This document shows positions 1-64,000 of a stretch of DNA of 64,000 nt, in pieces; position 1 is the first letter of the stretch; every line of letters begins with the position of its first letter. The DNA comes from Roseibium algicola. Lineage in GTDB: Bacteria; Pseudomonadota; Alphaproteobacteria; Rhizobiales; Stappiaceae. The stretch spans positions 1,302,001 through 1,366,000 of the forward strand of contig NZ_CP019630.1 in the NCBI RefSeq assembly GCF_001999245.1. The letters run 5' to 3'. A program made the position numbers and the translations under genes. Below the pieces are notes generated by a model, which made no database searches, was not told the DNA's origin, and saw only the letters and a list, made by a program, of their open reading frames with translations.

Positions 1-2107
1 GGAACAGAAGCAGGTTGGCCTCGCCCTTCAACTTGCTGCCCGGCATCACCCGCTCACGCAGCTCCACGCTGAGCGCGCTGTCGCCGTGCATTTCGCCATC
101 GACTTCCAGTTCCGGATAGCGCTTCCAGATCATCTCCAGCGCTTCGCGCATCTTGCGCGAGGACGCCGTGTCGCGAGAACCGAAGTTGGAAAGCGACAGC
201 AGGGCGATCTTCGGCTCGATACCGAAGCGCCGGATTTCCTCAGCCGCGAGGTTGGCCATTTCGGAGATCTCTTCGGCGGTCGGGTCTTCCGTCACGAAGG
301 TATCCGACAGGAATATGGCCCCTTGCGAGTTGATCAGCAGCGACATGGCCGAAAGGTCCCTGGCCGTCTCGCAAACGCCGATCACCTGCTTGATGTCCCG
401 CAGATGGCGGATAAACCGGCCTTCCAGACCGCAAATGACCGCATCGGCATCGCCGCGGCGCACCGCAAGGGCGGAAATTACCGTGGTGTTGGTGCGCACG
501 ACCGTCCGCGCTGCATTGGGCGGCATGCCCTTGCGGCCGACACACTCGAAATATTCGTCGACATACTCACGGTAGCGCGGATCGTCCTGCGGGTTGACGA
601 ACTCGAAATCGACATCGGGACGAATGCGCAGGCCAAAGCGTTCGCAGCGTTGCTGCAGAACGTCCGGACGGCCAACCAGGATCGGCTTGGCGATATTGTC
701 TTCGATCAGCACCTGAGCGGCACGAAGAACACGTTCGTCCTCGCCCTCGGCATAAATGATCCGCTGCGGGTCCTTGCTGGCGTTCTGGATGATCGGCTTC
801 ATGATGAGGCCGGACCGGAAGACAAAACGGTTCAGCCGGTCCAGATAGGCCGTGAAATCCTCGATCGGGCGCGTGGCGACACCTGTTGCCATGGCCGCCT
901 TGGCAACAGCCGGTGCAATGCGCAGGATCAGGCGCTGATCGAACGGCGAAGGGATCAGGTAGTTCGGCCCGAAGGTTTCGGTCTTGCCGCCGTAGGCACG
1001 GGCGGCAACGTCGGACGGTTCCTCGCGCGCAAGGCCGGCAATTGCCTCGACGGCGGCCCGCTTCATTTCCTCGTTGATGGTGGTCGCCCCGACGTCGAGC
1101 GCACCCCGGAAGATGTAGGGGAAGCACAGGACGTTGTTGACCTGGTTCGGGTAGTCGGACCGTCCGGTACACATGACCACGTCGTCACGGACAGCCTTGG
1201 CGTCCTCCGGCATGATTTCCGGATTGGGGTTGGCGAGCGCCAGGATCAGCGGGCCCTTGCCCATCTTTTCCACCATGCCCGGCTTCAGCACGCCGGCAGC
1301 GGACAGCCCCAGGAAGACATCGGCGCCGTCGATTACCTGATCGAGCGACCTCAAATCCGTCTTCTGGGCAAAGACCGCCTTCCATTCGTCCATCAGCGCC
1401 TCGCGGCCTTCATAGACGACGCCTTCAATGTCGGTAACCCAGATGTTCTCCCGCTTCGCCCCCAGCGAGACGAGCATGTTGAGGCAGGCAAGCGCAGCCG
1501 CGCCCGCACCGGACGCCACAATCTTGGCTTCCTCGATCTTCTTGCCGGCAAGGTCCAGACCGTTGCGAACCGCGGCACCGACGATGATCGCCGTGCCATG
1601 CTGATCGTCGTGAAAGACCGGGATCTTCATACGTTCCCGGAGCTTCGATTCAATCATGAAGCATTCGGGCGCCTTGATGTCTTCCAGGTTGATACCGCCA
1701 AAGGTCGGCTCCAGAACCGAAACCGCATCGACGAATTTTTCAACGTCGGTCTGGGCCACCTCGATATCGAAGACGTCGATGCCGGCGAACTTCTTGAAGA
1801 GAACCGCCTTGCCTTCCATCACCGGCTTGGATGCCAGCGGACCGATGTTGCCGAGGCCGAGCACTGCCGTGCCGTTTGAGATGACGGCGACCAGATTGCC
1901 GCGCGAGGTGTAATTGGCTGCCAGTGCCGGATTGTCGGCAATCGCAAGGCACGGCGCGGCCACGCCGGGTGAATAGGCCAGCGCCAGGTCGCGCTGGTTG
2001 CCCAGCGGCTTGATTGCCTGGATCTCCAGTTTTCCCGGGCGCGGATGCTCGTGATAGAACAGGGCCGCTTCGGTCAGATCACTTCCGGTCTTGCTGCTGT
2101 CGCTCAT
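1..2107 (-). CDS. maeB: NADP-dependent malic enzyme with C-terminal phosphotransacetylase-like domain (3' end outside window)
   Basis: Oxidatively decarboxylates malate to pyruvate, feeding gluconeogenesis and NADPH supply in the cytoplasm. The frame is open from an ATG at 2107 to the window edge, giving 702 visible residues of a family usually about 760 long. The malic domain comes first, with the [13 protein letters not shown] segment near residues 41-53 and a nucleotide-binding VASGAGAAA glycine motif near 185-195. From about residue 435 ([15 protein letters not shown]) it continues into a phosphotransacetylase-like domain, typical of large MaeB enzymes; there it is regulatory rather than catalytic (family knowledge). 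The stop codon is not in the window. A purine-rich GGAGACAGGG precedes the start. Confidence 0.93.
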
Positions 2108-2214
2108 GACGGTCCCTGTCTCCTGCCTCTTCCCTAAGGTCATATTGTTGTTCTGCAAAGCTCTGCGGCCTGTCCGCAAGGATGATCTGCAATTTCGTGA
2201 ATACTCTGTGTGAT

Positions 2215-2871
2215 TTAACCGGCGCGCTGCCTGATGAGAACCCGTAATAGCAAAAACAGCACGACCCCGTTCAGGATATGCCACAGGAAATGCGTGCCAA
2301 TGGCAAGTTGATCGCAAACCGGGCCGTCCAGCGTCCGGAATGTCAGTGAAACGGCAAAGACGACACCTGTCAGCAACACCTCACGCCCGAACCGCACATT
2401 CTTGCGAAGAAACAGTGCCCCCACCACGAAGATCGCCAACAGCGCAGGCACATAGCCTGCAGATGAGCCGACCAGTGGGGCAACCGCGCGCCCGGCAAAG
2501 GGCGTGACTGCGAAAAACACGATAACGATGCCTAGCGCCGCCCACCAGGACAGACCCAGAAACCGGTTCAGCGCCGCAAAGAGATAGACATGGATAAACA
2601 GCGCGATCGGGATGACATCGGCAAGGCTCGCCCAACGTGTCGCGAAGGTGTGAAACAGGAACGACCCCAGGCCGGTCACGAAGACGATGCCGATCAGGAC
2701 AAGGGCAAAGAGATCGTCCGGTGTCTTGCGGCGCCAGAGCATGTATCCGGCAATGGCCGCAATCAGGAAAGCCGCATTGGTGAGCGCATTGAGCGGCTCG
2801 GACCAGAACTCCGGCCCGATCCGCTCACAATAATTGTCCAGCTTGTCGGTCAGCGCCATCGGCTCCAACAC
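2215..2871 (-). CDS. Ceramidase-family (CREST superfamily) integral membrane protein
   Basis: A 218-residue, very hydrophobic protein with about seven membrane segments. The pattern fits the alkaline ceramidase/CREST hydrolase fold: NYCER near 13-17, GSFLFHTFAT with S70 and H74, and a late HFLWH pair (H194, H198). In this superfamily the Ser, Asp and three His bind zinc and cleave an amide bond of a membrane lipid. The substrate here is unknown; a bacterial sphingolipid or another N-acyl lipid is a guess. The gene starts 27 bases after the aminotransferase stop, so the two are probably cotranscribed. An alternative start (MALTD) lies four codons in. Confidence 0.7.
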   Translation of the reverse strand: MLEPMALTDKLDNYCERIGPEFWSEPLNALTNAAFLIAAIAGYMLWRRKTPDDLFALVLIGIVFVTGLGSFLFHTFATRWASLADVIPIALFIHVYLFAALNRFLGLSWWAALGIVIVFFAVTPFAGRAVAPLVGSSAGYVPALLAIFVVGALFLRKNVRFGREVLLTGVVFAVSLTFRTLDGPVCDQLAIGTHFLWHILNGVVLFLLLRVLIRQRAG

Positions 2872-2898
2872 CCGCCCCTGCTTCTTCCCTCGAAGGAC

Positions 2899-4125
2899 TT
2901 ACAACTTGGACGTGACAGTTTCGGTAATCAAGCGGCCAAGCCTTGAAATACCTTCTTCGATTTTCTGATAGTCGTTGCAGGAGAAGCTGAGCCGGAGGGT
3001 GTTCGCCCCGGTGCCATCCGGATGGAACGCACGGCCGGGAACGAAGGCGACACGCGCCGTTTCGATGGAGGTTTCCAGCAGAGTTGCCGCGTCCATACCT
3101 TCGGGCAGGGTCATCCAAATGAACATGCCCCCTTCCGGGCGGGTCCAGCTGACGCCAGCCGGCATGTGTCGCTCAAGCGCGGCCAGCATTGCATCGCGTC
3201 GGGACTTGTAGACCGCATTCGTCTTTGCCGTATGCGCTTCAAAGACATTTTCGGCAACCCGGGCCATGGCTTCCTGGTTGAGCACCGGCGAGTTCAGGTC
3301 ACTCGCCTGCTTGATCAGAACCAGCCTGGAGATGACTTCAGCCGACGCACAGATCCAGCCGAGGCGCAATCCCGGTGAGAGCGACTTGGAAAAGCTGCCG
3401 CAGTAAAGTGTGCGGGCGTTGTTGATGCCTCCCGAGGCTTCGCAATCAAGCGCCAGCATCGGTGGCAACGGTTCGCCGTCATAGCGCAGCGCCTCGTAGG
3501 GCGAATCCTCAATGACTGCACAGGAGAGTTCCCCGGCCAGTGCCAGCAGGCGTTGTCGCTCGGCCAGATCCACCGTCAGGCCCGTGGGGTTGGCGAAATC
3601 GGGAGAAAGGTAAGCGAACTTGATCCGTCCCCCCTTTTCGCGCGCGGTTGCCGCATAATCTTCCGCAGGGCGGTTGGCTCCAGGGTCAAGCCGGTCGTAA
3701 CCGGGCTCATAGGCATTGAAAGCCTGCAATGCGCCCAGGTAGGTCGGCCACTGCACCAATGCGGTATCGCCTTCCGTGAGGAACAGTTTGCCGATGTAAT
3801 CGAGCCCCTGCTGAGACCCGGAGGTGACAAGAATATTTTCTGGTCCGCACTCGACGCCAAGGCGGCGCATGTGGCTGACGATCCAGTTGCGCAGACGGGC
3901 GCTGCCTTCGCTCATGCCGTATTGCAGTGCGCGGCCCGCGTCCGGACCTGCCAGAATTTCCTGATAGGCTGCCTTGAACGCTTCGGCGGGGAACAGAGCC
4001 TGGTCGGGAATGCCGCCGGCGAAGTTGATCACATCCGGCTGGTCCAGCAGTTTCAGGAGTTCACGGATTTCCGAGGCGCGCATGCGGCTGGCGCGTCGGG
4101 CGTATAGGCTTTCCCAGGTTGTCAT
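2899..4125 (-). CDS. PLP-dependent aminotransferase, class I/II (2-aminoadipate/MocR-like fold type I)
   Basis: 408 residues, cytoplasmic. Transfers an amino group between an amino acid and a 2-oxo acid through pyridoxal phosphate. Visible motifs are the N-terminal INFAGGIPD, the TSGSQQGLD cofactor loop near 101-109, SPDFANPTG near 174-182, and SFSKSLSPGLRLGW holding the Schiff-base lysine at about K247. The layout matches stand-alone relatives of 2-aminoadipate aminotransferase (LysN) rather than MocR regulators, since there is no N-terminal GntR domain. The substrate cannot be read from sequence. It heads a likely operon with the ceramidase-like gene and diverges from moaB across 187 bp of AT-rich DNA. 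Confidence 0.88.
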   Translation of the reverse strand: MTTWESLYARRASRMRASEIRELLKLLDQPDVINFAGGIPDQALFPAEAFKAAYQEILAGPDAGRALQYGMSEGSARLRNWIVSHMRRLGVECGPENILVTSGSQQGLDYIGKLFLTEGDTALVQWPTYLGALQAFNAYEPGYDRLDPGANRPAEDYAATAREKGGRIKFAYLSPDFANPTGLTVDLAERQRLLALAGELSCAVIEDSPYEALRYDGEPLPPMLALDCEASGGINNARTLYCGSFSKSLSPGLRLGWICASAEVISRLVLIKQASDLNSPVLNQEAMARVAENVFEAHTAKTNAVYKSRRDAMLAALERHMPAGVSWTRPEGGMFIWMTLPEGMDAATLLETSIETARVAFVPGRAFHPDGTGANTLRLSFSCNDYQKIEEGISRLGRLITETVTSKL

Positions 4126-4312
4126 TGTTGGCTCGTTGCATTTTTGGATTGGTTATTTAAGTCAATAATACTGACCTAACTTTTTTGCAAGTGTCTCAAT
4201 CTTGTTATTTTTTGTAATTTTATTTCAATATCAAAATGCCGCGACAGTTTGCTTGCTGCCTCTGGAAGCCATTGCGGCTATTGCCTATGTCTGGAGAGCA
4301 AAGGAGTTCGCC
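4126..4312. promoter_or_regulatory. Divergent intergenic region between aminotransferase and moaB
   Basis: AT-rich 187-bp spacer, clearly lower in GC than its flanks, that must hold the promoters of both genes. An AAGGAG ribosome-binding site for moaB sits at 4301-4306. I could not assign convincing -35/-10 pairs. Confidence 0.5.
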
Positions 4313-4870
4313 ATGTCCCGTCTCGATGAAACCCGTCCGTTCATTCCGCTCAACATTGCTGTGCTGACGGTATCGGATACGCGCAAGCTGGAAGAAGACC
4401 GCTCCGGCAACACGCTGGTGGACCGGATCGAAAAGGCAGGACATACGCTTGCGGACAGGCAGATCGTCACCGACGACGTTCCGGCCATTCAGGCGGTCGT
4501 CAAAAGCTGGATCAATGACAAGGGCGTGGATGTGATCGTCTCGACCGGCGGCACCGGCTTTACCGGCCGTGACGTGACACCGGAGGCTATGGAGCCTCTG
4601 TTCGAAAAACGCATGGACGGCTTTTCAGAGGTCTTTCACCGGATCTCCTACGACAAGATCGGCACCTCCACGATCCAGTCCCGTGCGACCGGCGGCGTCG
4701 CCGGGGCGACTTATATTTTCGTGCTGCCCGGTTCCCCAGGCGCCTGCAAGGACGCCTGGGACGGTATCCTGAAATGGCAGCTGGACTATCGTCACATGCC
4801 CTGCAATTTCGTGGAGATCATGCCCAGGCTGGACGAGCACCTGAAGCGCGGCAAGCTGCGGGAGGCGTGA
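4313..4870 (+). CDS. moaB: Molybdenum cofactor biosynthesis protein B
   Basis: 185 residues of the MoaB/MogA molybdopterin adenylyltransferase fold, acting late in molybdenum cofactor synthesis. The start at 4313 (MSRLDETRPF) is preferred over upstream in-frame codons because AAGGAG lies six bases before it. Family motifs are IAVLTVSDTR near the N-terminus, the VIVSTGGTGFTGRDVTPEA substrate loop in the middle and the VLPGSPGACKDAW C-terminal stretch. In many alphaproteobacteria moaB stands alone, away from moaACDE, as here. It converges on a glycosyltransferase gene. Confidence 0.93.
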   Translation: MSRLDETRPFIPLNIAVLTVSDTRKLEEDRSGNTLVDRIEKAGHTLADRQIVTDDVPAIQAVVKSWINDKGVDVIVSTGGTGFTGRDVTPEAMEPLFEKRMDGFSEVFHRISYDKIGTSTIQSRATGGVAGATYIFVLPGSPGACKDAWDGILKWQLDYRHMPCNFVEIMPRLDEHLKRGKLREA

Positions 4871-4923
4871 GCGCCACCACACCGAAGAAGAGCGTCTCCG
4901 CCCAGAACCGTGCAGTGCCTTGT

Positions 4924-5619
4924 TCAGCCGTGCAACTTGACGGCAACACTTGCTGGAATGCGCAGGGTACCGACGCAAAAGCGTGCGAAGGCCTGGCGGA
5001 ACCTGGAAAACATCCCTTCCCGCTCGGGTTCACCCGAAGAGACGGCGGCAGCCCGCAGGAACACCATCCGCCCGCGTCCGATACGCTTGGCGATATCGAG
5101 ATCTTCCAGCTCCGGCAGCGGCCGATGGCCGCCGAGCTTCTGATAAAACTGTCTGGAGATCAGCAGGCCCTGGTTACCGTAAGGCATGCCAAGCAGTTGA
5201 GACCGCAAGGCTGCAAAAGACTCGCTTACCCGCGCACTGAGCCCGAAAGCCTCATAGCGAAGGCGGAAGCTTGCGGCGGTCCGTGGACCGTTGGAGGCAC
5301 GGGCTGCCCGCTCGATGAAGGCCTGGGCCTCATGATGCCAGCCGCTTTCCAGAAGCGTTTCCGGCCGCAGGAACAATAGCCAGTCGCCCCGGCTCGCCAT
5401 GGAGGCGCCATAGGCAAGGCGTTCGCTGCGGGAAGCATTGCCCCGGCTGATCCAAACACACCCGGCCGCGTCGGCAACCTTCTCGGTATTGTCCGACGAA
5501 CCACCATCGACCACGATAACTTCGCGGATAACGCCCTCTGCAGCTGCCGGCACCAGGGCCGAAAGCGCGTGAACGAGCTCGGTTTCGGAATTTCTTGTCG
5601 CAATGATGATGCTGATCAT
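4924..5619 (-). CDS. Family 2 (GT-A) glycosyltransferase
   Basis: 231 residues from the ATG at 5619 (MISIIIATRN). The longer frame upstream is rejected because its 94 extra residues do not resemble a GT start and cover intergenic-type AT-rich DNA. GT-A features are the IIIATRN opening strand, EVIVVDGGSSDNT at 33-44 (nucleotide-sugar and metal site) and GDWLLFLRPET. The acceptor sugar is unknown. A short GT2 protein beside moaB is common in this order as far as I recall. No membrane anchor is evident. Confidence 0.8.
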   Translation of the reverse strand: MISIIIATRNSETELVHALSALVPAAAEGVIREVIVVDGGSSDNTEKVADAAGCVWISRGNASRSERLAYGASMASRGDWLLFLRPETLLESGWHHEAQAFIERAARASNGPRTAASFRLRYEAFGLSARVSESFAALRSQLLGMPYGNQGLLISRQFYQKLGGHRPLPELEDLDIAKRIGRGRMVFLRAAAVSSGEPEREGMFSRFRQAFARFCVGTLRIPASVAVKLHG

Positions 5620-5987
5620 GATCTCAAGTTTTACATGATTTTTTTCAAAGTGCGAGTGTCGGTGACGAAGCGGGAGCTGTTTTTTGTTGGGGCTCTTAAC
5701 AAACTCCAATAATCGGTCACCAACCTTCGCGATATATATCGCCAGGTAATGTCTACTTTGGTTGCATGAAAAGAAAAGACCGGGCGAAAGCTGTAGCAGT
5801 ACCTCTTTCACATTTGTCATAGGGCCGTGAAAAGTTGCTCCAGTGTGAAACCGATCGGTATCCATTTGACGGTTTTCAGGAAAATAGCCCCTCTCTGGCA
5901 AATGGAAGTGCCGGATTTCATGTTATCTTAAGAGTGCATACCAAAGCTGAAAGCTCTTACTTCGACCAGAACCCAAGCGATCGCGCC
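5620..5987. promoter_or_regulatory. 368-bp divergent intergenic region with a perfect 14-bp palindrome
   Basis: Non-coding spacer between the minus-strand glycosyltransferase and the plus-strand binding protein, less GC-rich than its surroundings. It contains the perfect palindrome GCGATATATATCGC at 5729-5742, a plausible operator. Reading frames that enter it from either side look like upstream extensions rather than coding sequence. No RNA gene was recognised. Confidence 0.45.
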
Positions 5988-6830
5988 ATGACGACACCCG
6001 ATCAACAGCCAACTTCAGGCGCAGGATACCTGACGCAGACGCTCAGTCGGATTTTCACGGGGCTCGCCGGGTTTGTTCTGTCCATGGCTTTGCTGGCCGG
6101 GACAGCATCGGCCCGAGACCTCGTGGTGCTGGCAACCCCGGAAGAGCCATACAAGTTTCTTGAAGATGGGGTGTACAAGGGTATCGACGTCGAAGTTCTC
6201 GATGAAGTCATGCGCCGTCTCGGCCTTTCCTATTCGCTGGAACTGGTCGAATCCGGAACCCGCATCCAACAGGAAGCGCGCGCCGGACGGGCGGACATGC
6301 TGCTATTGTTTTCCAAGAAGCCGGACCGGATGGAGTACCTGAACTATCCGGACGAAAGCTACATCGACATCAGCTGGAGCTTCTTCATCCGCGCCGAAGA
6401 TGCCGGGACAATCCGTTTCGAAGGTTACGACGACCTGAAGGGGCTGCAGATCGGTATCACGCAGGATTTCGCCTATACGCCGGAGTTCCTCAACGCCGGC
6501 CTCGACTTTCAGACGGTCGCCAGCAACAATCTCCAGATCGGCATGCTGCTGGCAAAGCGTGTGGATGCCGTTCCCATGAACACCATCAGCACGCTCTACG
6601 AGGAAAAGAAGGCCGGGAGGCTGGACCAGTTGGCGACGTTACCGCTGCCGCTGATAACGAAGCCCTACTACAACGTCTTTGCCAAAGCTTCGACCTACCC
6701 GGACATCGAAAGCCTTCCCGGACGCTACGACGAAACCATTCGCGAGATGCAGTCCGACGGGACGCTGGATGCGATCCTGATCAAATACCTTGGTCGCCGG
6801 CCAGGTCACGATGATCGTGGCGGTTCCTGA
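5988..6830 (+). CDS. Periplasmic solute-binding protein, family 3-like
   Basis: 280 residues from the ATG at 5988 (MTTPDQQPT). A hydrophobic stretch (about residues 22-40) ending ATASA-like in GTASARD suggests export. The body matches the type 3 extracellular solute-binding fold: LVVLATPEEPYKFLEDGVYKG near the mature N-terminus, the GIDVEVLDEVMRRLG segment, and a C-terminal EMQSDGTLDAILIKYLG. No ABC permease or ATPase is adjacent, so it may be a stand-alone sensor or binding protein. The 51 codons upstream in frame lack a signal peptide and are excluded. Confidence 0.75.
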   Translation: MTTPDQQPTSGAGYLTQTLSRIFTGLAGFVLSMALLAGTASARDLVVLATPEEPYKFLEDGVYKGIDVEVLDEVMRRLGLSYSLELVESGTRIQQEARAGRADMLLLFSKKPDRMEYLNYPDESYIDISWSFFIRAEDAGTIRFEGYDDLKGLQIGITQDFAYTPEFLNAGLDFQTVASNNLQIGMLLAKRVDAVPMNTISTLYEEKKAGRLDQLATLPLPLITKPYYNVFAKASTYPDIESLPGRYDETIREMQSDGTLDAILIKYLGRRPGHDDRGGS

Positions 6831-6961
6831 ATTCCGGCCTGGTCTGCAGTCCACCATCTTTTGAAGGTCAAATCCCACAAGGTGTAAACAGCATCTTGCG
6901 TCGCGTTGGCGTCGTGATAATGTTCTTGTTATGTTCCATTTCGTAACCTGGACGTTCTCGC

Positions 6962-8098
6962 GTGCCCTTCAGTCCCCCCGATGAAATTTCACTACCAGCC
7001 GACGCAGCCGGCCTTGTACCCGATGTCCGCTCCGTTGCCGAGCACAGGCGGCGGGGACGCGCGGCTGCGCTCAATGCCTCCGGCCGCTTCGAGAAATTAA
7101 CTCGTGAATGTTTCGACGATGGCTGGGAAACGCTTGAAGACCTGCCGCCGCTGAAAACCCAGGTGCAGGAAGAGCGTGCGCGCACAATCATCACCCGAAA
7201 CGAGTCGCCGGATATTTCCTTCGACCGCTCGATCAATCCGTACCGGGGCTGCGAACATGGATGCATCTACTGTTTCGCCAGACCGAGCCACGCGTTCATG
7301 GGGCTGTCTCCAGGCCTGGATTTCGAAACCAGGCTGTTTGCCAAACCCAATGCCGCACAGTTGCTTGAACGTGAACTTTCCCGCCCCGGTTATCAGCCGC
7401 GCGTGATCGCCATCGGCACCAATACTGATCCCTACCAGCCGATGGAACGCGGCTACAAGCTTATGCGTGAGATCCTGGAAGTGCTGGACAATTGCTCCCA
7501 CCCGGTTGCGATCGTAACCAAGTCAGCCCTGGTCACGCGAGATATCGACATTCTGTCGAGGCTGGCAGAACGAAATCTGGTGAAGGTTGCCTTGTCGGTC
7601 ACGACGCTCGACAAGAAGCTCTGCCGGGCCATGGAGCCGCGTGCGTCTGCACCCCACAAAAGGCTTGAGGCCGTCCGGGCTCTCTCCGACGCGGGCATTC
7701 CCACGTCCGTAATGATGGCGCCTGTGATCCCAGCCCTGACAGACAGCGAAATTGAAAACGTTCTGGAAGCGGCAGCCGAGCATTGCGCGACGGAGGTCGC
7801 CTACATCCTTTTACGGCTTCCCCTGGAAGTGTCGGAACTCTTTCGGGACTGGCTGCTGCGAGAGCGTCCGGACCGTTACCGCCATGTGATGAACCTGATC
7901 CGCGCCATGCGCGGCGGCAAGGACTATGACGCCAAATGGGGCGAGCGCATGCGCGGGAGAGGTCCGTATGCCGACCAGATTGCCAAACGGTTCTCGCTGG
8001 GAGCGAAACGCCTTGGCCTCAATCTGCGTCGCCGAAAGCTCAACACCGAGGCCTTCGTCCAGCCGCAAAAAGGCGGTGTGCAATTGGACCTGTTTTGA
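6962..8098 (+). CDS. PA0069-family radical SAM protein (spore photoproduct lyase-like)
   Basis: 378 residues with a GTG start at 6962. The radical SAM cluster motif is CEHGCIYC (C97, C101, C104; C-x3-C-x2-C), preceded by NPYRG, as in the PA0069/Rv2578c subfamily of SplB-like proteins. IGTNTDPYQPMER and the TKSALVTRD stretch are further family hallmarks. The fold ligates [4Fe-4S] and cleaves SAM; the physiological substrate is unknown, though a role in nucleic acid repair has been suggested for relatives. rnhB follows closely, suggesting cotranscription. Confidence 0.88.
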   Translation: MPFSPPDEISLPADAAGLVPDVRSVAEHRRRGRAAALNASGRFEKLTRECFDDGWETLEDLPPLKTQVQEERARTIITRNESPDISFDRSINPYRGCEHGCIYCFARPSHAFMGLSPGLDFETRLFAKPNAAQLLERELSRPGYQPRVIAIGTNTDPYQPMERGYKLMREILEVLDNCSHPVAIVTKSALVTRDIDILSRLAERNLVKVALSVTTLDKKLCRAMEPRASAPHKRLEAVRALSDAGIPTSVMMAPVIPALTDSEIENVLEAAAEHCATEVAYILLRLPLEVSELFRDWLLRERPDRYRHVMNLIRAMRGGKDYDAKWGERMRGRGPYADQIAKRFSLGAKRLGLNLRRRKLNTEAFVQPQKGGVQLDLF

Positions 8099-8143
8099 CG
8101 CAAGATCTTGAGAAACTTGCTGCCGGACGGCAGGGTGCAGTTC

Positions 8144-8794
8144 ATGACGTTCAGCCCTTCCCTCTTTGACCTTGCCTTTCCCGATAGCCCGGACCTTGTG
8201 ATCGAGCGTAAGCACGCGAAATCCTTTGACGGTCGGCTCTGCGGCGTAGACGAAGCCGGTCGCGGCCCCTGGGCCGGGCCCGTGGTCACGGCCGCGGTTA
8301 TCCTGGATTACGACCGGGTACCGCTTGGCCTCAATGATTCCAAGAAACTGACCGAAGCCCGGCGCGAAGAGCTTTTCGAGCAGATTGTTGCTACAGCCCA
8401 TGTCTCGCTCGCCAGCGCTTCACCGGCAACGATCGATGCTGTCAATATTCGCACCGCAACCCTTTCGGCCATGATGCGAGCCGTCAATCACCTGCCTCTG
8501 GTTCCCGACTACGTTCTTGTCGACGGCCGCGATGTGCCGCATGGGCTGCGTCAGGCCGGGCAGGCATTGATCAAGGGAGATGGCCGCTGCCTGTGCGTTG
8601 CGGCTGCCTCTATCGTTGCGAAGGTGACAAGGGACCGGATGATGGTTCACCTCGACGCCAGTTTTCCGGACTACGGGTTTGCCCAGCACAAGGGGTATGG
8701 CGTGCCGCAGCATCAGGCAGCCCTGGAACGCCATGGGCCGACAGTTCATCATCGCCTCAGCTTCAAGCCGGTCAGGCTGGCTGCAGGTACTTGA
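8144..8794 (+). CDS. rnhB: Ribonuclease HII
   Basis: 216 residues from ATG 8144 (MTFSPSLFDL); a TTG at 8108 would add 12 residues and cannot be excluded. It removes ribonucleotides misincorporated into DNA and RNA in RNA-DNA hybrids. Catalytic acidic residues are visible in CGVDEAGRGPWAGPV (D36, E37) and YVLVDGRD (D127), and AAASIVAKVTRDRMM holds the conserved DR. A second RNase H (rnhA) is in this window at 49.7 kb. Confidence 0.94.
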   Translation: MTFSPSLFDLAFPDSPDLVIERKHAKSFDGRLCGVDEAGRGPWAGPVVTAAVILDYDRVPLGLNDSKKLTEARREELFEQIVATAHVSLASASPATIDAVNIRTATLSAMMRAVNHLPLVPDYVLVDGRDVPHGLRQAGQALIKGDGRCLCVAAASIVAKVTRDRMMVHLDASFPDYGFAQHKGYGVPQHQAALERHGPTVHHRLSFKPVRLAAGT

Positions 8795-8942
8795 GGTTCC
8801 AGACATAACGGGGTCGGTTTAGACGGCAGGAAATACGTTGCAAGTCAGCGACACTCCTCTCCTTTCGGGCACGTCAACACCAACCGGCAATAGAGACCGC
8901 TGCCGATTAGTGCCAAGTAGCGTGCGAATTGCCTGCCGCAAC

Positions 8943-8970
8943 AAAAAAGCGGCCCCGAAAGGCCGCTTCT
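8943..8970 (-). terminator. Intrinsic terminator of the F0 ATP synthase operon
   Basis: On the minus strand an AAGCGGCC / GGCCGCTT hairpin with a six-base loop runs into a T-run (the plus strand carries AAAAAA at 8943-8948). It lies about 30 bases past the atpF stop. The plus-strand tail (TTCTTC) is poorer, so it mainly serves the atp operon. Confidence 0.8.
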
Positions 8971-8997
8971 TCAATTCGTCAGCAGAGTGGACCGAAC

Positions 8998-9477
8998 TTA
9001 GTTCAGCCGCTCCTTCACCTGCTCAATGCTCTTGGCGAGGATGTCGTCGGCGACTTTATCCTTCACCTTCGCTGCAAGGATTTCCTCGGCAGCGGCAACG
9101 GCAATGTCAGCGGCCTTGGCACGGACTTCAGCGACTGCCTGGCTTTCAGCCTGTGCAATCTTGTCTTCCGCAGCCTTGGTACGGCGAGCAATCATTTCTT
9201 CCAGAGCCTGGCTGGTTTCGAGCGTCAGGCGCTCGGCTTCCGAGTTGGCTTCTGCGATGATGGCTTCCGCTTCGCTTTCGGCTTCATGACGCTTGCGCTG
9301 ATACTCGGACAAGAGAGCCTGGGCTTCTTCACGCATCTTGCGTGCGTCTTCCAGTTCCTTGCGGATGGTTTCTGCGCGTTCGTCCAGTGAACCGTTGATC
9401 TTGGCCGGAACCTTGACGTAGAAAATCACGACGAAGAACAGGATAAGACCGATCAGGGCCCAAAATGTAGCATCCAT
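8998..9477 (-). CDS. atpF: F0F1 ATP synthase subunit b
   Basis: 159 residues: one N-terminal membrane helix (about residues 4-22, FWALIGLILFFVVIFYV) followed by a long charged coiled coil rich in Glu, Ala, Lys and Arg. It forms the peripheral stalk that holds F1 static against the rotor. It is last of five F0 genes and starts 10 bases after the preceding b' gene. Two different b-type subunits in tandem are characteristic of alphaproteobacterial and photosynthetic enzymes. Confidence 0.95.
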   Translation of the reverse strand: MDATFWALIGLILFFVVIFYVKVPAKINGSLDERAETIRKELEDARKMREEAQALLSEYQRKRHEAESEAEAIIAEANSEAERLTLETSQALEEMIARRTKAAEDKIAQAESQAVAEVRAKAADIAVAAAEEILAAKVKDKVADDILAKSIEQVKERLN

Positions 9478-9487
9478 GACGGTCTCC

Positions 9488-10048
9488 TCAGTTCATCGCC
9501 GACTTGAGCGCCTTGGTCAGGTCGGTCTTGGTCGGAGCTTTGCCCATCAGCTGCTCAACGAGCGCTGAAGCGGTTTCTCCGGCAATATCCCCGATCTGAG
9601 AAAGGGCATCGGTCTTGGTTGCAGCGATCTGTGCTTCAGCCGCTTTCAGCTTCCCGTTCAGCTCGGCTTCCGCCTTTTCGCGGCGAGCTTCGTGATCTGC
9701 CTTGAGCTTGGTCCGCGTCTCGTGGGCAATGCCATGAGCCTTGTTGCGGGCCTCGGCCAGCGCCTGCTCGTAAGCTGCGATCGCAGCGTCGGTTTCTTCC
9801 TGCAGCCGGTTGGCTTCGGAAATGTCACCGGCGATACGGTCCCTGCGGTCTTCCAGAATGCCTGCGATCCGCGGAACGGCCACATTCTTCATGATCCAGT
9901 AGAACACGCCGAACGTGATCGCGAGCCACAAGAGCTGGGAGGCGAATGTGGTGCTGTCAAAAGGCGGGAAACCCGCGCCATGCTCTGCGGCCGGCACTTC
10001 TATGGCTTCGTGCATGCCTTCTGTGGTCGAGTGAGTTTGGCCTGCCAT
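9488..10048 (-). CDS. atpX: F0F1 ATP synthase subunit b' (second b subunit)
   Basis: 186 residues, longer than b because of a roughly 30-residue polar leader before the single membrane helix (about residues 33-52, FASQLLWLAITFGVFYWIM). The rest is a charged coiled coil. It pairs with subunit b as a heterodimeric stator stalk. It sits between atpE and atpF in the usual order. The naming of b' genes varies (atpX, atpG, atpF2). Confidence 0.94.
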   Translation of the reverse strand: MAGQTHSTTEGMHEAIEVPAAEHGAGFPPFDSTTFASQLLWLAITFGVFYWIMKNVAVPRIAGILEDRRDRIAGDISEANRLQEETDAAIAAYEQALAEARNKAHGIAHETRTKLKADHEARREKAEAELNGKLKAAEAQIAATKTDALSQIGDIAGETASALVEQLMGKAPTKTDLTKALKSAMN

Positions 10049-10129
10049 TTCCAGTCTCCTAAATCCGGCTGGGCGGCGCTAGAGAGCGCCGCCACCGGAG
10101 TCGCATCGATAGTCGCTAAGGTTTAGCGA

Positions 10130-10354
10130 TTAAGCGAACAGGAGGATCAGAGCCACCAGCAGGGAGAAGATGCCCAGAGCTTCCGTCACGGCGAAGCCGA
10201 AGATCAGACGGCCGAACTGGCCATCAGCAGCGGACGGGTTGCGCAGAGCGCCTGCGAGGTAGTTACCGAAAATGTTGCCAAGGCCGATGCCTGCGCCGCC
10301 CATGCCCAGGCATGCGATACCGGCACCGATGTATTTTGCTGCTTCTGCTTCCAT
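10130..10354 (-). CDS. atpE: F0F1 ATP synthase subunit c
   Basis: 74 residues forming a helical hairpin: a glycine-rich first helix ([17 protein letters not shown]), the polar RNPSA loop near 38-42, and a second helix with the ion-binding carboxylate at E58 (FAVTEALG). It makes the rotating proton-driven ring. Glutamate in the second helix and no sodium-type ligand set suggest proton coupling (inference). Confidence 0.96.
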
Positions 10355-10424
10355 GACACGTGCTCCTAAATGGTGTTTGCAGATTGCTCACTCGCGGCGC
10401 AATGGCCGTGTGATTGGGTTACCC

Positions 10425-11174
10425 TCAGTGTGAAGGATGAATGGCGTCGTTCAGGTACATGCAGGTCAGAACGGTGAAGACGTATGCCTGCAGGAACGCG
10501 ACCAGGAATTCCAGAGCCGTCAGGGCAACCGTCATTCCGAGAGGGAGAATGGATCCGAAGATACCGACCGCACCCATCGCGCTAAGGCTGACGATGAATC
10601 CGGAGAACACTTTCAGCGTGATGTGACCGGCGAGCATGTTCGCGAAAAGACGAACGGACAGGCTGATCGGGCGCGAAAGGAACGAGATCACCTCGATCAG
10701 CGTCACGAGCGGGATCAGTGCACCGGGCACGCCGCTGGGGACGAAGAGCTTGAGGAACTTCATGCCGTTTTTCATGAAGCCGTAAATGATCACGGTAAGG
10801 ATCACCAGCATCGCCAGGGCGAAGGTCACGATGATGTGGCTGGTGATGGTAAAGAAGTACGGGAACATCCCGAACAGATTGGCAACCAGAACGAACATGA
10901 AGAGCGAGAACACGAGAGGGAAGAAGCGCATCCCTTCCGTTCCTGCTGAACTTCGCAATGTTCCGGCAACAAACTCATACGCCATTTCCGAAATCGACTG
11001 CAGGCGGGTCGGAACGAGTCCGCGGCCACTGGTCGAGAAAATCAGGAATGCAGACGTCGCCGCCACGGTCAAAACCATGAACAACGAAGAGTTGGTAAAA
11101 GAGAAATCCATGCCCCCGACTTCAATCGGGAATAGCGTCTGGATATGGAACTGATGGATCGGATCGTTCGCCAC
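10425..11174 (-). CDS. atpB: F0F1 ATP synthase subunit a
   Basis: 249 residues, polytopic membrane protein forming the proton half-channels beside the c-ring. The essential arginine is in [13 protein letters not shown], and the last helix carries the [18 protein letters not shown] signature. The N-terminus ([18 protein letters not shown]) is the usual alphaproteobacterial form. It lies between atpI and atpE on the minus strand. Confidence 0.96.
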
Positions 11175-11227
11175 CGGCCAGCCTTCTTCGTTCGTTCATA
11201 TCAATGCGCCAGAAGGCGCGACAAATT

Positions 11228-11614
11228 CTATTTCGATCTGTCGTTCTGAACGTCTTTTTCGCGCTGGACCTTGGCATCCGGCTGCTCGACTACACCGGCC
11301 GCGCGCAGAACGTTCAAGACCCCGGCTACGAAACCCAGCAACAGAAAGACAATCAGCCCGAAAGGCGACGTCCCAAGCCACTGGTCGGCAACCCAACCAA
11401 TCCCGGCCCCCACCAGCACGCCGGCGATAAACTCCGAAGAGAGTTTCATTGCCTGCGCGTATCCGGATGAGCTGCTTTGCGACTTCCGAGCGGTCTTTTC
11501 TTCAACCACCCTTATGTCATCAAGCTTCCGGTTCAATTGAGCCCGCCGTTCCGACAGACCTGCTTCCGGGGAACCAACCGCCCGATCCTTGTTATCGCCG
11601 TTTTGCGAAGACAT
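11228..11614 (-). CDS. atpI: ATP synthase assembly protein AtpI/AtpZ-like
   Basis: 128 residues: a polar N-terminal third, then two hydrophobic helices (about 62-81 and 85-105) separated by a short loop around DQWLGTSPFG. This is the AtpI/AtpZ pattern, implicated in c-ring assembly and ion supply. It is the first gene of the F0 operon; its start lies about 70 bases below a strong promoter. The N-terminal sequence is poorly conserved in the family, so the exact start is less certain. Confidence 0.88.
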   Translation of the reverse strand: MSSQNGDNKDRAVGSPEAGLSERRAQLNRKLDDIRVVEEKTARKSQSSSSGYAQAMKLSSEFIAGVLVGAGIGWVADQWLGTSPFGLIVFLLLGFVAGVLNVLRAAGVVEQPDAKVQREKDVQNDRSK

Positions 11615-11682
11615 GTTCTTAAGTCCTCAGCTCGCGCCGACATGCTTGATCCGACAACTGGGGAGCCCCCTAAGCCGCGCGC

Positions 11683-11711
11683 ACCATAGTCGGCACCTCA
11701 TGCCGTGTCAA
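11683..11711 (-). promoter_or_regulatory. Near-consensus vegetative promoter of the atp operon
   Basis: Reading the minus strand, TTGACA (11706-11711) is followed by 17 bases and TATGGT (11683-11688). All six -35 positions and four of six -10 positions match the housekeeping consensus, with ideal spacing. Initiation would fall near 11676, about 60 bases before atpI. Confidence 0.75.
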
Positions 11712-11754
11712 GAAGCCTGCACTAAACTCTATCCACTTGAAAAATATAGATCTT

Positions 11755-11770
11755 TTCTGTTTTAACAGAA
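11755..11770. repeat. Inverted repeat between smc and the atp promoter
   Basis: TTCTGTT, two bases, AACAGAA (7-bp perfect arms). No T-run follows on the minus strand, so it is not an obvious smc terminator. It lies about 45 bp upstream of the atp -35 element and could be a regulator site. Confidence 0.4.
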
Positions 11771-11826
11771 TCAGCCAGACCTAAGTTGCATAAGGTTTTC
11801 GCGGCAGTGCCGCACCAGACGCAATC

Positions 11827-14800
11827 TTAGCCAGTTTCGCGGAATCGCTCTGCCGTCTCCAGATCGACCGAAACAAGCTGGGAAACCCCGCGCTCGGCCA
11901 TCGTCACGCCGAAGAGACGGTTCATGCGCGCCATGGTGATCGGATTGTGCGTGATCACCACAAATCTGGTTTCCGTGCTCTTGGCCATCTCGTCCAGGAG
12001 ATCGCAGTAACGCTCCACGTTCGCGTCATCCAGCGGTGCATCGACCTCGTCGAGCACGCAGATCGGCGCAGGGTTGGTCAGGAAGACCGCGAAAATCAGG
12101 GACATGGCCGTGAGTGCCTGCTCACCACCCGACAGCAGCGTCATGGTCTGTGGCTTCTTGCCGGGAGGGCGCGCAATGATTTCCAGCCCCGCATCCAGCG
12201 GATCATCGGAATCGACCAGCTGGAGTTCGGCCGTGCCCCCGCCGAAAAGATGAGTGAACAAGCGCTGGAAATGACCGTTGACGATCTCGAAGGAGGCGAG
12301 CAGACGTTCGCGCGCCTCGCGGTTGAGATTCGAAATCCCTGTTCGCAGACGGCGAATCGCCTCGATCAGGTCGTCGCGCTCCGAGGTCAGCGTGGTCTTC
12401 TGATCGTCGATTTCGCGCAGCTCCTCCTCCGCGCGCAGGTTAACGCCGCCAAGCCGTTCGCGCTCCGCCTTCAGCCGTTCCAGCTTGCGCTCCATGGAAT
12501 CGGGATCCGGCAGCGGTGCGCCTTCCTTCAGACCAGCGATTTCCGGCAATGCCGTTACCGCAACCTCCAGGTCCTCGTCGATCCGCCGTTCCAGGTTCTG
12601 CTTGCGGTCGCGGGCGGCTTCCAGCCGTTCCTCGGCGCGAATCTTCTCTTCTCGTGCGCCCGCCATCGCTTCCATCGCGGCCTTGGCTGCACGGTCGACG
12701 TCGGCAAGATCCAGTTCCGCCTGCTGAAGCTGATCGTCCCGCGCCTTCTTTTCCTCTTCTGCCTTGGCAATGGCGGAAAACACGTCGCGGCGCTTGATTT
12801 CGATGTCTTCTGGCGCCTCGATCAGCTCGGCCCGCTCTTCTTCCGCTTCTTCACGCCGTTCCTGCAAAATGGAAATCTGCTGGGCGGCATTGGCAGCACG
12901 GGTCTTCCAGCCGTCATATTCCCGGGCGATGGCTTCAAGCCGCCGGTCACGCATCTGCTGTTCGCGGGCAAGCCCCTCTGCAACGGCCCTAGCCTCGGCC
13001 AGGGCGCCGCGTGCGGCCGCGACCTGCCCCTGCAGTTCTTCAATACGATCGCGATAGCTGGTTCCGTCTGGCGCTTCTTCCAGGCGTTCTTCGGCCTCTG
13101 CCAGTTGTTCACGTGCCAGCTCGGCCTCTTCACCAAGACGCTGTGCCCGGTCCTGCGCAGCTTCCAGCTTGGCGGCGAACTGGGAAACGGCCCTTTCCGC
13201 CGCAGCCAGGGCTTCGCGCGCCGCGGCCGCCTGACGCTGGCCGTCACGAACCTTGCCCCTGGCCATCTGTTCAAGTTCGACGGCCTGCCGAACCCTCGTT
13301 GCGGCACCTTCCAGTGCCTGCTGACGATCCTCAAGCTCGCGCCGGGCCTGCTCGATTTCATCTCCGAGTTCAGCAAGGCGGTTCTTCTGCGCCAGGCGCT
13401 GTGCCGCCGGTGTCGGCGCATTGGCCGCGATTACGAATCCATCCCAGCGCCACAGGTCGCCTTCCACGGAAACCAGACATTGCCCCGGTTTCAGGGTCGT
13501 GCGCAGGCCTGGCCCGTCGGTCTGGTCGACAAGGCCGATCTGGCGCAGGCGGCGGCTCAGCTCGACAGGGGCTTCAACCACCTCGGCCAGACTGCGGGTT
13601 CCTGCCGGCAAGGCTGGATCGCCATCATGAGAGAGGACACCACCCCAGCGAACAGCAGCAGCTTCTTCAAGTGAGGCATCAAGGTCTTCACCAAGTGCCG
13701 CCCCCAGAGCCGTTTCAAAGCCCTGCTCCACCTGGATCTGCTCGACAACCGGCGTGTGATCCTGTTCGGAGTGAACATTCAGCACCTGCTCCAGCGTCCT
13801 TGCCTCTGTCTCGAGGCCCTGCAGCATCTGGCGGGCATCACCAACGGGTCCACGTGCGGACTGTTCCTGTTCGCGCGCTTCACGGGTCGCGGTTTCGGCT
13901 TCTTCCGCGGCAGCTTCCGCCTCCAGAAGAGATTCCTCGGCCATCTCCAGCGCTTCCCGGTTCTCGGAAACGCCGTCCTGTTCGGCCATGCGTTCGTTGA
14001 TTTCCTGAAGAGCCTTCTGAGCGTCCTGAGCCTGAGCTAACAACCGGTCCGAGCGCTGGCGGCTTTCCGCGACTGCCCGCTCCAACTGGCGGCGTTCGGC
14101 GGTTGCACGCGCTTCGGCCGCGGTCAGGTCGGACAACTGGTTCTCCAGCGTTCCCACGGTCTCTTCGGCCTCGGCCACCTTTTCACGAGCGCTTTCGGTG
14201 CGCTCCTGCACCATCTCGTTTTCTTCCAGTAGCTCTGCGCGTTCTTCCGACAAGCGCTCCAGAACCTCGTCGTTCTCGGACACCATGGACTGTTCGCGCC
14301 GGATATCTTCCGCCAGCTGCACCAGGCGGCGCTCCAGATCCTGAAGCTTTTCCTTTACCCGCCGTTCTTCCGCGTCCAGTTCGTTGCGGGCGATCACCAG
14401 CCGCTGCAAGGCGGCGCCCGCCCTTGCCGCATCCTCGCGCAGTTCCGGCAGCTTGTGGGCGGCGATAGCCTGGATGCGGGCGCTTTCCGCCTGCAGACCG
14501 GTGGCTTCGTTCACCTGCTTCTGGGCTTCGGCAAAATGGCTTTCGGCTGTTCCCAGCGCATCGCGCGCCTCGGTCCAGCGAATGTAAAGGATCGAGGCTT
14601 CAGCCCCGCGGATTTCAGACGACAGGTTACGATAGCGCGAAGCCTGGCGCGACTGGCGGCGCAGATTGTCGAGCTGGCTGTCGATCTGAACGAGGACATC
14701 TTCCAGTCGTTCCAGGTTCTGCTCTGCGGCGCGAAGGCGAATTTCCGCCTCATGCCGGCGCGAATGCAGACCGGAGATACCGGCGGCTTCTTCCAGGATC

Positions 14801-15285
14801 TGCCTGCGGGAGGTCGGTTTGGCGGCAATCAGCTCGCCAATCTGCCCCTGGCGCACCATGGCAGGTGACCTGGCGCCTGTGGATGCGTCGGCAAAAAGAA
14901 GCTGCACGTCACGCGCACGCACATCCTTGGCGTTGATCTTGTAGTTGGAACCCTGCTCGCGTTCGATACGGCGGCTGACTTCAAGCGCATCGGCATCATT
15001 GAAAGCGGCAGGCGCCGTACGGTCCTGGTTTTCCAGGTAGAGCGTCACTTCCGCGGTGTTGCGCGCCGGGCGGTTCAGGCTGCCGGAAAAGATGACGTCG
15101 TCCATGCCGGACGCACGCATGTTCTTGTAGGAGTTTTCGCCCATCACCCAGCGAAGGGCCTCGACAAGATTGGACTTGCCGCAGCCATTCGGCCCGACCA
15201 CACCGGTCAGGCCGTTGCCGATGATGAACTCCATCGGTTCGACGAAGGATTTGAAACCGACAATGCGGAGCTTGGAAAATTTCAT
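11827..15285 (-). CDS. smc: Chromosome segregation protein SMC
   Basis: 1152 residues. An N-terminal ATPase half has the Walker A loop GPNGCGKSN at 31-39. Two long Glu/Arg/Ala-rich coiled coils flank a hinge around residues 500-650. The C-terminal half has the signature LLSGGEQALTAMSL near 1055 and Walker B CVLDEVDAPLDDANV near 1080. It is the core of the condensin that compacts and segregates the chromosome, normally with ScpA and ScpB, which are not in this window. The length is normal for alphaproteobacteria. It is downstream of the DsbA-like gene on the same strand. Confidence 0.97.
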   Translation of the reverse strand: MKFSKLRIVGFKSFVEPMEFIIGNGLTGVVGPNGCGKSNLVEALRWVMGENSYKNMRASGMDDVIFSGSLNRPARNTAEVTLYLENQDRTAPAAFNDADALEVSRRIEREQGSNYKINAKDVRARDVQLLFADASTGARSPAMVRQGQIGELIAAKPTSRRQILEEAAGISGLHSRRHEAEIRLRAAEQNLERLEDVLVQIDSQLDNLRRQSRQASRYRNLSSEIRGAEASILYIRWTEARDALGTAESHFAEAQKQVNEATGLQAESARIQAIAAHKLPELREDAARAGAALQRLVIARNELDAEERRVKEKLQDLERRLVQLAEDIRREQSMVSENDEVLERLSEERAELLEENEMVQERTESAREKVAEAEETVGTLENQLSDLTAAEARATAERRQLERAVAESRQRSDRLLAQAQDAQKALQEINERMAEQDGVSENREALEMAEESLLEAEAAAEEAETATREAREQEQSARGPVGDARQMLQGLETEARTLEQVLNVHSEQDHTPVVEQIQVEQGFETALGAALGEDLDASLEEAAAVRWGGVLSHDGDPALPAGTRSLAEVVEAPVELSRRLRQIGLVDQTDGPGLRTTLKPGQCLVSVEGDLWRWDGFVIAANAPTPAAQRLAQKNRLAELGDEIEQARRELEDRQQALEGAATRVRQAVELEQMARGKVRDGQRQAAAAREALAAAERAVSQFAAKLEAAQDRAQRLGEEAELAREQLAEAEERLEEAPDGTSYRDRIEELQGQVAAARGALAEARAVAEGLAREQQMRDRRLEAIAREYDGWKTRAANAAQQISILQERREEAEEERAELIEAPEDIEIKRRDVFSAIAKAEEEKKARDDQLQQAELDLADVDRAAKAAMEAMAGAREEKIRAEERLEAARDRKQNLERRIDEDLEVAVTALPEIAGLKEGAPLPDPDSMERKLERLKAERERLGGVNLRAEEELREIDDQKTTLTSERDDLIEAIRRLRTGISNLNREARERLLASFEIVNGHFQRLFTHLFGGGTAELQLVDSDDPLDAGLEIIARPPGKKPQTMTLLSGGEQALTAMSLIFAVFLTNPAPICVLDEVDAPLDDANVERYCDLLDEMAKSTETRFVVITHNPITMARMNRLFGVTMAERGVSQLVSVDLETAERFRETG

Positions 15286-15372
15286 TGGCGCCCGTGCCTC
15301 CTGGACACGGACACCTGAAGATCACGAGCTTGATCGGCGCATACCGAAAAGACCGGCGGACAGACCGCCAGT

Positions 15373-16008
15373 CTAGAGGTTTGCGTCAATAAGTTTGCCC
15401 ATCTCTTCAATCGAAAGCGCCCCCGAGTGCTTTTCGCCATTGATGAAGAACGTCGGGGTGGAGTTCACGCCAAACTCGTTTGCACCGCGGTTTTTCACCG
15501 CATCGATGGCGTCGAGCAGACCCTGGTTCCCCAAGCATTCCTCAAAGGACTCTTTTGTAAAACCTATCTGCTTGGAAAAGTCGAGCATGGATTGGTACGG
15601 ATTGTCGGTAAACGCCCAGGTCCGCTGCTGTTCGAACATGATGTCCACAATCTCGAAATATTTGTCCGCAGGAGCGCAGCGGGCGAGCATGAACGCGCCG
15701 GCCGCAACCGGATCCAGCGGGAATTCGCGGAAAATGAAGCGAACCTTGCCGGTATCGATGTAGTCGGCCTTCAGGGCCGGATAGGTACGCTCATGGAAAT
15801 TGGCGCAATGTCCGCAGGTCATGGATGCGTATTCCACAATCGTGACCGGCGCGTTTTCGTCGCCAAGAATCTTGTCGCCCAGCGGGCCGGGTTTGACCAG
15901 CTCGTCCTGGTCGACGGCCTGCGCAAGAGCCAAGCTCGAACCGGCAAGGCAGAATGCGGCCGTCGCCAGGGCAGTGGTTTTGAGAAACTGTCTACGGGTC
16001 TGGGTCAC
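15373..16008 (-). CDS. DsbA-family thiol-disulfide oxidoreductase (exported)
   Basis: 211 residues with an N-terminal RRQFLK followed by a hydrophobic stretch and ALAQA, a Tat-like or Sec signal. The thioredoxin-fold active site is CGHC at C65-C68, with the cis-proline in VNSTPTFFINGE. The relatives are the Com1/ScsC-like DsbA proteins that oxidise or isomerise cysteines in the periplasm. Its place between dciA and smc is common in rhizobia. A 14-bp perfect palindrome, GCACCGGCCGGTGC, lies at 16040-16053 just upstream of the start. Confidence 0.9.
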   Translation of the reverse strand: MTQTRRQFLKTTALATAAFCLAGSSLALAQAVDQDELVKPGPLGDKILGDENAPVTIVEYASMTCGHCANFHERTYPALKADYIDTGKVRFIFREFPLDPVAAGAFMLARCAPADKYFEIVDIMFEQQRTWAFTDNPYQSMLDFSKQIGFTKESFEECLGNQGLLDAIDAVKNRGANEFGVNSTPTFFINGEKHSGALSIEEMGKLIDANL

Positions 16009-16372
16009 GAAGATCGTCCTGTCACATTAATCAAGCGCTGCACCGGCCGGTGCGTGGATCGAAGCACATCCTGTCGGATATCCTGGCCGATCGGGTTAAT
16101 TGATACCGGGCCACCCTATTTGCGTTCAGCTGAATGCAGGATGAACCAGCTTGCCGCTTTCTGTGCCCTCTCGGGCAGGCGGCGTCAACAAAGCTTATCA
16201 AATGTGGCAGGAGCGAGGACGGTCAAAGGCTATTAAATACTGGCATCCTCCCTTGACCCGCCGACACCAACACAAGGGAAATCCTGAGTTCTTCGATATC
16301 ATGCCAAAGTCGGCGGCACGTTTGCCAATGCCGGTTTCACAGAGTTGTTATTGGAAGAAGTAATGTGGACCG
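16009..16372. other. 364-bp non-coding stretch between dsbA-like gene and dciA
   Basis: No convincing ORF or RNA gene. It holds the palindrome GCACCGGCCGGTGC (16040-16053) about 30 bases above the DsbA-like start, which may act as an operator or a 5'-UTR hairpin. The rest is unremarkable. Confidence 0.4.
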
Positions 16373-16906
16373 TCAGGCCGCATCTTCTGCGCTGCGGGCG
16401 ATAACCTGGGCGCCAAGCTTCCTGAGCGCCTGCCGCAGGCGGTCGTTCTCCACCCCCTCCAGCCGCGCTTCGAGCTGCTGTTCCTCGGTTTGCGTCAAGT
16501 CGCGCAAGGGCTTCTTGCGCACGGGCTGCTTCACCAGAACCGGCTTCTGCAGGATCTTGATGCGGCCGATGGCCCGCCAGCCATAGAAAGTATTGATACG
16601 CTCGATCACCTGGGCACTGTCATGAGACAGGATCAAGGCTGTCGCCCCGTCGGTGTGCACCACCAGCGTCGCCGGTTCCGGCGGGTTTTCCGGGTCGCCG
16701 CGTTCAGGCTGCCGCGGCCAAATCAGCCTGTCCGGCTGCACGCGCGTGCCGTAACGCTCGCCGACAATATCGGCCCAGGAGGCAATGATATCGACGGACG
16801 CAAATCCACGCTTCCGGCAAACAGGCGTCATCGCCTTGCCGACAAGATCGGCCAGCGATTTCACCCCCTTCGAGGCGTGCACGGGATTTGCCTTTGTAGC
16901 GCTAAT
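16373..16906 (-). CDS. dciA: DciA-like replicative helicase loader (DUF721)
   Basis: DUF721/DciA family, which delivers the DnaB helicase during replication in bacteria lacking DnaC. Readable from GTG 16882 (169 residues, HASKGVKSLADLVG). I extend it to an ATT at 16906 (177 residues) because a perfect AGGAGG (16913-16918, minus) sits six bases before that codon, whereas the GTG is 30 bases from any such site. The core SLADLVGKAMTPVCRKRGF followed by SWADIVGERYG is the family hallmark. AUU starts are rare, so the extension is inference. It is divergent from mutY. Confidence 0.82.
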   Translation of the reverse strand: MSATKANPVHASKGVKSLADLVGKAMTPVCRKRGFASVDIIASWADIVGERYGTRVQPDRLIWPRQPERGDPENPPEPATLVVHTDGATALILSHDSAQVIERINTFYGWRAIGRIKILQKPVLVKQPVRKKPLRDLTQTEEQQLEARLEGVENDRLRQALRKLGAQVIARSAEDAA

Positions 16907-17106
16907 AGCCTACCTCCTCATCCAGATGTAAGGTGCGGCGATTTGCCGGCCATTTTCCGGATTGGGGTGTTGTGTCTCAATAGAATACGACAAAATGACG
17001 ACGAATACTTTCCCCAACCTCACCGCACTGCCTTTATCAGCCAAGTTGTCCCCAGGCTATCCAAGGCTTGCTGCTTCATATCAACACCACTTGTTCTGCT
17101 GATCTC

Positions 17107-18186
17107 ATGGCGTCTGCTTCCCCTTCCCGACTACTTCTCGACTGGTACGACCGTCATGCCCGGCGCCTGCCCTGGCGGGTTTCCCCGGAAGACCGCCTAC
17201 TGGGCGAAGTCCCCGATCCCTACCGGATCTGGCTGTCCGAAGTCATGCTTCAGCAAACGACCGTTGCCGCCGTCAAAGACTATTTCACGAAGTTTACGCG
17301 AAGCTGGCCAACCGTAACCGATCTTGCCGCCGCGGCTGAAGAAGACGTCATGAAAGCCTGGGCGGGCCTTGGCTATTACTCGCGGGCGCGCAATTTGAAA
17401 AAATGCGCAGAAACCGTTGCCCGTGATCACGACGGCCGCTTTCCGGAAGACGAAGACGCATTGCTGAAGCTGCCGGGCATCGGCCCCTATACGGCTGCCG
17501 CCATCGCAACCATCGCGTTTGACCGGCACGCGGCAGTGGTCGACGGCAACGTGGAGCGGGTGCTGACACGACTTTTCCAGATCGAAACACCGCTTCCGGA
17601 CGCCAAACCAGAAATAAAGGCCAAAATGGCTGGCCTGACACCGGACCAACGGCCCGGTGACTTCGCGCAAGCGGTGATGGACCTTGGCGCAACCATCTGT
17701 ACGCCCAGACGTCCGGCCTGCGCGCTTTGCCCGTGGCGCTCTATCTGCAAGGTGCAATCCTCAAGCCTTGCCGAAACACTGCCGCGCAAAGCACCCAAGA
17801 AGGAAAAACCCACCCGTTTTGGAGCTGCATTCGTGGCTGTCGATACGGCGACGGGGGCCGTGCTGTTGCGCCGCCGCCCACCAAGAGGCCTTCTTGGCGG
17901 GATGACCGAAGTGCCGGGGACCGAATGGGCAGAGGATTTCTCCCCAGAAGCAGCTCCAGACTTCGCACCGTTTCCAGCGGATTGGCGGCAGCGCCCAGTG
18001 GAAGTGAAACACACCTTCACCCATTTCCATTTGCGGCTCACCGTCTATCGGGCCGACCTCACGGCAGACACCACTCCACTGCTTGACGGTGGCTGGTGGT
18101 CGGCCCCGGAAGTCATTGAAACCGAAGCACTTCCCACGGTTATGAAGAAGGCTCTTGCCGCTGCGTTCGAAAGCCCCCGGAAATAG
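17107..18186 (+). CDS. mutY: A/G-specific adenine DNA glycosylase
   Basis: 359 residues from ATG 17107 (MASASPSRL); an upstream ATG at 17068 would add 13 residues. It removes adenine opposite 8-oxoguanine. Visible are SEVMLQQT with catalytic E45, the helix-hairpin-helix LPGIGPYTAAAI, VVDGNV with D146, and the [4Fe-4S] cysteines C198-x6-C205-x2-C208-x5-C214. The C-terminal third is a NUDIX-like 8-oxoG recognition domain (GAVLLRRRPPRGLLGGMTEVPG). Confidence 0.96.
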   Translation: MASASPSRLLLDWYDRHARRLPWRVSPEDRLLGEVPDPYRIWLSEVMLQQTTVAAVKDYFTKFTRSWPTVTDLAAAAEEDVMKAWAGLGYYSRARNLKKCAETVARDHDGRFPEDEDALLKLPGIGPYTAAAIATIAFDRHAAVVDGNVERVLTRLFQIETPLPDAKPEIKAKMAGLTPDQRPGDFAQAVMDLGATICTPRRPACALCPWRSICKVQSSSLAETLPRKAPKKEKPTRFGAAFVAVDTATGAVLLRRRPPRGLLGGMTEVPGTEWAEDFSPEAAPDFAPFPADWRQRPVEVKHTFTHFHLRLTVYRADLTADTTPLLDGGWWSAPEVIETEALPTVMKKALAAAFESPRK

Positions 18187-18269
18187 TTCTTTCCCGGCTC
18201 AAGAAAACAGTTGCAGTTTGTCCGGTTTGGATGTTGAACAGCGCACCCAATCCTTGGATCTGAGCCTCG

Positions 18270-18818
18270 ATGTTCACCTATTCTTATGACGCACTCTTCT
18301 CTCAAAAGGACTGCGATGAAATCATCCGCCTGAGCCGGGCCGAAGCTCAGGATACGGGCGGCCTCGTTGGTGGCAAGCAGCAGGGTGACATCCGCCGGGC
18401 CAGAATCAGCTGGCTTGATGACGAAGGCGATGCGGGATGGGTTTTGAACCGCGTTATGACAGCCGTGGCAAAGGCCAACCGCGAGGCTTTCGATTTCGAC
18501 ATCACCGAGTTTCGGGAGAAACTGCAGGTCGCCATCTACGACGAAAGTGAAGAAGGCCATTACGACTGGCATTCCGATGTCGGCGAAGGCCCGATCGCGC
18601 AGTTCCGCAAGGCAACCATCGTCACCCAGCTTTCCCCTTCACAGGACTATGAAGGTGGCGCGCTGGAAATCAGCCTTGGACACAAGGTGATGGCCGCATC
18701 GCGTGAACAGGGCTGTGCAACGCTGTTTGCCAGTTTCATGCTGCACAGGGTCGTACCCGTGACCAAGGGCACCCGCTACTCCCTGACCTGCTGGAGCCAC
18801 GGCCCCCGCTTTCGGTGA
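18270..18818 (+). CDS. 2OG-Fe(II) oxygenase (PKHD/prolyl hydroxylase-like)
   Basis: 182 residues with a jelly-roll Fe(II)/2-oxoglutarate site: H101-x-D103 in HYDWHSDVG, the distal H159 in SFMLHRVVPVTKG and the 2OG-binding R169. The substrate is unknown; bacterial members hydroxylate proteins or small metabolites. It lies downstream of mutY with an 83-base gap and before the iron-responsive bfr region. The length is that of a single-domain enzyme. No signal peptide, so cytoplasmic. Confidence 0.85.
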   Translation: MFTYSYDALFSQKDCDEIIRLSRAEAQDTGGLVGGKQQGDIRRARISWLDDEGDAGWVLNRVMTAVAKANREAFDFDITEFREKLQVAIYDESEEGHYDWHSDVGEGPIAQFRKATIVTQLSPSQDYEGGALEISLGHKVMAASREQGCATLFASFMLHRVVPVTKGTRYSLTCWSHGPRFR

Positions 18819-18917
18819 GATCTGAGCGGGGACAGGTGTCTACGGCTCCGAAGCTTGCACTTCGCACCCGGAAAAACGTCAAAGCGCACGTGATCGGTTT
18901 CAATTCGCTGTTTCGGG

Positions 18918-18939
18918 GTGTAACCAGTGGAAGTTACAC
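18918..18939. promoter_or_regulatory. Dyad GTGTAAC-N8-GTTACAC upstream of bfr
   Basis: Perfect 7-bp inverted arms with an 8-bp spacer, about 40 bp upstream of the Irr-like box and 90 bp before bfr. The cognate regulator is not identifiable. Confidence 0.4.
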
Positions 18940-18978
18940 TTCCGTGCGCAATGGACCCTTGCGCCTGCCGTGAATTAC

Positions 18979-18995
18979 TCTAGAATAATTCTAAA
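18979..18995. promoter_or_regulatory. Iron control element (putative Irr operator) before bfr
   Basis: TCTAGAA-TAA-TTCTAAA matches the rhizobial ICE consensus TTTAGAA-N3-TTCTAAA at 13 of 14 defined positions and lies 33 bp upstream of the bfr start. In rhizobia Irr binds such sites and represses iron-storage genes when iron is scarce (established knowledge). The assignment to Irr in this organism is inference. Confidence 0.75.
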
Positions 18996-19027
18996 CAAAG
19001 ATCGGTTTGCAATAAGGAGGCTCTGCC

Positions 19028-19513
19028 GTGAAAGGGAATGAAAAAGTCATTGAGTGCCTGAACGAAGCTCTGTTTCTGGAGCTCGGCGCCATCAACCAGT
19101 ACTGGCTTCACTACCGCCTCCTGAGCGACTGGGGCTTTGCGCGCCTTGCCAAGAAGGAACGTGAAGAATCCATCGAGGAAATGCAGCACGCCGACAAGCT
19201 GGTCGACCGCATCATCTTCCTGGAAGGCCATCCGAACATGCAGAAGGTCGCACCGCTGCGCATCGGCCAGAACATCAAGGAAGTGCTGGAATCAGACCTT
19301 GCCGGCGAATATGACGCCCGCACGGCCTATGCCAAGTCCCGCGATGTCTGCCGCGAAGAAGGCGACTATGTTTCCATGCAGCTTTTCGAAGAGCTGCTGT
19401 CCGACGAGGAAGGCCATATCGACTTCCTGGAAACCCAGATCGACCTTCTGGAAAAGATCGGTGTCGAGCGCTACGGCATGTTGAATGCCGCACCAGCCGA
19501 CGAAGCCGAATAG
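19028..19513 (+). CDS. bfr: Bacterioferritin
   Basis: 161 residues with a GTG start at 19028 and a strong AAGGAGG seven bases upstream. Ferroxidase ligands are visible: E18, E51 with H54 (EEMQH), E94 and E127 with H130 (DEEGH). The haem-ligand methionine is M52. It assembles as a 24-mer that oxidises and stores iron in the cytoplasm. The single gene sits behind an Irr-type box and ends in its own terminator, so it is monocistronic. No bfd ferredoxin gene is adjacent. Confidence 0.96.
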
Positions 19514-19544
19514 TCGCAAGCGGCCATTTCATTGGTTATGTTGA

Positions 19545-19572
19545 AGCCGGTGCAGGTCTGCACCGGCTTTTT
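19545..19572 (+). terminator. Intrinsic terminator of bfr
   Basis: Perfect 10-bp stem AGCCGGTGCA / TGCACCGGCT with a GGTC loop followed by five T residues, 31 bases after the bfr stop. Confidence 0.9.
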
Positions 19573-19596
19573 CATTGCAATTGGAGGTGCGAAACC

Positions 19597-20703
19597 ATGA
19601 CGGAAATCCGGATTGGGCTGATCGGAACAGGCTATATGGGCAAGGCCCATGCTGTTGCCCTGAAATCAGTGGCGTCGGTATTCGACACAGGCCTGCGCCC
19701 GATTTGCGAGACGATTTGTGCAACGACGCTGGAAGGCGCCCGGGAAAAGGCCCGTGCTTTCGGGTTCAACCGGGCGACGGACGACTGGCGCACTGTCGTT
19801 GCCGATCCGGCGATCGATGCGGTTGTAATTGCCTCACCCCAGTCGACCCATATGGATATCGCAATTGCCGCCTTTGAAAACGGCAAGGCTGTCTTTTGCG
19901 AAAAGCCGCTTGCCAGCCACGCCGAAGATTGCCGCAGGATGATGGCGGCGGCAGAAGCCTCCGGCCTGCCGAACATGACCGGCTTCAATTACATTCGCAC
20001 CCCTGCAAGCCAATTTGCCCATGACCTTGTCCAGTCAGGCCGGATTGGTCAGATCCACTATATTCGCGCTGAACACACCGAGGATTTTCTGTCAGATCCG
20101 CAAACGCCGTCGCACTGGCGTACCAAGGACATAAGCAATGGATGCATGGGCGATCTCGCCCCTCACATCATCAACGCCGCCCTGCGCCTTGCCGGGCCTA
20201 TCTCCAGCGTTAGTGCGGATATCCAGACCGTCCATTCCGAACGCCCCGGCGCAAACGGGCCGGAGGCGGTCACCAATGACGACCAGGCCCATCTCATGTG
20301 CCGCTTTCAAAACGGTGCGATGGGTCATCTCTTCATCAGCCGTGTCGCCACCGGCCGGAAGATGGGTTACGCCTACGAGATATACGGTGACAAAGGTTCG
20401 ATCCGCTTCGACCAGGAAGACCAGAACGCGCTCTGGCTTTACCTTGCCGAAGGGCCGGAGGCGGAACGCGGCTTCCGCAAGATCCTGACCGGTCCGGCAC
20501 ATCCCGATTACCTGCCCTTCTGTCAGGGCCCCGGTCACGGAACCGGTTATCAGGACCAGATCATTATCGAGATGCGGGACTTCCTGAAGGCCATCGAAAC
20601 CGGAACACCTGTCTGGCCAACCTTCCGGGACGGGCTGGAGGTGCAACTGGTCACGGAAGCTGCCTGGAACTCGTCGAAGACCGGTACGTGGGCAACGGTT
20701 TGA
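19597..20703 (+). CDS. Gfo/Idh/MocA-family NAD(P)-dependent oxidoreductase
   Basis: 368 residues. N-terminal Rossmann fold IGLIGTGYMGKAHA (residues 6-19), the family's EKP motif in FCEKPLASH near 105-110, and the downstream sugar-binding domain with GDLAPHIINAALRLAG. Members oxidise or reduce cyclic polyols and sugars such as inositol or glucose derivatives. The substrate cannot be told; no sugar operon is nearby, and the gene sits alone after the bfr terminator. Confidence 0.85.
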   Translation: MTEIRIGLIGTGYMGKAHAVALKSVASVFDTGLRPICETICATTLEGAREKARAFGFNRATDDWRTVVADPAIDAVVIASPQSTHMDIAIAAFENGKAVFCEKPLASHAEDCRRMMAAAEASGLPNMTGFNYIRTPASQFAHDLVQSGRIGQIHYIRAEHTEDFLSDPQTPSHWRTKDISNGCMGDLAPHIINAALRLAGPISSVSADIQTVHSERPGANGPEAVTNDDQAHLMCRFQNGAMGHLFISRVATGRKMGYAYEIYGDKGSIRFDQEDQNALWLYLAEGPEAERGFRKILTGPAHPDYLPFCQGPGHGTGYQDQIIIEMRDFLKAIETGTPVWPTFRDGLEVQLVTEAAWNSSKTGTWATV

Positions 20704-20927
20704 CGGACGGGGCGGCTTGGGGCGAGCGTTGTTCTCCAGGGTGTTTCCCCGGACATGCGCAGCCCAGATCCGGGGCCTACTCGCAAGTCAGCTTGCCAAA
20801 GCAGGAGGTTCTGCCAACTCCTTGCCACGCCAGGTCATTTTTCTGGAAATCAGTAGGCCGCGGGTCTCGCTTTGCTCGCCCGGGGCGACACTAATAAGTC
20901 GGGAACTCCCTGTCCGCACAGGAAACT
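20704..20927. other. Intergenic region between convergent oxidoreductase and amn genes
   Basis: 224 bp without a credible gene. It contains short GC-rich fragments (CCGGGGCCTACTCG, CGGGTCTCGC...) reminiscent of degraded dispersed intergenic repeats, but I cannot define a unit. No T-tailed hairpin was found. Confidence 0.3.
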
Positions 20928-22436
20928 TTACTGGAACGCTGTCTCGGCAAAGCTGCGGAGCTTGCGGGAATGCAGGCGTTCTGCCGTCATGTCTCGCATC
21001 TTCTCCATTGCCCTGATGCCGATCTGGAGATGCTGGGCGACCTGGCGCTTGTAGAAGTCAGTCGCCATGCCCGGCAGTTTCAATTCGCCATGGAGCGGCT
21101 TGTCCGAGATGCACAGCAGCGTGCCGTAAGGCACCCGGAAGCGGAAGCCGTTGGCCGCGATGGTTGCCGATTCCATATCGAGCGCGATGGCACGGGACTG
21201 GGAGAACCGCTTGACCAGTTCCGGCTGGTCCCAGAGTTCCCAGTTTCGGTTGTCGAGCGATACGACGGTTCCGGTGCGCATGACACGTTTCAATTCATAC
21301 CCATCGATGCCGGTGATTTCGGCAACCGCGTCTTCCAGGGCAACCTGCACCTCGGCGAGCGGCGGGATCGGCACCCAGATCGGCAGGTCCTGGTCGAGCA
21401 CATTGTCCTCTCGCACATACCCATGGGCCAGAACATAGTCACCTAGCGTCTGGCTGTTCCTGAGGCCCGCGCAGTGACCGAGCATCAGCCAGACATGCGG
21501 GCGCAGCACCGCGATATGGTCGGTGATGGTTTTGGCGTTGGACGGCCCGACGCCGATGTTGACCATGGTAATACCGCTGCCGTCAGCCCGCTTCAGGTGA
21601 TACGCCGGCATCTGGGGCAGTTTTGTCAGCTCTTCCCCGTCCGGCTGGGTCTGTCCTGCCTCCAGCACCACGTTGCCGGGGGAAACAAAAGCCTCGTAGC
21701 CACTGTCCGGCTGCAACAGCAGCGCCTTGGACATGCGGCAGAACTCGTCGATGTAGAACTGGTAGTTCGTGAAAAGCACGTAGTTCTGGAAATGCTCGGC
21801 CTTTGTCGCGGTGTAGTGCTGCAGGCGGTGCAGGGAATAGTCGACGCGCGGCGCCGTGAAGGATGCCAGCGGCATCACACCGTCGGCCGGATCGTAGGTG
21901 CCGTTGGCAATGGAATCGTCCATCACCGTCAGGTCGGGAAGATCGAACATGTCAGCGAGGGGACGGTCGAGATTTGCAGCTGCTGCGCCGCCTTCCACAT
22001 GCGTTCCGTCATAGAAAGCGAAGTGCAGCGGGATCGGCATGTCGCTGTCGCCGACCTGGATCGGCACGTCATGGTTCTTCATCAGCAGCGAAAGCTGCGA
22101 CACCAGATAGTTACGGAACAGATCCGGGCGGGTAATCGTGGAGGCGTGGGTGCCAGGGCGGGAGACGAACCCATAAGACAGGCGGCTGTCGAGGCGGACG
22201 TGGCTGTCGGTCACGATACGGACCTGCGGATAGAACGCGCGCACGCGGCCGTCGATTTCCTTGCCATCCAGAAGGTCCTGAAAATGCTGGCGCAGAAAGG
22301 CGGTGTTGGATTCAAAAATTTCGATCAAACGGTCGACCGCCTTGTTGGCGTCGGTAAAGACCTCAAGCGGATGCGATGGCGCATGACGAACCCTGCGGGC
22401 GGCTTGATGAAAAACGTTTTTGGTTGAGTTGGACAT
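20928..22436 (-). CDS. amn: AMP nucleosidase
   Basis: 502 residues. It hydrolyses AMP to adenine and ribose 5-phosphate, tuning adenylate pools. The N-terminal half is the Amn-specific domain (SHVRLDSRLSYGFVSRPGTHAST region), and the C-terminal half is a nucleoside phosphorylase fold with MVNIGVGPSNAKT and the active-site ALDMESATIAANG near 435. The length matches proteobacterial Amn. It is divergent from an amino-acid uptake operon across a 198-bp AT-rich spacer. Confidence 0.95.
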   Translation of the reverse strand: MSNSTKNVFHQAARRVRHAPSHPLEVFTDANKAVDRLIEIFESNTAFLRQHFQDLLDGKEIDGRVRAFYPQVRIVTDSHVRLDSRLSYGFVSRPGTHASTITRPDLFRNYLVSQLSLLMKNHDVPIQVGDSDMPIPLHFAFYDGTHVEGGAAAANLDRPLADMFDLPDLTVMDDSIANGTYDPADGVMPLASFTAPRVDYSLHRLQHYTATKAEHFQNYVLFTNYQFYIDEFCRMSKALLLQPDSGYEAFVSPGNVVLEAGQTQPDGEELTKLPQMPAYHLKRADGSGITMVNIGVGPSNAKTITDHIAVLRPHVWLMLGHCAGLRNSQTLGDYVLAHGYVREDNVLDQDLPIWVPIPPLAEVQVALEDAVAEITGIDGYELKRVMRTGTVVSLDNRNWELWDQPELVKRFSQSRAIALDMESATIAANGFRFRVPYGTLLCISDKPLHGELKLPGMATDFYKRQVAQHLQIGIRAMEKMRDMTAERLHSRKLRSFAETAFQ

Positions 22437-22634
22437 AAACCGTCTCCTTATTGTTGTTATGGGCTCACAGTCCCGCTAACGCTTGCCTTGGTCAATAGAT
22501 CTAGCATCGGATTTTGAATTTTTTTTCGCGGAGAGAAAATTTCTGCACAAGCTCCTCAACGATGCATTTGAGCAGGCTTTCCCAAACCGTGGCAAGCGGC
22601 TAAAGTCCGGCTAACTTTTGACCAGGAGTTTCCC

Positions 22635-23435
22635 ATGAAAAAAACCGTTCTGACCCTCGCGGTCGCCGTTTCCTCCCTGATTGGCGCAGGCGTCTCCGCC
22701 CTTGCCGACAATCTGCCGGATCTCGGTGGCCGGGACATTGTCATTGCTTCGGAAAACACCTACCCACCGCTGCAGTTCGTCGACCCCAAGTCAGGCGAGG
22801 CAATCGGCTGGGAATATGATGCGGTTGCAGAAATCGCCAAGCGGCTGAACCTGAACGTCACCTTTCAGAACACCAGCTGGGATGCGATGATCCCTGCCAT
22901 CTCCGCCGGCGAATACGACATGGCGATGAACGGCATCACCATTCGCGCCGACAGGGCCGAGCAGGTCGACTTTTCGGAGCCCTACATGCGGTCCGAAATG
23001 TTCATGCTGGTGCGCGCCGATGAAGACCGGTTTACCGATGCAAAGGGCTTTGCTTCCAACACGGACTTCCTGGCCGGTGCTCAACCGGGCACCACCCCCT
23101 TCTACGTCACTGTTTATGAAGTGCTGGATGGCGATGAAGCCAACCCGCGCATCAAGCTGTTCGAAACCTTTGGTGCTGCTGTCCAGGCGCTCAAGGCGGG
23201 CGACGTCGATCTGGTCCTGACAGACAGCACCGGCGGCCAGGGCTATGTCGCGACCAATCCGGACACCTTCAAGCTGATCGGCGATCCGATGGGCTCGGAA
23301 GACTTCGGCTTCATTTTCCCGAAAGGCTCCGACCTGATCGAACCGATCAATGCGGCTGTCGCCAGCATGCGCACAGACGGCACGCTGGATGCACTGAACA
23401 AGAAGTGGTTCTTCGACTATAAAGTCGCCCAGTAA
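22635..23435 (+). CDS. Amino-acid ABC transporter substrate-binding protein
   Basis: 266 residues with a classic Sec signal peptide ([23 protein letters not shown], cleavage near residue 25). The type 3 solute-binding fold shows [54 protein letters not shown] and a C-terminal [13 protein letters not shown]. It likely binds polar amino acids in the periplasm. An attenuating hairpin and 123 bases separate it from the permease gene. Confidence 0.92.
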
Positions 23436-23474
23436 GGCCATCCTCCGCCCCTGCGCGGCTGGACTTTCCACTCC

Positions 23475-23516
23475 ATGGCCGGTATCCGGGCTTTTGGCCC
23501 CGATGCCGGCCATTTT
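23475..23516 (+). terminator. Partial terminator between binding-protein and permease genes
   Basis: ATGGCCGG (23475-23482) pairs with CCGGCCAT (23506-23513), with further internal pairing, followed by TTTTCGTTT. Such hairpins commonly let the binding protein be made in excess over the membrane component. Confidence 0.65.
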
Positions 23517-23558
23517 CGTTTGAACTGCCGTTAACAAAGCTGGAGCCGAGACCAACCC

Positions 23559-24365
23559 ATGTTCCGCAACAAGACACCGTCCGGCGCCCCCAAGGAAGAC
23601 TTTCCCTATTGGCTTGTTGCTGCCGCCGGCATTGCGGTTTTCCTGTTGTTCCAGATCGCCACCGACGACATCTATTCGCAGGTCATGTCGACGGTCTCGC
23701 GTGGTATCGGACTGACGGTCTTCGTCACGCTTGTCGCCTTCTTCTGCGCGTCCCTGATCGGGCTCCTGCTGGCGCTTGCCTCCCTGTCCGGATCAATCGT
23801 CTTGCGGCAGATGGCCCGGTTCTACGTCGAGATCGTGCGCGGCATGCCGATCATCGTGCTTCTGCTCTATATCGCCTTCGTCGCAACGCCGCTGTTCATT
23901 GCCGGGGTCAACGCCATTGTGGAACCTCTGGGTCTGGATCCGCTGCGCACGCGGGATTTCCCTCTGCTCTGGCGCGCCGTTCTCGCGCTGACCATCGGCT
24001 ATTCGGCCTTCATTGCCGAGGTGTTTCGGGCAGGCATCCAGGCTGTCGACAAGGGACAGATCGAGGCCGCCGAAGCACTCGGCATGAACGGTTGGCTTCG
24101 CTTCCGTCTGATCATCTTCCCGCAGGCGCTGAAGACCATCCTGCCGCCCCTCGGCAATGATTTCGTCGCCCTGATCAAGGACAGCTCGCTGGTCTCGGTT
24201 CTGGGTGTCGCGGATATCACCCAGCTGGGCAAGGTCTACGCTGCCGGCTCCTTCCGGTACTTCGAGACCTACAATGTCGTCGCGCTGATCTACCTGATGA
24301 TGACGATCACGCTTTCGCTGGCCCTGCGCAAATTTGAACGGGCAAAGCAGATCCAGGAGCGCTAA
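23559..24365 (+). CDS. Amino-acid ABC transporter permease
   Basis: 268 residues of the His/Glu/Gln/Arg-type permease family. Several membrane segments and the EAA loop that docks the ATPase, EAAEALGMNGWLRFRLIIFP near 168-187. The N-terminus VSRGIGLTVFVTLVAFF is typical. It works with the binding protein just upstream. No ATP-binding subunit follows: the next gene is a DNA glycosylase, so the ATPase must be encoded elsewhere or shared. Confidence 0.92.
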   Translation: MFRNKTPSGAPKEDFPYWLVAAAGIAVFLLFQIATDDIYSQVMSTVSRGIGLTVFVTLVAFFCASLIGLLLALASLSGSIVLRQMARFYVEIVRGMPIIVLLLYIAFVATPLFIAGVNAIVEPLGLDPLRTRDFPLLWRAVLALTIGYSAFIAEVFRAGIQAVDKGQIEAAEALGMNGWLRFRLIIFPQALKTILPPLGNDFVALIKDSSLVSVLGVADITQLGKVYAAGSFRYFETYNVVALIYLMMTITLSLALRKFERAKQIQER

Positions 24366-24452
24366 GGTTTTCGCCTGACCACGCCTTTCCTCCTCCCTCA
24401 TCCTGAGGAGGGGTGCAGGGGGAACGGCGTCTGCAGCGAGACGGAGACCCGC

Positions 24453-25139
24453 ATGCGTTCCTTTGAAGAAATAGAAGCACTGGCCGCGGAGAAGAAGGGC
24501 GGACCGGCAGCACTCAATGCTCTTTTGGCAGAGCATAATGCGCCCAGGACTGCGGAAGAACTGGAGAAGGTTGGTGACGATCGCTGGCTGGCCATGTTCA
24601 CCAAGTGCGTGTTCCAGGCCGGTTTCAGCTGGAAGGTGATCGACCAGAAGTGGCCGGGTTTCGAGGAAGCCTTCGAGGGGTTCGACGTTCCCCGCCTCGC
24701 CTTTCTCCCTGACGAGGCCTTTGAAGCGCTGCTCGGCGACAAACGCATCGTCCGCAACGGTGCCAAGATCCGATCTGTTCAGGAAAACGCGATTTTCCTC
24801 AAGGACCTAGCGACCGAACACGGCAGCGCAGCCGGTTTTTTCGCGCATTATCCCGTCAACGACCAGATCGGCCTGATGGAGCTGCTCAAGAAGCGCGGCA
24901 GCCGGCTTGGTGGCAACACAGGGCAAATCGCCTTGCGCTTCATGGGCAAGGAAAGTTTCGTCCTCTCCGGCGATGTGGTTAACGCCCTGATCCGCGAAAA
25001 TGTCATCGAGAAGGACGCGATGTCGAAAAAAAATCTTACCGCGATTCAGGCCGCCTTTAACGAATGGAAAGCAACTTCCGGTCGTCCCCTGAACGAAATC
25101 AGCAGAATTCTGGCCTTTTCGGTCGGGACAAGTCATTAA
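24453..25139 (+). CDS. DNA-3-methyladenine glycosylase I-like protein
   Basis: 228 residues resembling the TagA (Tag/AlkA-I) helix-hairpin-helix glycosylase superfamily: DDRWLAMFTKCVFQAGFSWKVIDQKWPGFEEAF near 41-74 and FLPDEAFEALLGDKRIVRNGAKIRS near 84-110. TagA excises N3-methyladenine. It is longer than E. coli Tag and I do not see the full zinc-binding Cys/His set, so this may be a divergent branch. It is transcribed towards ccrM. Confidence 0.72.
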   Translation: MRSFEEIEALAAEKKGGPAALNALLAEHNAPRTAEELEKVGDDRWLAMFTKCVFQAGFSWKVIDQKWPGFEEAFEGFDVPRLAFLPDEAFEALLGDKRIVRNGAKIRSVQENAIFLKDLATEHGSAAGFFAHYPVNDQIGLMELLKKRGSRLGGNTGQIALRFMGKESFVLSGDVVNALIRENVIEKDAMSKKNLTAIQAAFNEWKATSGRPLNEISRILAFSVGTSH

Positions 25140-25176
25140 CTTCTCATTCAGCTTTTACGATTGTAAACAAAGCCTT

Positions 25177-26410
<1,234 letters not shown>

Positions 26411-26458
26411 GCAGGCACTCCAAAGAGAGACTTCGCGTTCCCCGCGAGATCGACTTAG

Positions 26459-26490
26459 CCCCGTTTCCCAGAAAAGGAGACGGGGTTTTC
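26459..26490 (+). terminator. Intrinsic terminator of ccrM
   Basis: CCCCGTTTCC / GGAGACGGGG (10-bp stem, one G-T pair, 7-base loop) followed by TTTTCTTT, about 50 bases after the stop. Confidence 0.85.
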
Positions 26491-26518
26491 TTTATGGAAT
26501 ACGAGAACGGTATCTCGA

Positions 26519-28324
26519 TCAGGCGCTCTTGTATTTCACGTCCGGCGCCCAGACATCCAGCCATTGCAGGATCTCGTCGGCACCGATGGGCGGCGAAAAA
26601 TAGAAACCCTGGAATAGACGGCAGCCACAGTTTTTCAGGAACTCCAGCTCCTCGCGGGTTTCAACGCCTTCCGCGAGAACGTCCAACCCCATGTTCTTGG
26701 CCATTGCCAGCATGGCGCCGGCGATTCTCTGCATCTTCGGGTTCCTGTCGAGCCCGGAAACGAACGAGCGGTCGATCTTAAGCGTCGCGACCGGTGTTTC
26801 GATCAAGGTTGCGATGGAGGAATGTCCGGTGCCGAAGTCATCAAGGGCCAGGGCGAAACCTGCCTGTTCCAGGTTACGGCACTGGGCAATCAGCTCCTGA
26901 TCCGACTGGTCGAAGAGGATCGATTCCAGCAGCTCCAGCTGAATGTCTTCGGGCTTCAGACCGGCCGTGGCAAGTTCGGCATGCAAGATCGCGACAAACT
27001 CCACCGACCTGAGGTTCGATGCAGTCACGTTCAACGAGAGCTTGCCAATGTCCCTGCCTGCGGATTTCCAGGCAGCAAAATGGGTGAACGCCTTGCACCG
27101 TACCTGCCGGTCGATTTCGGACATGATGTTTGCCCTGGTCGCCGTTTCCAGGAAACGGGCCGGTGGCAACACCCCTTGTTCTGCCGTCTCCCAGCGCGCG
27201 ACCACCTCCAGGCCGCACACCCGACCCGTGACGATATCGATCTGCGGCTGAAAATAGGGAACGAACTGGCTGCGTTTCAGACCTTCTTCGATCTGCGAGA
27301 CCAACCTGCTCGTCTCCTCGTGCCGCCGGATCATCTCCTTTGACAGCAATTTGACGGACGACCTGGTGACCTTGGCATCGTAAAGCGCAATATCGGAATT
27401 CGCGATAAGCCTGTCGGCGTTCTGCACTTCGCCGGGATGAAACAGGACCACGCCTATACTCGCGCTGACCTGGCAGCTGTGCCCGTTGTAGCGGATCGGC
27501 ATGGCGATCGCATTCAAGAGACGCAGCGCCATGGCATAGAGGTTTTCCTTGTCCGGAGGCTCAGCCAGAAACAGGGCAAACTCATCACCTCCAAGCCGCG
27601 CAGGAAGATCGTTCGGACCGCATATCGCCGACAACACCTCGGCCGTCTGCATCAGGATCATGTCACCCGCGGTATGGCCGAAGTTGTCGTTTATCGACTT
27701 GAATTCGTCGAGGTCGATGTGAAGGAGCGCAAACACGTGGCCGGTGTCAGGCAGCTGCAACGCCTCTTCCAGACGCCGGTGCAGTGCCCCTCTGTTGGCA
27801 ATCTCCGTCAGCGTATCCTGTGAGGCCTTCTTTTCCGCTTCGATCTTCGCCGCCTTCAATGCAGTTGCCATCTTCTGGCTATCCTCCAGAAGCGTGCGTT
27901 GCGCTTCGAAGGAGTAGAAGAGATCGATGGAAAAGTCGTTCGGTTTGAAGTCGGTTTCCGTCAACCTGAAACGCTCGACGACCTGTGAAAGGTGAAGACC
28001 GAAGGACAGGTCCAGAAACACCGTGTCCTCGTCCGCAGCAGCAAGGGCGAAACCGCGAAACTGTATAGGCTCGCCATCCTGCGGACATGCGGAAAGGACC
28101 AGTTTCGTGCCGAGCCTTTCGCGAACACAGGCCATGGATCTGACGTTACGCGGCCGCTCAACCGTGAAGACGTCGAACAAGTTTGCTCCCGACGCTTCCG
28201 GCCCGAGGATCCGTTCAAGGGTCGGGCCCAGTCCACTGATCCGGCCGCGACTGTCCAGAACAACATGCATGGGAAAAAGCATGTCGATGGCCTTGCGGGT
28301 CAGATCGAGTTTGGATGCTGTCAA
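26519..28324 (-). CDS. H-NOX-associated GGDEF-EAL c-di-GMP enzyme
   Basis: 601 residues, TTG start at 28324 overlapping the stop of the H-NOX gene by four bases, implying translational coupling. Residues 1-125 (LTRKAIDMLFPMHVVLDSRG) look like an HNOBA/PAS-type partner domain, followed by a short coiled coil to about 168. GGDEF is intact at 245-249 (RLGGDEF) but lacks an RxxD inhibitory site. The EAL domain has EVV at 373-375 in place of EAL, yet keeps DDFGTGHSS, KIDRSFV and AEGVET. Both activities look possible. Likely output of the NO sensor upstream; cytoplasmic. Confidence 0.88.
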   Translation of the reverse strand: MTASKLDLTRKAIDMLFPMHVVLDSRGRISGLGPTLERILGPEASGANLFDVFTVERPRNVRSMACVRERLGTKLVLSACPQDGEPIQFRGFALAAADEDTVFLDLSFGLHLSQVVERFRLTETDFKPNDFSIDLFYSFEAQRTLLEDSQKMATALKAAKIEAEKKASQDTLTEIANRGALHRRLEEALQLPDTGHVFALLHIDLDEFKSINDNFGHTAGDMILMQTAEVLSAICGPNDLPARLGGDEFALFLAEPPDKENLYAMALRLLNAIAMPIRYNGHSCQVSASIGVVLFHPGEVQNADRLIANSDIALYDAKVTRSSVKLLSKEMIRRHEETSRLVSQIEEGLKRSQFVPYFQPQIDIVTGRVCGLEVVARWETAEQGVLPPARFLETATRANIMSEIDRQVRCKAFTHFAAWKSAGRDIGKLSLNVTASNLRSVEFVAILHAELATAGLKPEDIQLELLESILFDQSDQELIAQCRNLEQAGFALALDDFGTGHSSIATLIETPVATLKIDRSFVSGLDRNPKMQRIAGAMLAMAKNMGLDVLAEGVETREELEFLKNCGCRLFQGFYFSPPIGADEILQWLDVWAPDVKYKSA

Positions 28325-28905
28325 ATTCCGGCCTCGGTTCTCATGGGCTTGAGTGCAGTGTCGAGGATCCGGATTTCAAAGATGTCGTGATCCGCCTGTT
28401 CCGATTTCACCGCGACCTGGTTGACCTCGATGCTCTCACCGGTCTCCTTGGCGAGACCATGCAGAAGTCCGATGACCATCGGCGCCAGTCCGTCACGATC
28501 GGAATAGTAGTGCAGAATGCAGGATCCATCGTCCTTCTGGTCGACCTCGAAGGACGGCGGCTTCAGATGTGGCATCGACAGCAGGATCCGGTCGTGCATG
28601 TCATCGAGTCCCTTCAACTGCTCGATGAAGGAATTGCCGGCAAGGCGCATCAGATTGCCGAAATGCGAGGCGCCTGCGTATTCGACCCAGTATTTTCCGA
28701 AGATGCTCAGGACGTCCGATGCAGGCAGGCCGGTAAAGCTGCAGATGGCACCGACAAGCTTGTAGGTTATGGCATCGTCATAACTCGACATTCTTTCAAA
28801 TTCGAGTTCCTCCAGGCCCGCGGTTTCGCAAATGCTTTGCCAGGCTTCGGGTCCGTGGTTGTCCAGAATGAAGGTGCGAATGCCTTCGTTCACCATTCCA
28901 TACAT
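28321..28905 (-). CDS. H-NOX haem NO-binding sensor protein
   Basis: 194 residues, a stand-alone haem-NO/O2-binding (HNOB) domain. The proximal haem ligand is H104 in LDDMHDRILLSMPHLKPPSF, and the propionate-binding Y-x-S-x-R motif is at Y133-S135-R137. The start MYGMVNEGIR is typical. Facultative aerobes use such proteins to sense nanomolar NO and pass the signal to a partner kinase or c-di-GMP enzyme, here the overlapping GGDEF-EAL gene. I cannot tell from sequence whether it binds O2; the distal pocket was not modelled. Confidence 0.92.
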   Translation of the reverse strand: MYGMVNEGIRTFILDNHGPEAWQSICETAGLEELEFERMSSYDDAITYKLVGAICSFTGLPASDVLSIFGKYWVEYAGASHFGNLMRLAGNSFIEQLKGLDDMHDRILLSMPHLKPPSFEVDQKDDGSCILHYYSDRDGLAPMVIGLLHGLAKETGESIEVNQVAVKSEQADHDIFEIRILDTALKPMRTEAGI

Positions 28906-29329
28906 GCAGACTCCTCCAGAGTTAGCATTGTGAGTATACGAATTTGCTTACGTCAGCATTAATCAGTTCCAGACATATGTCTGTTTTTAACTGCCATTAC
29001 TGACAAACAATCACTACTTCCGCGCGAAATTTTCGAATTAATTACCCAACGTTTCTTTTTCTCCAAATAACCCATTGAGAAAAACAACAATGAATACCTG
29101 AAACTCTTGCCGGAAGAAGGCGCATCGTTTGAGGTGCCGGAAAGGCAATGCCAACCTTCATGTCCAGCCCGCCAGCGTCTTCGGCTCGGCACCTTGCCGG
29201 ACAGACGACTTGCAATCGCCATGCAATCCCTCCATCCTCCGCGATCAATCGAGCGTTCATGGGAGGAACGATCCGACGGTTTGAAACCGGCGCAAACGGC
29301 TGGAAGACCCGAGGTCGGCGGTCGCATTT
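28906..29329. promoter_or_regulatory. 424-bp divergent region between H-NOX and GAF-Fis genes, with palindrome
   Basis: The 120 bases nearest H-NOX are AT-rich and hold the perfect 14-bp palindrome CAGACATATGTCTG (28970-28983), 65 bp before the H-NOX start. The half nearest the GAF regulator is GC-rich and unremarkable. Reading frames here lack coding features. No FNR/DNR-type TTGAT-N4-ATCAA site was found. Confidence 0.45.
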
Positions 29330-30274
29330 ATGAAGGACCATGTCGAGACAGTTCTGCGAACCGTGCAATCGGGATCGGCGCCTGCGCTGTCCCGGATTGC
29401 CGCCTCGTGGCGCAGATCGATCGACAAGCACGGCCTGGACCCTGCCGCCCACAAGGCGCCCCAGCGCATGGGGGACGACCAGCTTTACCAGCGACGGGAA
29501 GAGACAGGTGCCTTCCTGAAAATCGCCACGCCGAAACTGGACCAGTTATTCGGCCTGGTCGGTCAGTCCGGCTGCACGGTTCTGCTGACCGACGCGGAAG
29601 GCGTCGTGCTCGACCAGCGTTGCATGAGCGCCGATGCGGACATCTTTCAGGATTGGGGTCTCAGCCAGGGCACCGACTGGAGCGAAGCCGCCGTCGGCAC
29701 AAACGGCATCGGCACCTGCCTTGCCGAGGAACGCAATCTGATCGTCCACCGGCAGGAACATTTCCTGGCTCGCAATGTCGGCATGAGCTGCATGGACGCG
29801 CCGATCTATGGTCCGGACGGCAGGCTGGCCGGTGCACTCGATGTGTCTTCTGCCCGTTCCGACCAGACGGAAACCTTCAACCGGCTGATCGCAGCGATGG
29901 TCTCGCAGACTGCAAGACAGATCGAGATCGAAACCTTCCGCGCCGCTTTTCCTGCCGCCCGTATCATCGTCGCCGACGGGGAAACTACCGATACTGCAAT
30001 GCTGTTTGCCGTCGACGCCGACGACATCGTTCTCGGGGCGACGCGCGCCGCCAGGAAGGCCTTCGGGCTTGGTGCAAGCGGCCCTCTGAAGCCCCTGCCC
30101 GCTTCCGATCTGCTTGGCCGCGAGGATGGCCCGAGTGGCTTTGAGAAGGCCGAAAGGGCTGCCGTCATTCGTGCACTGGCGCGGGCCGGCGGCAACGTTT
30201 CCGAAGCCGCGCGCGCGCTCGGCATCGGCCGGGCAACCCTTTACCGGCGAATGAAACGGCTGAACATAGACTGA
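29330..30274 (+). CDS. GAF-domain regulator with Fis-type HTH (AcoR-like, no AAA+ domain)
   Basis: 314 residues: an AcoR-like N-terminal region ([15 protein letters not shown]), a GAF sensor domain around 70-200 ([18 protein letters not shown]), a linker and a C-terminal Fis-type helix-turn-helix ([24 protein letters not shown], about 285-310). Unlike AcoR it has no AAA+ ATPase and so no GAFTGA loop, and cannot be a standard sigma-54 activator. It probably controls the adjacent aldehyde dehydrogenase; a palindrome lies between them. Confidence 0.85.
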
Positions 30275-30288
30275 TATCCCGGCTGACC

Positions 30289-30306
30289 TGTCTCAGAACT
30301 GAGACA
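30289..30306. promoter_or_regulatory. Palindrome TGTCTCA-N4-TGAGACA upstream of aldehyde dehydrogenase
   Basis: Perfect 7-bp arms around GAAC, 14 bases past the regulator stop and about 140 bp before the dehydrogenase start. Position and symmetry suit a binding site for the upstream GAF-Fis protein (inference). Confidence 0.6.
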
Positions 30307-30447
30307 CATGCCGGACACAGGCATCTGCCCCCTCCTACCACAGCGCAAGTTCCTCCGGCACAGTCCGCCCATTCCCGGTGGAGGACCGGGACCTTCGGCC
30401 CGTCGCAGCTTCGGTTGCCTGACCGCCGAACTTGTGGAGGAACCCAG

Positions 30448-31968
30448 ATGAATCAGATGCCCAGTTTTTCCGTCGACACGACGTCTCCGTTCAAGTCCCG
30501 CTATGACAACTATATCGGCGGCAAATTCGTTGCGCCTGTGAACGGACGGTATTTCAACAACATCACGCCGATTTCCGGCGCCACCGTTTGCGAAGTCGCC
30601 CGTTCCGATGCCGCTGACGTTGACCTGGCGCTTGATGCGGCCCATGCGGCCAAGGAAGCCTGGGGCCGGACCCCGGCAGCAGAGCGTGCCAATATTTTGC
30701 TGAAAATCGCCGATGTCATGGAGCAGAATCTCGACATTCTGGCAAAGGCAGAAACCTGGGACAACGGCAAGCCGATCCGCGAAACCACGGCAGCCGATAT
30801 TCCGCTTTCCGTCGATCACTTCCGCTATTTCGCAGGCGTTCTGCGCGGCCAGGAAGGCTCCATGTCGGAGATCGATGCCGACACCATTGCTTACCACTTC
30901 CATGAGCCGCTCGGCGTTGTCGGGCAGATCATTCCCTGGAACTTCTCCATTCTGATGGCTGCCTGGAAACTGGCTCCGGCGCTTGCCGCCGGCAACTGCG
31001 TCGTTTTGAAACCGGCCGAGCAGACCCCGGCGGCAATCATGGTGCTGGTGGAGCTCATCGGCGGTCTGTTGCCGGATGGCGTTCTCAACATCGTCAATGG
31101 CTTTGGTGCAGAGGTTGGCGCCCCGCTCGCCAAGTCAAATCGCATCGCCAAGATCGCCTTTACCGGGTCGACCGAAACCGGCCGGATGATCATGCAGTAC
31201 GCAACCGAGAACCTCATTCCGGTGACGCTGGAACTGGGCGGCAAGTCGCCGAACATCTTCTTTTCCGACGTCATGAGCGAAGACGATGCGTTCCTCGACA
31301 AGGCCATCGAGGGCTTTGTTCTGTTCGCCTTCAACCAGGGTGAAGTCTGCACCTGTCCGAGCCGGGCCCTGATCCAGGAAGACATCTACGAAGCCTTCAT
31401 TGAACGGGCGATCGCACGTGTGAAAGCTATCAAGCAGGGTGACCCGCGCGCCATCGAGACCATGGTCGGTGCCCAGGCCAGCCGCGAGCAGCAGGACAAG
31501 ATCCTGTCCTATCTGACCATCGGGGTCGAGGAAGGTGCACAAGTGCTGTGCGGCGGCGCGGAAGCGAAGTTCGACGGCGACCTTTCCGGCGGCTTCTACG
31601 TTCAGCCGACCATCCTGAAAGGCCACAACAAGATGCGGGTCTTCCAGGAGGAAATCTTCGGCCCGGTGGTGTCCGTCACCACGTTCAAGACCGAAGAAGA
31701 AGCCCTGGCGATTGCAAACGACACCATGTACGGCCTCGGCGCCGGCGTGTGGTCGCGTGATGCCAACCGCTGCTACCGGTTCGGCCGCGCCATCGAGGCA
31801 GGCCGCGTATGGGTGAACAACTATCACGCCTACCCGGCCCATGCGGCCTTTGGTGGCTACAAGCAGTCCGGCATCGGCCGTGAGACCCACAAGATGATGC
31901 TGGATCACTATCAGCAGACCAAGAACATGCTGGTCAGCTACAACCCGAACAAACTCGGGTTCTTCTAA
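30448..31968 (+). CDS. Aldehyde dehydrogenase (NAD-dependent, AcoD/ExaC-like)
   Basis: 506 residues from ATG 30448, with GTGGAGG eight bases upstream. Oxidises an aldehyde to the acid. Visible: [23 protein letters not shown] near 161-183, [18 protein letters not shown] with the general base E262, and the nucleophile C301 in [12 protein letters not shown]. The length and the GAF-Fis neighbour fit the acetaldehyde/alcohol-catabolism branch (AcoD, ExaC), but the in vivo substrate is inference. Ends in a strong terminator. Confidence 0.93.
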
Positions 31969-32007
31969 AGACTGCCGGCGTTACCCGATCTTGTCCTGGC
32001 AGTGATG

Positions 32008-32041
32008 CGGGGCAGTCTTCGAAAGAAGGCTGCCCCGTTTT
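32008..32041 (+). terminator. Intrinsic terminator of aldehyde dehydrogenase gene
   Basis: CGGGGCAGTCTTC / GAAGGCTGCCCCG (13-bp stem, one T-G pair, GAAA loop) followed by TTTTCC. Confidence 0.85.
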
Positions 32042-32076
32042 CCGTTGAAGCTCCGGGAACGGCAGCCTGTTCATCG

Positions 32077-32799
32077 TCAAAGTTCTTCTGCAATCTCTTC
32101 CAGCAGATCTGCAAGCGCCTCAGGCTCGCTCACCATGGCATCGTGGCCTGTCGCGATCCGAGAGACCGGCCATCCCTTGGCCTGTGCCCGGGCCAGCGCG
32201 ACTTTTGCCGGCGGATACGGCGGGTCAGTACATTCGATGTAATGGGCTGGAAGACCGTTTCCGACCGGGTGCTTCAGGTCCAGTGCCGTGGTGAAGGTTC
32301 GGAACGGGTGCGGTGTCAGGCGCGGTTTCAAAAAGGCAACGTCGTCCGGCTTCGTGATGCCAAAACTTTCCGGCGGGGCTGGCGGCAGTGACAGGCCGCC
32401 GCTGCTGGTTTCCGCCAGCTTCCTGCGGTCTTCGGCAAGATCTTGCGGCAGAAGATCGAACCAGGTCTCTCCGCTTTCCAGCATGATCGCGTCGAGATAG
32501 ATCAGACCGGCAATCCGCTCAGGCACGAGGTCTGCAACCCCGGTGATCGGAATGCCGCCAAAGCTGTGGCCGACTAGAATGACGTCCGCCAGGTCCTCGA
32601 ACTGTAAATGCCGGACGATATCTTCCACGAAGGTCCGGATCGTGATGTCCGGCGAAAGCAGATGCGAGCGCTCGCCGAGGCCCGTCTGCGTTGGTGCGGT
32701 CACCCGATGCCCACGTGCCCGCAGGATGTTTGCCAGACGCGACCAGCACCAGCCGCCATGCCAGACACCATGGACGCAAACGAAAGTCTGCTGTTTCAT
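32077..32799 (-). CDS. Alpha/beta hydrolase (esterase-like)
   Basis: 240 residues. Nucleophile elbow GHSFGG with S79; oxyanion region VHGVWHGGWCW near 9-19; catalytic histidine in ATGHDAM (about H219). The short chain resembles plant-type methylesterase/hydroxynitrile lyase relatives such as EstC. Its start lies 22 bases after the hxlR stop, so hxlR and this gene form an operon. Substrate unknown; probably an ester linked to the detoxification enzymes encoded divergently. Confidence 0.85.
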   Translation of the reverse strand: MKQQTFVCVHGVWHGGWCWSRLANILRARGHRVTAPTQTGLGERSHLLSPDITIRTFVEDIVRHLQFEDLADVILVGHSFGGIPITGVADLVPERIAGLIYLDAIMLESGETWFDLLPQDLAEDRRKLAETSSGGLSLPPAPPESFGITKPDDVAFLKPRLTPHPFRTFTTALDLKHPVGNGLPAHYIECTDPPYPPAKVALARAQAKGWPVSRIATGHDAMVSEPEALADLLEEIAEEL

Positions 32800-32821
32800 T
32801 AGCCCCTCCCCGCTTCACCGC

Positions 32822-33196
32822 CTATTCGGCGGCTTCGGCCGCCATCTGGAAATCGCGCCGTACCTTCAGTTTGTGCCCGACTTCGACAATGGCTTCCAGT
32901 GCCGGAATCAGATCCTGGCCAAGATCCGTCAGCTCATATTCAACGGAAGGTGGCGATGTCGGGCGGACATGGCGCAACAGCACGCCGCGGCCTTCCAACT
33001 CTGAAAGGCGCTGTGACAGTACCTTGCCGGACACAGGGGGAATATCCGCCTTCAGCTCGTTAAAGCGGCGGGGACCTGCCCGCAGGCTCCAGATGACGTT
33101 GGGTGCCCAGGCTCCGGAAATCACCTGCATGCACTGGGTCAGACTGCAAGGGGTCGGCGGTTTCGGGCTCAGATTCTTGCGCATTTTCAAGGCCAT
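32822..33196 (-). CDS. HxlR-family winged-helix transcriptional regulator
   Basis: 124 residues from ATG 33196 (MALKMRKN); a GTG at 33205 would add three. The family pattern is C-x4-C near the N-terminus, then SGAWAPNVIWSLRAGPRRFNELK, PVSGKVLSQRLSELEGRGVLLR and SPPSVEYELTDLGQDL. HxlR proteins are small dimeric wHTH sensors, several of which respond to electrophiles or quinones through a conserved Cys. It faces a GST operon across a promoter holding a nested dyad. Confidence 0.92.
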   Translation of the reverse strand: MALKMRKNLSPKPPTPCSLTQCMQVISGAWAPNVIWSLRAGPRRFNELKADIPPVSGKVLSQRLSELEGRGVLLRHVRPTSPPSVEYELTDLGQDLIPALEAIVEVGHKLKVRRDFQMAAEAAE

Positions 33197-33242
33197 GGGC
33201 ACCACACGATCTTCAAGGGTCCAAGGTCACGCGGGAACCATC

Positions 33243-33289
33243 AGGTTTCTGCCCGGTAACTCGATAATGCAAGTTACCAATAGAAACCT
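33243..33289. promoter_or_regulatory. Nested 47-bp dyad: probable HxlR operator
   Basis: Outer arms AGGTTTCT (33243-33250) and AGAAACCT (33282-33289) enclose inner arms GGTAACT (33255-33261) and AGTTACC (33272-33278), all perfect and sharing one centre near 33266. It occupies the spacer between divergent hxlR and GST genes. A long symmetric site suits autoregulation by HxlR dimers (inference). Confidence 0.7.
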
Positions 33290-33352
33290 ACTTGTCAATG
33301 GTGACTTCAAAAGACACCTTCCGGGCATCGATACAAACCAAGGAGCCAATCG

Positions 33353-33967
33353 ATGAAACTGTTCTACAAACCCGGTGCCTGTTCCATGGCTGCTCATCTC
33401 CTGCTCAACGAAGCCGGAGCCACCTACAGTCTCGAAAAAGTCGATACGACCGAGGGTTTGACGGAGACCGGCGCAACATACGCGCAGACCAATCCGCGCG
33501 GCTACGTGCCGGCGCTTCGGTTTGAGAACGGTGACGTTCTGACGGAAAACGTTGCCATCCTGCATTGGCTTGGCGAGCAGTACCCGAACTTTGCGACGGA
33601 TACAGCAGGCAAGCCGCTCGACCGGTTCCGCGTGCTGGAATTGCTCAGCTTCCTGTCCTCAGAGCTTCACAAAGGGTTCAGCCCGTTCTTTTCCGGCAAG
33701 GAATTTTCTGAAGCAGAAGCAGCTGAAAACCAAGCAAAGCTGAATACCAAGCTCGGCCAGTTCGACGCCTTGCTGGCCAAGGGCGGCGACTATCTTTTGG
33801 GAGATACCTTCTCCGTTGCCGACGCCTATGCCTTTGTCATCTTGAACTGGACGAACTTCATCGGCGTATCCCTTGGCGACTGGCCGAAGATGGCAGCCTA
33901 TGTTGAGCGCATCCGTGCTCGCCCGGCCACCCTGAAGACCCTACAGGAAGAAGGCCTGGCGGCATGA
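33353..33967 (+). CDS. Glutathione S-transferase (beta-class-like)
   Basis: 204 residues. An N-terminal thioredoxin-like half begins MKLFYKPGACSMAAH, with a beta-class catalytic Cys at C10 and the cis-proline in NPRGYVPAL, followed by TENVAILHWLGEQYP. The C-terminal half is helical. It conjugates or isomerises electrophiles with glutathione. RBS AAGGAG is eight bases upstream. Its stop overlaps the next gene start by four bases; with the NTF2-like and tautomerase genes it forms a three-gene operon divergent from hxlR. Confidence 0.93.
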   Translation: MKLFYKPGACSMAAHLLLNEAGATYSLEKVDTTEGLTETGATYAQTNPRGYVPALRFENGDVLTENVAILHWLGEQYPNFATDTAGKPLDRFRVLELLSFLSSELHKGFSPFFSGKEFSEAEAAENQAKLNTKLGQFDALLAKGGDYLLGDTFSVADAYAFVILNWTNFIGVSLGDWPKMAAYVERIRARPATLKTLQEEGLAA

Positions 33968-34350
33968 GCAGTGCCTTGGCTGCGCTGGAAAAGGTCATAT
34001 CCAACTATTTCGACGCGCTTTATCACTGCGATACCGACCTGCTGCAGCAGGTGTTTCACGAGAAGGCAATCTACGCCACGGCGGACGAGACACCCCTGCT
34101 CTATCGCACGATGGCCGAATATGTACCGGTCGTCGCCGCCCGCCAGTCGCCGGCGTCCCGGGGTGAGGAGCGCCGCGATGTCATCGACGAGATCCAGTTC
34201 GCCGGTGAGAACACGGCCTTTGCCAGAGTTCGCTGTTCGATCGGCAACAACGATTTCACCGATTTCCTGACCTTCGTGCGGGACGAAGGCCGCTGGCAAA
34301 TCATGGCGAAAATCTTCGAAATTCGACCACGCAACGAAGGAGTGGCCTGA
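33964..34350 (+). CDS. NTF2-like (SnoaL/lumazine-binding-like) protein
   Basis: 128 residues with the cone-shaped NTF2 fold pattern: an N-terminal helix AALEKVISNYFDALYHCDTDLLQQVFHEKA, then beta strands ending DFLTFVRDEGRWQIMAKIFE. Such proteins bind or isomerise small hydrophobic substrates. Start overlaps the GST stop (ATGA), and the tautomerase begins one base after its stop. Substrate unknown; context suggests the same electrophilic or aromatic compound as the GST. Confidence 0.82.
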   Translation: MSSALAALEKVISNYFDALYHCDTDLLQQVFHEKAIYATADETPLLYRTMAEYVPVVAARQSPASRGEERRDVIDEIQFAGENTAFARVRCSIGNNDFTDFLTFVRDEGRWQIMAKIFEIRPRNEGVA

Positions 34351-34351
34351 C

Positions 34352-34567
34352 ATGCCTTACGTGAATATCCAGGTGACCCGTGAAGGGGTGACGGCGGAGC
34401 AGAAAGCCAGGCTTATCAAAGGCGCGACGGACCTACTGGTTGACGTTCTCGACAAGAACCCGGCAACCACCTTCGTGGTGATCGAGGAAGTGGACCTTGA
34501 GAACTGGGGCGTCGGCGGCCTGCCGGTGGAAGAATACCGGGCAAGGCAGCTGGAAAAACAGAGCTGA
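34352..34567 (+). CDS. 4-oxalocrotonate tautomerase-family enzyme
   Basis: 71 residues, the size of hexameric 4-OT. Pro-1, exposed after Met removal (MPYVNIQV), is the catalytic base; the conserved beta-alpha-beta follows. Such enzymes tautomerise or dehalogenate small unsaturated acids. Last gene of the GST operon, followed by a terminator. Confidence 0.9.
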   Translation: MPYVNIQVTREGVTAEQKARLIKGATDLLVDVLDKNPATTFVVIEEVDLENWGVGGLPVEEYRARQLEKQS

Positions 34568-34578
34568 ACGGTCAAATG

Positions 34579-34607
34579 GAAGCCGGGGCAATCCCGGCTT
34601 CTTTCTT
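34579..34607 (+). terminator. Intrinsic terminator of the GST-NTF2-tautomerase operon
   Basis: Perfect 9-bp stem GAAGCCGGG / CCCGGCTTC with a GCAAT loop, followed by TTTCTTT, 12 bases after the tautomerase stop. Confidence 0.88.
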
Positions 34608-34686
34608 TGCCGCGTTGCGCTTCCCTCTTTCAGTTCCTCGCCACTGTCCGGAAAACCCTGGACTATTTCGTTCGTCCCAAACATTC

Positions 34687-34801
34687 GTCATTGCAGGGCG
34701 CGACCCTGCAATCCATGCCGTGACCGCGCCTAAGCCAGAAGCCTCAATTGGCGGATGGGGAGCGGCATGGATGCCATGGTCGGGCCATGGCATGACGGAG
34801 G
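34687..34801. repeat. Dispersed intergenic repeat, copy 1
   Basis: 115 bp starting GTCATTGCAGGG and ending CCATGGCATGACGGAGG, clearly homologous to 51195-51308. Shared parts are the CCTGCAATCCA segment, a short GTGACC, and the terminal GGATGCCATGGTCG[AG]GCCATGGCATGACGG block with internal CCATGG symmetry. No protein is encoded; probably a MITE-like or REP-like element. Confidence 0.7.
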
Positions 34802-34940
34802 AAGTGGAGAGGGATGATGGGAAGGCTGAATGGTGCTCCTCTGGACGTCACCAAACAAGTGCAAAGAGTTTTTGCTGTTGTCCAATCGACGCGAGAATGG
34901 TCTGTCTGAGAAGACACATCGACATCAAAACAGTTCTCAC

Positions 34941-35501
34941 ATGCCCCGCACGCTTTATCAAACCATCCTCGGCCCCGAGTTCGACAAGGTTCCGGCAGAA
35001 ATCCGGCGGATGCACAGCTTCGCGCGGGTGGCGCGGGGAACCGCGGATGTCACCCGGGGAAGCTCGTGGGGCGCAAGACTGATCTGCCGGCTGGCGAAGT
35101 TGCCGAAAGCACAGATGGGCGTTCCGGTCGAGACCAGCTTTGAACCTATCGAGGGTGGAGAGCGCTGGACCCGGCGGTTTGACGGGCAGCCGTTCCAGAC
35201 CGACATGATGGCAGGTACTGGCGAAGCGTATCCCTGCATGCTCGAGCGCCTTGGACCGTTCCTGTTCAAGATGCGGGTAACGGCAAGTGACAAGGGCATC
35301 GACATCACCCCGGCAGACGTTTCGCTTGGACCGCTTCCGCTGCCGCTGCGCCTTGCTCCGAGAGCGGTCGGGCGCGAGCGTGTTGTCGATGGAAGATACA
35401 GTTTCACCGTAGAGGTGACCTTCCCGCTGATCGGGAAGGTCTTCGGCTACAACGGCCGGCTGGAGCCGGCCGTTCTGACAGCTGATGCGAAAGCCGTCTG
35501 A
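34941..35501 (+). CDS. DUF4166 domain protein
   Basis: 186 residues from ATG 34941 (MPRTLYQTILG). Family of unknown function; the pattern FDKVPAEIRRMHSF, TSFEPIEGGERWTRRF and PLPLPLRLAPRA is characteristic. No membrane segment or catalytic motif is visible. No good ribosome-binding site precedes the chosen start, so the true start may be upstream. It converges on tyrS, with only six bases between the two stops. Confidence 0.75.
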   Translation: MPRTLYQTILGPEFDKVPAEIRRMHSFARVARGTADVTRGSSWGARLICRLAKLPKAQMGVPVETSFEPIEGGERWTRRFDGQPFQTDMMAGTGEAYPCMLERLGPFLFKMRVTASDKGIDITPADVSLGPLPLPLRLAPRAVGRERVVDGRYSFTVEVTFPLIGKVFGYNGRLEPAVLTADAKAV

Positions 35502-35507
35502 ACGGCC

Positions 35508-36785
35508 TCACTCGAAGCCGACGAGGGCCTTGCGGCGTTTGCCGACAGAAATCGACAAACGGTCGTTGGCCTGAAGATCGCCGGTGGCAATGCGGCGGCG
35601 TGCGTCGTCGACGATCTGGTTGTTGAGGCGAACGCCTCCACCTTCCACCAGACGCCGTGCTTCGCCGTTGGATGCCGCGAAGCCAACGGCGACCACAAGC
35701 TCCAGAAGACCGAGACCGTCTGCCAGAATTTTCAGCGGCAGACTGTGGGTCGGTTCCAGGATCTCGCCTTCGCCCGAAAACAGGGCATCGCCTTGCTGCA
35801 AGGCGCCGCGCGCTTCTTCCGGGCCATGCACGATTGCCGTCACCTGGGTTGCCAGGATCTTCTTGGCTTCGTTCAGCTCCGCCCCTTCCAGCGCCGCCAG
35901 TCGTTCGATTTCGCTCATCGGCAGCTCGGTAAAAAGGCGCAGGCACTTGGCGACATCGGCATCAGCGGTGTTGCGCCAGAACTGCCAGAAGCCGAAGGGC
36001 GACAGGTGTTCGGGATGCAGCCACACGGCACCTGCAGCCGTCTTGCCCATCTTCGCACCGCTGGCGGTGGTCAGCAGAGGCACTGTCAGGCCGTGCAACT
36101 TGCGGCCATCACGGCGGCCAAGCTCGACACCATTGACGATGTTGCCCCATTGATCGGATCCACCGACCTGAAGCGCACAGTCATGACGCTTTGCCAACTC
36201 CAGAAAATCAACGGCCTGCAGCATCATGTAGCAGAACTCCAGAACCGTCAGCGGCATCTGAGCATCGAGGCGCGACTTGACGCTGTCGAAGGTCATCATG
36301 CGGTTGACGGTGAACTGGGAGCCATAGTCGCGGAGGAATTCCAGGAAGCGGAATTCATTGAGCCATTCCGCATTGTCGACCAGCAAAGCCCCATCTTCGC
36401 CGTTCATATCCACGAGACGCTCAACGGATCGTCGTATGCTCGCGATGTTGGCTGCGATCTGGCGTTCCTCCAGCATCGGCCGGGCATCCTTGCGGAAACT
36501 CGGATCGCCGATCTGACTTGTGCCACCGCCAAGCACGACGATGGGACGATGGCCGAGCTTCTGCAGCCAACGCATGGTCATCAACGGCATCAGATGGCCG
36601 ACATGAAGACTTGCCGCCGTGGCATCGAACCCGGCGTATGCGGTGATCGGCCCTTGTGACAGCGTCTGGTCGAGCGCCTCGATATCCGTGCATTGGTGCA
36701 CAAGACCACGTTCCAGAAGCACGGCAAGTGCTTCCGATTTGAGTTTTGTCGCCGGTTTTCCGGCTTCGATCATATGTCTGGTCAT
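35508..36785 (-). CDS. tyrS: Tyrosyl-tRNA synthetase
   Basis: 425 residues from ATG 36785, with AGGAAGCG nine bases upstream. Charges tRNA-Tyr. Class I signatures: HVGH at 61-64 and KMGKT at 245-249 (variant of KMSKS), QVGGSDQWGNI at 206-216 for tyrosine binding, and a C-terminal S4 RNA-binding domain (NGEARRLVEGGGVRLNNQIV). The untranslated leader holds a Tyr-rich peptide ORF and a terminator, pointing to attenuation control. Confidence 0.97.
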   Translation of the reverse strand: MTRHMIEAGKPATKLKSEALAVLLERGLVHQCTDIEALDQTLSQGPITAYAGFDATAASLHVGHLMPLMTMRWLQKLGHRPIVVLGGGTSQIGDPSFRKDARPMLEERQIAANIASIRRSVERLVDMNGEDGALLVDNAEWLNEFRFLEFLRDYGSQFTVNRMMTFDSVKSRLDAQMPLTVLEFCYMMLQAVDFLELAKRHDCALQVGGSDQWGNIVNGVELGRRDGRKLHGLTVPLLTTASGAKMGKTAAGAVWLHPEHLSPFGFWQFWRNTADADVAKCLRLFTELPMSEIERLAALEGAELNEAKKILATQVTAIVHGPEEARGALQQGDALFSGEGEILEPTHSLPLKILADGLGLLELVVAVGFAASNGEARRLVEGGGVRLNNQIVDDARRRIATGDLQANDRLSISVGKRRKALVGFE

Positions 36786-36833
36786 TTTTCGCTTCCTGGT
36801 TCCCCCGCCAGGAAGCTCGGGTCTCTAGAAACC

Positions 36834-36860
36834 AAAAAGCCGCCTGACGCGGCGGCTTTT
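36834..36860 (-). terminator. Attenuator hairpin in the tyrS leader
   Basis: On the minus strand AAAAGCCGCC, a GCGTCA loop, and GGCGGCTTTTT: a 10-bp stem with a U-run. It lies between the Tyr-rich leader ORF and tyrS. Its 5' arm (AGCCGCC) can alternatively pair with CGGCGGCT at the 3' end of the leader ORF (complement of 36893-36900). Confidence 0.8.
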
Positions 36861-36886
36861 GAGGTGTCTATGGGGTGAACAAGATC

Positions 36887-36952
36887 CTACGCAGCCGCCG
36901 GTATGTCGGTGACGTAATAAAAATACACGAAGGATGCGCTCATCTTGGTCAT
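36887..36952 (-). CDS. Putative tyrS leader peptide (tyrosine attenuation)
   Basis: A 21-codon ORF starting MTKMSAS, then F8-V9-Y10-F11-Y12-Y13, and ending DIPAAA before TAG. Three Tyr codons and two Phe codons fall in six positions. No ribosome-binding site precedes the ATG, consistent with leaderless translation if transcription starts at or next to it. The terminator follows 26 bases after the stop. I infer that stalling on Tyr codons frees GGCGGCT to form an antiterminator. The peptide itself probably has no other role. Confidence 0.65.
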   Translation of the reverse strand: MTKMSASFVYFYYVTDIPAAA

Positions 36953-36959
36953 GCCAGCT

Positions 36960-36988
36960 TAAATGCGTTAGGGCGGGAAAAGAGTCAA
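36960..36988 (-). promoter_or_regulatory. Candidate tyrS promoter giving a leaderless leader ORF
   Basis: TTGACT (36983-36988, minus), 17 bases, CATTTA (36960-36965). The -35 is good and the -10 weak. Transcription would begin near 36952-36953, at the leader ATG. Confidence 0.4.
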
Positions 36989-37114
36989 GCCTGTTGTGTT
37001 CGTGACGTCCCAGCCCCCCGGCAAGTGTAACCGGAATGCCTCAAGGCTGCGCGCGGTCAAGAAATTCCACCTGTCCCTGTGCGAAAGGCGTGCGCTTGCG
37101 CACGTCTGGCCGCG

Positions 37115-37699
37115 TTACGACAACCCGAGTTTCCGTTCGCCGCGATCCAGGATAACCGGAACGATCAGGTCTTCCTCGTCATCCAGATGGCGCATCAGGC
37201 CGGAGATCAGGGTGTCGCTGACACCGGCGAAACTGTCGGCCGCGCGGCGGATGGCATCGCGGTCTTTCGTCTGCAATTGCCCGAACAGCTTGTTGGCGCT
37301 CTTGATCACCGCCTCAATGCGATGATGAATCAGTTCGTGGTCGCCCTCCAGCAGCTCGAAGCCATCCACCAGGCGCTTTTCGGCTTCCATGAACACCGGG
37401 AAATAGTGCTCATCCTCGATCATGTGGTGGTGATGCAGCTCACTGAGAAACTGTTGCAGACGCGGGGCAAAGAGGTTGCCGAAACGGTTTACCGGGAGCC
37501 GTTGTTCGCGGAAGTCGGTCAGGATCGTATCCAGGTCAGCACCGAGCTGACGGAAGCCGTTATGCCGTGCGAGCCAGAATTCGGTCAGTGGGCCGAGGTT
37601 CCGGTGACCCGGCCAGTCTTCGCGCGGATGTTCTTTCAGAAGGAACAGCCACTCCTGCGGAAGTCCGGTCCGTTCATCCAGATTGGTGGTGTTGGTCAT
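37115..37699 (-). CDS. Hemerythrin HHE cation-binding domain protein
   Basis: 194 residues. Histidine/carboxylate ligands of a four-helix di-iron hemerythrin-like bundle are visible: H46 (ARHNGF), the H89-H92 run with E95 and H98 (IEDEHYF), H121 and H125 (DHELIHH), and H171 with acidic residues in HLDDEEDLIVP. Family members bind O2 or NO, or repair iron-sulfur centres. It is upstream of tyrS on the same strand but with a 330-base gap, so it is transcribed separately. No signal peptide. Confidence 0.85.
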   Translation of the reverse strand: MTNTTNLDERTGLPQEWLFLLKEHPREDWPGHRNLGPLTEFWLARHNGFRQLGADLDTILTDFREQRLPVNRFGNLFAPRLQQFLSELHHHHMIEDEHYFPVFMEAEKRLVDGFELLEGDHELIHHRIEAVIKSANKLFGQLQTKDRDAIRRAADSFAGVSDTLISGLMRHLDDEEDLIVPVILDRGERKLGLS

Positions 37700-37796
37700 G
37701 GGTTTCAGGTCCGGTCAGAGAGAAGGTTTGCCGACCTTATACGCATGTTTTGGCCTGTCATGCGGAAACAGTGTGTTCACTCCCCGGGAACAGACG

Positions 37797-38246
37797 TCAC
37801 TGCACCAGTTTGCCCAGCACCTTCCAGAGCGCTTCGGTGTCCCCCGGCTCCAGATGCCTTGTGAATTCGGTTTCCACCGCTGCCCGGTAACACGGCCACA
37901 TGGCCTTCAAGAGCATCTCCCCTTCCTGGGTCAGACGCACCGAGACACCTCTGCCGTCTTCCGGGCTCTTCAGCTTTTCGATGTAGCCCGCAGCCACCAG
38001 CCGATCGAGCAGGCGCGAAACATTGTACTGGGCCAGCAGCATCCGCTTTTCGATTTCGACCGGTCGCAGAGTTTTGTCCTCTGCCCGGCTTAATTCCAGC
38101 AGCACATCGTACCAGCCGAGAGGTGGGAAACCGGCCGCCTTCAGGCGTGCCTCGACCCGCGCCAGCACGTTGCCGCTTGCACGCTGCAGACGGGCCCAGG
38201 CGTCGATGGCCTGGGGGACGGTTTCGGCGGAATTGCTCATGGCCAA
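37797..38246 (-). CDS. MarR-family transcriptional regulator
   Basis: 149 residues with a winged helix: LARVEARLKAAGFPPLGWYDVLLELSRAED, LRPVEIEKRMLLAQYNVSRLLDRLVAAGYIEK (recognition helix) and the wing SPEDGRGVSVRLTQEG. MAMSNS or MSNS (38240) may be the start. It faces a GST gene across 89 bp carrying three identical-type palindromes, the likely operators for both genes. MarR proteins usually release DNA on binding a phenolic or oxidant ligand. Confidence 0.92.
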   Translation of the reverse strand: MAMSNSAETVPQAIDAWARLQRASGNVLARVEARLKAAGFPPLGWYDVLLELSRAEDKTLRPVEIEKRMLLAQYNVSRLLDRLVAAGYIEKLKSPEDGRGVSVRLTQEGEMLLKAMWPCYRAAVETEFTRHLEPGDTEALWKVLGKLVQ

Positions 38247-38260
38247 GAAATAGAAAATTT

Positions 38261-38319
38261 ATGCAATTGCATCAATCTTGATTTTTCATGCATATGCATC
38301 CATCTTGATGCAGATGCAT
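38261..38319. promoter_or_regulatory. Three ATGCA-N2-TGCAT palindromes between marR and GST genes
   Basis: ATGCAATTGCAT (38261-38272), ATGCATATGCAT (38288-38299) and ATGCAGATGCAT (38308-38319); the first two are perfect 12-bp palindromes. Centre spacings are 27 and 20 bp. A CATC[AC]ATCTTGAT block follows copies 1 and 2, suggesting the operator array grew by tandem duplication. Probable MarR binding sites. Confidence 0.75.
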
Positions 38320-38335
38320 GAAAAGGAGTTTCCAG

Positions 38336-39040
38336 ATGCCCGACACACTCACCCTGATCAGCCATGCGCTTTGCCCTTACGTGCAGCGCGCGGCGATCGT
38401 CCTTCATGAAAAGAATGTTCCGTTTGACCGGGTTACCATCGACCTTGCCGACAAACCTGACTGGTTCCGCGCGGCCTCACCACTCGGCAAGGTGCCGCTG
38501 CTGAAACTGGGTGCTGATCGCTATCTCTTCGAATCCGCCCCGATCGTCGAATTCCTGGACGAGACAGAAGGGAGCCGGCTGCACCCGGAGGACCCTTCCG
38601 AACGCGCGCGGCACCGGGCCTATATCGAATTTGCCTCGCAGATCCTGAACGGTATCGGCGCGCTCTACAACGCCAGGGACGACACCGGGTTTTATGCTGC
38701 GGGTGAAGCACTTCGTGCAAAGTTCCGTCATCTGGAAAGCGAACTTGATCCGGACGGTCCCTTCTTCGCCGGTAGTGCCTTTTCGCTCGTCGATGCGGCT
38801 TTCGCCCCGGTGTTCCGATATTTCGATGTCTTTGAGTCGTTCTTGACGCTTGAAATGTTTGACGACCTCGACCGGGTTCTTGCGTGGCGTAGCAAGCTTG
38901 CGGCCCGTACATCGGTTCAAGAAGCAGTTACTGCGGACTATCCAGCGCTATTGACCGCCTTTCTGCAAAATCGAAATAGCTGGATCTCCCAACTTCTCGA
39001 CTTGCGCAGCCGGGAGCGATCACTCCTGGTCGCACACTGA
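38336..39040 (+). CDS. Glutathione S-transferase (omega/zeta-like)
   Basis: 234 residues from ATG 38336, with AAGGAG seven bases upstream; an ATG at 38318 overlaps the last palindrome and is rejected. The N-terminal thioredoxin fold LISHALCPYVQRAAIVLHE carries a CPYV motif at C13, as in omega-class or glutaredoxin-like GSTs, then ASPLGKVPLLK and ESAPIVEFLDET. The C-terminal helical domain is complete. Probably under the divergent MarR. Confidence 0.9.
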   Translation: MPDTLTLISHALCPYVQRAAIVLHEKNVPFDRVTIDLADKPDWFRAASPLGKVPLLKLGADRYLFESAPIVEFLDETEGSRLHPEDPSERARHRAYIEFASQILNGIGALYNARDDTGFYAAGEALRAKFRHLESELDPDGPFFAGSAFSLVDAAFAPVFRYFDVFESFLTLEMFDDLDRVLAWRSKLAARTSVQEAVTADYPALLTAFLQNRNSWISQLLDLRSRERSLLVAH

Positions 39041-39082
39041 GGCCTTCAAGCGCAGCCGGACATGGCTCCGACTGCGCCCGCT

Positions 39083-39727
39083 TCAGGCGAAGGCTGCGCC
39101 GAGTTTGCCCAACTCGCCTTTGAGGTCCGTCCATCTGTCCGGCGTCGTGGTTAGTGTCGCAGGATCCCTGATTTCGACGTCATATCCCCGGTTCAACGCA
39201 CCCTTTGCGGTCAGCTGAACGCAATGACAGGCATCAAGCCCAACCAGGACCAGCCGTCCGATCCGCTTTTCCTCAAGCCAGGCTTCAAATTGCGGACTGG
39301 AGAAACTGTCACCGATCGACTTTTCAAAGACCGGAGCATTGCCGACAGCAAGTGTTCGGTCGAGCTTCAAACCGTCTCGCCCCGGTGTCCCGATACCGCC
39401 CGCCGACATCTTCATGGCCACGATCACCGGCCAGTCGCGGAAGACATTCTTGACGAAAGCGACCTGGTGGCCTGCCATCCGATGCGCTTCCACCTGGCGC
39501 CCTATTTCGGCAAGCACAGCGTCTCTCTGGCCTGCGTCAAAAGCGTGTTTGCCGGTATTCCTGGTGAAGTCCTCCTGCACGTCGATGACCACCAGAGCTG
39601 TGCCAGGCCGCATTGACCTGTCGATACTTGCGCCCTTTGTCGGCGTTCCCAGCCGCCGCAGGCAATAAACGATATAGGCGACAATGCTTGCGGCACAGAG
39701 CCCGGCCGCAATCCAGATACCGGTCAT
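39083..39727 (-). CDS. Membrane-anchored isochorismatase-family cysteine hydrolase
   Basis: 214 residues from ATG 39727, with AGGAGAGG upstream. A single N-terminal hydrophobic helix (about 4-24, IWIAAGLCAASIVAYIVYCL) precedes a cysteine hydrolase domain: VVIDVQEDF with D49, FEKSIGDSF with K136 and LDACHCVQL with C169 as probable nucleophile. Such enzymes hydrolyse amides or isochorismate-like ethers. A membrane anchor is unusual for the family. It follows the marR gene at 22 bases, likely cotranscribed. Confidence 0.82.
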   Translation of the reverse strand: MTGIWIAAGLCAASIVAYIVYCLRRLGTPTKGASIDRSMRPGTALVVIDVQEDFTRNTGKHAFDAGQRDAVLAEIGRQVEAHRMAGHQVAFVKNVFRDWPVIVAMKMSAGGIGTPGRDGLKLDRTLAVGNAPVFEKSIGDSFSSPQFEAWLEEKRIGRLVLVGLDACHCVQLTAKGALNRGYDVEIRDPATLTTTPDRWTDLKGELGKLGAAFA

Positions 39728-39749
39728 GTGACCTCTCCTGTTCGTGAAA

Positions 39750-40217
39750 TTATTCCAGTGCCTTGGGCCGATCCGGGTCGTCCTCGAACGCAGCAAAATG
39801 ATCAAGCATGGTGCAGAGCACCCGTTGCGTGGAACGCAGATCGTCGTCCGAGAAGAGCTCGCAGACTGTCTCGATTTCGTCAGTCTCCCGTGCCCGGATT
39901 TCGCCGAACCGGTCGTGCCCCGCTTCGTTCAAGGCAAACAGTGGTGATCGCTTGTGCGCCGGATTGGCCCGGCGCTCGACCAGTCCCTGCTCTTCCAGGG
40001 CGTTCATCACGAGCTGGATCTGCTGGCGGGCAAGAAACAGCGCCCGGCCGATCTCGGGTACCGCCATCGGCCCGGCCTCCTCCAGCACTTCCATGACCGC
40101 TCGCATACCGACGGTCACGCCGGTTCCCTCCAGCTTGGCCTCCACCGCCCGCGCAAGCCGGCGGTGCACGGGGCGTATCAGGCGGATGATTTCATAAAGC
40201 TCGACGGACTTCTTCAT
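39750..40217 (-). CDS. MarR-family transcriptional regulator (second)
   Basis: 155 residues from ATG 40217, with GAGG upstream; an earlier in-frame ATG at 40247 falls inside the operator repeats and is rejected. wHTH pattern: GVTVGMRAVMEVLEEAGPMAVPEIGRALFLARQQIQLVMNALEEQGLVERRANPAHKRSPLFALNEAG. It is transcribed with the cysteine hydrolase and preceded by two tandem TGACA-N7-TGTCA sites, suggesting autoregulation. Confidence 0.9.
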   Translation of the reverse strand: MKKSVELYEIIRLIRPVHRRLARAVEAKLEGTGVTVGMRAVMEVLEEAGPMAVPEIGRALFLARQQIQLVMNALEEQGLVERRANPAHKRSPLFALNEAGHDRFGEIRARETDEIETVCELFSDDDLRSTQRVLCTMLDHFAAFEDDPDRPKALE

Positions 40218-40229
40218 GGGTACCTCGTT

Positions 40230-40266
40230 TGACAATTTATATGTCATTTTGACATTTATATTGTCA
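40230..40266. promoter_or_regulatory. Tandem TGACA-N7-TGTCA operators before marR
   Basis: TGACA-N7-TGTCA at 40230-40246 and again at 40250-40266, centres exactly 20 bp apart (two helical turns). AT-rich core and overlap with the promoter zone suit a MarR repressor site (inference). Confidence 0.7.
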
Positions 40267-40413
40267 ATAAGATTTTTGAACGCCCCTGTGTGTCATCACC
40301 CTGGAACCGAAGGCCCTAAGCCAGACGTTTCGATCCCGGTAAAAACCAGGTTCCGTGCCTTGGCGAGGGTTTGGAGCTATACTGCCGGTCCCGTTCGTAG
40401 TCTGGAGCGAACC

Positions 40414-41229
40414 ATGAGCAATCAGGAAGGCGTCCCCCGAAACGGAACATTCGCCGAGCGATACGACAGTGTCATGGTGCCGGTGATCTTTCAGCCTTGG
40501 GCACAAGAGCTGCTCCAACGGCAACCACCCCAAAAAGGAGACCGGATCCTGGACCTTGCGTGCGGCACCGGTGCGGTAATCCGTGAAGTCGCGAGCCTTG
40601 GGAACGGATTTGCGAGGCTGGCCGGCGTGGACATGAGTGCGGGAATGCTGGCCGTTGCGGCCGAAAAGGCCAGCGTAAACAGGATAGACGCAGAATGGTT
40701 CGAGGCAACCGCAGGCGATCTGCCGTTTCCTGATGGCGGCTTTGACCTCGCTTACTGTCAGCAGGCTTTGCAGTTCTTTCCCGATCGTGTCGGAGCCCTG
40801 CGCGAACTTCACCGCGTACTGGCACGCGGGGGCCGCGTCGCCTTCTGCGTTTCCCGCGGTCTGTCAGAAAATCCTCTGCTGATGGCGCAGGCAACCGCAT
40901 TGGAAAAACACGTCGGTGCAGAGGCGGGGGCAGCCGTTCGTGCGATCTGCCAACTCTCCGACCCTGAAGAAATACGATCGAACTTCGAGGCCGCCGGGTT
41001 TCTGGATATCCAACTGGAGACAGTTTCACTGACGCTTCATCACCCGGATGGCCGTGCGTATGCCGCCGGAGCCATGGGCGGCATGCATACCGGAGACAAG
41101 CTCTCCCGGCTATCCGAAGACGACAGGAACGCCTGCTTCAATGATTTCCTGAAAGAACTGGGCCACTGTTTTGACGGTAAGGCAATCCGGTTTCCGCACG
41201 TCTCCAACGTTGTGACAGCACACACCTGA
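40414..41229 (+). CDS. Class I SAM-dependent methyltransferase (UbiE/COQ5-like)
   Basis: 271 residues from ATG 40414, with GGAG upstream; the longer open frame to 40216 crosses the marR operators and is rejected. SAM motif I is ILDLACGTGAV near 44-54, GVDMSAGML is motif post-I, and DLAYCQQALQFFPD is motif II. The chain resembles UbiE-like C-methyltransferases acting on small hydrophobic molecules; substrate unknown. It ends in a bidirectional terminator shared with the glycine-cleavage operon. Confidence 0.85.
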   Translation: MSNQEGVPRNGTFAERYDSVMVPVIFQPWAQELLQRQPPQKGDRILDLACGTGAVIREVASLGNGFARLAGVDMSAGMLAVAAEKASVNRIDAEWFEATAGDLPFPDGGFDLAYCQQALQFFPDRVGALRELHRVLARGGRVAFCVSRGLSENPLLMAQATALEKHVGAEAGAAVRAICQLSDPEEIRSNFEAAGFLDIQLETVSLTLHHPDGRAYAAGAMGGMHTGDKLSRLSEDDRNACFNDFLKELGHCFDGKAIRFPHVSNVVTAHT

Positions 41230-41243
41230 GCGACAGGAAACAA

Positions 41244-41269
41244 AAAACCCCGGCCGAAGCCGGGGTTTT
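41244..41269. terminator. Bidirectional intrinsic terminator (methyltransferase / gcvPB)
   Basis: AAAACCCCGGC / GCCGGGGTTTT, 11-bp perfect stem with a CGAA loop and T-runs on both strands, between two converging genes. Confidence 0.9.
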
Positions 41270-41293
41270 CATGCTTGAAAATTCGTCCACGTG

Positions 41294-42886
41294 CTACTCG
41301 GCAGCAGCCGGGGTCACTTCGGCCGGAGCCGGCTCGGTCCATTTCAGGACCGGCTTGCGAGCTGCACCCGTTTCGTCCAGACGGCGTCGCGGGGCAAGAT
41401 ACGGTGCACCGGAGAAGCGTTCCGTTTCGCCGCGCTTTGCGCTCATCACGAGATCGCGCATGGTGGCGACGAAAAGATCGAGCGCAGCCCGGCTTTCCGA
41501 TTCCGTCGGCTCGATCAGCATCGCGCCATGGACAACCAGCGGGAAGTACATGGTCATCGGATGATAGCCCTCGTCGATCATCGCCTTGGCGAAGTCGAGC
41601 GTGGTCACGCCGGTGTCCTTCAGGAAGCTGTCGTCGAACAGCACTTCGTGCATGCATGGACGCTCGCCAAAGGGCAGGCTCATCAGGTCCTGCAGGCCGA
41701 CGCGAATATAGTTCGCATTCAGCACCGCATCTTCAGACGCCTGCCGCAGACCGTCGGAGCCGTGGCTCATCATGTAGGACAGAGCCCGCACGTACATGCC
41801 CATCTGGCCGTGGAACGCGGTCATGCGGCCGAACGGCTGCTCGCCGTCCTTGGTGGCAGCTTCGGTTTCGACCAGTTCTACACCTTTTTCCGTCTTGCGG
41901 ATGAACGGCAGCGGCGCGAATGGAGCCAGTCTCTGGGACAGGACGACCGGACCGGAACCCGGGCCACCGCCGCCGTGAGGCGTCGAGAAGGTCTTGTGCA
42001 GGTTGATATGCATGGCGTCGACACCAAGATCCCCCGGGCGGGCCTTGCCGACGATGGCGTTGAAGTTGGCGCCATCGCAGTAGAAATAGGCATCCGCCTT
42101 GTGAATCAGATCGGCGATCTGCTTCACTTCCCGTTCGAACAGCCCGCAGGTGTTCGGGTTGGTCAGCATGATGCCGGCGATGTTGCCTTCGTGTTCGGCA
42201 ATGGTCTTCTTCAGTGCCTCCAGATCGACGGTCCCGTCGTCCTTGGCATCGATGTTGACGACCTTGTAACCCAAGAGCGCTGCCGTTGCCGGGTTGGTGC
42301 CATGAGCGCTTTCCGGCACCAGAACGATCTTCGGATCACGGCCGGCAGCGGTGTGGGCTGCCTTGATCGCCATCATGCCGCACAATTCGCCATGGGCACC
42401 GGCTTTCGGGCTCATTGCGACGGCGGAGGTGTTGGTGGACACCATCAGCCAGTGGGCAAGCGCATCGATCAGTTCCAGTGCGCCGGGCACCGAGGAGACC
42501 GGCTGAAGCGGATGGATGTCCGCGAAGCCCGGCAGACGGGCCATCTTCTCGTTGAGGCGCGGATTGTGCTTCATGGTGCACGAGCCGAGCGGATAGAGAC
42601 CGCTGTCGATGGCATAGTTGTTCCGCGACAGGCGCACATAGTGGCGCATGGCTTCCGGTTCGGCGAGGCCAGGCAGACCGATCTCGGCCTTGCGCTTGAA
42701 GCTGCCAAGCTCGAACTCGGCGCTTTCGTCCTCGTCGAGATCGACACCGGTTGTTTCCAGCGAGCCGAATTCGAAAATCAGCGGCTCTTCCATATCGAGA
42801 CCACGGTTGCCGGTGAAAGTCTTCGGGCGGAAAGCATCCCCGGCATCACCTGCTGCGGTCGGGCGGCCTTGCGTGTTCATGCTCAT
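41294..42886 (-). CDS. gcvPB: Glycine dehydrogenase (decarboxylating) subunit 2
   Basis: 530 residues, the C-terminal half of split P protein. PLP lysine around K298 in [26 protein letters not shown] is the preceding family motif. With GcvPA it decarboxylates glycine onto the H-protein lipoyl arm. Start overlaps the gcvPA stop by four bases. Alanine-rich C-terminal tail. Last gene of the operon. Confidence 0.96.
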
Positions 42887-44229
42887 GCCAGCACCTCCTT
42901 CAGCGCGTCCGCAAAGGCCGCGCGGTCTTCATCCGTATTGACTTCGGTCGACGCGACGACCAACAGGTTCGCGAGATCCTTGTTGCCCGGCTCCAGTCGA
43001 GAAACCGGCAGGCCCGCGAGAACGCCCCGTTCGGCCAGTTGCTCGACCACATCCTCGGCCACCTTCGGCAGCGCAATCGTGAACTCGTTGAAATAGGCCG
43101 AGTTCAGAACCTCGACACCGGGCACGTCGGCAAGAAGCTTCTTCAGCTTCACCGCGTTGCCGTGGTTGATGCGGGCGAGTTTGGTCAACCCGGCCTGCCC
43201 CAGCAGCGACATGTGAATGGTGAAGGCAAGGCAGCAGAGACCGGAGTTGGTGCAGATGTTGGACGTTGCCTTGTCGCGGCGGATATGCTGCTCGCGGGTC
43301 GACAGCGTCAGCACGAAACCGCGCTTGCCTTCCGCATCCACCGTCTCACCGCAGAGCCGGCCCGGCATCTGGCGGACATATTGCTGGCGGGTGGCGAAGA
43401 GACCGACGTAAGGACCACCGAAGTTGAGGCCGTTGCCGATGGACTGGCCTTCACCGACCACGATGTCGGCGCCTTGTGTTCCCGGCGGTTCGATCAGGCC
43501 GAGCGACACCACTTCGGTGAAGACCGCGATCAGCAGCGCCTTGTGCTGGTGCGCCTTTTCGGCAATCGGCTTCAGGTCGATCAGCTGGCCGTAGAACGAC
43601 GGCGACTGGACGACAACGCAAGACGTCTCGTCATCGATCTGTGACAGGATGTCTTCGGTGCCCGTCGGGTCTGCCGGGAGGCTGACGACCCGATCGCCGG
43701 CCATGTTGGACAGGCCTTCGACGACTTCCCGGTACTGCGGATGCAGCCCGCCGGAAAGCACGGCCTTGTTGCGCTTGGTCACCCGGTGCGCCATCAGCAC
43801 GGCTTCACCGGTGCCGGTGGAGCCGTCATACATGGACGCGTTGGCGACATCCATTGCGGTAAGGCGCGCTACCTGGGTCTGGAACTCGAACAGGTACTGA
43901 AGCGTACCTTGCGTGATTTCCGGCTGATAGGGCGTATAGGAGGTCAGGAACTCCGACCGCTGGATCAGGTGGTCGACTGTTGCCGGCACATGGTGCTTGT
44001 AGGCACCTGCGCCGACGAAGAACGGAACGGAGCCGGCCGCAGTGTTCTTCGATGCCATGGCCGAGAGCTTGCGCTCCACTTCCATTTCGCTGGCTCGTTT
44101 GGGAAGGTCGAGCAGACCCTTCATGCGAACGTCTTCAGGGATATCCGCAAAGAGTTCATCGACGGATTTGACGCCGACCCGCGCGAGCATGTCGCTGCGG
44201 TCGGTATCGTTCAAAGGCAGGTAGCGCAT
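42883..44229 (-). CDS. gcvPA: Glycine dehydrogenase (decarboxylating) subunit 1
   Basis: 448 residues from ATG 44229 ([11 protein letters not shown]), with GGGAG upstream; the 16-codon extension is rejected. N-terminal half of the split P protein: [62 protein letters not shown] are hallmark segments. It forms the alpha2beta2 P protein with GcvPB. A split P protein is common in alphaproteobacteria and Gram-positives. Confidence 0.96.
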
Positions 44230-44404
44230 CAGGCAGCTCCCAAGGGTTTGATCAAAAATCGGACCGGCGAAAACCACGCTCTCGCTTCATCAGCCCGGAA
44301 CCGGAGAACTGACAAGCTTCCGGATACGGGCTCCCCGTTTCCTGCTCGGCGCGGTGGCGCCGTGCAGACACACAGAGAAGAGAACTGGTCACCATCCAGA
44401 ACAG

Positions 44405-44436
44405 GGAACCGGCTGCGACTTCGTGCGGCCGGTTCC
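44405..44436 (-). other. Hairpin between osmC and gcvPA
   Basis: GGAACCGGC / GCCGGTTCC, a 9-bp perfect stem within the 213-base gap between osmC and gcvPA. No U-run, so perhaps an RNA processing or stability element that sets subunit ratios (inference). Confidence 0.35.
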
Positions 44437-44442
44437 GGAAAG

Positions 44443-44928
44443 TCACGGTGCGACGAGGCGGAGCGGTTCGGGCTCCACAACGATCTCGCACTTCACGGAG
44501 TTGGCGATGAAACAGACGTCATGCGCCTTTTCATGCAGATCGGTCAGCCAGGTCGGATCCGGGTCCTCGGCCGCAACCAGCGTGATAACCGGCCGCAGCA
44601 CCACTTTCGTGATTGCCATCTTGCCCCGCGCCACCCGGCTCATTTCGCCCTGGGCACGGTCGCTGTAACTGGCGACAACGAAATTCGCCCGCCGGGCAAG
44701 ATCCAGGAAGGACATCATGTGGCAGGACGAGATAGCGGCGACGAAAGCCTCTTCCGGATCGACGGCGGCCTCAATGGAATATGGCAGGGGTACCACCGTG
44801 GGCGAGGCGCTTGCCGGGATCTCCAGACCACCGTCAAAACGCCAGATGTGCCCTCTGGAATAGGCGTTTGCGGCATAGTCGCCGTCGCATGCCCATTCCA
44901 CCTGTGCCGTGTAGTAGTGCCCTGCCAT
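44443..44928 (-). CDS. OsmC-family protein within the gcv operon
   Basis: 161 residues. OsmC fold with the conserved Glu and Cys: AAVDPEEAFVAAISSCHMMSFLDLA (C about 69) and HDVCFIANSVKCEI (C about 139). OsmC proteins are thiol peroxidases for organic hydroperoxides. It lies four bases after gcvH and upstream of gcvPA, all on one strand, so it is very likely cotranscribed under the glycine riboswitch. Why a thiol peroxidase should accompany glycine cleavage is unexplained; protection of lipoyl thiols is a guess. Confidence 0.88.
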   Translation of the reverse strand: MAGHYYTAQVEWACDGDYAANAYSRGHIWRFDGGLEIPASASPTVVPLPYSIEAAVDPEEAFVAAISSCHMMSFLDLARRANFVVASYSDRAQGEMSRVARGKMAITKVVLRPVITLVAAEDPDPTWLTDLHEKAHDVCFIANSVKCEIVVEPEPLRLVAP

Positions 44929-44931
44929 GAA

Positions 44932-45303
44932 TTACAACGTCTCCACGTACGCCTTGTAGGCTGCCGCGTCCATCAGGTCGGACAGCTGATCCGCATTGCC
45001 GACGGTCATCTTGATGAACCATGCAGCGCCTTCGGGATCTTCGTTCACCTTGGCCGGCTCGTCCACCAGCGCATCGTTGGCTTCAACGACTTCACCGTCG
45101 ATCGGAGCGTAGACTTCACTGGCTGCCTTGACGGATTCCACGACGGCGGCTTCATCGCCCTGTGACAGCGCCTTGCCGGCTTCCGGCAGTTCGACGTAAA
45201 CGACGTCGCCGAGCTGCTCCTGCGCGTAAGTCGTGATGCCGATGGTGGCTTTGTCGCCATCTACGGCGATCCACTCGTGGTCCTTGGAGTAATAGGTGGT
45301 CAT
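44932..45303 (-). CDS. gcvH: Glycine cleavage system H protein
   Basis: 123 residues, carrier of the aminomethyl group on lipoyl-lysine K59 ([12 protein letters not shown]). YYSKDHEWI start and [20 protein letters not shown] are family features. Third partner with T and P proteins; 26 bases after the gcvT stop. Confidence 0.97.
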
Positions 45304-45329
45304 ATTGTGCGTCCGTTATCTGGAAAGAT

Positions 45330-46481
45330 TTATGCTTTGGGTTTGCGGTAATACCGGTTCGGAACAAACGGCATGTCCGCGACGGTAGCGGGCAAGCGCT
45401 TGCCTCTGACGATCAATTCAAGTGGCGTGCCAGTTTCGGAGTGCTCCACCGGGACATAGCCCATTGCGATCGGGGCACCCACGGTCGGTGCGAAACCGCC
45501 GGATGTCACGGTGCCGATCACCGGCCCGTCGGGCAGTGCGATCTCGGCCCCTTCCCGCGCAGGTGCCTTGCCATCGAGGCGCAGGCCGACGCGGACGCGG
45601 CCCGGTCCCTTTTCGAGTTCACCCTGAATGCGTTCGGCGCCAGGAAAGCCGCCTTCTTCTCGGCGGCGCTTCTGCATGCAGAAGGTGATGGCGCCTTCGA
45701 CGGGAGACGTCATCTCGTCAATGTCGTGTCCGTAGAGGCACAGCCCTGCCTCAAGACGCAGGCTGTCGCGGGCCCCGAGCCCAATCGGTTCGACCCTGTC
45801 GTCGGCGAGCAGTGCACGGGCAATCGCTTCAGCAGCACCGGCAGGCACGGACATCTCCACGCCGTCCTCGCCGGTATAGCCGGCACGGGCAACGTGGCAG
45901 TCGATACCGTCAAACTCCATCGGTGCGGCGGCCATGAAGCCAAGTTCGGCCGCCTTGGGCGCATGTGCTGCGACCGCAGCCACGGCTTCCGGTCCCTGAA
46001 CCGCGATCAATGCACGATCGTCGATCACTTCAAGGGTCACGTTTTCAGGCAGTCTGTCGCGGAAATGGGCGTAGTCGACATCCTTGCGAGAGGCATTGAC
46101 CACCAGCATCAGCTTGCCGTCTTCTGCTTCGGACAGCGGCCGGGTGACCATCAGATCGTCGATGATGCCGCCTTCGTCGTTGAGCAGCACCGTGTAGCGC
46201 TGACGGCCGTGGCCAAGTTCGACGAAATTGGACGGAGTCAGCGCTTCCAGAGCCCGGGCCGTCGTTTCGTGATCGGGACCGATCAACAGGGCCTGGCCCA
46301 TGTGGGAGACGTCGAAAAGGCCGGCTTTCGTGCGGGTCTGCTGGTGCTCGGCCATGATGCCGGCCTTGTACTGCACGGGCATGGAATAGCCGGCAAACGG
46401 CACCATGCGTGCACCCAGTTCCACATGAAGGTCGTGAAGAGGCGTTTGTTTCAGATCTTCGTCTGCAACGGTTTCCGCCAT
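45330..46481 (-). CDS. gcvT: Glycine cleavage system aminomethyltransferase (T protein)
   Basis: 383 residues. Transfers the methylene unit from H protein to tetrahydrofolate, releasing ammonia. Visible: FAGYSMPVQY near the N-terminus, DVSHMGQ, the catalytic loop RAGYTGEDGVEMSVP and RDSLRLEAGLCLYGHDID. First gene of the operon; its leader carries the tandem glycine riboswitch. Confidence 0.97.
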   Translation of the reverse strand: MAETVADEDLKQTPLHDLHVELGARMVPFAGYSMPVQYKAGIMAEHQQTRTKAGLFDVSHMGQALLIGPDHETTARALEALTPSNFVELGHGRQRYTVLLNDEGGIIDDLMVTRPLSEAEDGKLMLVVNASRKDVDYAHFRDRLPENVTLEVIDDRALIAVQGPEAVAAVAAHAPKAAELGFMAAAPMEFDGIDCHVARAGYTGEDGVEMSVPAGAAEAIARALLADDRVEPIGLGARDSLRLEAGLCLYGHDIDEMTSPVEGAITFCMQKRRREEGGFPGAERIQGELEKGPGRVRVGLRLDGKAPAREGAEIALPDGPVIGTVTSGGFAPTVGAPIAMGYVPVEHSETGTPLELIVRGKRLPATVADMPFVPNRYYRKPKA

Positions 46482-46534
46482 GAACGGTCCTCGTATTCGG
46501 GGTTGCGCAGTCCCGAACCGGCCCGCATGGGTCC

Positions 46535-46752
46535 TGATCCGTCTGCACCCCCTCTGTCCGAGTACCTGAGAGATTTCCCGACCGGCGCCGATGACGCCTT
46601 TCGGTTACTCCTTCGGTGAGCAGTCCGCAAACCCACTTGCGGAGCACTGCTTTCCAGAGCGTTGCAGTTCATGCGGTCCTTCTGCCTGAGAGTTTCCGGG
46701 GCGGTTGCTCCTTCGGCGCCAGGATCCTTTCACCCGGCCTCTCCCGCATAAA
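46535..46752 (-). ncRNA. Tandem glycine riboswitch upstream of gcvT
   Basis: Two similar aptamers in tandem on the minus strand. Aptamer I (about 46673-46750) has GCGGGAGAGG, CGCCGAAGGAGCAA and AACTCTCAGGCAGAAGGACC. Aptamer II (about 46535-46640) has CACCGAAGGAGTAACC and AATCTCTCAGGTACTCGGACAGAGG. This is the classic cooperative glycine sensor that turns on the cleavage system when glycine is in excess. The end points are approximate; I did not fold the expression platform. Confidence 0.93.
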
Positions 46753-46801
46753 CATTGACGTGTTTCCACGCCAACCGGGGGACGACCCCGATTGGGGCCG
46801 G

Positions 46802-46830
46802 ATTGTGCGAGGCAGACATAGTCTTGTCAA
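46802..46830 (-). promoter_or_regulatory. Vegetative promoter of the gcv operon
   Basis: TTGACA (46825-46830, minus), 17 bases, CACAAT (46802-46807). Start of transcription near 46795, about 45 bases before aptamer I. Confidence 0.7.
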
Positions 46831-46980
46831 TATGCGACATGCAGCCCCCGCAATTTTGCCGGTGCACAATTTTAGGCATCGTCTTGCAGAGTGTGCACGA
46901 TCAATGGCCGGCCGGTTTCCATCTTCCCGGCCAGGCCTCAAATTCAGTCGAACCTGATGTGCTACGTGCGTGGCCGGGCC

Positions 46981-47571
46981 TTAGCGGCGACGGCCTTCGT
47001 CAAAGCCGAAGACAACCTTGGCGTCCGCACCTGCCGGGATCCTGAATTTCTCTTCGATCAGCGTCCAGGTTTCGCTTGGCGAGTTCGCTCCAAGCGTGAC
47101 CGGAATTTTCACGATCTCGGAGCTGAGCGGCTTGGCACCGCTGCCGCCGGGCACAATGGCGACGCGCATCGGCAGAACCACTTCGCCGCCCTTCCAGGCA
47201 GGACCGGAGGTGACATCGCCGGACAGGCCCAGCTTCATGCGGCGGCTTCCGTCCGGCTGCTGCGTGCAGGTGTTGGCCCAATCCTTGACGGTGGCCTGGT
47301 AAAGCAGACCCTGCGGGTCATCGTCCTTGCCGCGCACATACTTGCGGATCAGGAAGGTGTTGGACTGAAGCTGCAGCGCAGGACAGGGAACCGGCGGCGC
47401 GAAGGTTTCGGGAGAAATCTCGATCGGCTGCTGGCCACCGGAAATAACCTTGCCCGCAACACCGTCAGCGGCACTCATACACCCCGCAAGAGCCGCGGCG
47501 GAAAGGCCCACGGCCATAATTGTCTTCAGGGTCTTGCCGGAGACGGCGGGAATCGCACTGATCATCTTCAT
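46981..47571 (-). CDS. Uncharacterised lipoprotein
   Basis: 196 residues from ATG 47571; an ATG at 47607 is an alternative. The N-terminus has a basic start, a hydrophobic stretch and the lipobox L-A-G-C (ALAGCMSAADG), so it should be anchored in the membrane facing the periplasm. The rest is beta-rich with a pair of cysteines (VPCPALQLQ, NTCTQQPDG). I do not recognise a family and give no function. It is divergent from ispH. Confidence 0.65.
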   Translation of the reverse strand: MKMISAIPAVSGKTLKTIMAVGLSAAALAGCMSAADGVAGKVISGGQQPIEISPETFAPPVPCPALQLQSNTFLIRKYVRGKDDDPQGLLYQATVKDWANTCTQQPDGSRRMKLGLSGDVTSGPAWKGGEVVLPMRVAIVPGGSGAKPLSSEIVKIPVTLGANSPSETWTLIEEKFRIPAGADAKVVFGFDEGRRR

Positions 47572-47698
47572 TCCATAAAAATGCAACAATTGTCGGCGGA
47601 GCTTCATAGCAGGTGAAGAATTGCTTGGCGAGGCTTGTCAAACGCAAACCTTCAAGCAGCTCATTGTGGCTGAATTGGTTCAGCTTGCCGCACATCCC

Positions 47699-47727
47699 TT
47701 GACACAGCGTGGCTGCGAGCCCTTATT
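47699..47727 (+). promoter_or_regulatory. Candidate ispH promoter
   Basis: TTGACA (47699-47704), 17 bases, CTTATT (47722-47727), about 30 bases before the ispH start. The -10 matches poorly. Confidence 0.35.
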
Positions 47728-47754
47728 GCGCGCAGAAACGTTCCTCGAAAGAGC

Positions 47755-48756
47755 ATGATGACCGAGAGCAAACAGGAAAAAACACCGCTTGCCATTCACC
47801 TTTGCGCGCCCCGAGGGTTCTGCGCCGGTGTCGATCGCGCGATCCAGATCGTGGAACTCGCCCTGGAAAAATACGGCAGTCCGGTCTACGTCCGTCACGA
47901 GATCGTGCACAACAAGTTCGTGGTGGACGGGCTGAAGGCCAAGGGCGCTGTGTTCGTGGAAGAGCTGGAAGAAATACCGGCCGGGCACACCGACAGACCG
48001 GTGATCTTCTCTGCGCACGGCGTCCCGAAATCCGTCCCGGAAGACGCCCAGAGCCGCAAGATGTTCTATCTCGACGCCACCTGTCCTCTGGTCTCGAAGG
48101 TCCACAAGGAAGCGGAAATCCATTTTCGCCGGGACCGCGAGATTCTGCTGATCGGTCATGCGGGGCATCCTGAAGTGATCGGCACCATGGGCCAATTGCC
48201 CGAGGGCACCGTCAGCCTGATCGAGACTGAAGACGGCGCGCGTGCCTTCACGCCGAAGACCGACCGCCCCCTCGCCTATATTACCCAGACCACCTTGTCC
48301 GTGGACGACACGGCCGGGATCGTGGCTGTGCTGCAGGACCGGTTCCCGCAGATTGTCGCTCCGCACAAGGAGGACATCTGCTACGCAACCACCAACCGTC
48401 AGGAAGCGGTCAAGCATGTGGCGCCAAAGGTCGACGCAATGATCGTTGTCGGCGCCCCGAACTCCTCCAACTCGCAACGCCTGCGTGAAGTTGCGGAACG
48501 GGCCGGGTGCAGGACTGCAGTGTTGATCCAGCGCGCAAGCGACATCGACTGGCACGATTTCGAAGGTATCACGTCGTTGGGTCTGACAGCAGGTGCATCG
48601 GCCCCCGAGACCCTGGTAGAGGAAATCATCGCGGCATTTGCCGGTCGGTTCGACGTCAACGTCGAGACGGTGCGTACTGCCGAAGAAACGATTTCCTTCA
48701 ACCTGCCGCGGGAGCTGCGCGAGATGATCGCCTCCTCCCAGGCCGCTGCCGGATAA
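47755..48756 (+). CDS. ispH: 4-hydroxy-3-methylbut-2-enyl diphosphate reductase
   Basis: 333 residues. Last step of the MEP pathway, making IPP and DMAPP. Iron-sulfur ligands C23 (GFCAGV), C110 (DATCPLV) and C209 ([10 protein letters not shown]) are all present, with [12 protein letters not shown] and FSAHGVP. Begins an operon with thrB (4-base gap), rnhA and the lipid kinase, an order common in rhizobia. Confidence 0.97.
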
Positions 48757-48760
48757 CCCC

Positions 48761-49726
48761 ATGGCTGTTTATACCGAAGTAACCGATGAGGAACTGAACG
48801 ACTTCATCGGCAGCTACGATGTCGGACGTCTGTTGTCATTCAAGGGCATTGCCGAAGGTGTCGAGAACAGCAACTTCCTGGTCCACACGGACAAGGCGTC
48901 CTACATCCTGACGCTGTACGAAAAGCGCGTGAACCCGGACGATCTGCCTTATTTTCTGAACCTTCTGCAGCATCTGGCCGCAAAGGGCCTGTCCTGTCCG
49001 ACGCCGGTCCCTTCGAGGGACGGCAAACTTCTGGGCACTCTCGCCGGCCGACCGGCCGCGCTGGTCACCTTTCTGGACGGCATGTGGGTCAAGCGGCCCA
49101 AAGTGGATCATTGCGCCGAGCTGGGCCGGGCCATGGCAGAGTTGCACCTGGACGGCGCCGATTACGACGGGTTCCGCAAGAACGCACTCGACGTCAGCGG
49201 CTGGCGGCCCCTGTTCGATCAATGCGGGGAGCGCAGCGATACGGTTCATCCCGGTCTCGGTGCAGAGATCGCCAGCGAGCTGGACCACGTGGAAAAGGTC
49301 TGGCCCAGGGACCTTCCGGGCGGGGTGATCCATGCGGATCTGTTTCCCGACAACGTGTTCTTTCTGGGCAACGAACTTTCCGGGCTGATCGATTTCTATT
49401 TCGCCTGCAACGATGCCTTTGCCTATGACATTGCTATCTGTCTCAACGCATGGTGCTTCGAGCAGGACATGTCGTTCAACGTGACCAAGGCAAAGGCCCT
49501 GCTCAAGGGCTATGCCGCCGTGCGACCGTTGAGCGAGGCTGAATACGATGCCTTGCCGACCCTTTGCCGGGGTGCGGCCCTGCGTTTCCTGCTGACACGG
49601 CTCTATGACTGGCTAAGCGTGCCGGAAGGTGCGCTGGTTACGCCGAAGGATCCGCTGGAATATCTGAAGAAGCTCCGCTTCCACCAGAGCATTTCCTCCA
49701 CGCAGGCCTACGGGTTGGAGCGATGA
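48761..49726 (+). CDS. thrB: Homoserine kinase (aminoglycoside phosphotransferase fold)
   Basis: 321 residues of the kinase-like ThrB2 type, not the GHMP type. Phosphorylates homoserine for threonine synthesis. Catalytic loop HADLFPDN with D193 and N198, followed by GLIDFYFA with D211. Start lies four bases after ispH and its stop overlaps rnhA (ATGA). Its partner thrC is 7 kb away on the other strand. Confidence 0.95.
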
Positions 49727-50193
49727 CGGAGAACAACAACCGGGTCACGATCTATACGGACGGCGCTTGTTCCGGCAATCCTGGCCCGGGCGGCTGGGGT
49801 GTTATCCTGCGGTTCGGGGAGCACGAGAAAGAGCTTTCCGGGGGCGAGTCGGAAACCACCAACAACCGTATGGAGCTGATGGCCGCCATTGAGGCGCTGA
49901 ATGCCCTCAAGCGCCCTTGTGCGGTCGACCTTTATACCGACAGCACATACGTGCGCAGCGGCATCAAGGAATGGATGTACGGCTGGAAGCGCAAGAATTG
50001 GCGCACGGCTGCCAACAAGCCGGTAAAGAATGCGGATCTCTGGCAAGCTCTTGACGCCGCAAGGGAACGTCATGACGTTACCTGGCACTGGGTCAAGGGA
50101 CATGCCGGCCATCCGGACAATGAACGCGCAGATGAACTGGCGCGCGGCGGAATGGCCCCGTATAAGAGCGGCGAAAAAACGAATCCTGTCTGA
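49723..50193 (+). CDS. rnhA: Ribonuclease HI
   Basis: 156 residues. Degrades RNA in RNA-DNA hybrids. The DEDD active site is D13 ([11 protein letters not shown]), E51 (NNRMELMAA), D73 (TDSTYV) and D137 (ERADELA), with the flexible-loop His near 127-130. Translationally coupled to thrB by a 4-base overlap. Confidence 0.97.
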
Positions 50194-50210
50194 TGAGCAG
50201 AGGATTTTGA

Positions 50211-51134
50211 GTGAGACTTTTCTGGTGGTCCGGCGCAGCAGCAGTGCGCACAATGGTTCCGGATATGGCCGGAAAGGTTCTGATCGTGGCCAACCCGACC
50301 TCGGGCGGCTATAGCGCCGAATTTCTGGATGACGTGCGCAATCGCCTGGAAGATCTCGGATGCAAGACCGAGATCCGGTTGACGAGACGCGCAGGCGAGA
50401 TCGGCGACATCTGCGCGGATCCCTCACTGCCTGTGCAGACGCTGGTGGTCGCCGGCGGAGACGGCTCCGTCAACGAGGCCCTGACCGGATTTCAGAACCA
50501 CCCTGCCCCGCCGCAACTGGGTATCATTCCCTTCGGCACCGCCAATGTGCTTGCCCTTGAACTTGGCCTCCCGCGCAATGCAAAGGCAATTGCCGAGCTG
50601 ATCCGACGCGGCAAGACCAGGCAGTTGCACTATGGCCTTGCCAACGGCAGGCCTTTTGTACTGATGGCCTCTGCCGGGTTCGATGCCGAAGTCGTTCACG
50701 CAGTGCCGCTTTCCCTGAAACGGCGCCTTGGCAAGCTCGCCTATGTCATCACAGCGCTTCGGACCGGTTTCAAACGCAAGAGCGCATCGCTGAAAGTGAT
50801 CCTGGATGGCGAAGAGCTGACCGGCAAACTCGCCGTAGCCAGCAACGCCCGCCACTATGGCGGCCCCTTTGTCATCTGTCCCGGCGGGGCGACCGATCCC
50901 GGCCTGCATATGCTGGTTCTGGAAAGGGACGACCCCTGGTCGTCCTTCTGCTACGGCGTCGCGCTCTTGATGGGCCGCATCCACAAGGCCAAGGGCGCTT
51001 TGGTGCGCCCGTTCAAAACGGCTTCCATTCTGGCAACAGGTGCCGTGGCTGCACAGGTGGACGGCGATCCCTTCGGTGCAACGCCGCTGGAAATCCGGCA
51101 AACGGACAAGACCGTGCCCATCCTGGCACCTTGA
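50211..51134 (+). CDS. Diacylglycerol kinase-family lipid kinase
   Basis: 307 residues from a GTG at 50211 with AGAGG upstream; MVPDMAGK at 50253 is an alternative. DAGKc catalytic domain: VANPTSGG, VVAGGDGSVNEAL and IPFGTANVLA, followed by a beta-sandwich domain. Phosphorylates a lipid alcohol such as diacylglycerol or sphingoid base; identity unknown. Last gene of the ispH operon. Confidence 0.88.
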   Translation: MRLFWWSGAAAVRTMVPDMAGKVLIVANPTSGGYSAEFLDDVRNRLEDLGCKTEIRLTRRAGEIGDICADPSLPVQTLVVAGGDGSVNEALTGFQNHPAPPQLGIIPFGTANVLALELGLPRNAKAIAELIRRGKTRQLHYGLANGRPFVLMASAGFDAEVVHAVPLSLKRRLGKLAYVITALRTGFKRKSASLKVILDGEELTGKLAVASNARHYGGPFVICPGGATDPGLHMLVLERDDPWSSFCYGVALLMGRIHKAKGALVRPFKTASILATGAVAAQVDGDPFGATPLEIRQTDKTVPILAP

Positions 51135-51194
51135 CGCGGAAACGGCGCGGCATCTCCTCCTCGCCTTCCAACCCCAACTACATCAACTCCCTCT

Positions 51195-51308
51195 GTCATT
51201 GCAGGACTTGCCCCTGCAATCCAATTCGTGACCTCGGCGACCCCGAAGCCCTTGCGGCTGGATAGCGCACGGCGTGGATGCCATGGTCGAGCCATGGCAT
51301 GACGGAGG
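51195..51308. repeat. Dispersed intergenic repeat, copy 2
   Basis: 114 bp homologous to 34687-34801: it opens GTCATTGCAGGA, contains CCTGCAATCCA and GTGACC, and ends GGATGCCATGGTCGAGCC-ATGGCATGACGGAGG (joined). It lies in the 239-bp gap between the converging lipid kinase and EAL genes; I see nothing else there. Confidence 0.7.
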
Positions 51309-51373
51309 GTGTGGGAAACTGCTGTCAGAGCCCCTGACGCAAGATCAGCCGGCACGATAGGTGCCGGCCAATG

Positions 51374-54313
51374 TCAGGCCGTTTCGGCTTCCGCTGGCAT
51401 CTTGCGCAGGATCTTGGTGGCTTCCGCTGCCGTGACGGCCTCGCCGAAGTAGAAGCCTTGAGCGTATTCGCAGCCGAGCTGGTAGAGCTCCAGCGCATCG
51501 TTCTCGCTCTCCGCTCCTTCTGCAACGACAGACATGCCAAGGTCATGCCCCATGGCGACGATTGTCCTGAGCAGGACCGGCCGGGCGGAAGACCCGTTGG
51601 GTTTGACGAAGGACTGGTCGATCTTGATCGTGTCGAACGGGAACCGCTGCAGATAGGACAACGATGAATGGCCGGTGCCGAAGTCGTCGAGGGACAGGCC
51701 TGCCCCCAGCCCGCGAAGGCGCTCGAGCACCTTGGCGGAATATTCCGGGTTGGACATGACGAGTGATTCCGTCAGTTCCAGCTTCAACGTTCCCGGTGCC
51801 AGCGATGTTCTCGACAGAACGGCCTTCACATCGTTGATCAGGTCCTGTTTCAACAGCTGACGGGACGAGAGATTCACCGAAGCGAACAAAGGCTGCTGCA
51901 TCGGGAACTCGCGCTGCCAGAACGCCAGCTGCTGTGCGCCCTTGTCGAGCATGTAGATGCCCAGTTCGTTGATGAGACCGGACTGCTCTGCGACGGGAAT
52001 GAATTCCGAAGGTGAAATCTTGCCGCGCTTGGCGTGGTTCCAGCGCGCCAGCACTTCGAAGCCGGCTACCGCCTGGTCTTCCAACCGGATGATCGGCTGG
52101 AAGTAGACACCCAGCGTTTCCTTCTTGATCGCTTCGCGCAGGTCGGCTTCCAGATCGACGATGTTCTTGTCGAGCGGGCGCAAGATCGGACGGAACACTT
52201 CCTGGCGGTCACCACCCAGGCGCTTGGCGTGATTGAGGGCGATCTCCGCATTGGTGACCATGTCCTCGACCGCCTGTTTGCCACCTTCGAAGAAGGCAAT
52301 GCCGACGGAGCAGGTCAGAAAGATCTCCCGGTCGCCGAAGGTGATCGGTGCGCGGACCGCCTTGCGCAGCGAATCCGCCAGCGCGACAATCCGGTCCGGC
52401 TCCTGCTCGGACAGGAGAACAAGGCCGTACTGGTCGCCGGAAAGACGTCCCAGCGTATCCTGCTGGCCGATCAGTCGGCCGAGACGACGCGCCACCGTCA
52501 AGAGAATGCTGTCGCCGGCAGACAGGCCAATGCTGTCGTTGACCTGCTTGAAGCGGTCAAGATTGAGCACGAGCAAGGTCGGCTTGGAGGTTTCTTCCGC
52601 ACGCGACCGGATGACGCTGGTGCGCAAGCGGTCGACGAAGAGTTCGCGGTTCGGCAGACCGGTCAGATTGTCGTGGACGGCATCGTGCAGAAGGCGTTCT
52701 TCCGCCGTGCGCTCCTCGGTCACGTCCAGGAGCGTGCCCACGCAGCGGATCACCTCGCCGTCCGATCCGATGATCGGCCGGGCCCGCAGGCGGAACCAGC
52801 GGAAGTGACCGTCTTCTGAGCGCAGACGGAAGGTCTGGGTTACCTTGCCGCGACGCTGATCGATGACCGCGTCGAGCGTCGCCCGGAACCGGTCACGGTC
52901 CTGGGGATGCAGGATGTCCAGCCAGTCGCGCGCAGGCCCTTCCAGGGTGCCACGCTTCAGGTTGAGCAGGTCTTCGACCTCGTTGCCCGTGTAAATGCGG
53001 TCGCGGTCGATGTCCCAGTCCCAGATGATGTCACCGGCACCCGTCAGGGCCAGTGCCTTGCGTTCGACATCGGAGATAAGCCCCTGCGCAATCGCGCCAC
53101 CGGCAAAGGCGTGCTGCATCACCGTGAAGCCGATCAGCAGCACGATGAGAACAAGACCACCGCCGAGCGCGGGCTGAACGATGTCGTTGGACAGATAGCC
53201 GGTTACGGTCATCGCCGCCCCGACCAGCCAGGCCATCAGCAGGCACCAGGTCGGGATCAGCAGGATGGCGCGGTCATAGTGCTGGAAGGCCAGCACCGCG
53301 ATGGTGACGAACCCGAGCAAGCCGATGATGGCCAGCGCAAGACGGGCGATGCCGGCTGCAATCGAAGGATCCCAAACGGCAACGCCAAGCAGACCCAGGA
53401 TCAGGATCAGCGTCGTCAGCGCCAGATGGGAATAATGAATGTTCCAGCGATTGAGGTTCAGGTAGGCGTACAGGAAGATGATCAAGCTGGCCGCGAGCAT
53501 GACCTCGGCGCAGGCGCGCGCAAGCTGGCTGCCGCCACCCTCCAGATTGAACACCATGCCCCAGAAGCCGAAATCGATGCACAGATAGGCCAGCACCGAC
53601 CAGGCAAGTGCCGCGGTGGCCGGAAACATGACCGTGCCCTTGACCACGAACAAGATGGTGAGGAACAGGGCCAGCAGGCCGGAGATGCCCAGAATGATGC
53701 CACGGTAGAGCGTGTAGGCGTTGACGGTTTCCTCGTAGACGTCCGGTTCCCAGATCCGGATTTCCGGCAGGTTCGGCGTCGTCATTTCAGCGACGAAGGT
53801 GACGATCGACCCCGGGTCGAGCGTGACCAGGAAGACGTCTGCCTCAAGGCTTTTCTGACGTTCGGGAGCGATGCCCTGGCTCGGTGTGATCGCCAGAATG
53901 CGCGAGGAACCGAGATCCGGCCAGAACAGGTCGGAGCCGACCAGCTTGTAATTTGGCGCAACGATCAGCCGGTCGATCTGTTCATCGCTGGTGTTGGCCA
54001 GCGCAAACACCGCCCAGTTGGTGTTGGTACCATCGCGGGAGGGAACCTCGATACGGCGCACGATGCCGTCCGCACCCGGTGCGGTCGACACCTGCAGCCG
54101 GGTCCCGGCTTCGCGATGCAGGTCGACGGAATTGGTGATGTCCAGTGCTTCGACGTCGATCGGAACAGGGATCGGCTCCAGCGCCCGCGCAGGCAGGGTG
54201 GCAAGCAACGTTGCAAACAACGTCAGAGCAATGACAAGGTTTCTGATCACGCTTGTTTTCGGATCCGGTATCACAATCGACATGGGGCGAAGAAGTACCG
54301 GGTTGTGGCGCAT
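51374..54313 (-). CDS. Membrane c-di-GMP phosphodiesterase: 7TMR-DISM, PAS, degenerate GGDEF, EAL
   Basis: 979 residues; MSIVIPDPK at 54283 may be the true start. Signal-like helix at about 22-43, a periplasmic beta domain to about 200, seven or so membrane helices (about 205-405; 7TMR-DISM type), a PAS domain (GDIIWDWDIDRDRIY to VTEERTAEERLL), a GGDEF domain whose signature is SGDQY near 624 (catalytically dead), and an EAL domain with EVL near 753, NVNLSS-like SVNLSS, DDFGTGHSS, KIDQSFV and AEGAES. Likely hydrolyses c-di-GMP in response to a periplasmic or membrane signal. Confidence 0.9.
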   Translation of the reverse strand: MRHNPVLLRPMSIVIPDPKTSVIRNLVIALTLFATLLATLPARALEPIPVPIDVEALDITNSVDLHREAGTRLQVSTAPGADGIVRRIEVPSRDGTNTNWAVFALANTSDEQIDRLIVAPNYKLVGSDLFWPDLGSSRILAITPSQGIAPERQKSLEADVFLVTLDPGSIVTFVAEMTTPNLPEIRIWEPDVYEETVNAYTLYRGIILGISGLLALFLTILFVVKGTVMFPATAALAWSVLAYLCIDFGFWGMVFNLEGGGSQLARACAEVMLAASLIIFLYAYLNLNRWNIHYSHLALTTLILILGLLGVAVWDPSIAAGIARLALAIIGLLGFVTIAVLAFQHYDRAILLIPTWCLLMAWLVGAAMTVTGYLSNDIVQPALGGGLVLIVLLIGFTVMQHAFAGGAIAQGLISDVERKALALTGAGDIIWDWDIDRDRIYTGNEVEDLLNLKRGTLEGPARDWLDILHPQDRDRFRATLDAVIDQRRGKVTQTFRLRSEDGHFRWFRLRARPIIGSDGEVIRCVGTLLDVTEERTAEERLLHDAVHDNLTGLPNRELFVDRLRTSVIRSRAEETSKPTLLVLNLDRFKQVNDSIGLSAGDSILLTVARRLGRLIGQQDTLGRLSGDQYGLVLLSEQEPDRIVALADSLRKAVRAPITFGDREIFLTCSVGIAFFEGGKQAVEDMVTNAEIALNHAKRLGGDRQEVFRPILRPLDKNIVDLEADLREAIKKETLGVYFQPIIRLEDQAVAGFEVLARWNHAKRGKISPSEFIPVAEQSGLINELGIYMLDKGAQQLAFWQREFPMQQPLFASVNLSSRQLLKQDLINDVKAVLSRTSLAPGTLKLELTESLVMSNPEYSAKVLERLRGLGAGLSLDDFGTGHSSLSYLQRFPFDTIKIDQSFVKPNGSSARPVLLRTIVAMGHDLGMSVVAEGAESENDALELYQLGCEYAQGFYFGEAVTAAEATKILRKMPAEAETA

Positions 54314-54314
54314 G

Positions 54315-54953
54315 TCACAAGAATTCTTTCAAGATTCCCTCGACGCTCGGTGCCACCTTTTCAGGTCGCGACGCATGGTCTTCCGCCAAACAGGCAAACA
54401 GAAGATGATCCTGCCAGGTCCCGTTAATTAACAGATAGTTGCGTGCGTAGCCTTCCCGGTGGAACCCGGCATTTTCGAGCAGACGGATGGACGGCATGTT
54501 CGTTGGCAGACATGCCGCTTCAATACGATGAAGGTTCAACACGTCGAAACAAAACGGCAAGATCATGGCGACAGCCGAGGACATATGTCCTTTTCCGGCG
54601 TGCCGCTCGCCCATCCAGTAGCCAAGTGTCGCAGTCTGGCTGACACCCCTGCGGATATTACTGAGTGTCAGTCCGCCGAGGATCTCGTTGCTGCGCGCGC
54701 GAAACAGCAGGAACGACAGGCTGCGCCCTTCCTTGCGGTCCTTCGAATAGCGGCGCAAGCGGCGGCGAAAGCCGGTTCGGGTGAGATCATCGGACGGCCA
54801 GAGCGGTTCCCAGGGCTTCAGGAAGGCCCGGCTTTCGCCGCGAAGTTCCGCCCAGGGCTTGAAGTCGTACATGATCGGCGGGCGAAGATAATAACCACCG
54901 GCCTCGATCAGGAGTTCGGCGTCAGGTGTTGCTCCCGGCCGTAACAGCGCCAT
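54315..54953 (-). CDS. GNAT-family N-acetyltransferase (RimJ/RimL-like)
   Basis: 212 residues. RimJ-type layout: a LRPP...DFKPWAELRGESRAFLKPWEP opening, GGLTLSNIRRGVSQTATLGYWMGERHAGKGHMSSAV with the acetyl-CoA loop, and HRIEAACLPTNMPSIRLLENAGFHREGYARNYLLING. Substrate may be a ribosomal protein N-terminus or a small molecule. It follows the M16 peptidase on the same strand and may be in the thrC operon. Confidence 0.9.
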   Translation of the reverse strand: MALLRPGATPDAELLIEAGGYYLRPPIMYDFKPWAELRGESRAFLKPWEPLWPSDDLTRTGFRRRLRRYSKDRKEGRSLSFLLFRARSNEILGGLTLSNIRRGVSQTATLGYWMGERHAGKGHMSSAVAMILPFCFDVLNLHRIEAACLPTNMPSIRLLENAGFHREGYARNYLLINGTWQDHLLFACLAEDHASRPEKVAPSVEGILKEFL

Positions 54954-54982
54954 GCCCCACTCTCCGCCTTGTTCTGTCCGAC

Positions 54983-56272
54983 TTACATGGATGCGGCCCG
55001 CAGGACCGGGCTTTGCTGAAGCCGTCCTGCGAGTTCGTCCGCAGTCATGATACCGTCAACCGGCCCGATCGCAGTCAGGGTCGGCACCGTGCCCACGAAA
55101 GTCTCGTGCGCGACCCTGCGGATATCAGCAGCTGTCACCGCTTCGATCTTCGAGGAGATCTCGTCCGGATCGAGCACGCGGTTGTGCACGAGGATCTGAC
55201 GGGCAATCTGTCCGGCGCGTGCTGCCGGGCTTTCCAGCGCCATCATCAGTCCCGCGCGGATCTGCGCCCTGGAGCGGGCGACTTCCTCGTCGGTGATCGT
55301 CTGGGTGGCGGCGATCAGTTCGTCCACGATCATCGGCATCAGCGCAGCCAGGTCTTCCTGGCTGGTGGCCGCATGCAGGCCGAACAGTCCGGTATCGGAA
55401 AACGCCCAGTGGAAGCTGTAGATGGCGTAGCAAAGGCCGTGCTTCTCCCGGATTTCCTGGAACAGGCGCGAGGACATGCCACCGCCCAGGACCGATGCCA
55501 GGATCTGGATGGCGTAATAGTCCTTGGACTTGTAGGGCCGACCTTCGAAACCGATCAGAACCTGTGCTTCCATCAGTTCTTTCGGCCGAAGGGTTTCGCC
55601 GCCGCGGTAGCGTGCTTCGGATTCGGGAGCTGCAGGCTCGGAGTTGAAACCGCCGAACTTCTCGCGGGCAAGAGCGACAAGCTCTTCATGATCAACCGCG
55701 CCGGCAGCGGCCAGCACCATGTCGGGTGCCCGGTAGCGATCGGCGAGATAGGCGTTGAGTGCGTCGCGGTTGAACCCCTGCACCGTTTCCGGCGTTCCGA
55801 GGATCGGCCGTCCGATGGCCTGGTCCGGCCAGGCGGTTTCCTGGAACAGATCGAAAGCCTGATCGTCGGGGGAGTCGTTTGCCGCGCCTATTTCCTGAAG
55901 GATCACATGTTGTTCGCGCGTCAGCTCCTGGGCATCGAATGTGGAATTCTGCAGGATGTCAGCGAGAATATCGACCGCAAGCGGCGTGTCCTCAGCCAGG
56001 ATACGCGCGTAGTAATTGGTGTGTTCGATGCTTGTGGAAGCGTTCAGCTCACCACCGACGGCCTCGATCTCTTCTGCGATGCCACGCGCCGTGCGGGTCT
56101 TGGTGCCCTTGAAGGCCATATGCTCCAGAAGATGGGTTATCCCGTTCTGATGCACATTCTCCGCGCGGGATCCGGTTCGCACCCACACGCCAAGAGCCGC
56201 CGTTTTCAGATGAGGCATCTGGTCGGTGACGACCGTCATCCCGTTATCGAGGATTGTTGTTTGTACTTTCAT
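54983..56272 (-). CDS. M16 zinc peptidase (mitochondrial processing peptidase-like)
   Basis: 429 residues. Inverted zinc motif HLLEH (H47, E50, H51) with the distal ligand E127 (LQEIGA), and the R/Y region SSRLFQEIREKHGLCYAIYSF near the C-terminal half. The family includes mitochondrial MPP-beta; bacterial members cleave peptides, sometimes signal or transit-like ones. Starts four bases after thrC, a conserved pairing in rhizobia. Confidence 0.95.
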   Translation of the reverse strand: MKVQTTILDNGMTVVTDQMPHLKTAALGVWVRTGSRAENVHQNGITHLLEHMAFKGTKTRTARGIAEEIEAVGGELNASTSIEHTNYYARILAEDTPLAVDILADILQNSTFDAQELTREQHVILQEIGAANDSPDDQAFDLFQETAWPDQAIGRPILGTPETVQGFNRDALNAYLADRYRAPDMVLAAAGAVDHEELVALAREKFGGFNSEPAAPESEARYRGGETLRPKELMEAQVLIGFEGRPYKSKDYYAIQILASVLGGGMSSRLFQEIREKHGLCYAIYSFHWAFSDTGLFGLHAATSQEDLAALMPMIVDELIAATQTITDEEVARSRAQIRAGLMMALESPAARAGQIARQILVHNRVLDPDEISSKIEAVTAADIRRVAHETFVGTVPTLTAIGPVDGIMTADELAGRLQQSPVLRAASM

Positions 56273-56276
56273 ATGC

Positions 56277-57683
56277 TCACACCCCAGCAGTAACGGCCCG
56301 GGCGTGATCTTCGATGTATCGCTCCACCACGCCCTGATCCGCCGCCAGAACCTGCTGGCGCTCCTCCGCAGTCATCATATCCTTCAGGTTTTCCGGCAGC
56401 TCCGGCCGGTTTCCTGAAGCCCTTTCCACCGCATCCGGGAATTTGGCCGGATGCGCCGTGCCCAACACCACCATCGGTGTCTCGCCGTTATCGTGGTCTT
56501 TCGCCACATGGACACCGATTGCCGTGTGCGGGTCCAGCAAATAGCCTGCCTCGTTCCACAGTTCGGCAATGGTCGATGCCGTTTCGTCCTCGTTGCAGCG
56601 GCCTGCGCCGAAAACCGCGCGCATGGCGCGGAGTGGGCCTTCCTCGATCTCGAAACTGCCGGACTGGCTCAACTGGTTCATCATGCGCCGGACTGCCGCG
56701 CCATCGCGTCCGCAGACCTCCGCCAGAAGCCGCTCGAAATTGGAGGACACCTGGATGTCCATGGACGGAGAAATGGTCGGCGTCACGCCGCGCTTTTCAT
56801 AACGCCCGGTCTTGAGTGTCCGCGCCAGGATGTCGTTGACATTGGTCGCCACCACCAGCTTCTCGACGGGAAGCCCCATCTGCATGGCGGCATAGCCGGC
56901 AAAAATATCACCGAAGTTGCCGGTCGGCACCGTGAAGGAGATCTTGCGATGCGGCGCGCCAAGGGCAGCGCCTGCGACGAAATAATAGACGATCTGCGCC
57001 AGGATCCGCGCCCAGTTGATCGAATTGACGCCGGAAAGGGCAACCCTGTCGCGGAAGGAGAAATGGTTGAACATGCCTTTGACGATGGCCTGGCAATCAT
57101 CAAAGTCGCCGTTTAGTGCCAGGGCATGAACGTTCTTTTCCGCCGGGGTCGTCATCTGGCGGCGCTGCACGCTGGAAACGCGTCCGTCGGGAAACAGGAT
57201 GAAGATATCGGTACGCTCGCGCCCGCGGAAGGCCTCGATGGCGGCGCCGCCGGTGTCTCCGGAAGTTGCGCCGACAATGGTCGCGCGCAAGCCGCGCTCG
57301 GTCAGGACATAGTCCATCATCCGGCCAAGCAACTGCATCGCGACGTCCTTGAACGCCAGCGTCGGGCCGTGGAAGAGTTCAAGGATGAAAGTGTTCGGTC
57401 CGGTCTGGACAAGCGGCGTCACGGCCGGGTGGCGGAAGCCGTCATAGGCTTCTGCAATCATGGACTTCAGATCGTCTTCGGGAATGGCGCCAGCCACGAA
57501 GGGTGAAATAACCTCGAAGGCAACATCCTGATAGGGTTTACCGGCGAAAGACGCGATGGTGTCGGCATCAAATTGCGGCCAGGTTTCGGGTAAATAAAGT
57601 CCGCCGTCGCGTGCGAGCCCCTGTAGCAGGACATCGGAAAATTCCAGAACTGGTGCTTCACCACGCGTACTGATGTATTTCAC
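56277..57683 (-). CDS. thrC: Threonine synthase
   Basis: 468 residues, GTG start at 57683 with GAGG upstream. Converts O-phosphohomoserine to threonine. PLP lysine K112 in HGPTLAFKDVAMQLLG; GATSGDTGGAAIEAF is the cofactor loop. The long form with YISTRGEAP start is typical of Gram-negatives. Heads an operon with the M16 peptidase and perhaps the acetyltransferase. A short GGGACGC hairpin (57715-57730) lies in the leader. Confidence 0.96.
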   Translation of the reverse strand: MKYISTRGEAPVLEFSDVLLQGLARDGGLYLPETWPQFDADTIASFAGKPYQDVAFEVISPFVAGAIPEDDLKSMIAEAYDGFRHPAVTPLVQTGPNTFILELFHGPTLAFKDVAMQLLGRMMDYVLTERGLRATIVGATSGDTGGAAIEAFRGRERTDIFILFPDGRVSSVQRRQMTTPAEKNVHALALNGDFDDCQAIVKGMFNHFSFRDRVALSGVNSINWARILAQIVYYFVAGAALGAPHRKISFTVPTGNFGDIFAGYAAMQMGLPVEKLVVATNVNDILARTLKTGRYEKRGVTPTISPSMDIQVSSNFERLLAEVCGRDGAAVRRMMNQLSQSGSFEIEEGPLRAMRAVFGAGRCNEDETASTIAELWNEAGYLLDPHTAIGVHVAKDHDNGETPMVVLGTAHPAKFPDAVERASGNRPELPENLKDMMTAEERQQVLAADQGVVERYIEDHARAVTAGV

Positions 57684-57912
57684 CGCGCAACGTTCCTCTT
57701 GCTTTGTTTGTCGCGGGACGCCCGCGTCCCCTGCCTGTTTGCCAGACCTCTGATGCGAGAAGGATCAGCCTACTTGAATTCCGGCAGATTTGAAACAAAC
57801 CATGCCATTGATGCGACTTACGCGCCATAACATTCAAGCGCAAGTCGCTTTTGGCTAAAATGATGACCGTGGAGAGACAAGTTTTGCGAAACCGGCCGTG
57901 ACGTCAGCGCCG

Positions 57913-58509
57913 TCAGGCGTGCCCTGCATCGGCATAGAGCATGGCGGGGTCGATACCCATGCTGGCGAGCGCGCGATGCCATTTCTTGTCGGAGGCCTGA
58001 TCGAACAGGATGTCCGGATCGGCCGGAGCCGTCAGCCACCCATTGGCCTGGATTTCGTTTTCAAGCTGCCCCGGAGCCCAGCCCGCATAACCGAGGGCCA
58101 GCATGGCCTGGGTGGGGCCGGTCCCTTGCGCAAGCGCCCGCAGGATCTCCAATGTTGCCGTCAGGCAGATGCCGTTATCAATGGCAAGGGTCGACTGGTT
58201 CAGCATGAAATCGTCGCTATGCAACACGAAGCCGCGTTCGACCTCTACCGGGCCACCCTTGTGAACGCTCATGTCGCGGACTTTCGACGGCAGGCGAATG
58301 GCACCATCGTCGTTGACGATATCGAGTTGAATCAGAAGCTCTTCCAGTGACAGATGGCGGGCCACCTGGTTCACCACGAGACCCATTGCGCCCTGGTCCG
58401 AATGAGAGCACAGATAAATCACAGAATGTTCGAACCGGCTGTCTGACATGCCCGGCATCGCAATCAGAAACTGACCTTCAAGGGAATCTGTTGCTGCGGA
58501 TCCGGCCAT
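57913..58509 (-). CDS. yqgE: YqgE/AlgH family protein
   Basis: 198 residues from ATG 58509 (MAGSAATDS), with GAGG upstream; the 84-codon extension is rejected as it overlaps the divergent gene. Hallmarks: LIAMPGMSDSRFEHSVIYLCSHSDQGAMGLVVN and GGPVEVERGFVLHS. Widely conserved, function unclear (AlgH was once linked to alginate control). Divergent from the DsbD-N-like gene. Confidence 0.93.
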   Translation of the reverse strand: MAGSAATDSLEGQFLIAMPGMSDSRFEHSVIYLCSHSDQGAMGLVVNQVARHLSLEELLIQLDIVNDDGAIRLPSKVRDMSVHKGGPVEVERGFVLHSDDFMLNQSTLAIDNGICLTATLEILRALAQGTGPTQAMLALGYAGWAPGQLENEIQANGWLTAPADPDILFDQASDKKWHRALASMGIDPAMLYADAGHA

Positions 58510-58693
58510 GCGTACCTCGTTTTCTGTTGACGCTCTCTGCCCAAGGGAAAGCATAGCCCCTTTGCCGGGCTTTGTTAATGTCTGTTTGTGCTCGCCGAAT
58601 GGCAACCGGCTCACTTCAGCGTCACAAGGATATGACCTGGATTGCCCAGTCTGGCCGATGACGCTTGCCTGAAACTCGTGTAGCAAAGAAGGC

Positions 58694-59515
58694 ATGAAAC
58701 GCTCTGTCCTTGCCCTTGCGCTCACTATTTTTGTTTTTGCTCCACCCGCCCATGCCGCCATGACCGGCTGGACGGAAGTTCAGGGAGGCGCCGTCAGGCT
58801 GATCGCCTCGGGCCCCATGAAGGACGGCCATTATGAAGCCGGTTTGGAGTTCCTTCTGGAACCGGGCTGGCACACCTATTGGCGCTATCCTGGCGAAGCC
58901 GGAATTCCGCCCCAGATCGATACGACCGGAAGCGCAAACATCAAGACCACCGAGGTGCTCTATCCTGCGCCGGAGCGCTATGACGACGGCTTTTCTGAAT
59001 CGATCGTCTATCACAATGGCATTGTTCTGCCTCTGCGGGTCGAACCTGAAAATCCCGGTCAAACCGTGACGCTTTCCCTGGACGTTTTCTTTGGTATCTG
59101 CAACGAGATCTGCGTTCCCGGAGAGGCCTCCCTGACGCTTGATCTGACCCCGGATGACCAGACCGACAGCCTTGCCCAGACACTGATCCTACGAGACCTC
59201 GAGGCCGTGCCTGCCAAGCAGCCGTCCGCGGATCTGAAGATAAGTGCGATAGCCCTGTCGGCATCGGGCGATGCAGTGGAGATCGAGGTCCAGGCGCCTG
59301 ACGACACCACGCCGGATCTTTTTGCAGCAGCTCCCGAAGGCTCCTATATCGGCCTGCCTAAACCTGCCGGCCAAGGTGGTGAAAAGACACTCTGGCGCTT
59401 GCCACTCAAAGGCATGAAAACAACTGAGACCGACGACGATCTGCGCCTTGTGCTGACTGCGGGCGGTCGGGCGGTCGAGCAGCTGTTTCCCATTGATCCG
59501 GCCTGGGTGAAATAG
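58694..59515 (+). CDS. Exported DsbD N-terminal-like thiol protein
   Basis: 273 residues with a Sec signal peptide (LALALTIFVFAPPAHAA). The DsbD-alpha-type immunoglobulin-like domain covers about 30-145, with GLEFLLEPGWHTYWRYPGEAGIPP and a C-x3-C pair at C136 and C140 (FGICNEICVP), as in the thiol-relay domain of DsbD. No membrane or thioredoxin domain follows, so it is a solo periplasmic domain. Perhaps it passes reductant in cytochrome oxidase or cytochrome c assembly (inference from neighbours). Confidence 0.8.
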   Translation: MKRSVLALALTIFVFAPPAHAAMTGWTEVQGGAVRLIASGPMKDGHYEAGLEFLLEPGWHTYWRYPGEAGIPPQIDTTGSANIKTTEVLYPAPERYDDGFSESIVYHNGIVLPLRVEPENPGQTVTLSLDVFFGICNEICVPGEASLTLDLTPDDQTDSLAQTLILRDLEAVPAKQPSADLKISAIALSASGDAVEIEVQAPDDTTPDLFAAAPEGSYIGLPKPAGQGGEKTLWRLPLKGMKTTETDDDLRLVLTAGGRAVEQLFPIDPAWVK

Positions 59516-59646
59516 AAACTGCCTCCTGCCGGTCTGTCTATCGAACCGCTTTTGCCTCAACTTCCCTCGACGGACGGCCAACAAAGCCCTATCTGTGTCG
59601 CGGGGCTGCCGTTTCGCCGCAGCCGGTCAATCAAGGGATATTCACT

Positions 59647-60135
59647 ATGACACTTTCTGTTGGGGATCGTCTTCCTGAGGCAACATTCAACACCATGACC
59701 GCGGACGGCCCCGGCGAAATATCGACCGGCGAGCTGACATCCGGCAAGACCGTTGTGCTGTTCGGCGTGCCGGGTGCCTTCACCCCGACCTGCCACATGA
59801 ACCACCTGCCGGGCTTCATCGAGCATGCGGAAACGCTGAAGAACAAGGGTGTCGACACCATTGCTGTCCTGTCCGTGAACGATGTCTTCGTCATGGACGC
59901 CTGGAAGAAAGCCTCCAGCGCCGGCGACAGCATCACGTTCCTGTCAGACACGGCTGCCGGCTTTGTCGAAGCCGCAGGCCTCGGCCTCGGGCCGGCACCG
60001 ATCTTCGGTCACCTGCGCTCACAGCGTTTCGCGCTGATTGCCAAGGATGGCGTGATCACCTTCCTGGCTATTGAAGACGCTCCGGGCGAAGCCGTAAAGT
60101 CCGGTGCCGCCGCAATCCTGGAAGCACTCGGCTAA
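59647..60135 (+). CDS. Peroxiredoxin (Prx5/hybrid type, 1-Cys)
   Basis: 162 residues. Peroxidatic C49 in PGAFTPTCHMNHLPGF; no other cysteine is present, so it needs an external thiol such as glutathione/glutaredoxin. The catalytic Arg is in SQRFALIAKDG. Reduces H2O2 and alkyl peroxides. Monocistronic by context, with its own terminator. Confidence 0.94.
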   Translation: MTLSVGDRLPEATFNTMTADGPGEISTGELTSGKTVVLFGVPGAFTPTCHMNHLPGFIEHAETLKNKGVDTIAVLSVNDVFVMDAWKKASSAGDSITFLSDTAAGFVEAAGLGLGPAPIFGHLRSQRFALIAKDGVITFLAIEDAPGEAVKSGAAAILEALG

Positions 60136-60165
60136 GCTGTTTGCAAGCTTGCAGGAGAAATGATG

Positions 60166-60189
60166 AAGGGCCCTGCGGGGCCCTTTTTT
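60166..60189 (+). terminator. Intrinsic terminator of peroxiredoxin gene
   Basis: AAGGGCCC / GGGCCCTT with a TGCG loop followed by a T6 run, 31 bases after the stop. Confidence 0.9.
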
Positions 60190-60396
60190 GATCGCCCCCT
60201 CTCAGCAGATCATCCCGGACGCGGAGATCGGTGACCGGAGAGCCGAGGGCTTTTCAACCTGCCTGCCGACAAAAGTGAAGCAGTGGATCCCCGATCCCGG
60301 CTCGCGCTTCGCTTGGCCGCGACGACGACCGAGAGCCTAGGTTCTCCTGCCCCTCCGGGGCCACGTTCCTTCGTGTCACGAGGCCACCAGCACCAC
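60190..60396. other. Intergenic region, possible degraded repeat
   Basis: 207 bp without gene features. Segments such as GTGGATCCCCGATCCCGG and GGGCCACGTTCCTTCG resemble debris of dispersed intergenic repeats, but I found no second copy in this window to prove it. Confidence 0.3.
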
Positions 60397-61158
60397 CTAC
60401 TTGGTCGACGTTTCGCCCGCCTGCCGTTTGCGCGGCCAAAGGATACTTGCAGCGTAAGTGAGGTAGACACCGATCAGCGTTGCCGCCAGACCGAACCAGG
60501 TCAGCGCATAGCCGAGGTGGTCGTTCTTGAAATGAACGATGGTCTCCCCCGCCTGCGGCAGACCGGACGGCGGCGTGAAGGAAGCGTCGAGATCTATGCT
60601 GAAGGGAGCCAGCCTGGCGGGATCGAGGCCCAGTTCTGCTGCCATGGCATCCGTATCACGTGCGAACCAGATACGATCATCCCGACCGGGTTCCGGCGTT
60701 GTCCAGTTCGGTTTTTCACTCAGCCGCAAAAGTCCGGTCAGCTCCCAGGCACCATCAGGCGGCGTGATTGCCTTTTCGCGCGAATCCTTGTCGAGCCCTT
60801 GTGGCAGGAAGCCGCGGTTGACCAGAACGATCCACTGCTGATCCGTTTCGAAAGGTGCATAAACCATCACCCCGGGCCCGCTTACTGGCCCGACCGGATC
60901 AGTCAGCGCGGTGTAATAGAAAACCGCCCCTTCCAGGAAACGTCCGGTGAGCCTGACATGGCTATAGTCGTCAGAGGGGGCAAGGTCGCCCCAGGCCCCA
61001 GGTTCGGGTGCTGTTTCCGGCGGGGTCGAAACACCGGCTTCCACCTGTTCGATGAGGTTTTCTTTCCAGGCCAGGCGGTCGAGCTGCCAGAAACCGAGAT
61101 TGAGCAGAACCACCAGAGCCACGATGGCAGCGAGTGTCGGGATAACGAGTTTACGCAT
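60397..61158 (-). CDS. surf1: SURF1-family cytochrome c oxidase assembly protein
   Basis: 253 residues with one membrane helix at each end (about 7-25, LAAIVALVVLLNLGFWQL, and about 222-243). Periplasmic loop in between, with the FPGW-like opening LGFWQLDRLAWKE and GVMVYAPFETDQQWIVLVNRGFLP. Aids haem a insertion into oxidase subunit I. Last gene of the ctaB-ctaG-coxC set on the minus strand. Confidence 0.94.
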   Translation of the reverse strand: MRKLVIPTLAAIVALVVLLNLGFWQLDRLAWKENLIEQVEAGVSTPPETAPEPGAWGDLAPSDDYSHVRLTGRFLEGAVFYYTALTDPVGPVSGPGVMVYAPFETDQQWIVLVNRGFLPQGLDKDSREKAITPPDGAWELTGLLRLSEKPNWTTPEPGRDDRIWFARDTDAMAAELGLDPARLAPFSIDLDASFTPPSGLPQAGETIVHFKNDHLGYALTWFGLAATLIGVYLTYAASILWPRKRQAGETSTK

Positions 61159-61185
61159 GAGATTGTCTTCCCGGGACCTGCCCGG

Positions 61186-61590
61186 TCAATTGTCGTCCTT
61201 GCCGGTGTCCAGTTGACCTTCGGCAGCCTTGTGCCGGAACTGAAGCGCAATCATGAGGCCTTTCAGCGGTCGAAGCACTCCGCCGGCCAGCAGGATCGTC
61301 AGCGGTAGCCAGAGGACCAGGTGTACCCAGATCGGCGGCTGGTAGGAGAGTTCGACGAAGAGCACCAGACCGACCACGATAAACCCGACGATCATGATGA
61401 CGAAAACCGCCGGGCCGTCACCACTGTCGGCGAAAGAGTAGTCGAGCCCGCAGGCCATGCAGGATTTCTTGACGCTCAGGAAACCGTCGAAGAGCTTCCC
61501 CTGGCCGCAGCGCGGACACTTGCCCGACAGGCCTGCGGAAACCGGATTGACCGGTGGAAAATGCGCCTTGTCTTCCATGATGTGCCTCAA
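61186..61590 (-). CDS. DUF983 membrane protein with zinc ribbon
   Basis: 134 residues. N-terminal CPRCG...CMACG zinc ribbon, then two membrane helices (about 62-83 and 88-108). Regularly encoded between coxC and surf1 in alphaproteobacteria, which suggests a role in cytochrome oxidase biogenesis; no function is established to my knowledge. MEDKAHF at 61578 is an alternative start. Confidence 0.9.
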   Translation of the reverse strand: MRHIMEDKAHFPPVNPVSAGLSGKCPRCGQGKLFDGFLSVKKSCMACGLDYSFADSGDGPAVFVIMIVGFIVVGLVLFVELSYQPPIWVHLVLWLPLTILLAGGVLRPLKGLMIALQFRHKAAEGQLDTGKDDN

Positions 61591-61605
61591 GCCTCAGCTG
61601 AAATG

Positions 61606-61638
61606 AAAACGCCCGATCCGGTGGCCGGATCGGGCGTT
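61606..61638 (-). terminator. Terminator after coxC
   Basis: AACGCCCGATCCGG / CCGGATCGGGCGTT, a perfect 14-bp stem with a 3-base loop; on the minus strand it is followed by TTC and ATTTC. It lies 23 bases after coxC and only 15 before DUF983, so read-through must supply the downstream genes unless they have their own promoter. Confidence 0.75.
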
Positions 61639-61661
61639 GCTCGTGCCGGTTTGGCGCGATC

Positions 61662-62534
61662 CTAGTGAGCGGCCGGTGTGCCTGCGCCCCAAATGTAGAT
61701 GGAGACGAACAGGAACAGCCAGACGACGTCAACGAAGTGCCAGTACCATGCGGCAGCTTCGAAACCGAAGTGCTTCTCGACGGTGAACTGACCAGCCAGT
61801 GCCCGGAACAGGCAGACGGCCAGGAAGATGGTGCCGACGATAACGTGGAAACCGTGGAAACCGGTCGCCATGAAGAAGGTCGCGCCGTAGATGTTGCCGC
61901 CGAAATCGAACGCAGCGTGCATGTATTCGTAGACCTGGCAGACGGTGAAGAGAACACCCAGCAGAACCGTAAGGGTCAGGCCCCACTTCAGGCCATCGCG
62001 GTCATTATGCAGCAGCGCATGGTGTGCCCAGGTGACCGTGGTGCCGGAGCACAGCAGGATCAGGGTGTTGAGCAGCGGCAGGTGCCAGGGATCGAATGTT
62101 TCGATGCCGGCAGGCGGCCAGTGACCGCCAGTTGCCTCGACACGGGCATACTGGATGGCTTCGCTGGTGAAGAGCGATGCATCGAAGTAGGCCCAGAACC
62201 ATGCAACGAAGAACATCACTTCAGAAGCGATGAACAGCAGCATGCCGTAGCGAAGATGCAGCGAGACCACCCGGGTGTGGTGACCCTGAGCGGATTCGCG
62301 AACGGTGTCGCGCCACCAGCCGAACATCACATAAAGGACGATCAGCAGCCCGATAGCGAACAGGCCCCAGCCAGTGAGATCCAGGCCAAGCAGCACGAAC
62401 TCCGTGCCCTGTGCATATTTCATGAAGCCGATGGCACCCAGTGCCATGACGAATGCACCGACGGATGCGATGAACGGCCACGGACTCGGATCGACCAAGT
62501 GGTAATCGTGGTTTTTGGTATGTGCCTCAGCCAT
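61662..62534 (-). CDS. coxC: Cytochrome c oxidase subunit III
   Basis: 290 residues from ATG 62534 ([20 protein letters not shown]), with GGGGAG upstream. Seven membrane helices; [34 protein letters not shown] and the C-terminal [18 protein letters not shown] are the family signatures. Structural subunit of the aa3-type oxidase. Subunits I and II are not in this window. Confidence 0.97.
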
Positions 62535-62579
62535 CGGCAAGCTCCCCAAAGACAGTCATTTCAAGCGCGGATGCGCCAA

Positions 62580-63188
62580 TCACTCGAATTTTGTTTCAGC
62601 TGCGGCCTTCTCGGCCTTTGCTGCAACAGGACGTTCCGGTTCTTCTACCGGGAAGAAGGTGTAGGACAAAGTGATTTCCTTCACGTGTTTCAGCTCAGGA
62701 TCCTTGTCCATTTCCGGGTCGACGAAGAAAACGACCGGCATCTGAACAGTCTCGCCGCTTTCCAGCGCCTGCTCGGTAAAGCAGAAGCATTGCAGCTTGT
62801 TGAAATAGGCTCCGGCCGTCGGCGGCGACACGTTGAAAGTCGACGTGCCGACGGTCCTGCCGGAACCCGTGTTGGTTGCCACATATTCCAGTTGAGCGGT
62901 TTCGCCCATCTGGAGCGTGACCGAACGCTGCACCGGTTTGAATTTCCAGGGCAGCTCGTGATTGACGTTGCCGTCGAAGCGCACGGTGATCTTGCGGTCG
63001 ATGATCACGTCGCTTTCAGCCGTGGCAACCTGCGTGGTGCCACCAAACCCGGTGACACGGCAGAAAAGATTGTAGAGCGGCACGGCGGCATAGGCCGCCC
63101 CGACCATGAACATGAACACGCCAGCGCAAACCACCGCGACCTTGCGGTTGCTGCGTGACAGGTTTGAAGTGTCTTGTCCGTTGCTCAC
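62580..63188 (-). CDS. ctaG: Cytochrome c oxidase assembly protein CtaG (Cox11)
   Basis: 202 residues, GTG start at 63188. One N-terminal membrane helix (about 17-38) and a periplasmic copper-binding domain with the C134-F-C136-F motif (LQCFCFTEQ). Delivers copper to the CuB site of oxidase subunit I. Lies between the small CoxF-like gene and coxC. Confidence 0.96.
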   Translation of the reverse strand: MSNGQDTSNLSRSNRKVAVVCAGVFMFMVGAAYAAVPLYNLFCRVTGFGGTTQVATAESDVIIDRKITVRFDGNVNHELPWKFKPVQRSVTLQMGETAQLEYVATNTGSGRTVGTSTFNVSPPTAGAYFNKLQCFCFTEQALESGETVQMPVVFFVDPEMDKDPELKHVKEITLSYTFFPVEEPERPVAAKAEKAAAETKFE

Positions 63189-63198
63189 ACGATCTCCC

Positions 63199-63360
63199 TC
63201 AAAGCGCCCGGTCCAGGATACCGGGGCCCAGTTTGACGATGGTCACGACATAGAACAGCACGACGAGGCCGCCGAGCACGCAGGCGATTGCAATCGACCG
63301 CGACCGGCGCTTCTTCTTCTGCTCTTCGGTGAGCGCAATGCCCTGCTCTTCCTTGGCCAT
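63199..63360 (-). CDS. Small CoxF-like membrane protein
   Basis: 53 residues, too short for most gene callers. A charged cytoplasmic start ([21 protein letters not shown] is broken here only by its Lys/Arg run) is followed by one membrane helix at about 23-43 ([20 protein letters not shown]). It fills the gap between ctaB and ctaG, ending 11 bases before ctaG and starting four bases after ctaB. Position and size match the CoxF-type proteins of rhizobia; function unknown. Confidence 0.8.
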
Positions 63361-63364
63361 CACG

Positions 63365-64000
63365 TCACACTCCTGCAATCAGGCTCTCGCCCAGAAGCAG
63401 GGCAAACAGCATGAACAGGTAAAAGATTGAAAACTTGAACAGACGCCAGCACGCGGCCTTCGCCGGATCGCCCTCGCGCTTGCGCCAGACGTCAAAGGAA
63501 AGGCCGACGAAGATGGCACTCAGAAGAGCGGATGCAATGCCGTAGACGGGGCTTGCAAAGCCAAGCAGGTAAGGCGCGACACCGATGGGTGCGAGCAGGA
63601 TGGCATAAGCCAGAATATGATGCCGTGTCACGGTCTCGCCGGCAACAACTGGCAGCATCGGGATCTTGGCGGCCTGATAGTCGCCGTTCTTGACCAGTGC
63701 CAGCGCCCAGAAGTGCGGCGGTGTCCACATGAAGATGATCAGGAAGAGCACGAAGCTTTCCAGGCTTACGCTTCCGGTAACGGCAGCCCAGCCGATCATC
63801 GGAGGAAACGCCCCGGCTGCGCCGCCGATAACAATGTTCTGCGGCGTCGAACGCTTCAGCCACATCGTATAGACGATCACGTAAAAGAAGATGGTGAAGG
63901 CCAGGAATGCACCGGCAAACCAGTTGACCAGAAGGCCGAGCAGCACAACCGAACCGATGGACAGCGTCACACCGAAGGCAAGCGCTTCCTCACGCGTGAC
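63365..64000 (-). CDS. ctaB: Protoheme IX farnesyltransferase (haem O synthase; 5' end outside window)
   Basis: 212 C-terminal residues; the frame is open to the right edge, so the start and the first Asp-rich motif are missing. Visible are the polytopic pattern and the conserved cytoplasmic loop [20 protein letters not shown] with FPPMIGW, then [12 protein letters not shown]. Adds a farnesyl group to haem B for oxidase haem O/A. Its stop is four bases before the small CoxF-like gene. Confidence 0.95.

Follow-up and report, generated by a model that had tools for sequence, protein, structure and literature searches.

In the alphaproteobacterium Roseibium algicola (Stappiaceae) a gene for a tyrosyl-tRNA synthetase lies behind a short, tyrosine-rich reading frame and a terminator-like hairpin. 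This raises the question of whether translation of the short frame governs transcription of the gene, as the initial annotation of the locus had proposed, and when such a synthetase would be made. We analysed the locus within a window of 64,000 nt (NZ_CP019630.1, positions 1,302,001 to 1,366,000) and compared it with related genes. In our judgement the element is very probably, with a likelihood of about 85%, a ribosome-mediated transcription attenuator that turns on an auxiliary synthetase, TyrS2, when charged tRNA-Tyr is short. The parts of the element, their conservation and register, their co-occurrence with TyrS2 and the mutual exclusion of the pairings can be read directly from the sequences.

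The leader locus and its second tyrosyl-tRNA synthetase

On the minus strand, a TTGACT box, 17 bases, a CATTTA box, 7 bases, a reading frame of 21 codons, 26 bases, a terminator, a second hairpin and tyrS follow one another (Table 1). The frame runs from an ATG at 36952-36950 to a TAG at 36889-36887 and has tyrosine at codons 10, 12 and 13, in agreement with the tyrosine-rich ORF that had been described, and its end indeed lies 26 bases before the terminator stem. The terminator, AAAAGCCGCC-GCGTCA-GGCGGCTTTT (36860-36835, with the T run reaching 36834), precedes tyrS as expected. The claimed complementarity is also present, between region 2 at the end of the leader ORF and AGCCGCCG (36857-36850) in the 5' arm of the terminator. 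By itself the terminator scan is not telling: it gives two sites, the smaller lying within the larger, and shuffled sequences give 0.9 ± 1.0. The fold of 36955-36825 has an energy of -50.4 kcal/mol (z = -5.28), which none of 200 shuffles equalled. In this fold the ATCTTG behind the stop codon pairs with CAAGAT (36947-36942) near the leader start, forming a candidate protector helix, 1:2.

Table 1. Elements of the tyrS2 leader locus; positions refer to the window.
Feature	Position	Strand	Basis
-35-like box, TTGACT	36983..36988	-	TTGAC 34-38 nt 5' of the leader ATG in 66/66 distinct sequences
-10-like box, CATTTA	36960..36965	-	7 nt 5' of the leader ATG; position kept, sequence degenerate
Leader ORF, 21 codons, peptide MTKMSASFVYFYYVTDIPAAA, probably leaderless	36887..36952	-	leader in 66/66 upstream sequences, 48 distinct peptides
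Putative sensing codons, Tyr10-Phe11-Tyr12-Tyr13	36914..36925	-	Tyr run in all 66 leaders
Region 2, CGGCGGCT, antiterminator 5' strand, end of leader ORF	36893..36900	-	register; pairs with region 3 in constrained folds
ATCTTG 3' of the stop codon, strand of candidate protector helix 1:2	36880..36885	-	paired in the fold of 36955-36825
Region 3, terminator 5' arm and antiterminator 3' strand	36850..36860	-	terminator scan, alignment
Region 4, terminator 3' arm and T run	36834..36844	-	terminator scan, alignment
Region 5, GCTTCCTGG, 5' arm of hairpin over the tyrS2 Shine-Dalgarno site	36808..36816	-	local folds, alignment
Region 6, CCAGGAAGC, 3' arm holding Shine-Dalgarno AGGAAG (36797-36792)	36791..36799	-	covariation counts
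tyrS2, second tyrosyl-tRNA synthetase, 425 aa	35508..36785	-	TIGR00234, PF00579, clade

The gene behind the terminator encodes a full tyrosine--tRNA ligase, which reaches 353 bits with TIGR00234 (cut-off 113.8) and also matches PF00579. The initial annotation was right to call it tyrS, but it is the second copy, of a separate lineage, and not the only tyrS. The same genome carries TyrS1 (G000:C1:5450691-5451935), which is 49% identical to TyrS2. An ordinary single-copy tyrS is ruled out by this second copy and by the separate clade of TyrS2. Within the family TyrS2 was found in 66 of 87 genomes (matches above 600 bits), distributed over genera g1, g4, g5 and g6, and 20 family genomes of g2, g3 and g7 have a single tyrS each. 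The 51 named TyrS2 loci belong mostly to Roseibium/Labrenzia, Pannonibacter and Pseudovibrio, with a few other names; the protein P0051 bears the name Polymorphum gilvum. HIGH-like (HVGH, HAGH, HIGH) and KMGKT/S motifs are present at all 117 TyrS2 loci.

For the phylogeny 74 proteins were used, 15 of 66 TyrS2 sequences, 20 TyrS1 sequences from Stappiaceae and 39 others, and the tree was rooted at its midpoint. The TyrS2 proteins form one clade (100/99) adjoined by P0071, with 63% identity (100/99), and TyrS1 is placed elsewhere, among other alphaproteobacterial tyrS. The simplest reading of the tree is a single acquisition of tyrS2 from outside; as the root is only a midpoint root, an old duplication followed by losses is also possible. 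As a second full-length gene of separate lineage, TyrS2 appears to qualify as an auxiliary synthetase. Such a spare enzyme would be made when TyrS1 fails to charge tRNA-Tyr, owing to starvation, damage or an inhibitor, and by likeness to Streptomyces one may guess that TyrS2 is resistant to an inhibitor. One genome of g6, G016 (L174, G016:C1:3415500-3420500), retains the leader, the terminator and the hairpin over the ribosome site, behind which only a tyrS2 remnant with internal stops and 36% identity over residues 262-424 is left; G016 also has an intact TyrS1-like gene. The remnant suggests that TyrS2 can be lost.

Conservation of the leader, its register and its putative start

In all 117 TyrS2 loci that were examined, the 360 nt upstream contain a short ORF in which Tyr codons are clustered; many of these loci represent the same genome, present in both of two collections. 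Removal of identical stretches left 66 distinct upstream sequences, and every one of them contains the leader ORF, two to three clustered Tyr codons, the terminator hairpin and TTGAC. Since the same parts recur in all 66, an origin by chance is excluded. The tyrosine run reads YFYY in 44 leaders, YYY in 17, YYF in three and YY in two; overall, tyrosine accounts for 193 of the 1372 leader codons after the start, as TAT (133) or TAC (60).

The element coincides with TyrS2. A covariance model, R1, which was built on 31 of the 66 sequences and spans the Tyr run to the terminator, matches 67 of the 87 family genomes, namely the 66 with TyrS2 and G016, and none of the 20 family genomes without TyrS2. 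Under strict filters, with which weak matches are lost, it found 6 of 297 genomes of the order, all Stappiaceae, and one of 385 genomes of the class, the source genome itself. A leader with a Tyr run was not found within 400 nt upstream of tyrS in 29 relatives outside the family, and none lies within 400 nt upstream of TyrS1 in the source genome. It is likewise absent from 19 of 20 Stappiaceae TyrS1 loci, the source genome included. On these two sets of loci we rejected a Tyr leader common to ordinary tyrS genes. Upstream of TyrS1 at L166 (g5), positions -266 to -155 hold a short frame that ends in DMYYSV; it has two Tyr codons and is probably the end of another gene, further upstream.

The last Tyr codon and the antiterminator core are 15 nt apart in 62 of the 66 sequences, 14 nt in one and 18 nt in three (L064, L065 and L127); these three have Phe at the third position of the run, hence the longer spacing. 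The stop codon varies in its position relative to the start of the core, at +9 (47 sequences), +15 (9), +16 (1), +24 (3) and -3 (6). The leaders with the stop at -3, L064, L065, L127, L131, L074 and L080, end early and with another sequence, and GGCGGC stays in place. Because the distance between Tyr codons and core is constant while the stop codon moves, the conserved trait seems to be stalling at the Tyr codons rather than the end of the peptide.

The core of the terminator stem is found in all 66 sequences, with one mismatch in one row, and 61 of them have at least five T in a stretch of eight nucleotides whose first two are the final T residues of GGCGGCTT. A poor T run behind a retained terminator hairpin is seen in L064, L065, L127, L074 and L080. 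In L064-type sequences an outer stem, GAACCA/TGGTTC, is discernible by eye around the terminator hairpin. The initial annotation had named conserved Tyr codons and covarying arms in relatives as support. The ORF, the Tyr codons, the hairpin and the promoter spacing are conserved in the alignment, but no covariation is visible among the arms of regions 2, 3 and 4, which are nearly invariant in all 66 sequences. As these arms hardly vary, covariation neither supports nor opposes the terminator and antiterminator; little freedom to vary is to be expected in a strand that has two alternative partners.

Of the promoter proposed earlier, TTGACT-N17-CATTTA, TTGAC recurs at a similar distance from the leader ATG in all 66 sequences and the -10-like box keeps its position but not its sequence, but a strict promoter scan of 36500-37400 returned no promoter; the call therefore rests on conservation. 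The distance between TTGAC and the leader ATG is 36 nt in 40 sequences; for L060 it was counted from an inner ATG, because the longest frame would start inside the -10 box. Conservation is slight in columns -60 to -40 (0.13 bits), and the ATG is directly preceded by C in nearly all sequences (1.89 bits). Shine-Dalgarno matches ahead of the leader ORF are at about background level in the 66 sequences and none is seen by eye at the leader ATG itself, which agrees with the claim that it has no such site. The spacing, the preceding C and the background level of Shine-Dalgarno matches would fit transcription from the first base of the leader ATG, and the leader mRNA is probably leaderless.

Predicted folding of the leader RNA and alternative readings

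According to the proposed mechanism, transcription would start at or beside the leader ATG, so that the leader mRNA would be leaderless. If a ribosome were held up at the Tyr codons, region 2 would stay free and would pair with region 3 once the latter has been made. Formation of 2:3 would block the terminator 3:4 and RNA polymerase would proceed into tyrS2. With ample Tyr-tRNA the ribosome would instead reach the stop codon and cover region 2, and the terminator would form. The transcript start, the stalling, the readthrough and the role of the second hairpin, 5:6, are what we infer for this locus.

Full-length equilibrium folds retain the terminator in the three rows displayed, and leave the Shine-Dalgarno site of tyrS2 mostly closed in all four ribosome states; the switch therefore would need the order of synthesis. 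For this reason RNAs ending after region 3 were folded, and the leader was masked as far as 12 nt beyond the first base of the A-site codon. In these constrained folds the antiterminator 2:3 forms in 66/66 sequences when the ribosome is placed at either the first or the last Tyr codon, and in 0/66 when it is placed at the stop codon. Masks reaching 9-18 nt beyond that base gave the same outcome; a 21-nt mask left the antiterminator in 66/66 for the first Tyr codon and in 5/66 for the last. Constrained folding thus predicts, as originally suggested, an antiterminator that is free on stalling and masked at the stop.

Without a ribosome the antiterminator forms in 42 of the 66 truncated RNAs. Hence, a protector helix 1:2 is not a general feature, and in many species readthrough may occur when the leader is not translated. 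The textbook trp leader differs in this respect. A cross-species swap test of helix 1:2 was weak (50/2000), and together with the folds without a ribosome it led us to reject this helix as a general protector.

Local folds place hairpin 5:6 directly 5' of tyrS2 in all 66 sequences (36816-36791 in the window). Calculated over the 45 nt before the start codon, 62 of 66 sequences have a mostly paired Shine-Dalgarno site, with a mean pairing probability above 0.5, and the mean is 0.81; for comparison, 20 TyrS1 loci have a mean of 0.33, and the site is mostly paired in 4 of 12 window genes with strong sites. The fold energies are modest relative to shuffles, with a mean z of -1.99 (range -5.9 to +0.5). 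The alignment of 66 rows (63 distinct) was also examined for covariation, the tested helix being the consensus fold of the same alignment. In 84.8% of cells the partners pair, compared with 76.4 ± 1.4% in shuffles; both sides have changed in 37 cells (shuffles 16.6 ± 3.2), and a covariation score of 0.375 compares with 0.235 ± 0.021 (0/500 shuffles in each case). The numbers of pairs with change (4) and of further pair types (7) are not above the shuffles. Thus, three of five measures exceed all 500 shuffles, which is consistent with covariation of 5:6, and sliding the pairing by one column lowers it to 56-62%. The hairpin may add a translational layer and would probably keep the translation of leaked transcripts low.

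A further reading, which we regard as tentative and on the whole unlikely, makes the locus a two-layer switch of transcription attenuation and translation control, in which the formation of 2:3 would free region 4 to pair with region 5, and this pairing would open the Shine-Dalgarno hairpin. The pairing chain would then be 2:3, 3:4, 4:5 and 5:6, with translation alone being controlled where the T run is poor. Besides the conservation of 5:6, its covariation on three of five measures and the five loci with a poor T run, predicted duplexes of six to eight pairs between the terminator loop and 3' arm and region 5 (5' arm and loop of 5:6) speak for it, in 20 combinations of the 66 rows, for instance GCGUAGG with CCUACGC in L074 and L080. 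Native 4:5 combinations pair better than swapped ones, with 52 of 10000 permutations doing as well (19 combinations, not corrected for relatedness), but this result could stem from relatedness. When region 3 is removed, more than four of the expected 4:5 pairs appear in only 6/66 sequences, and more than four of the expected 5:6 pairs stay in 52/66. Joined into a leaderless, Tyr-sensing attenuator with two switches in series that controls an acquired, inducible spare synthetase, and acts on translation alone without a T run, the reading becomes somewhat less likely again; the same low standing applies to its corollary that TyrS2 is a spare for times when the housekeeping enzyme fails or is inhibited.

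Two other explanations leave no part to the supply of charged tRNA. The leader peptide itself might arrest the ribosome or act in trans, like peTrpL of Sinorhizobium, in which case Tyr-tRNA would not be the signal. The conserved end YVTDI(P/S)AAA in most Roseibium relatives would fit such a peptide, but the six leaders with the stop at -3 have lost it and kept the Tyr codons, with the RNA register within 3 nt, and base pairing accounts for the extra conservation; we consider this improbable. A plain terminator of an upstream transcript followed by an unregulated promoter, with the ORF as a by-product, is more improbable still. Terminators between genes are common, but here the promoter, leader, Tyr codons and hairpin hold their mutual distances across genera, and the sequence further upstream differs. 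Finally, tyrosine genes stand under T-boxes in other bacteria, as parts of PMC1262725 describe, which speaks for a T-box or another known riboswitch. No Rfam family reaches its gathering score at this locus, no T-box does so anywhere in the window, and no T-box family occurs even among the weak matches of 36700-37050, all of which are below gathering scores. These results rule such an element out, and we assign it next to no weight. The Rfam family Phe_leader (RF01859) gave 19.4 bits, below its threshold of 55 bits. At another place in the window, 46664-46756 on the minus strand, lies an ordinary glycine riboswitch aptamer (RF00504, 66.3 bits), and of the ORFs 3' of it, the one at 45330-46481 looks like gcvT and the one at 42883-44277 like a glycine dehydrogenase subunit gene.

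Relation to known attenuators

The preferred reading, attenuation of tyrS2 by ribosomes waiting for charged tRNA-Tyr, adds to a known group, as leader-peptide attenuation of synthetase genes has been described before. The auxiliary trpS of Streptomyces coelicolor is said to involve indolmycin and a leader with Trp codons. A passage in PMC4787780 cites Vecchione and Sello (2010) for an auxiliary, antibiotic-resistant trpS behind ribosome-mediated attenuation. As far as that passage goes, both cases have a second synthetase gene behind such an attenuator; the trpS system responds to Trp and belongs to Actinobacteria, whereas the one described here would respond to Tyr in Alphaproteobacteria and has a probably leaderless leader and a Shine-Dalgarno hairpin. 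The leader of pheST, named pheM, contains Phe codons. Parts of PMC11802643 and PMC1262725 describe pheST of Escherichia coli as a synthetase operon under attenuation, like tyrS2, but it is a housekeeping operon and specific for Phe. The Bacillus paralogue hisS*, for which a section of PMC2965389 (Naville and Gautheret 2010) predicts a leader peptide of the matching amino acid, resembles tyrS2 in being a paralogue with a cognate leader and differs in amino acid (His) and phylum (Firmicutes). Candidate attenuators of trpS2 and leuS in Streptomyces are listed in a part of PMC1262725.

The initial annotation had pointed to the leaderless trpL of Sinorhizobium, and this precedent holds: according to passages in PMC7298713 and PMC10117765, the ATG of the leader ORF forms the 5' end of rnTrpL, the trpLE leader RNA of Sinorhizobium meliloti. 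The tyrS2 leader would share with trpLE, rnTrpL and peTrpL an alphaproteobacterial attenuator whose RNA starts at the leader ATG, which is known there and inferred here; unlike it, the Sinorhizobium system controls trpE with Trp codons. A Tyr codon also occurs in the aroR leader (Phe-Tyr-Phe) of Corynebacterium glutamicum, but aroR controls the aroF operon and is unresponsive to Tyr, as stated in a part of PMC11802643. TyrZ is, like TyrS2, an additional tyrosyl-tRNA synthetase, used under stress; the passage on it in PMC9437257 concerns substrate choice and makes no mention of attenuation.

In the open-licence literature we found no report of a Tyr-codon attenuator of a tyrS, no paper on tyrS in Stappiaceae and none on an alphaproteobacterial synthetase under leader-peptide transcription attenuation. 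On this ground we regard a Tyr-codon attenuator of tyrS as new, in line with the earlier impression that none had been described. The new elements are Tyr, a second synthetase of separate lineage, a probably leaderless leader and the Shine-Dalgarno hairpin.

Leader-peptide attenuation, described for a few other synthetases, would thereby extend to that for tyrosine, in Alphaproteobacteria and apparently on a leaderless mRNA. Hairpin 5:6 would make the locus a compact system in which to ask if one stalled ribosome controls termination and initiation in the same transcript. The switch appears tied to a second synthetase of separate lineage, with a logic as for the antibiotic-resistant auxiliary trpS, and therefore would predict when these bacteria use TyrS2 and make its purpose testable.
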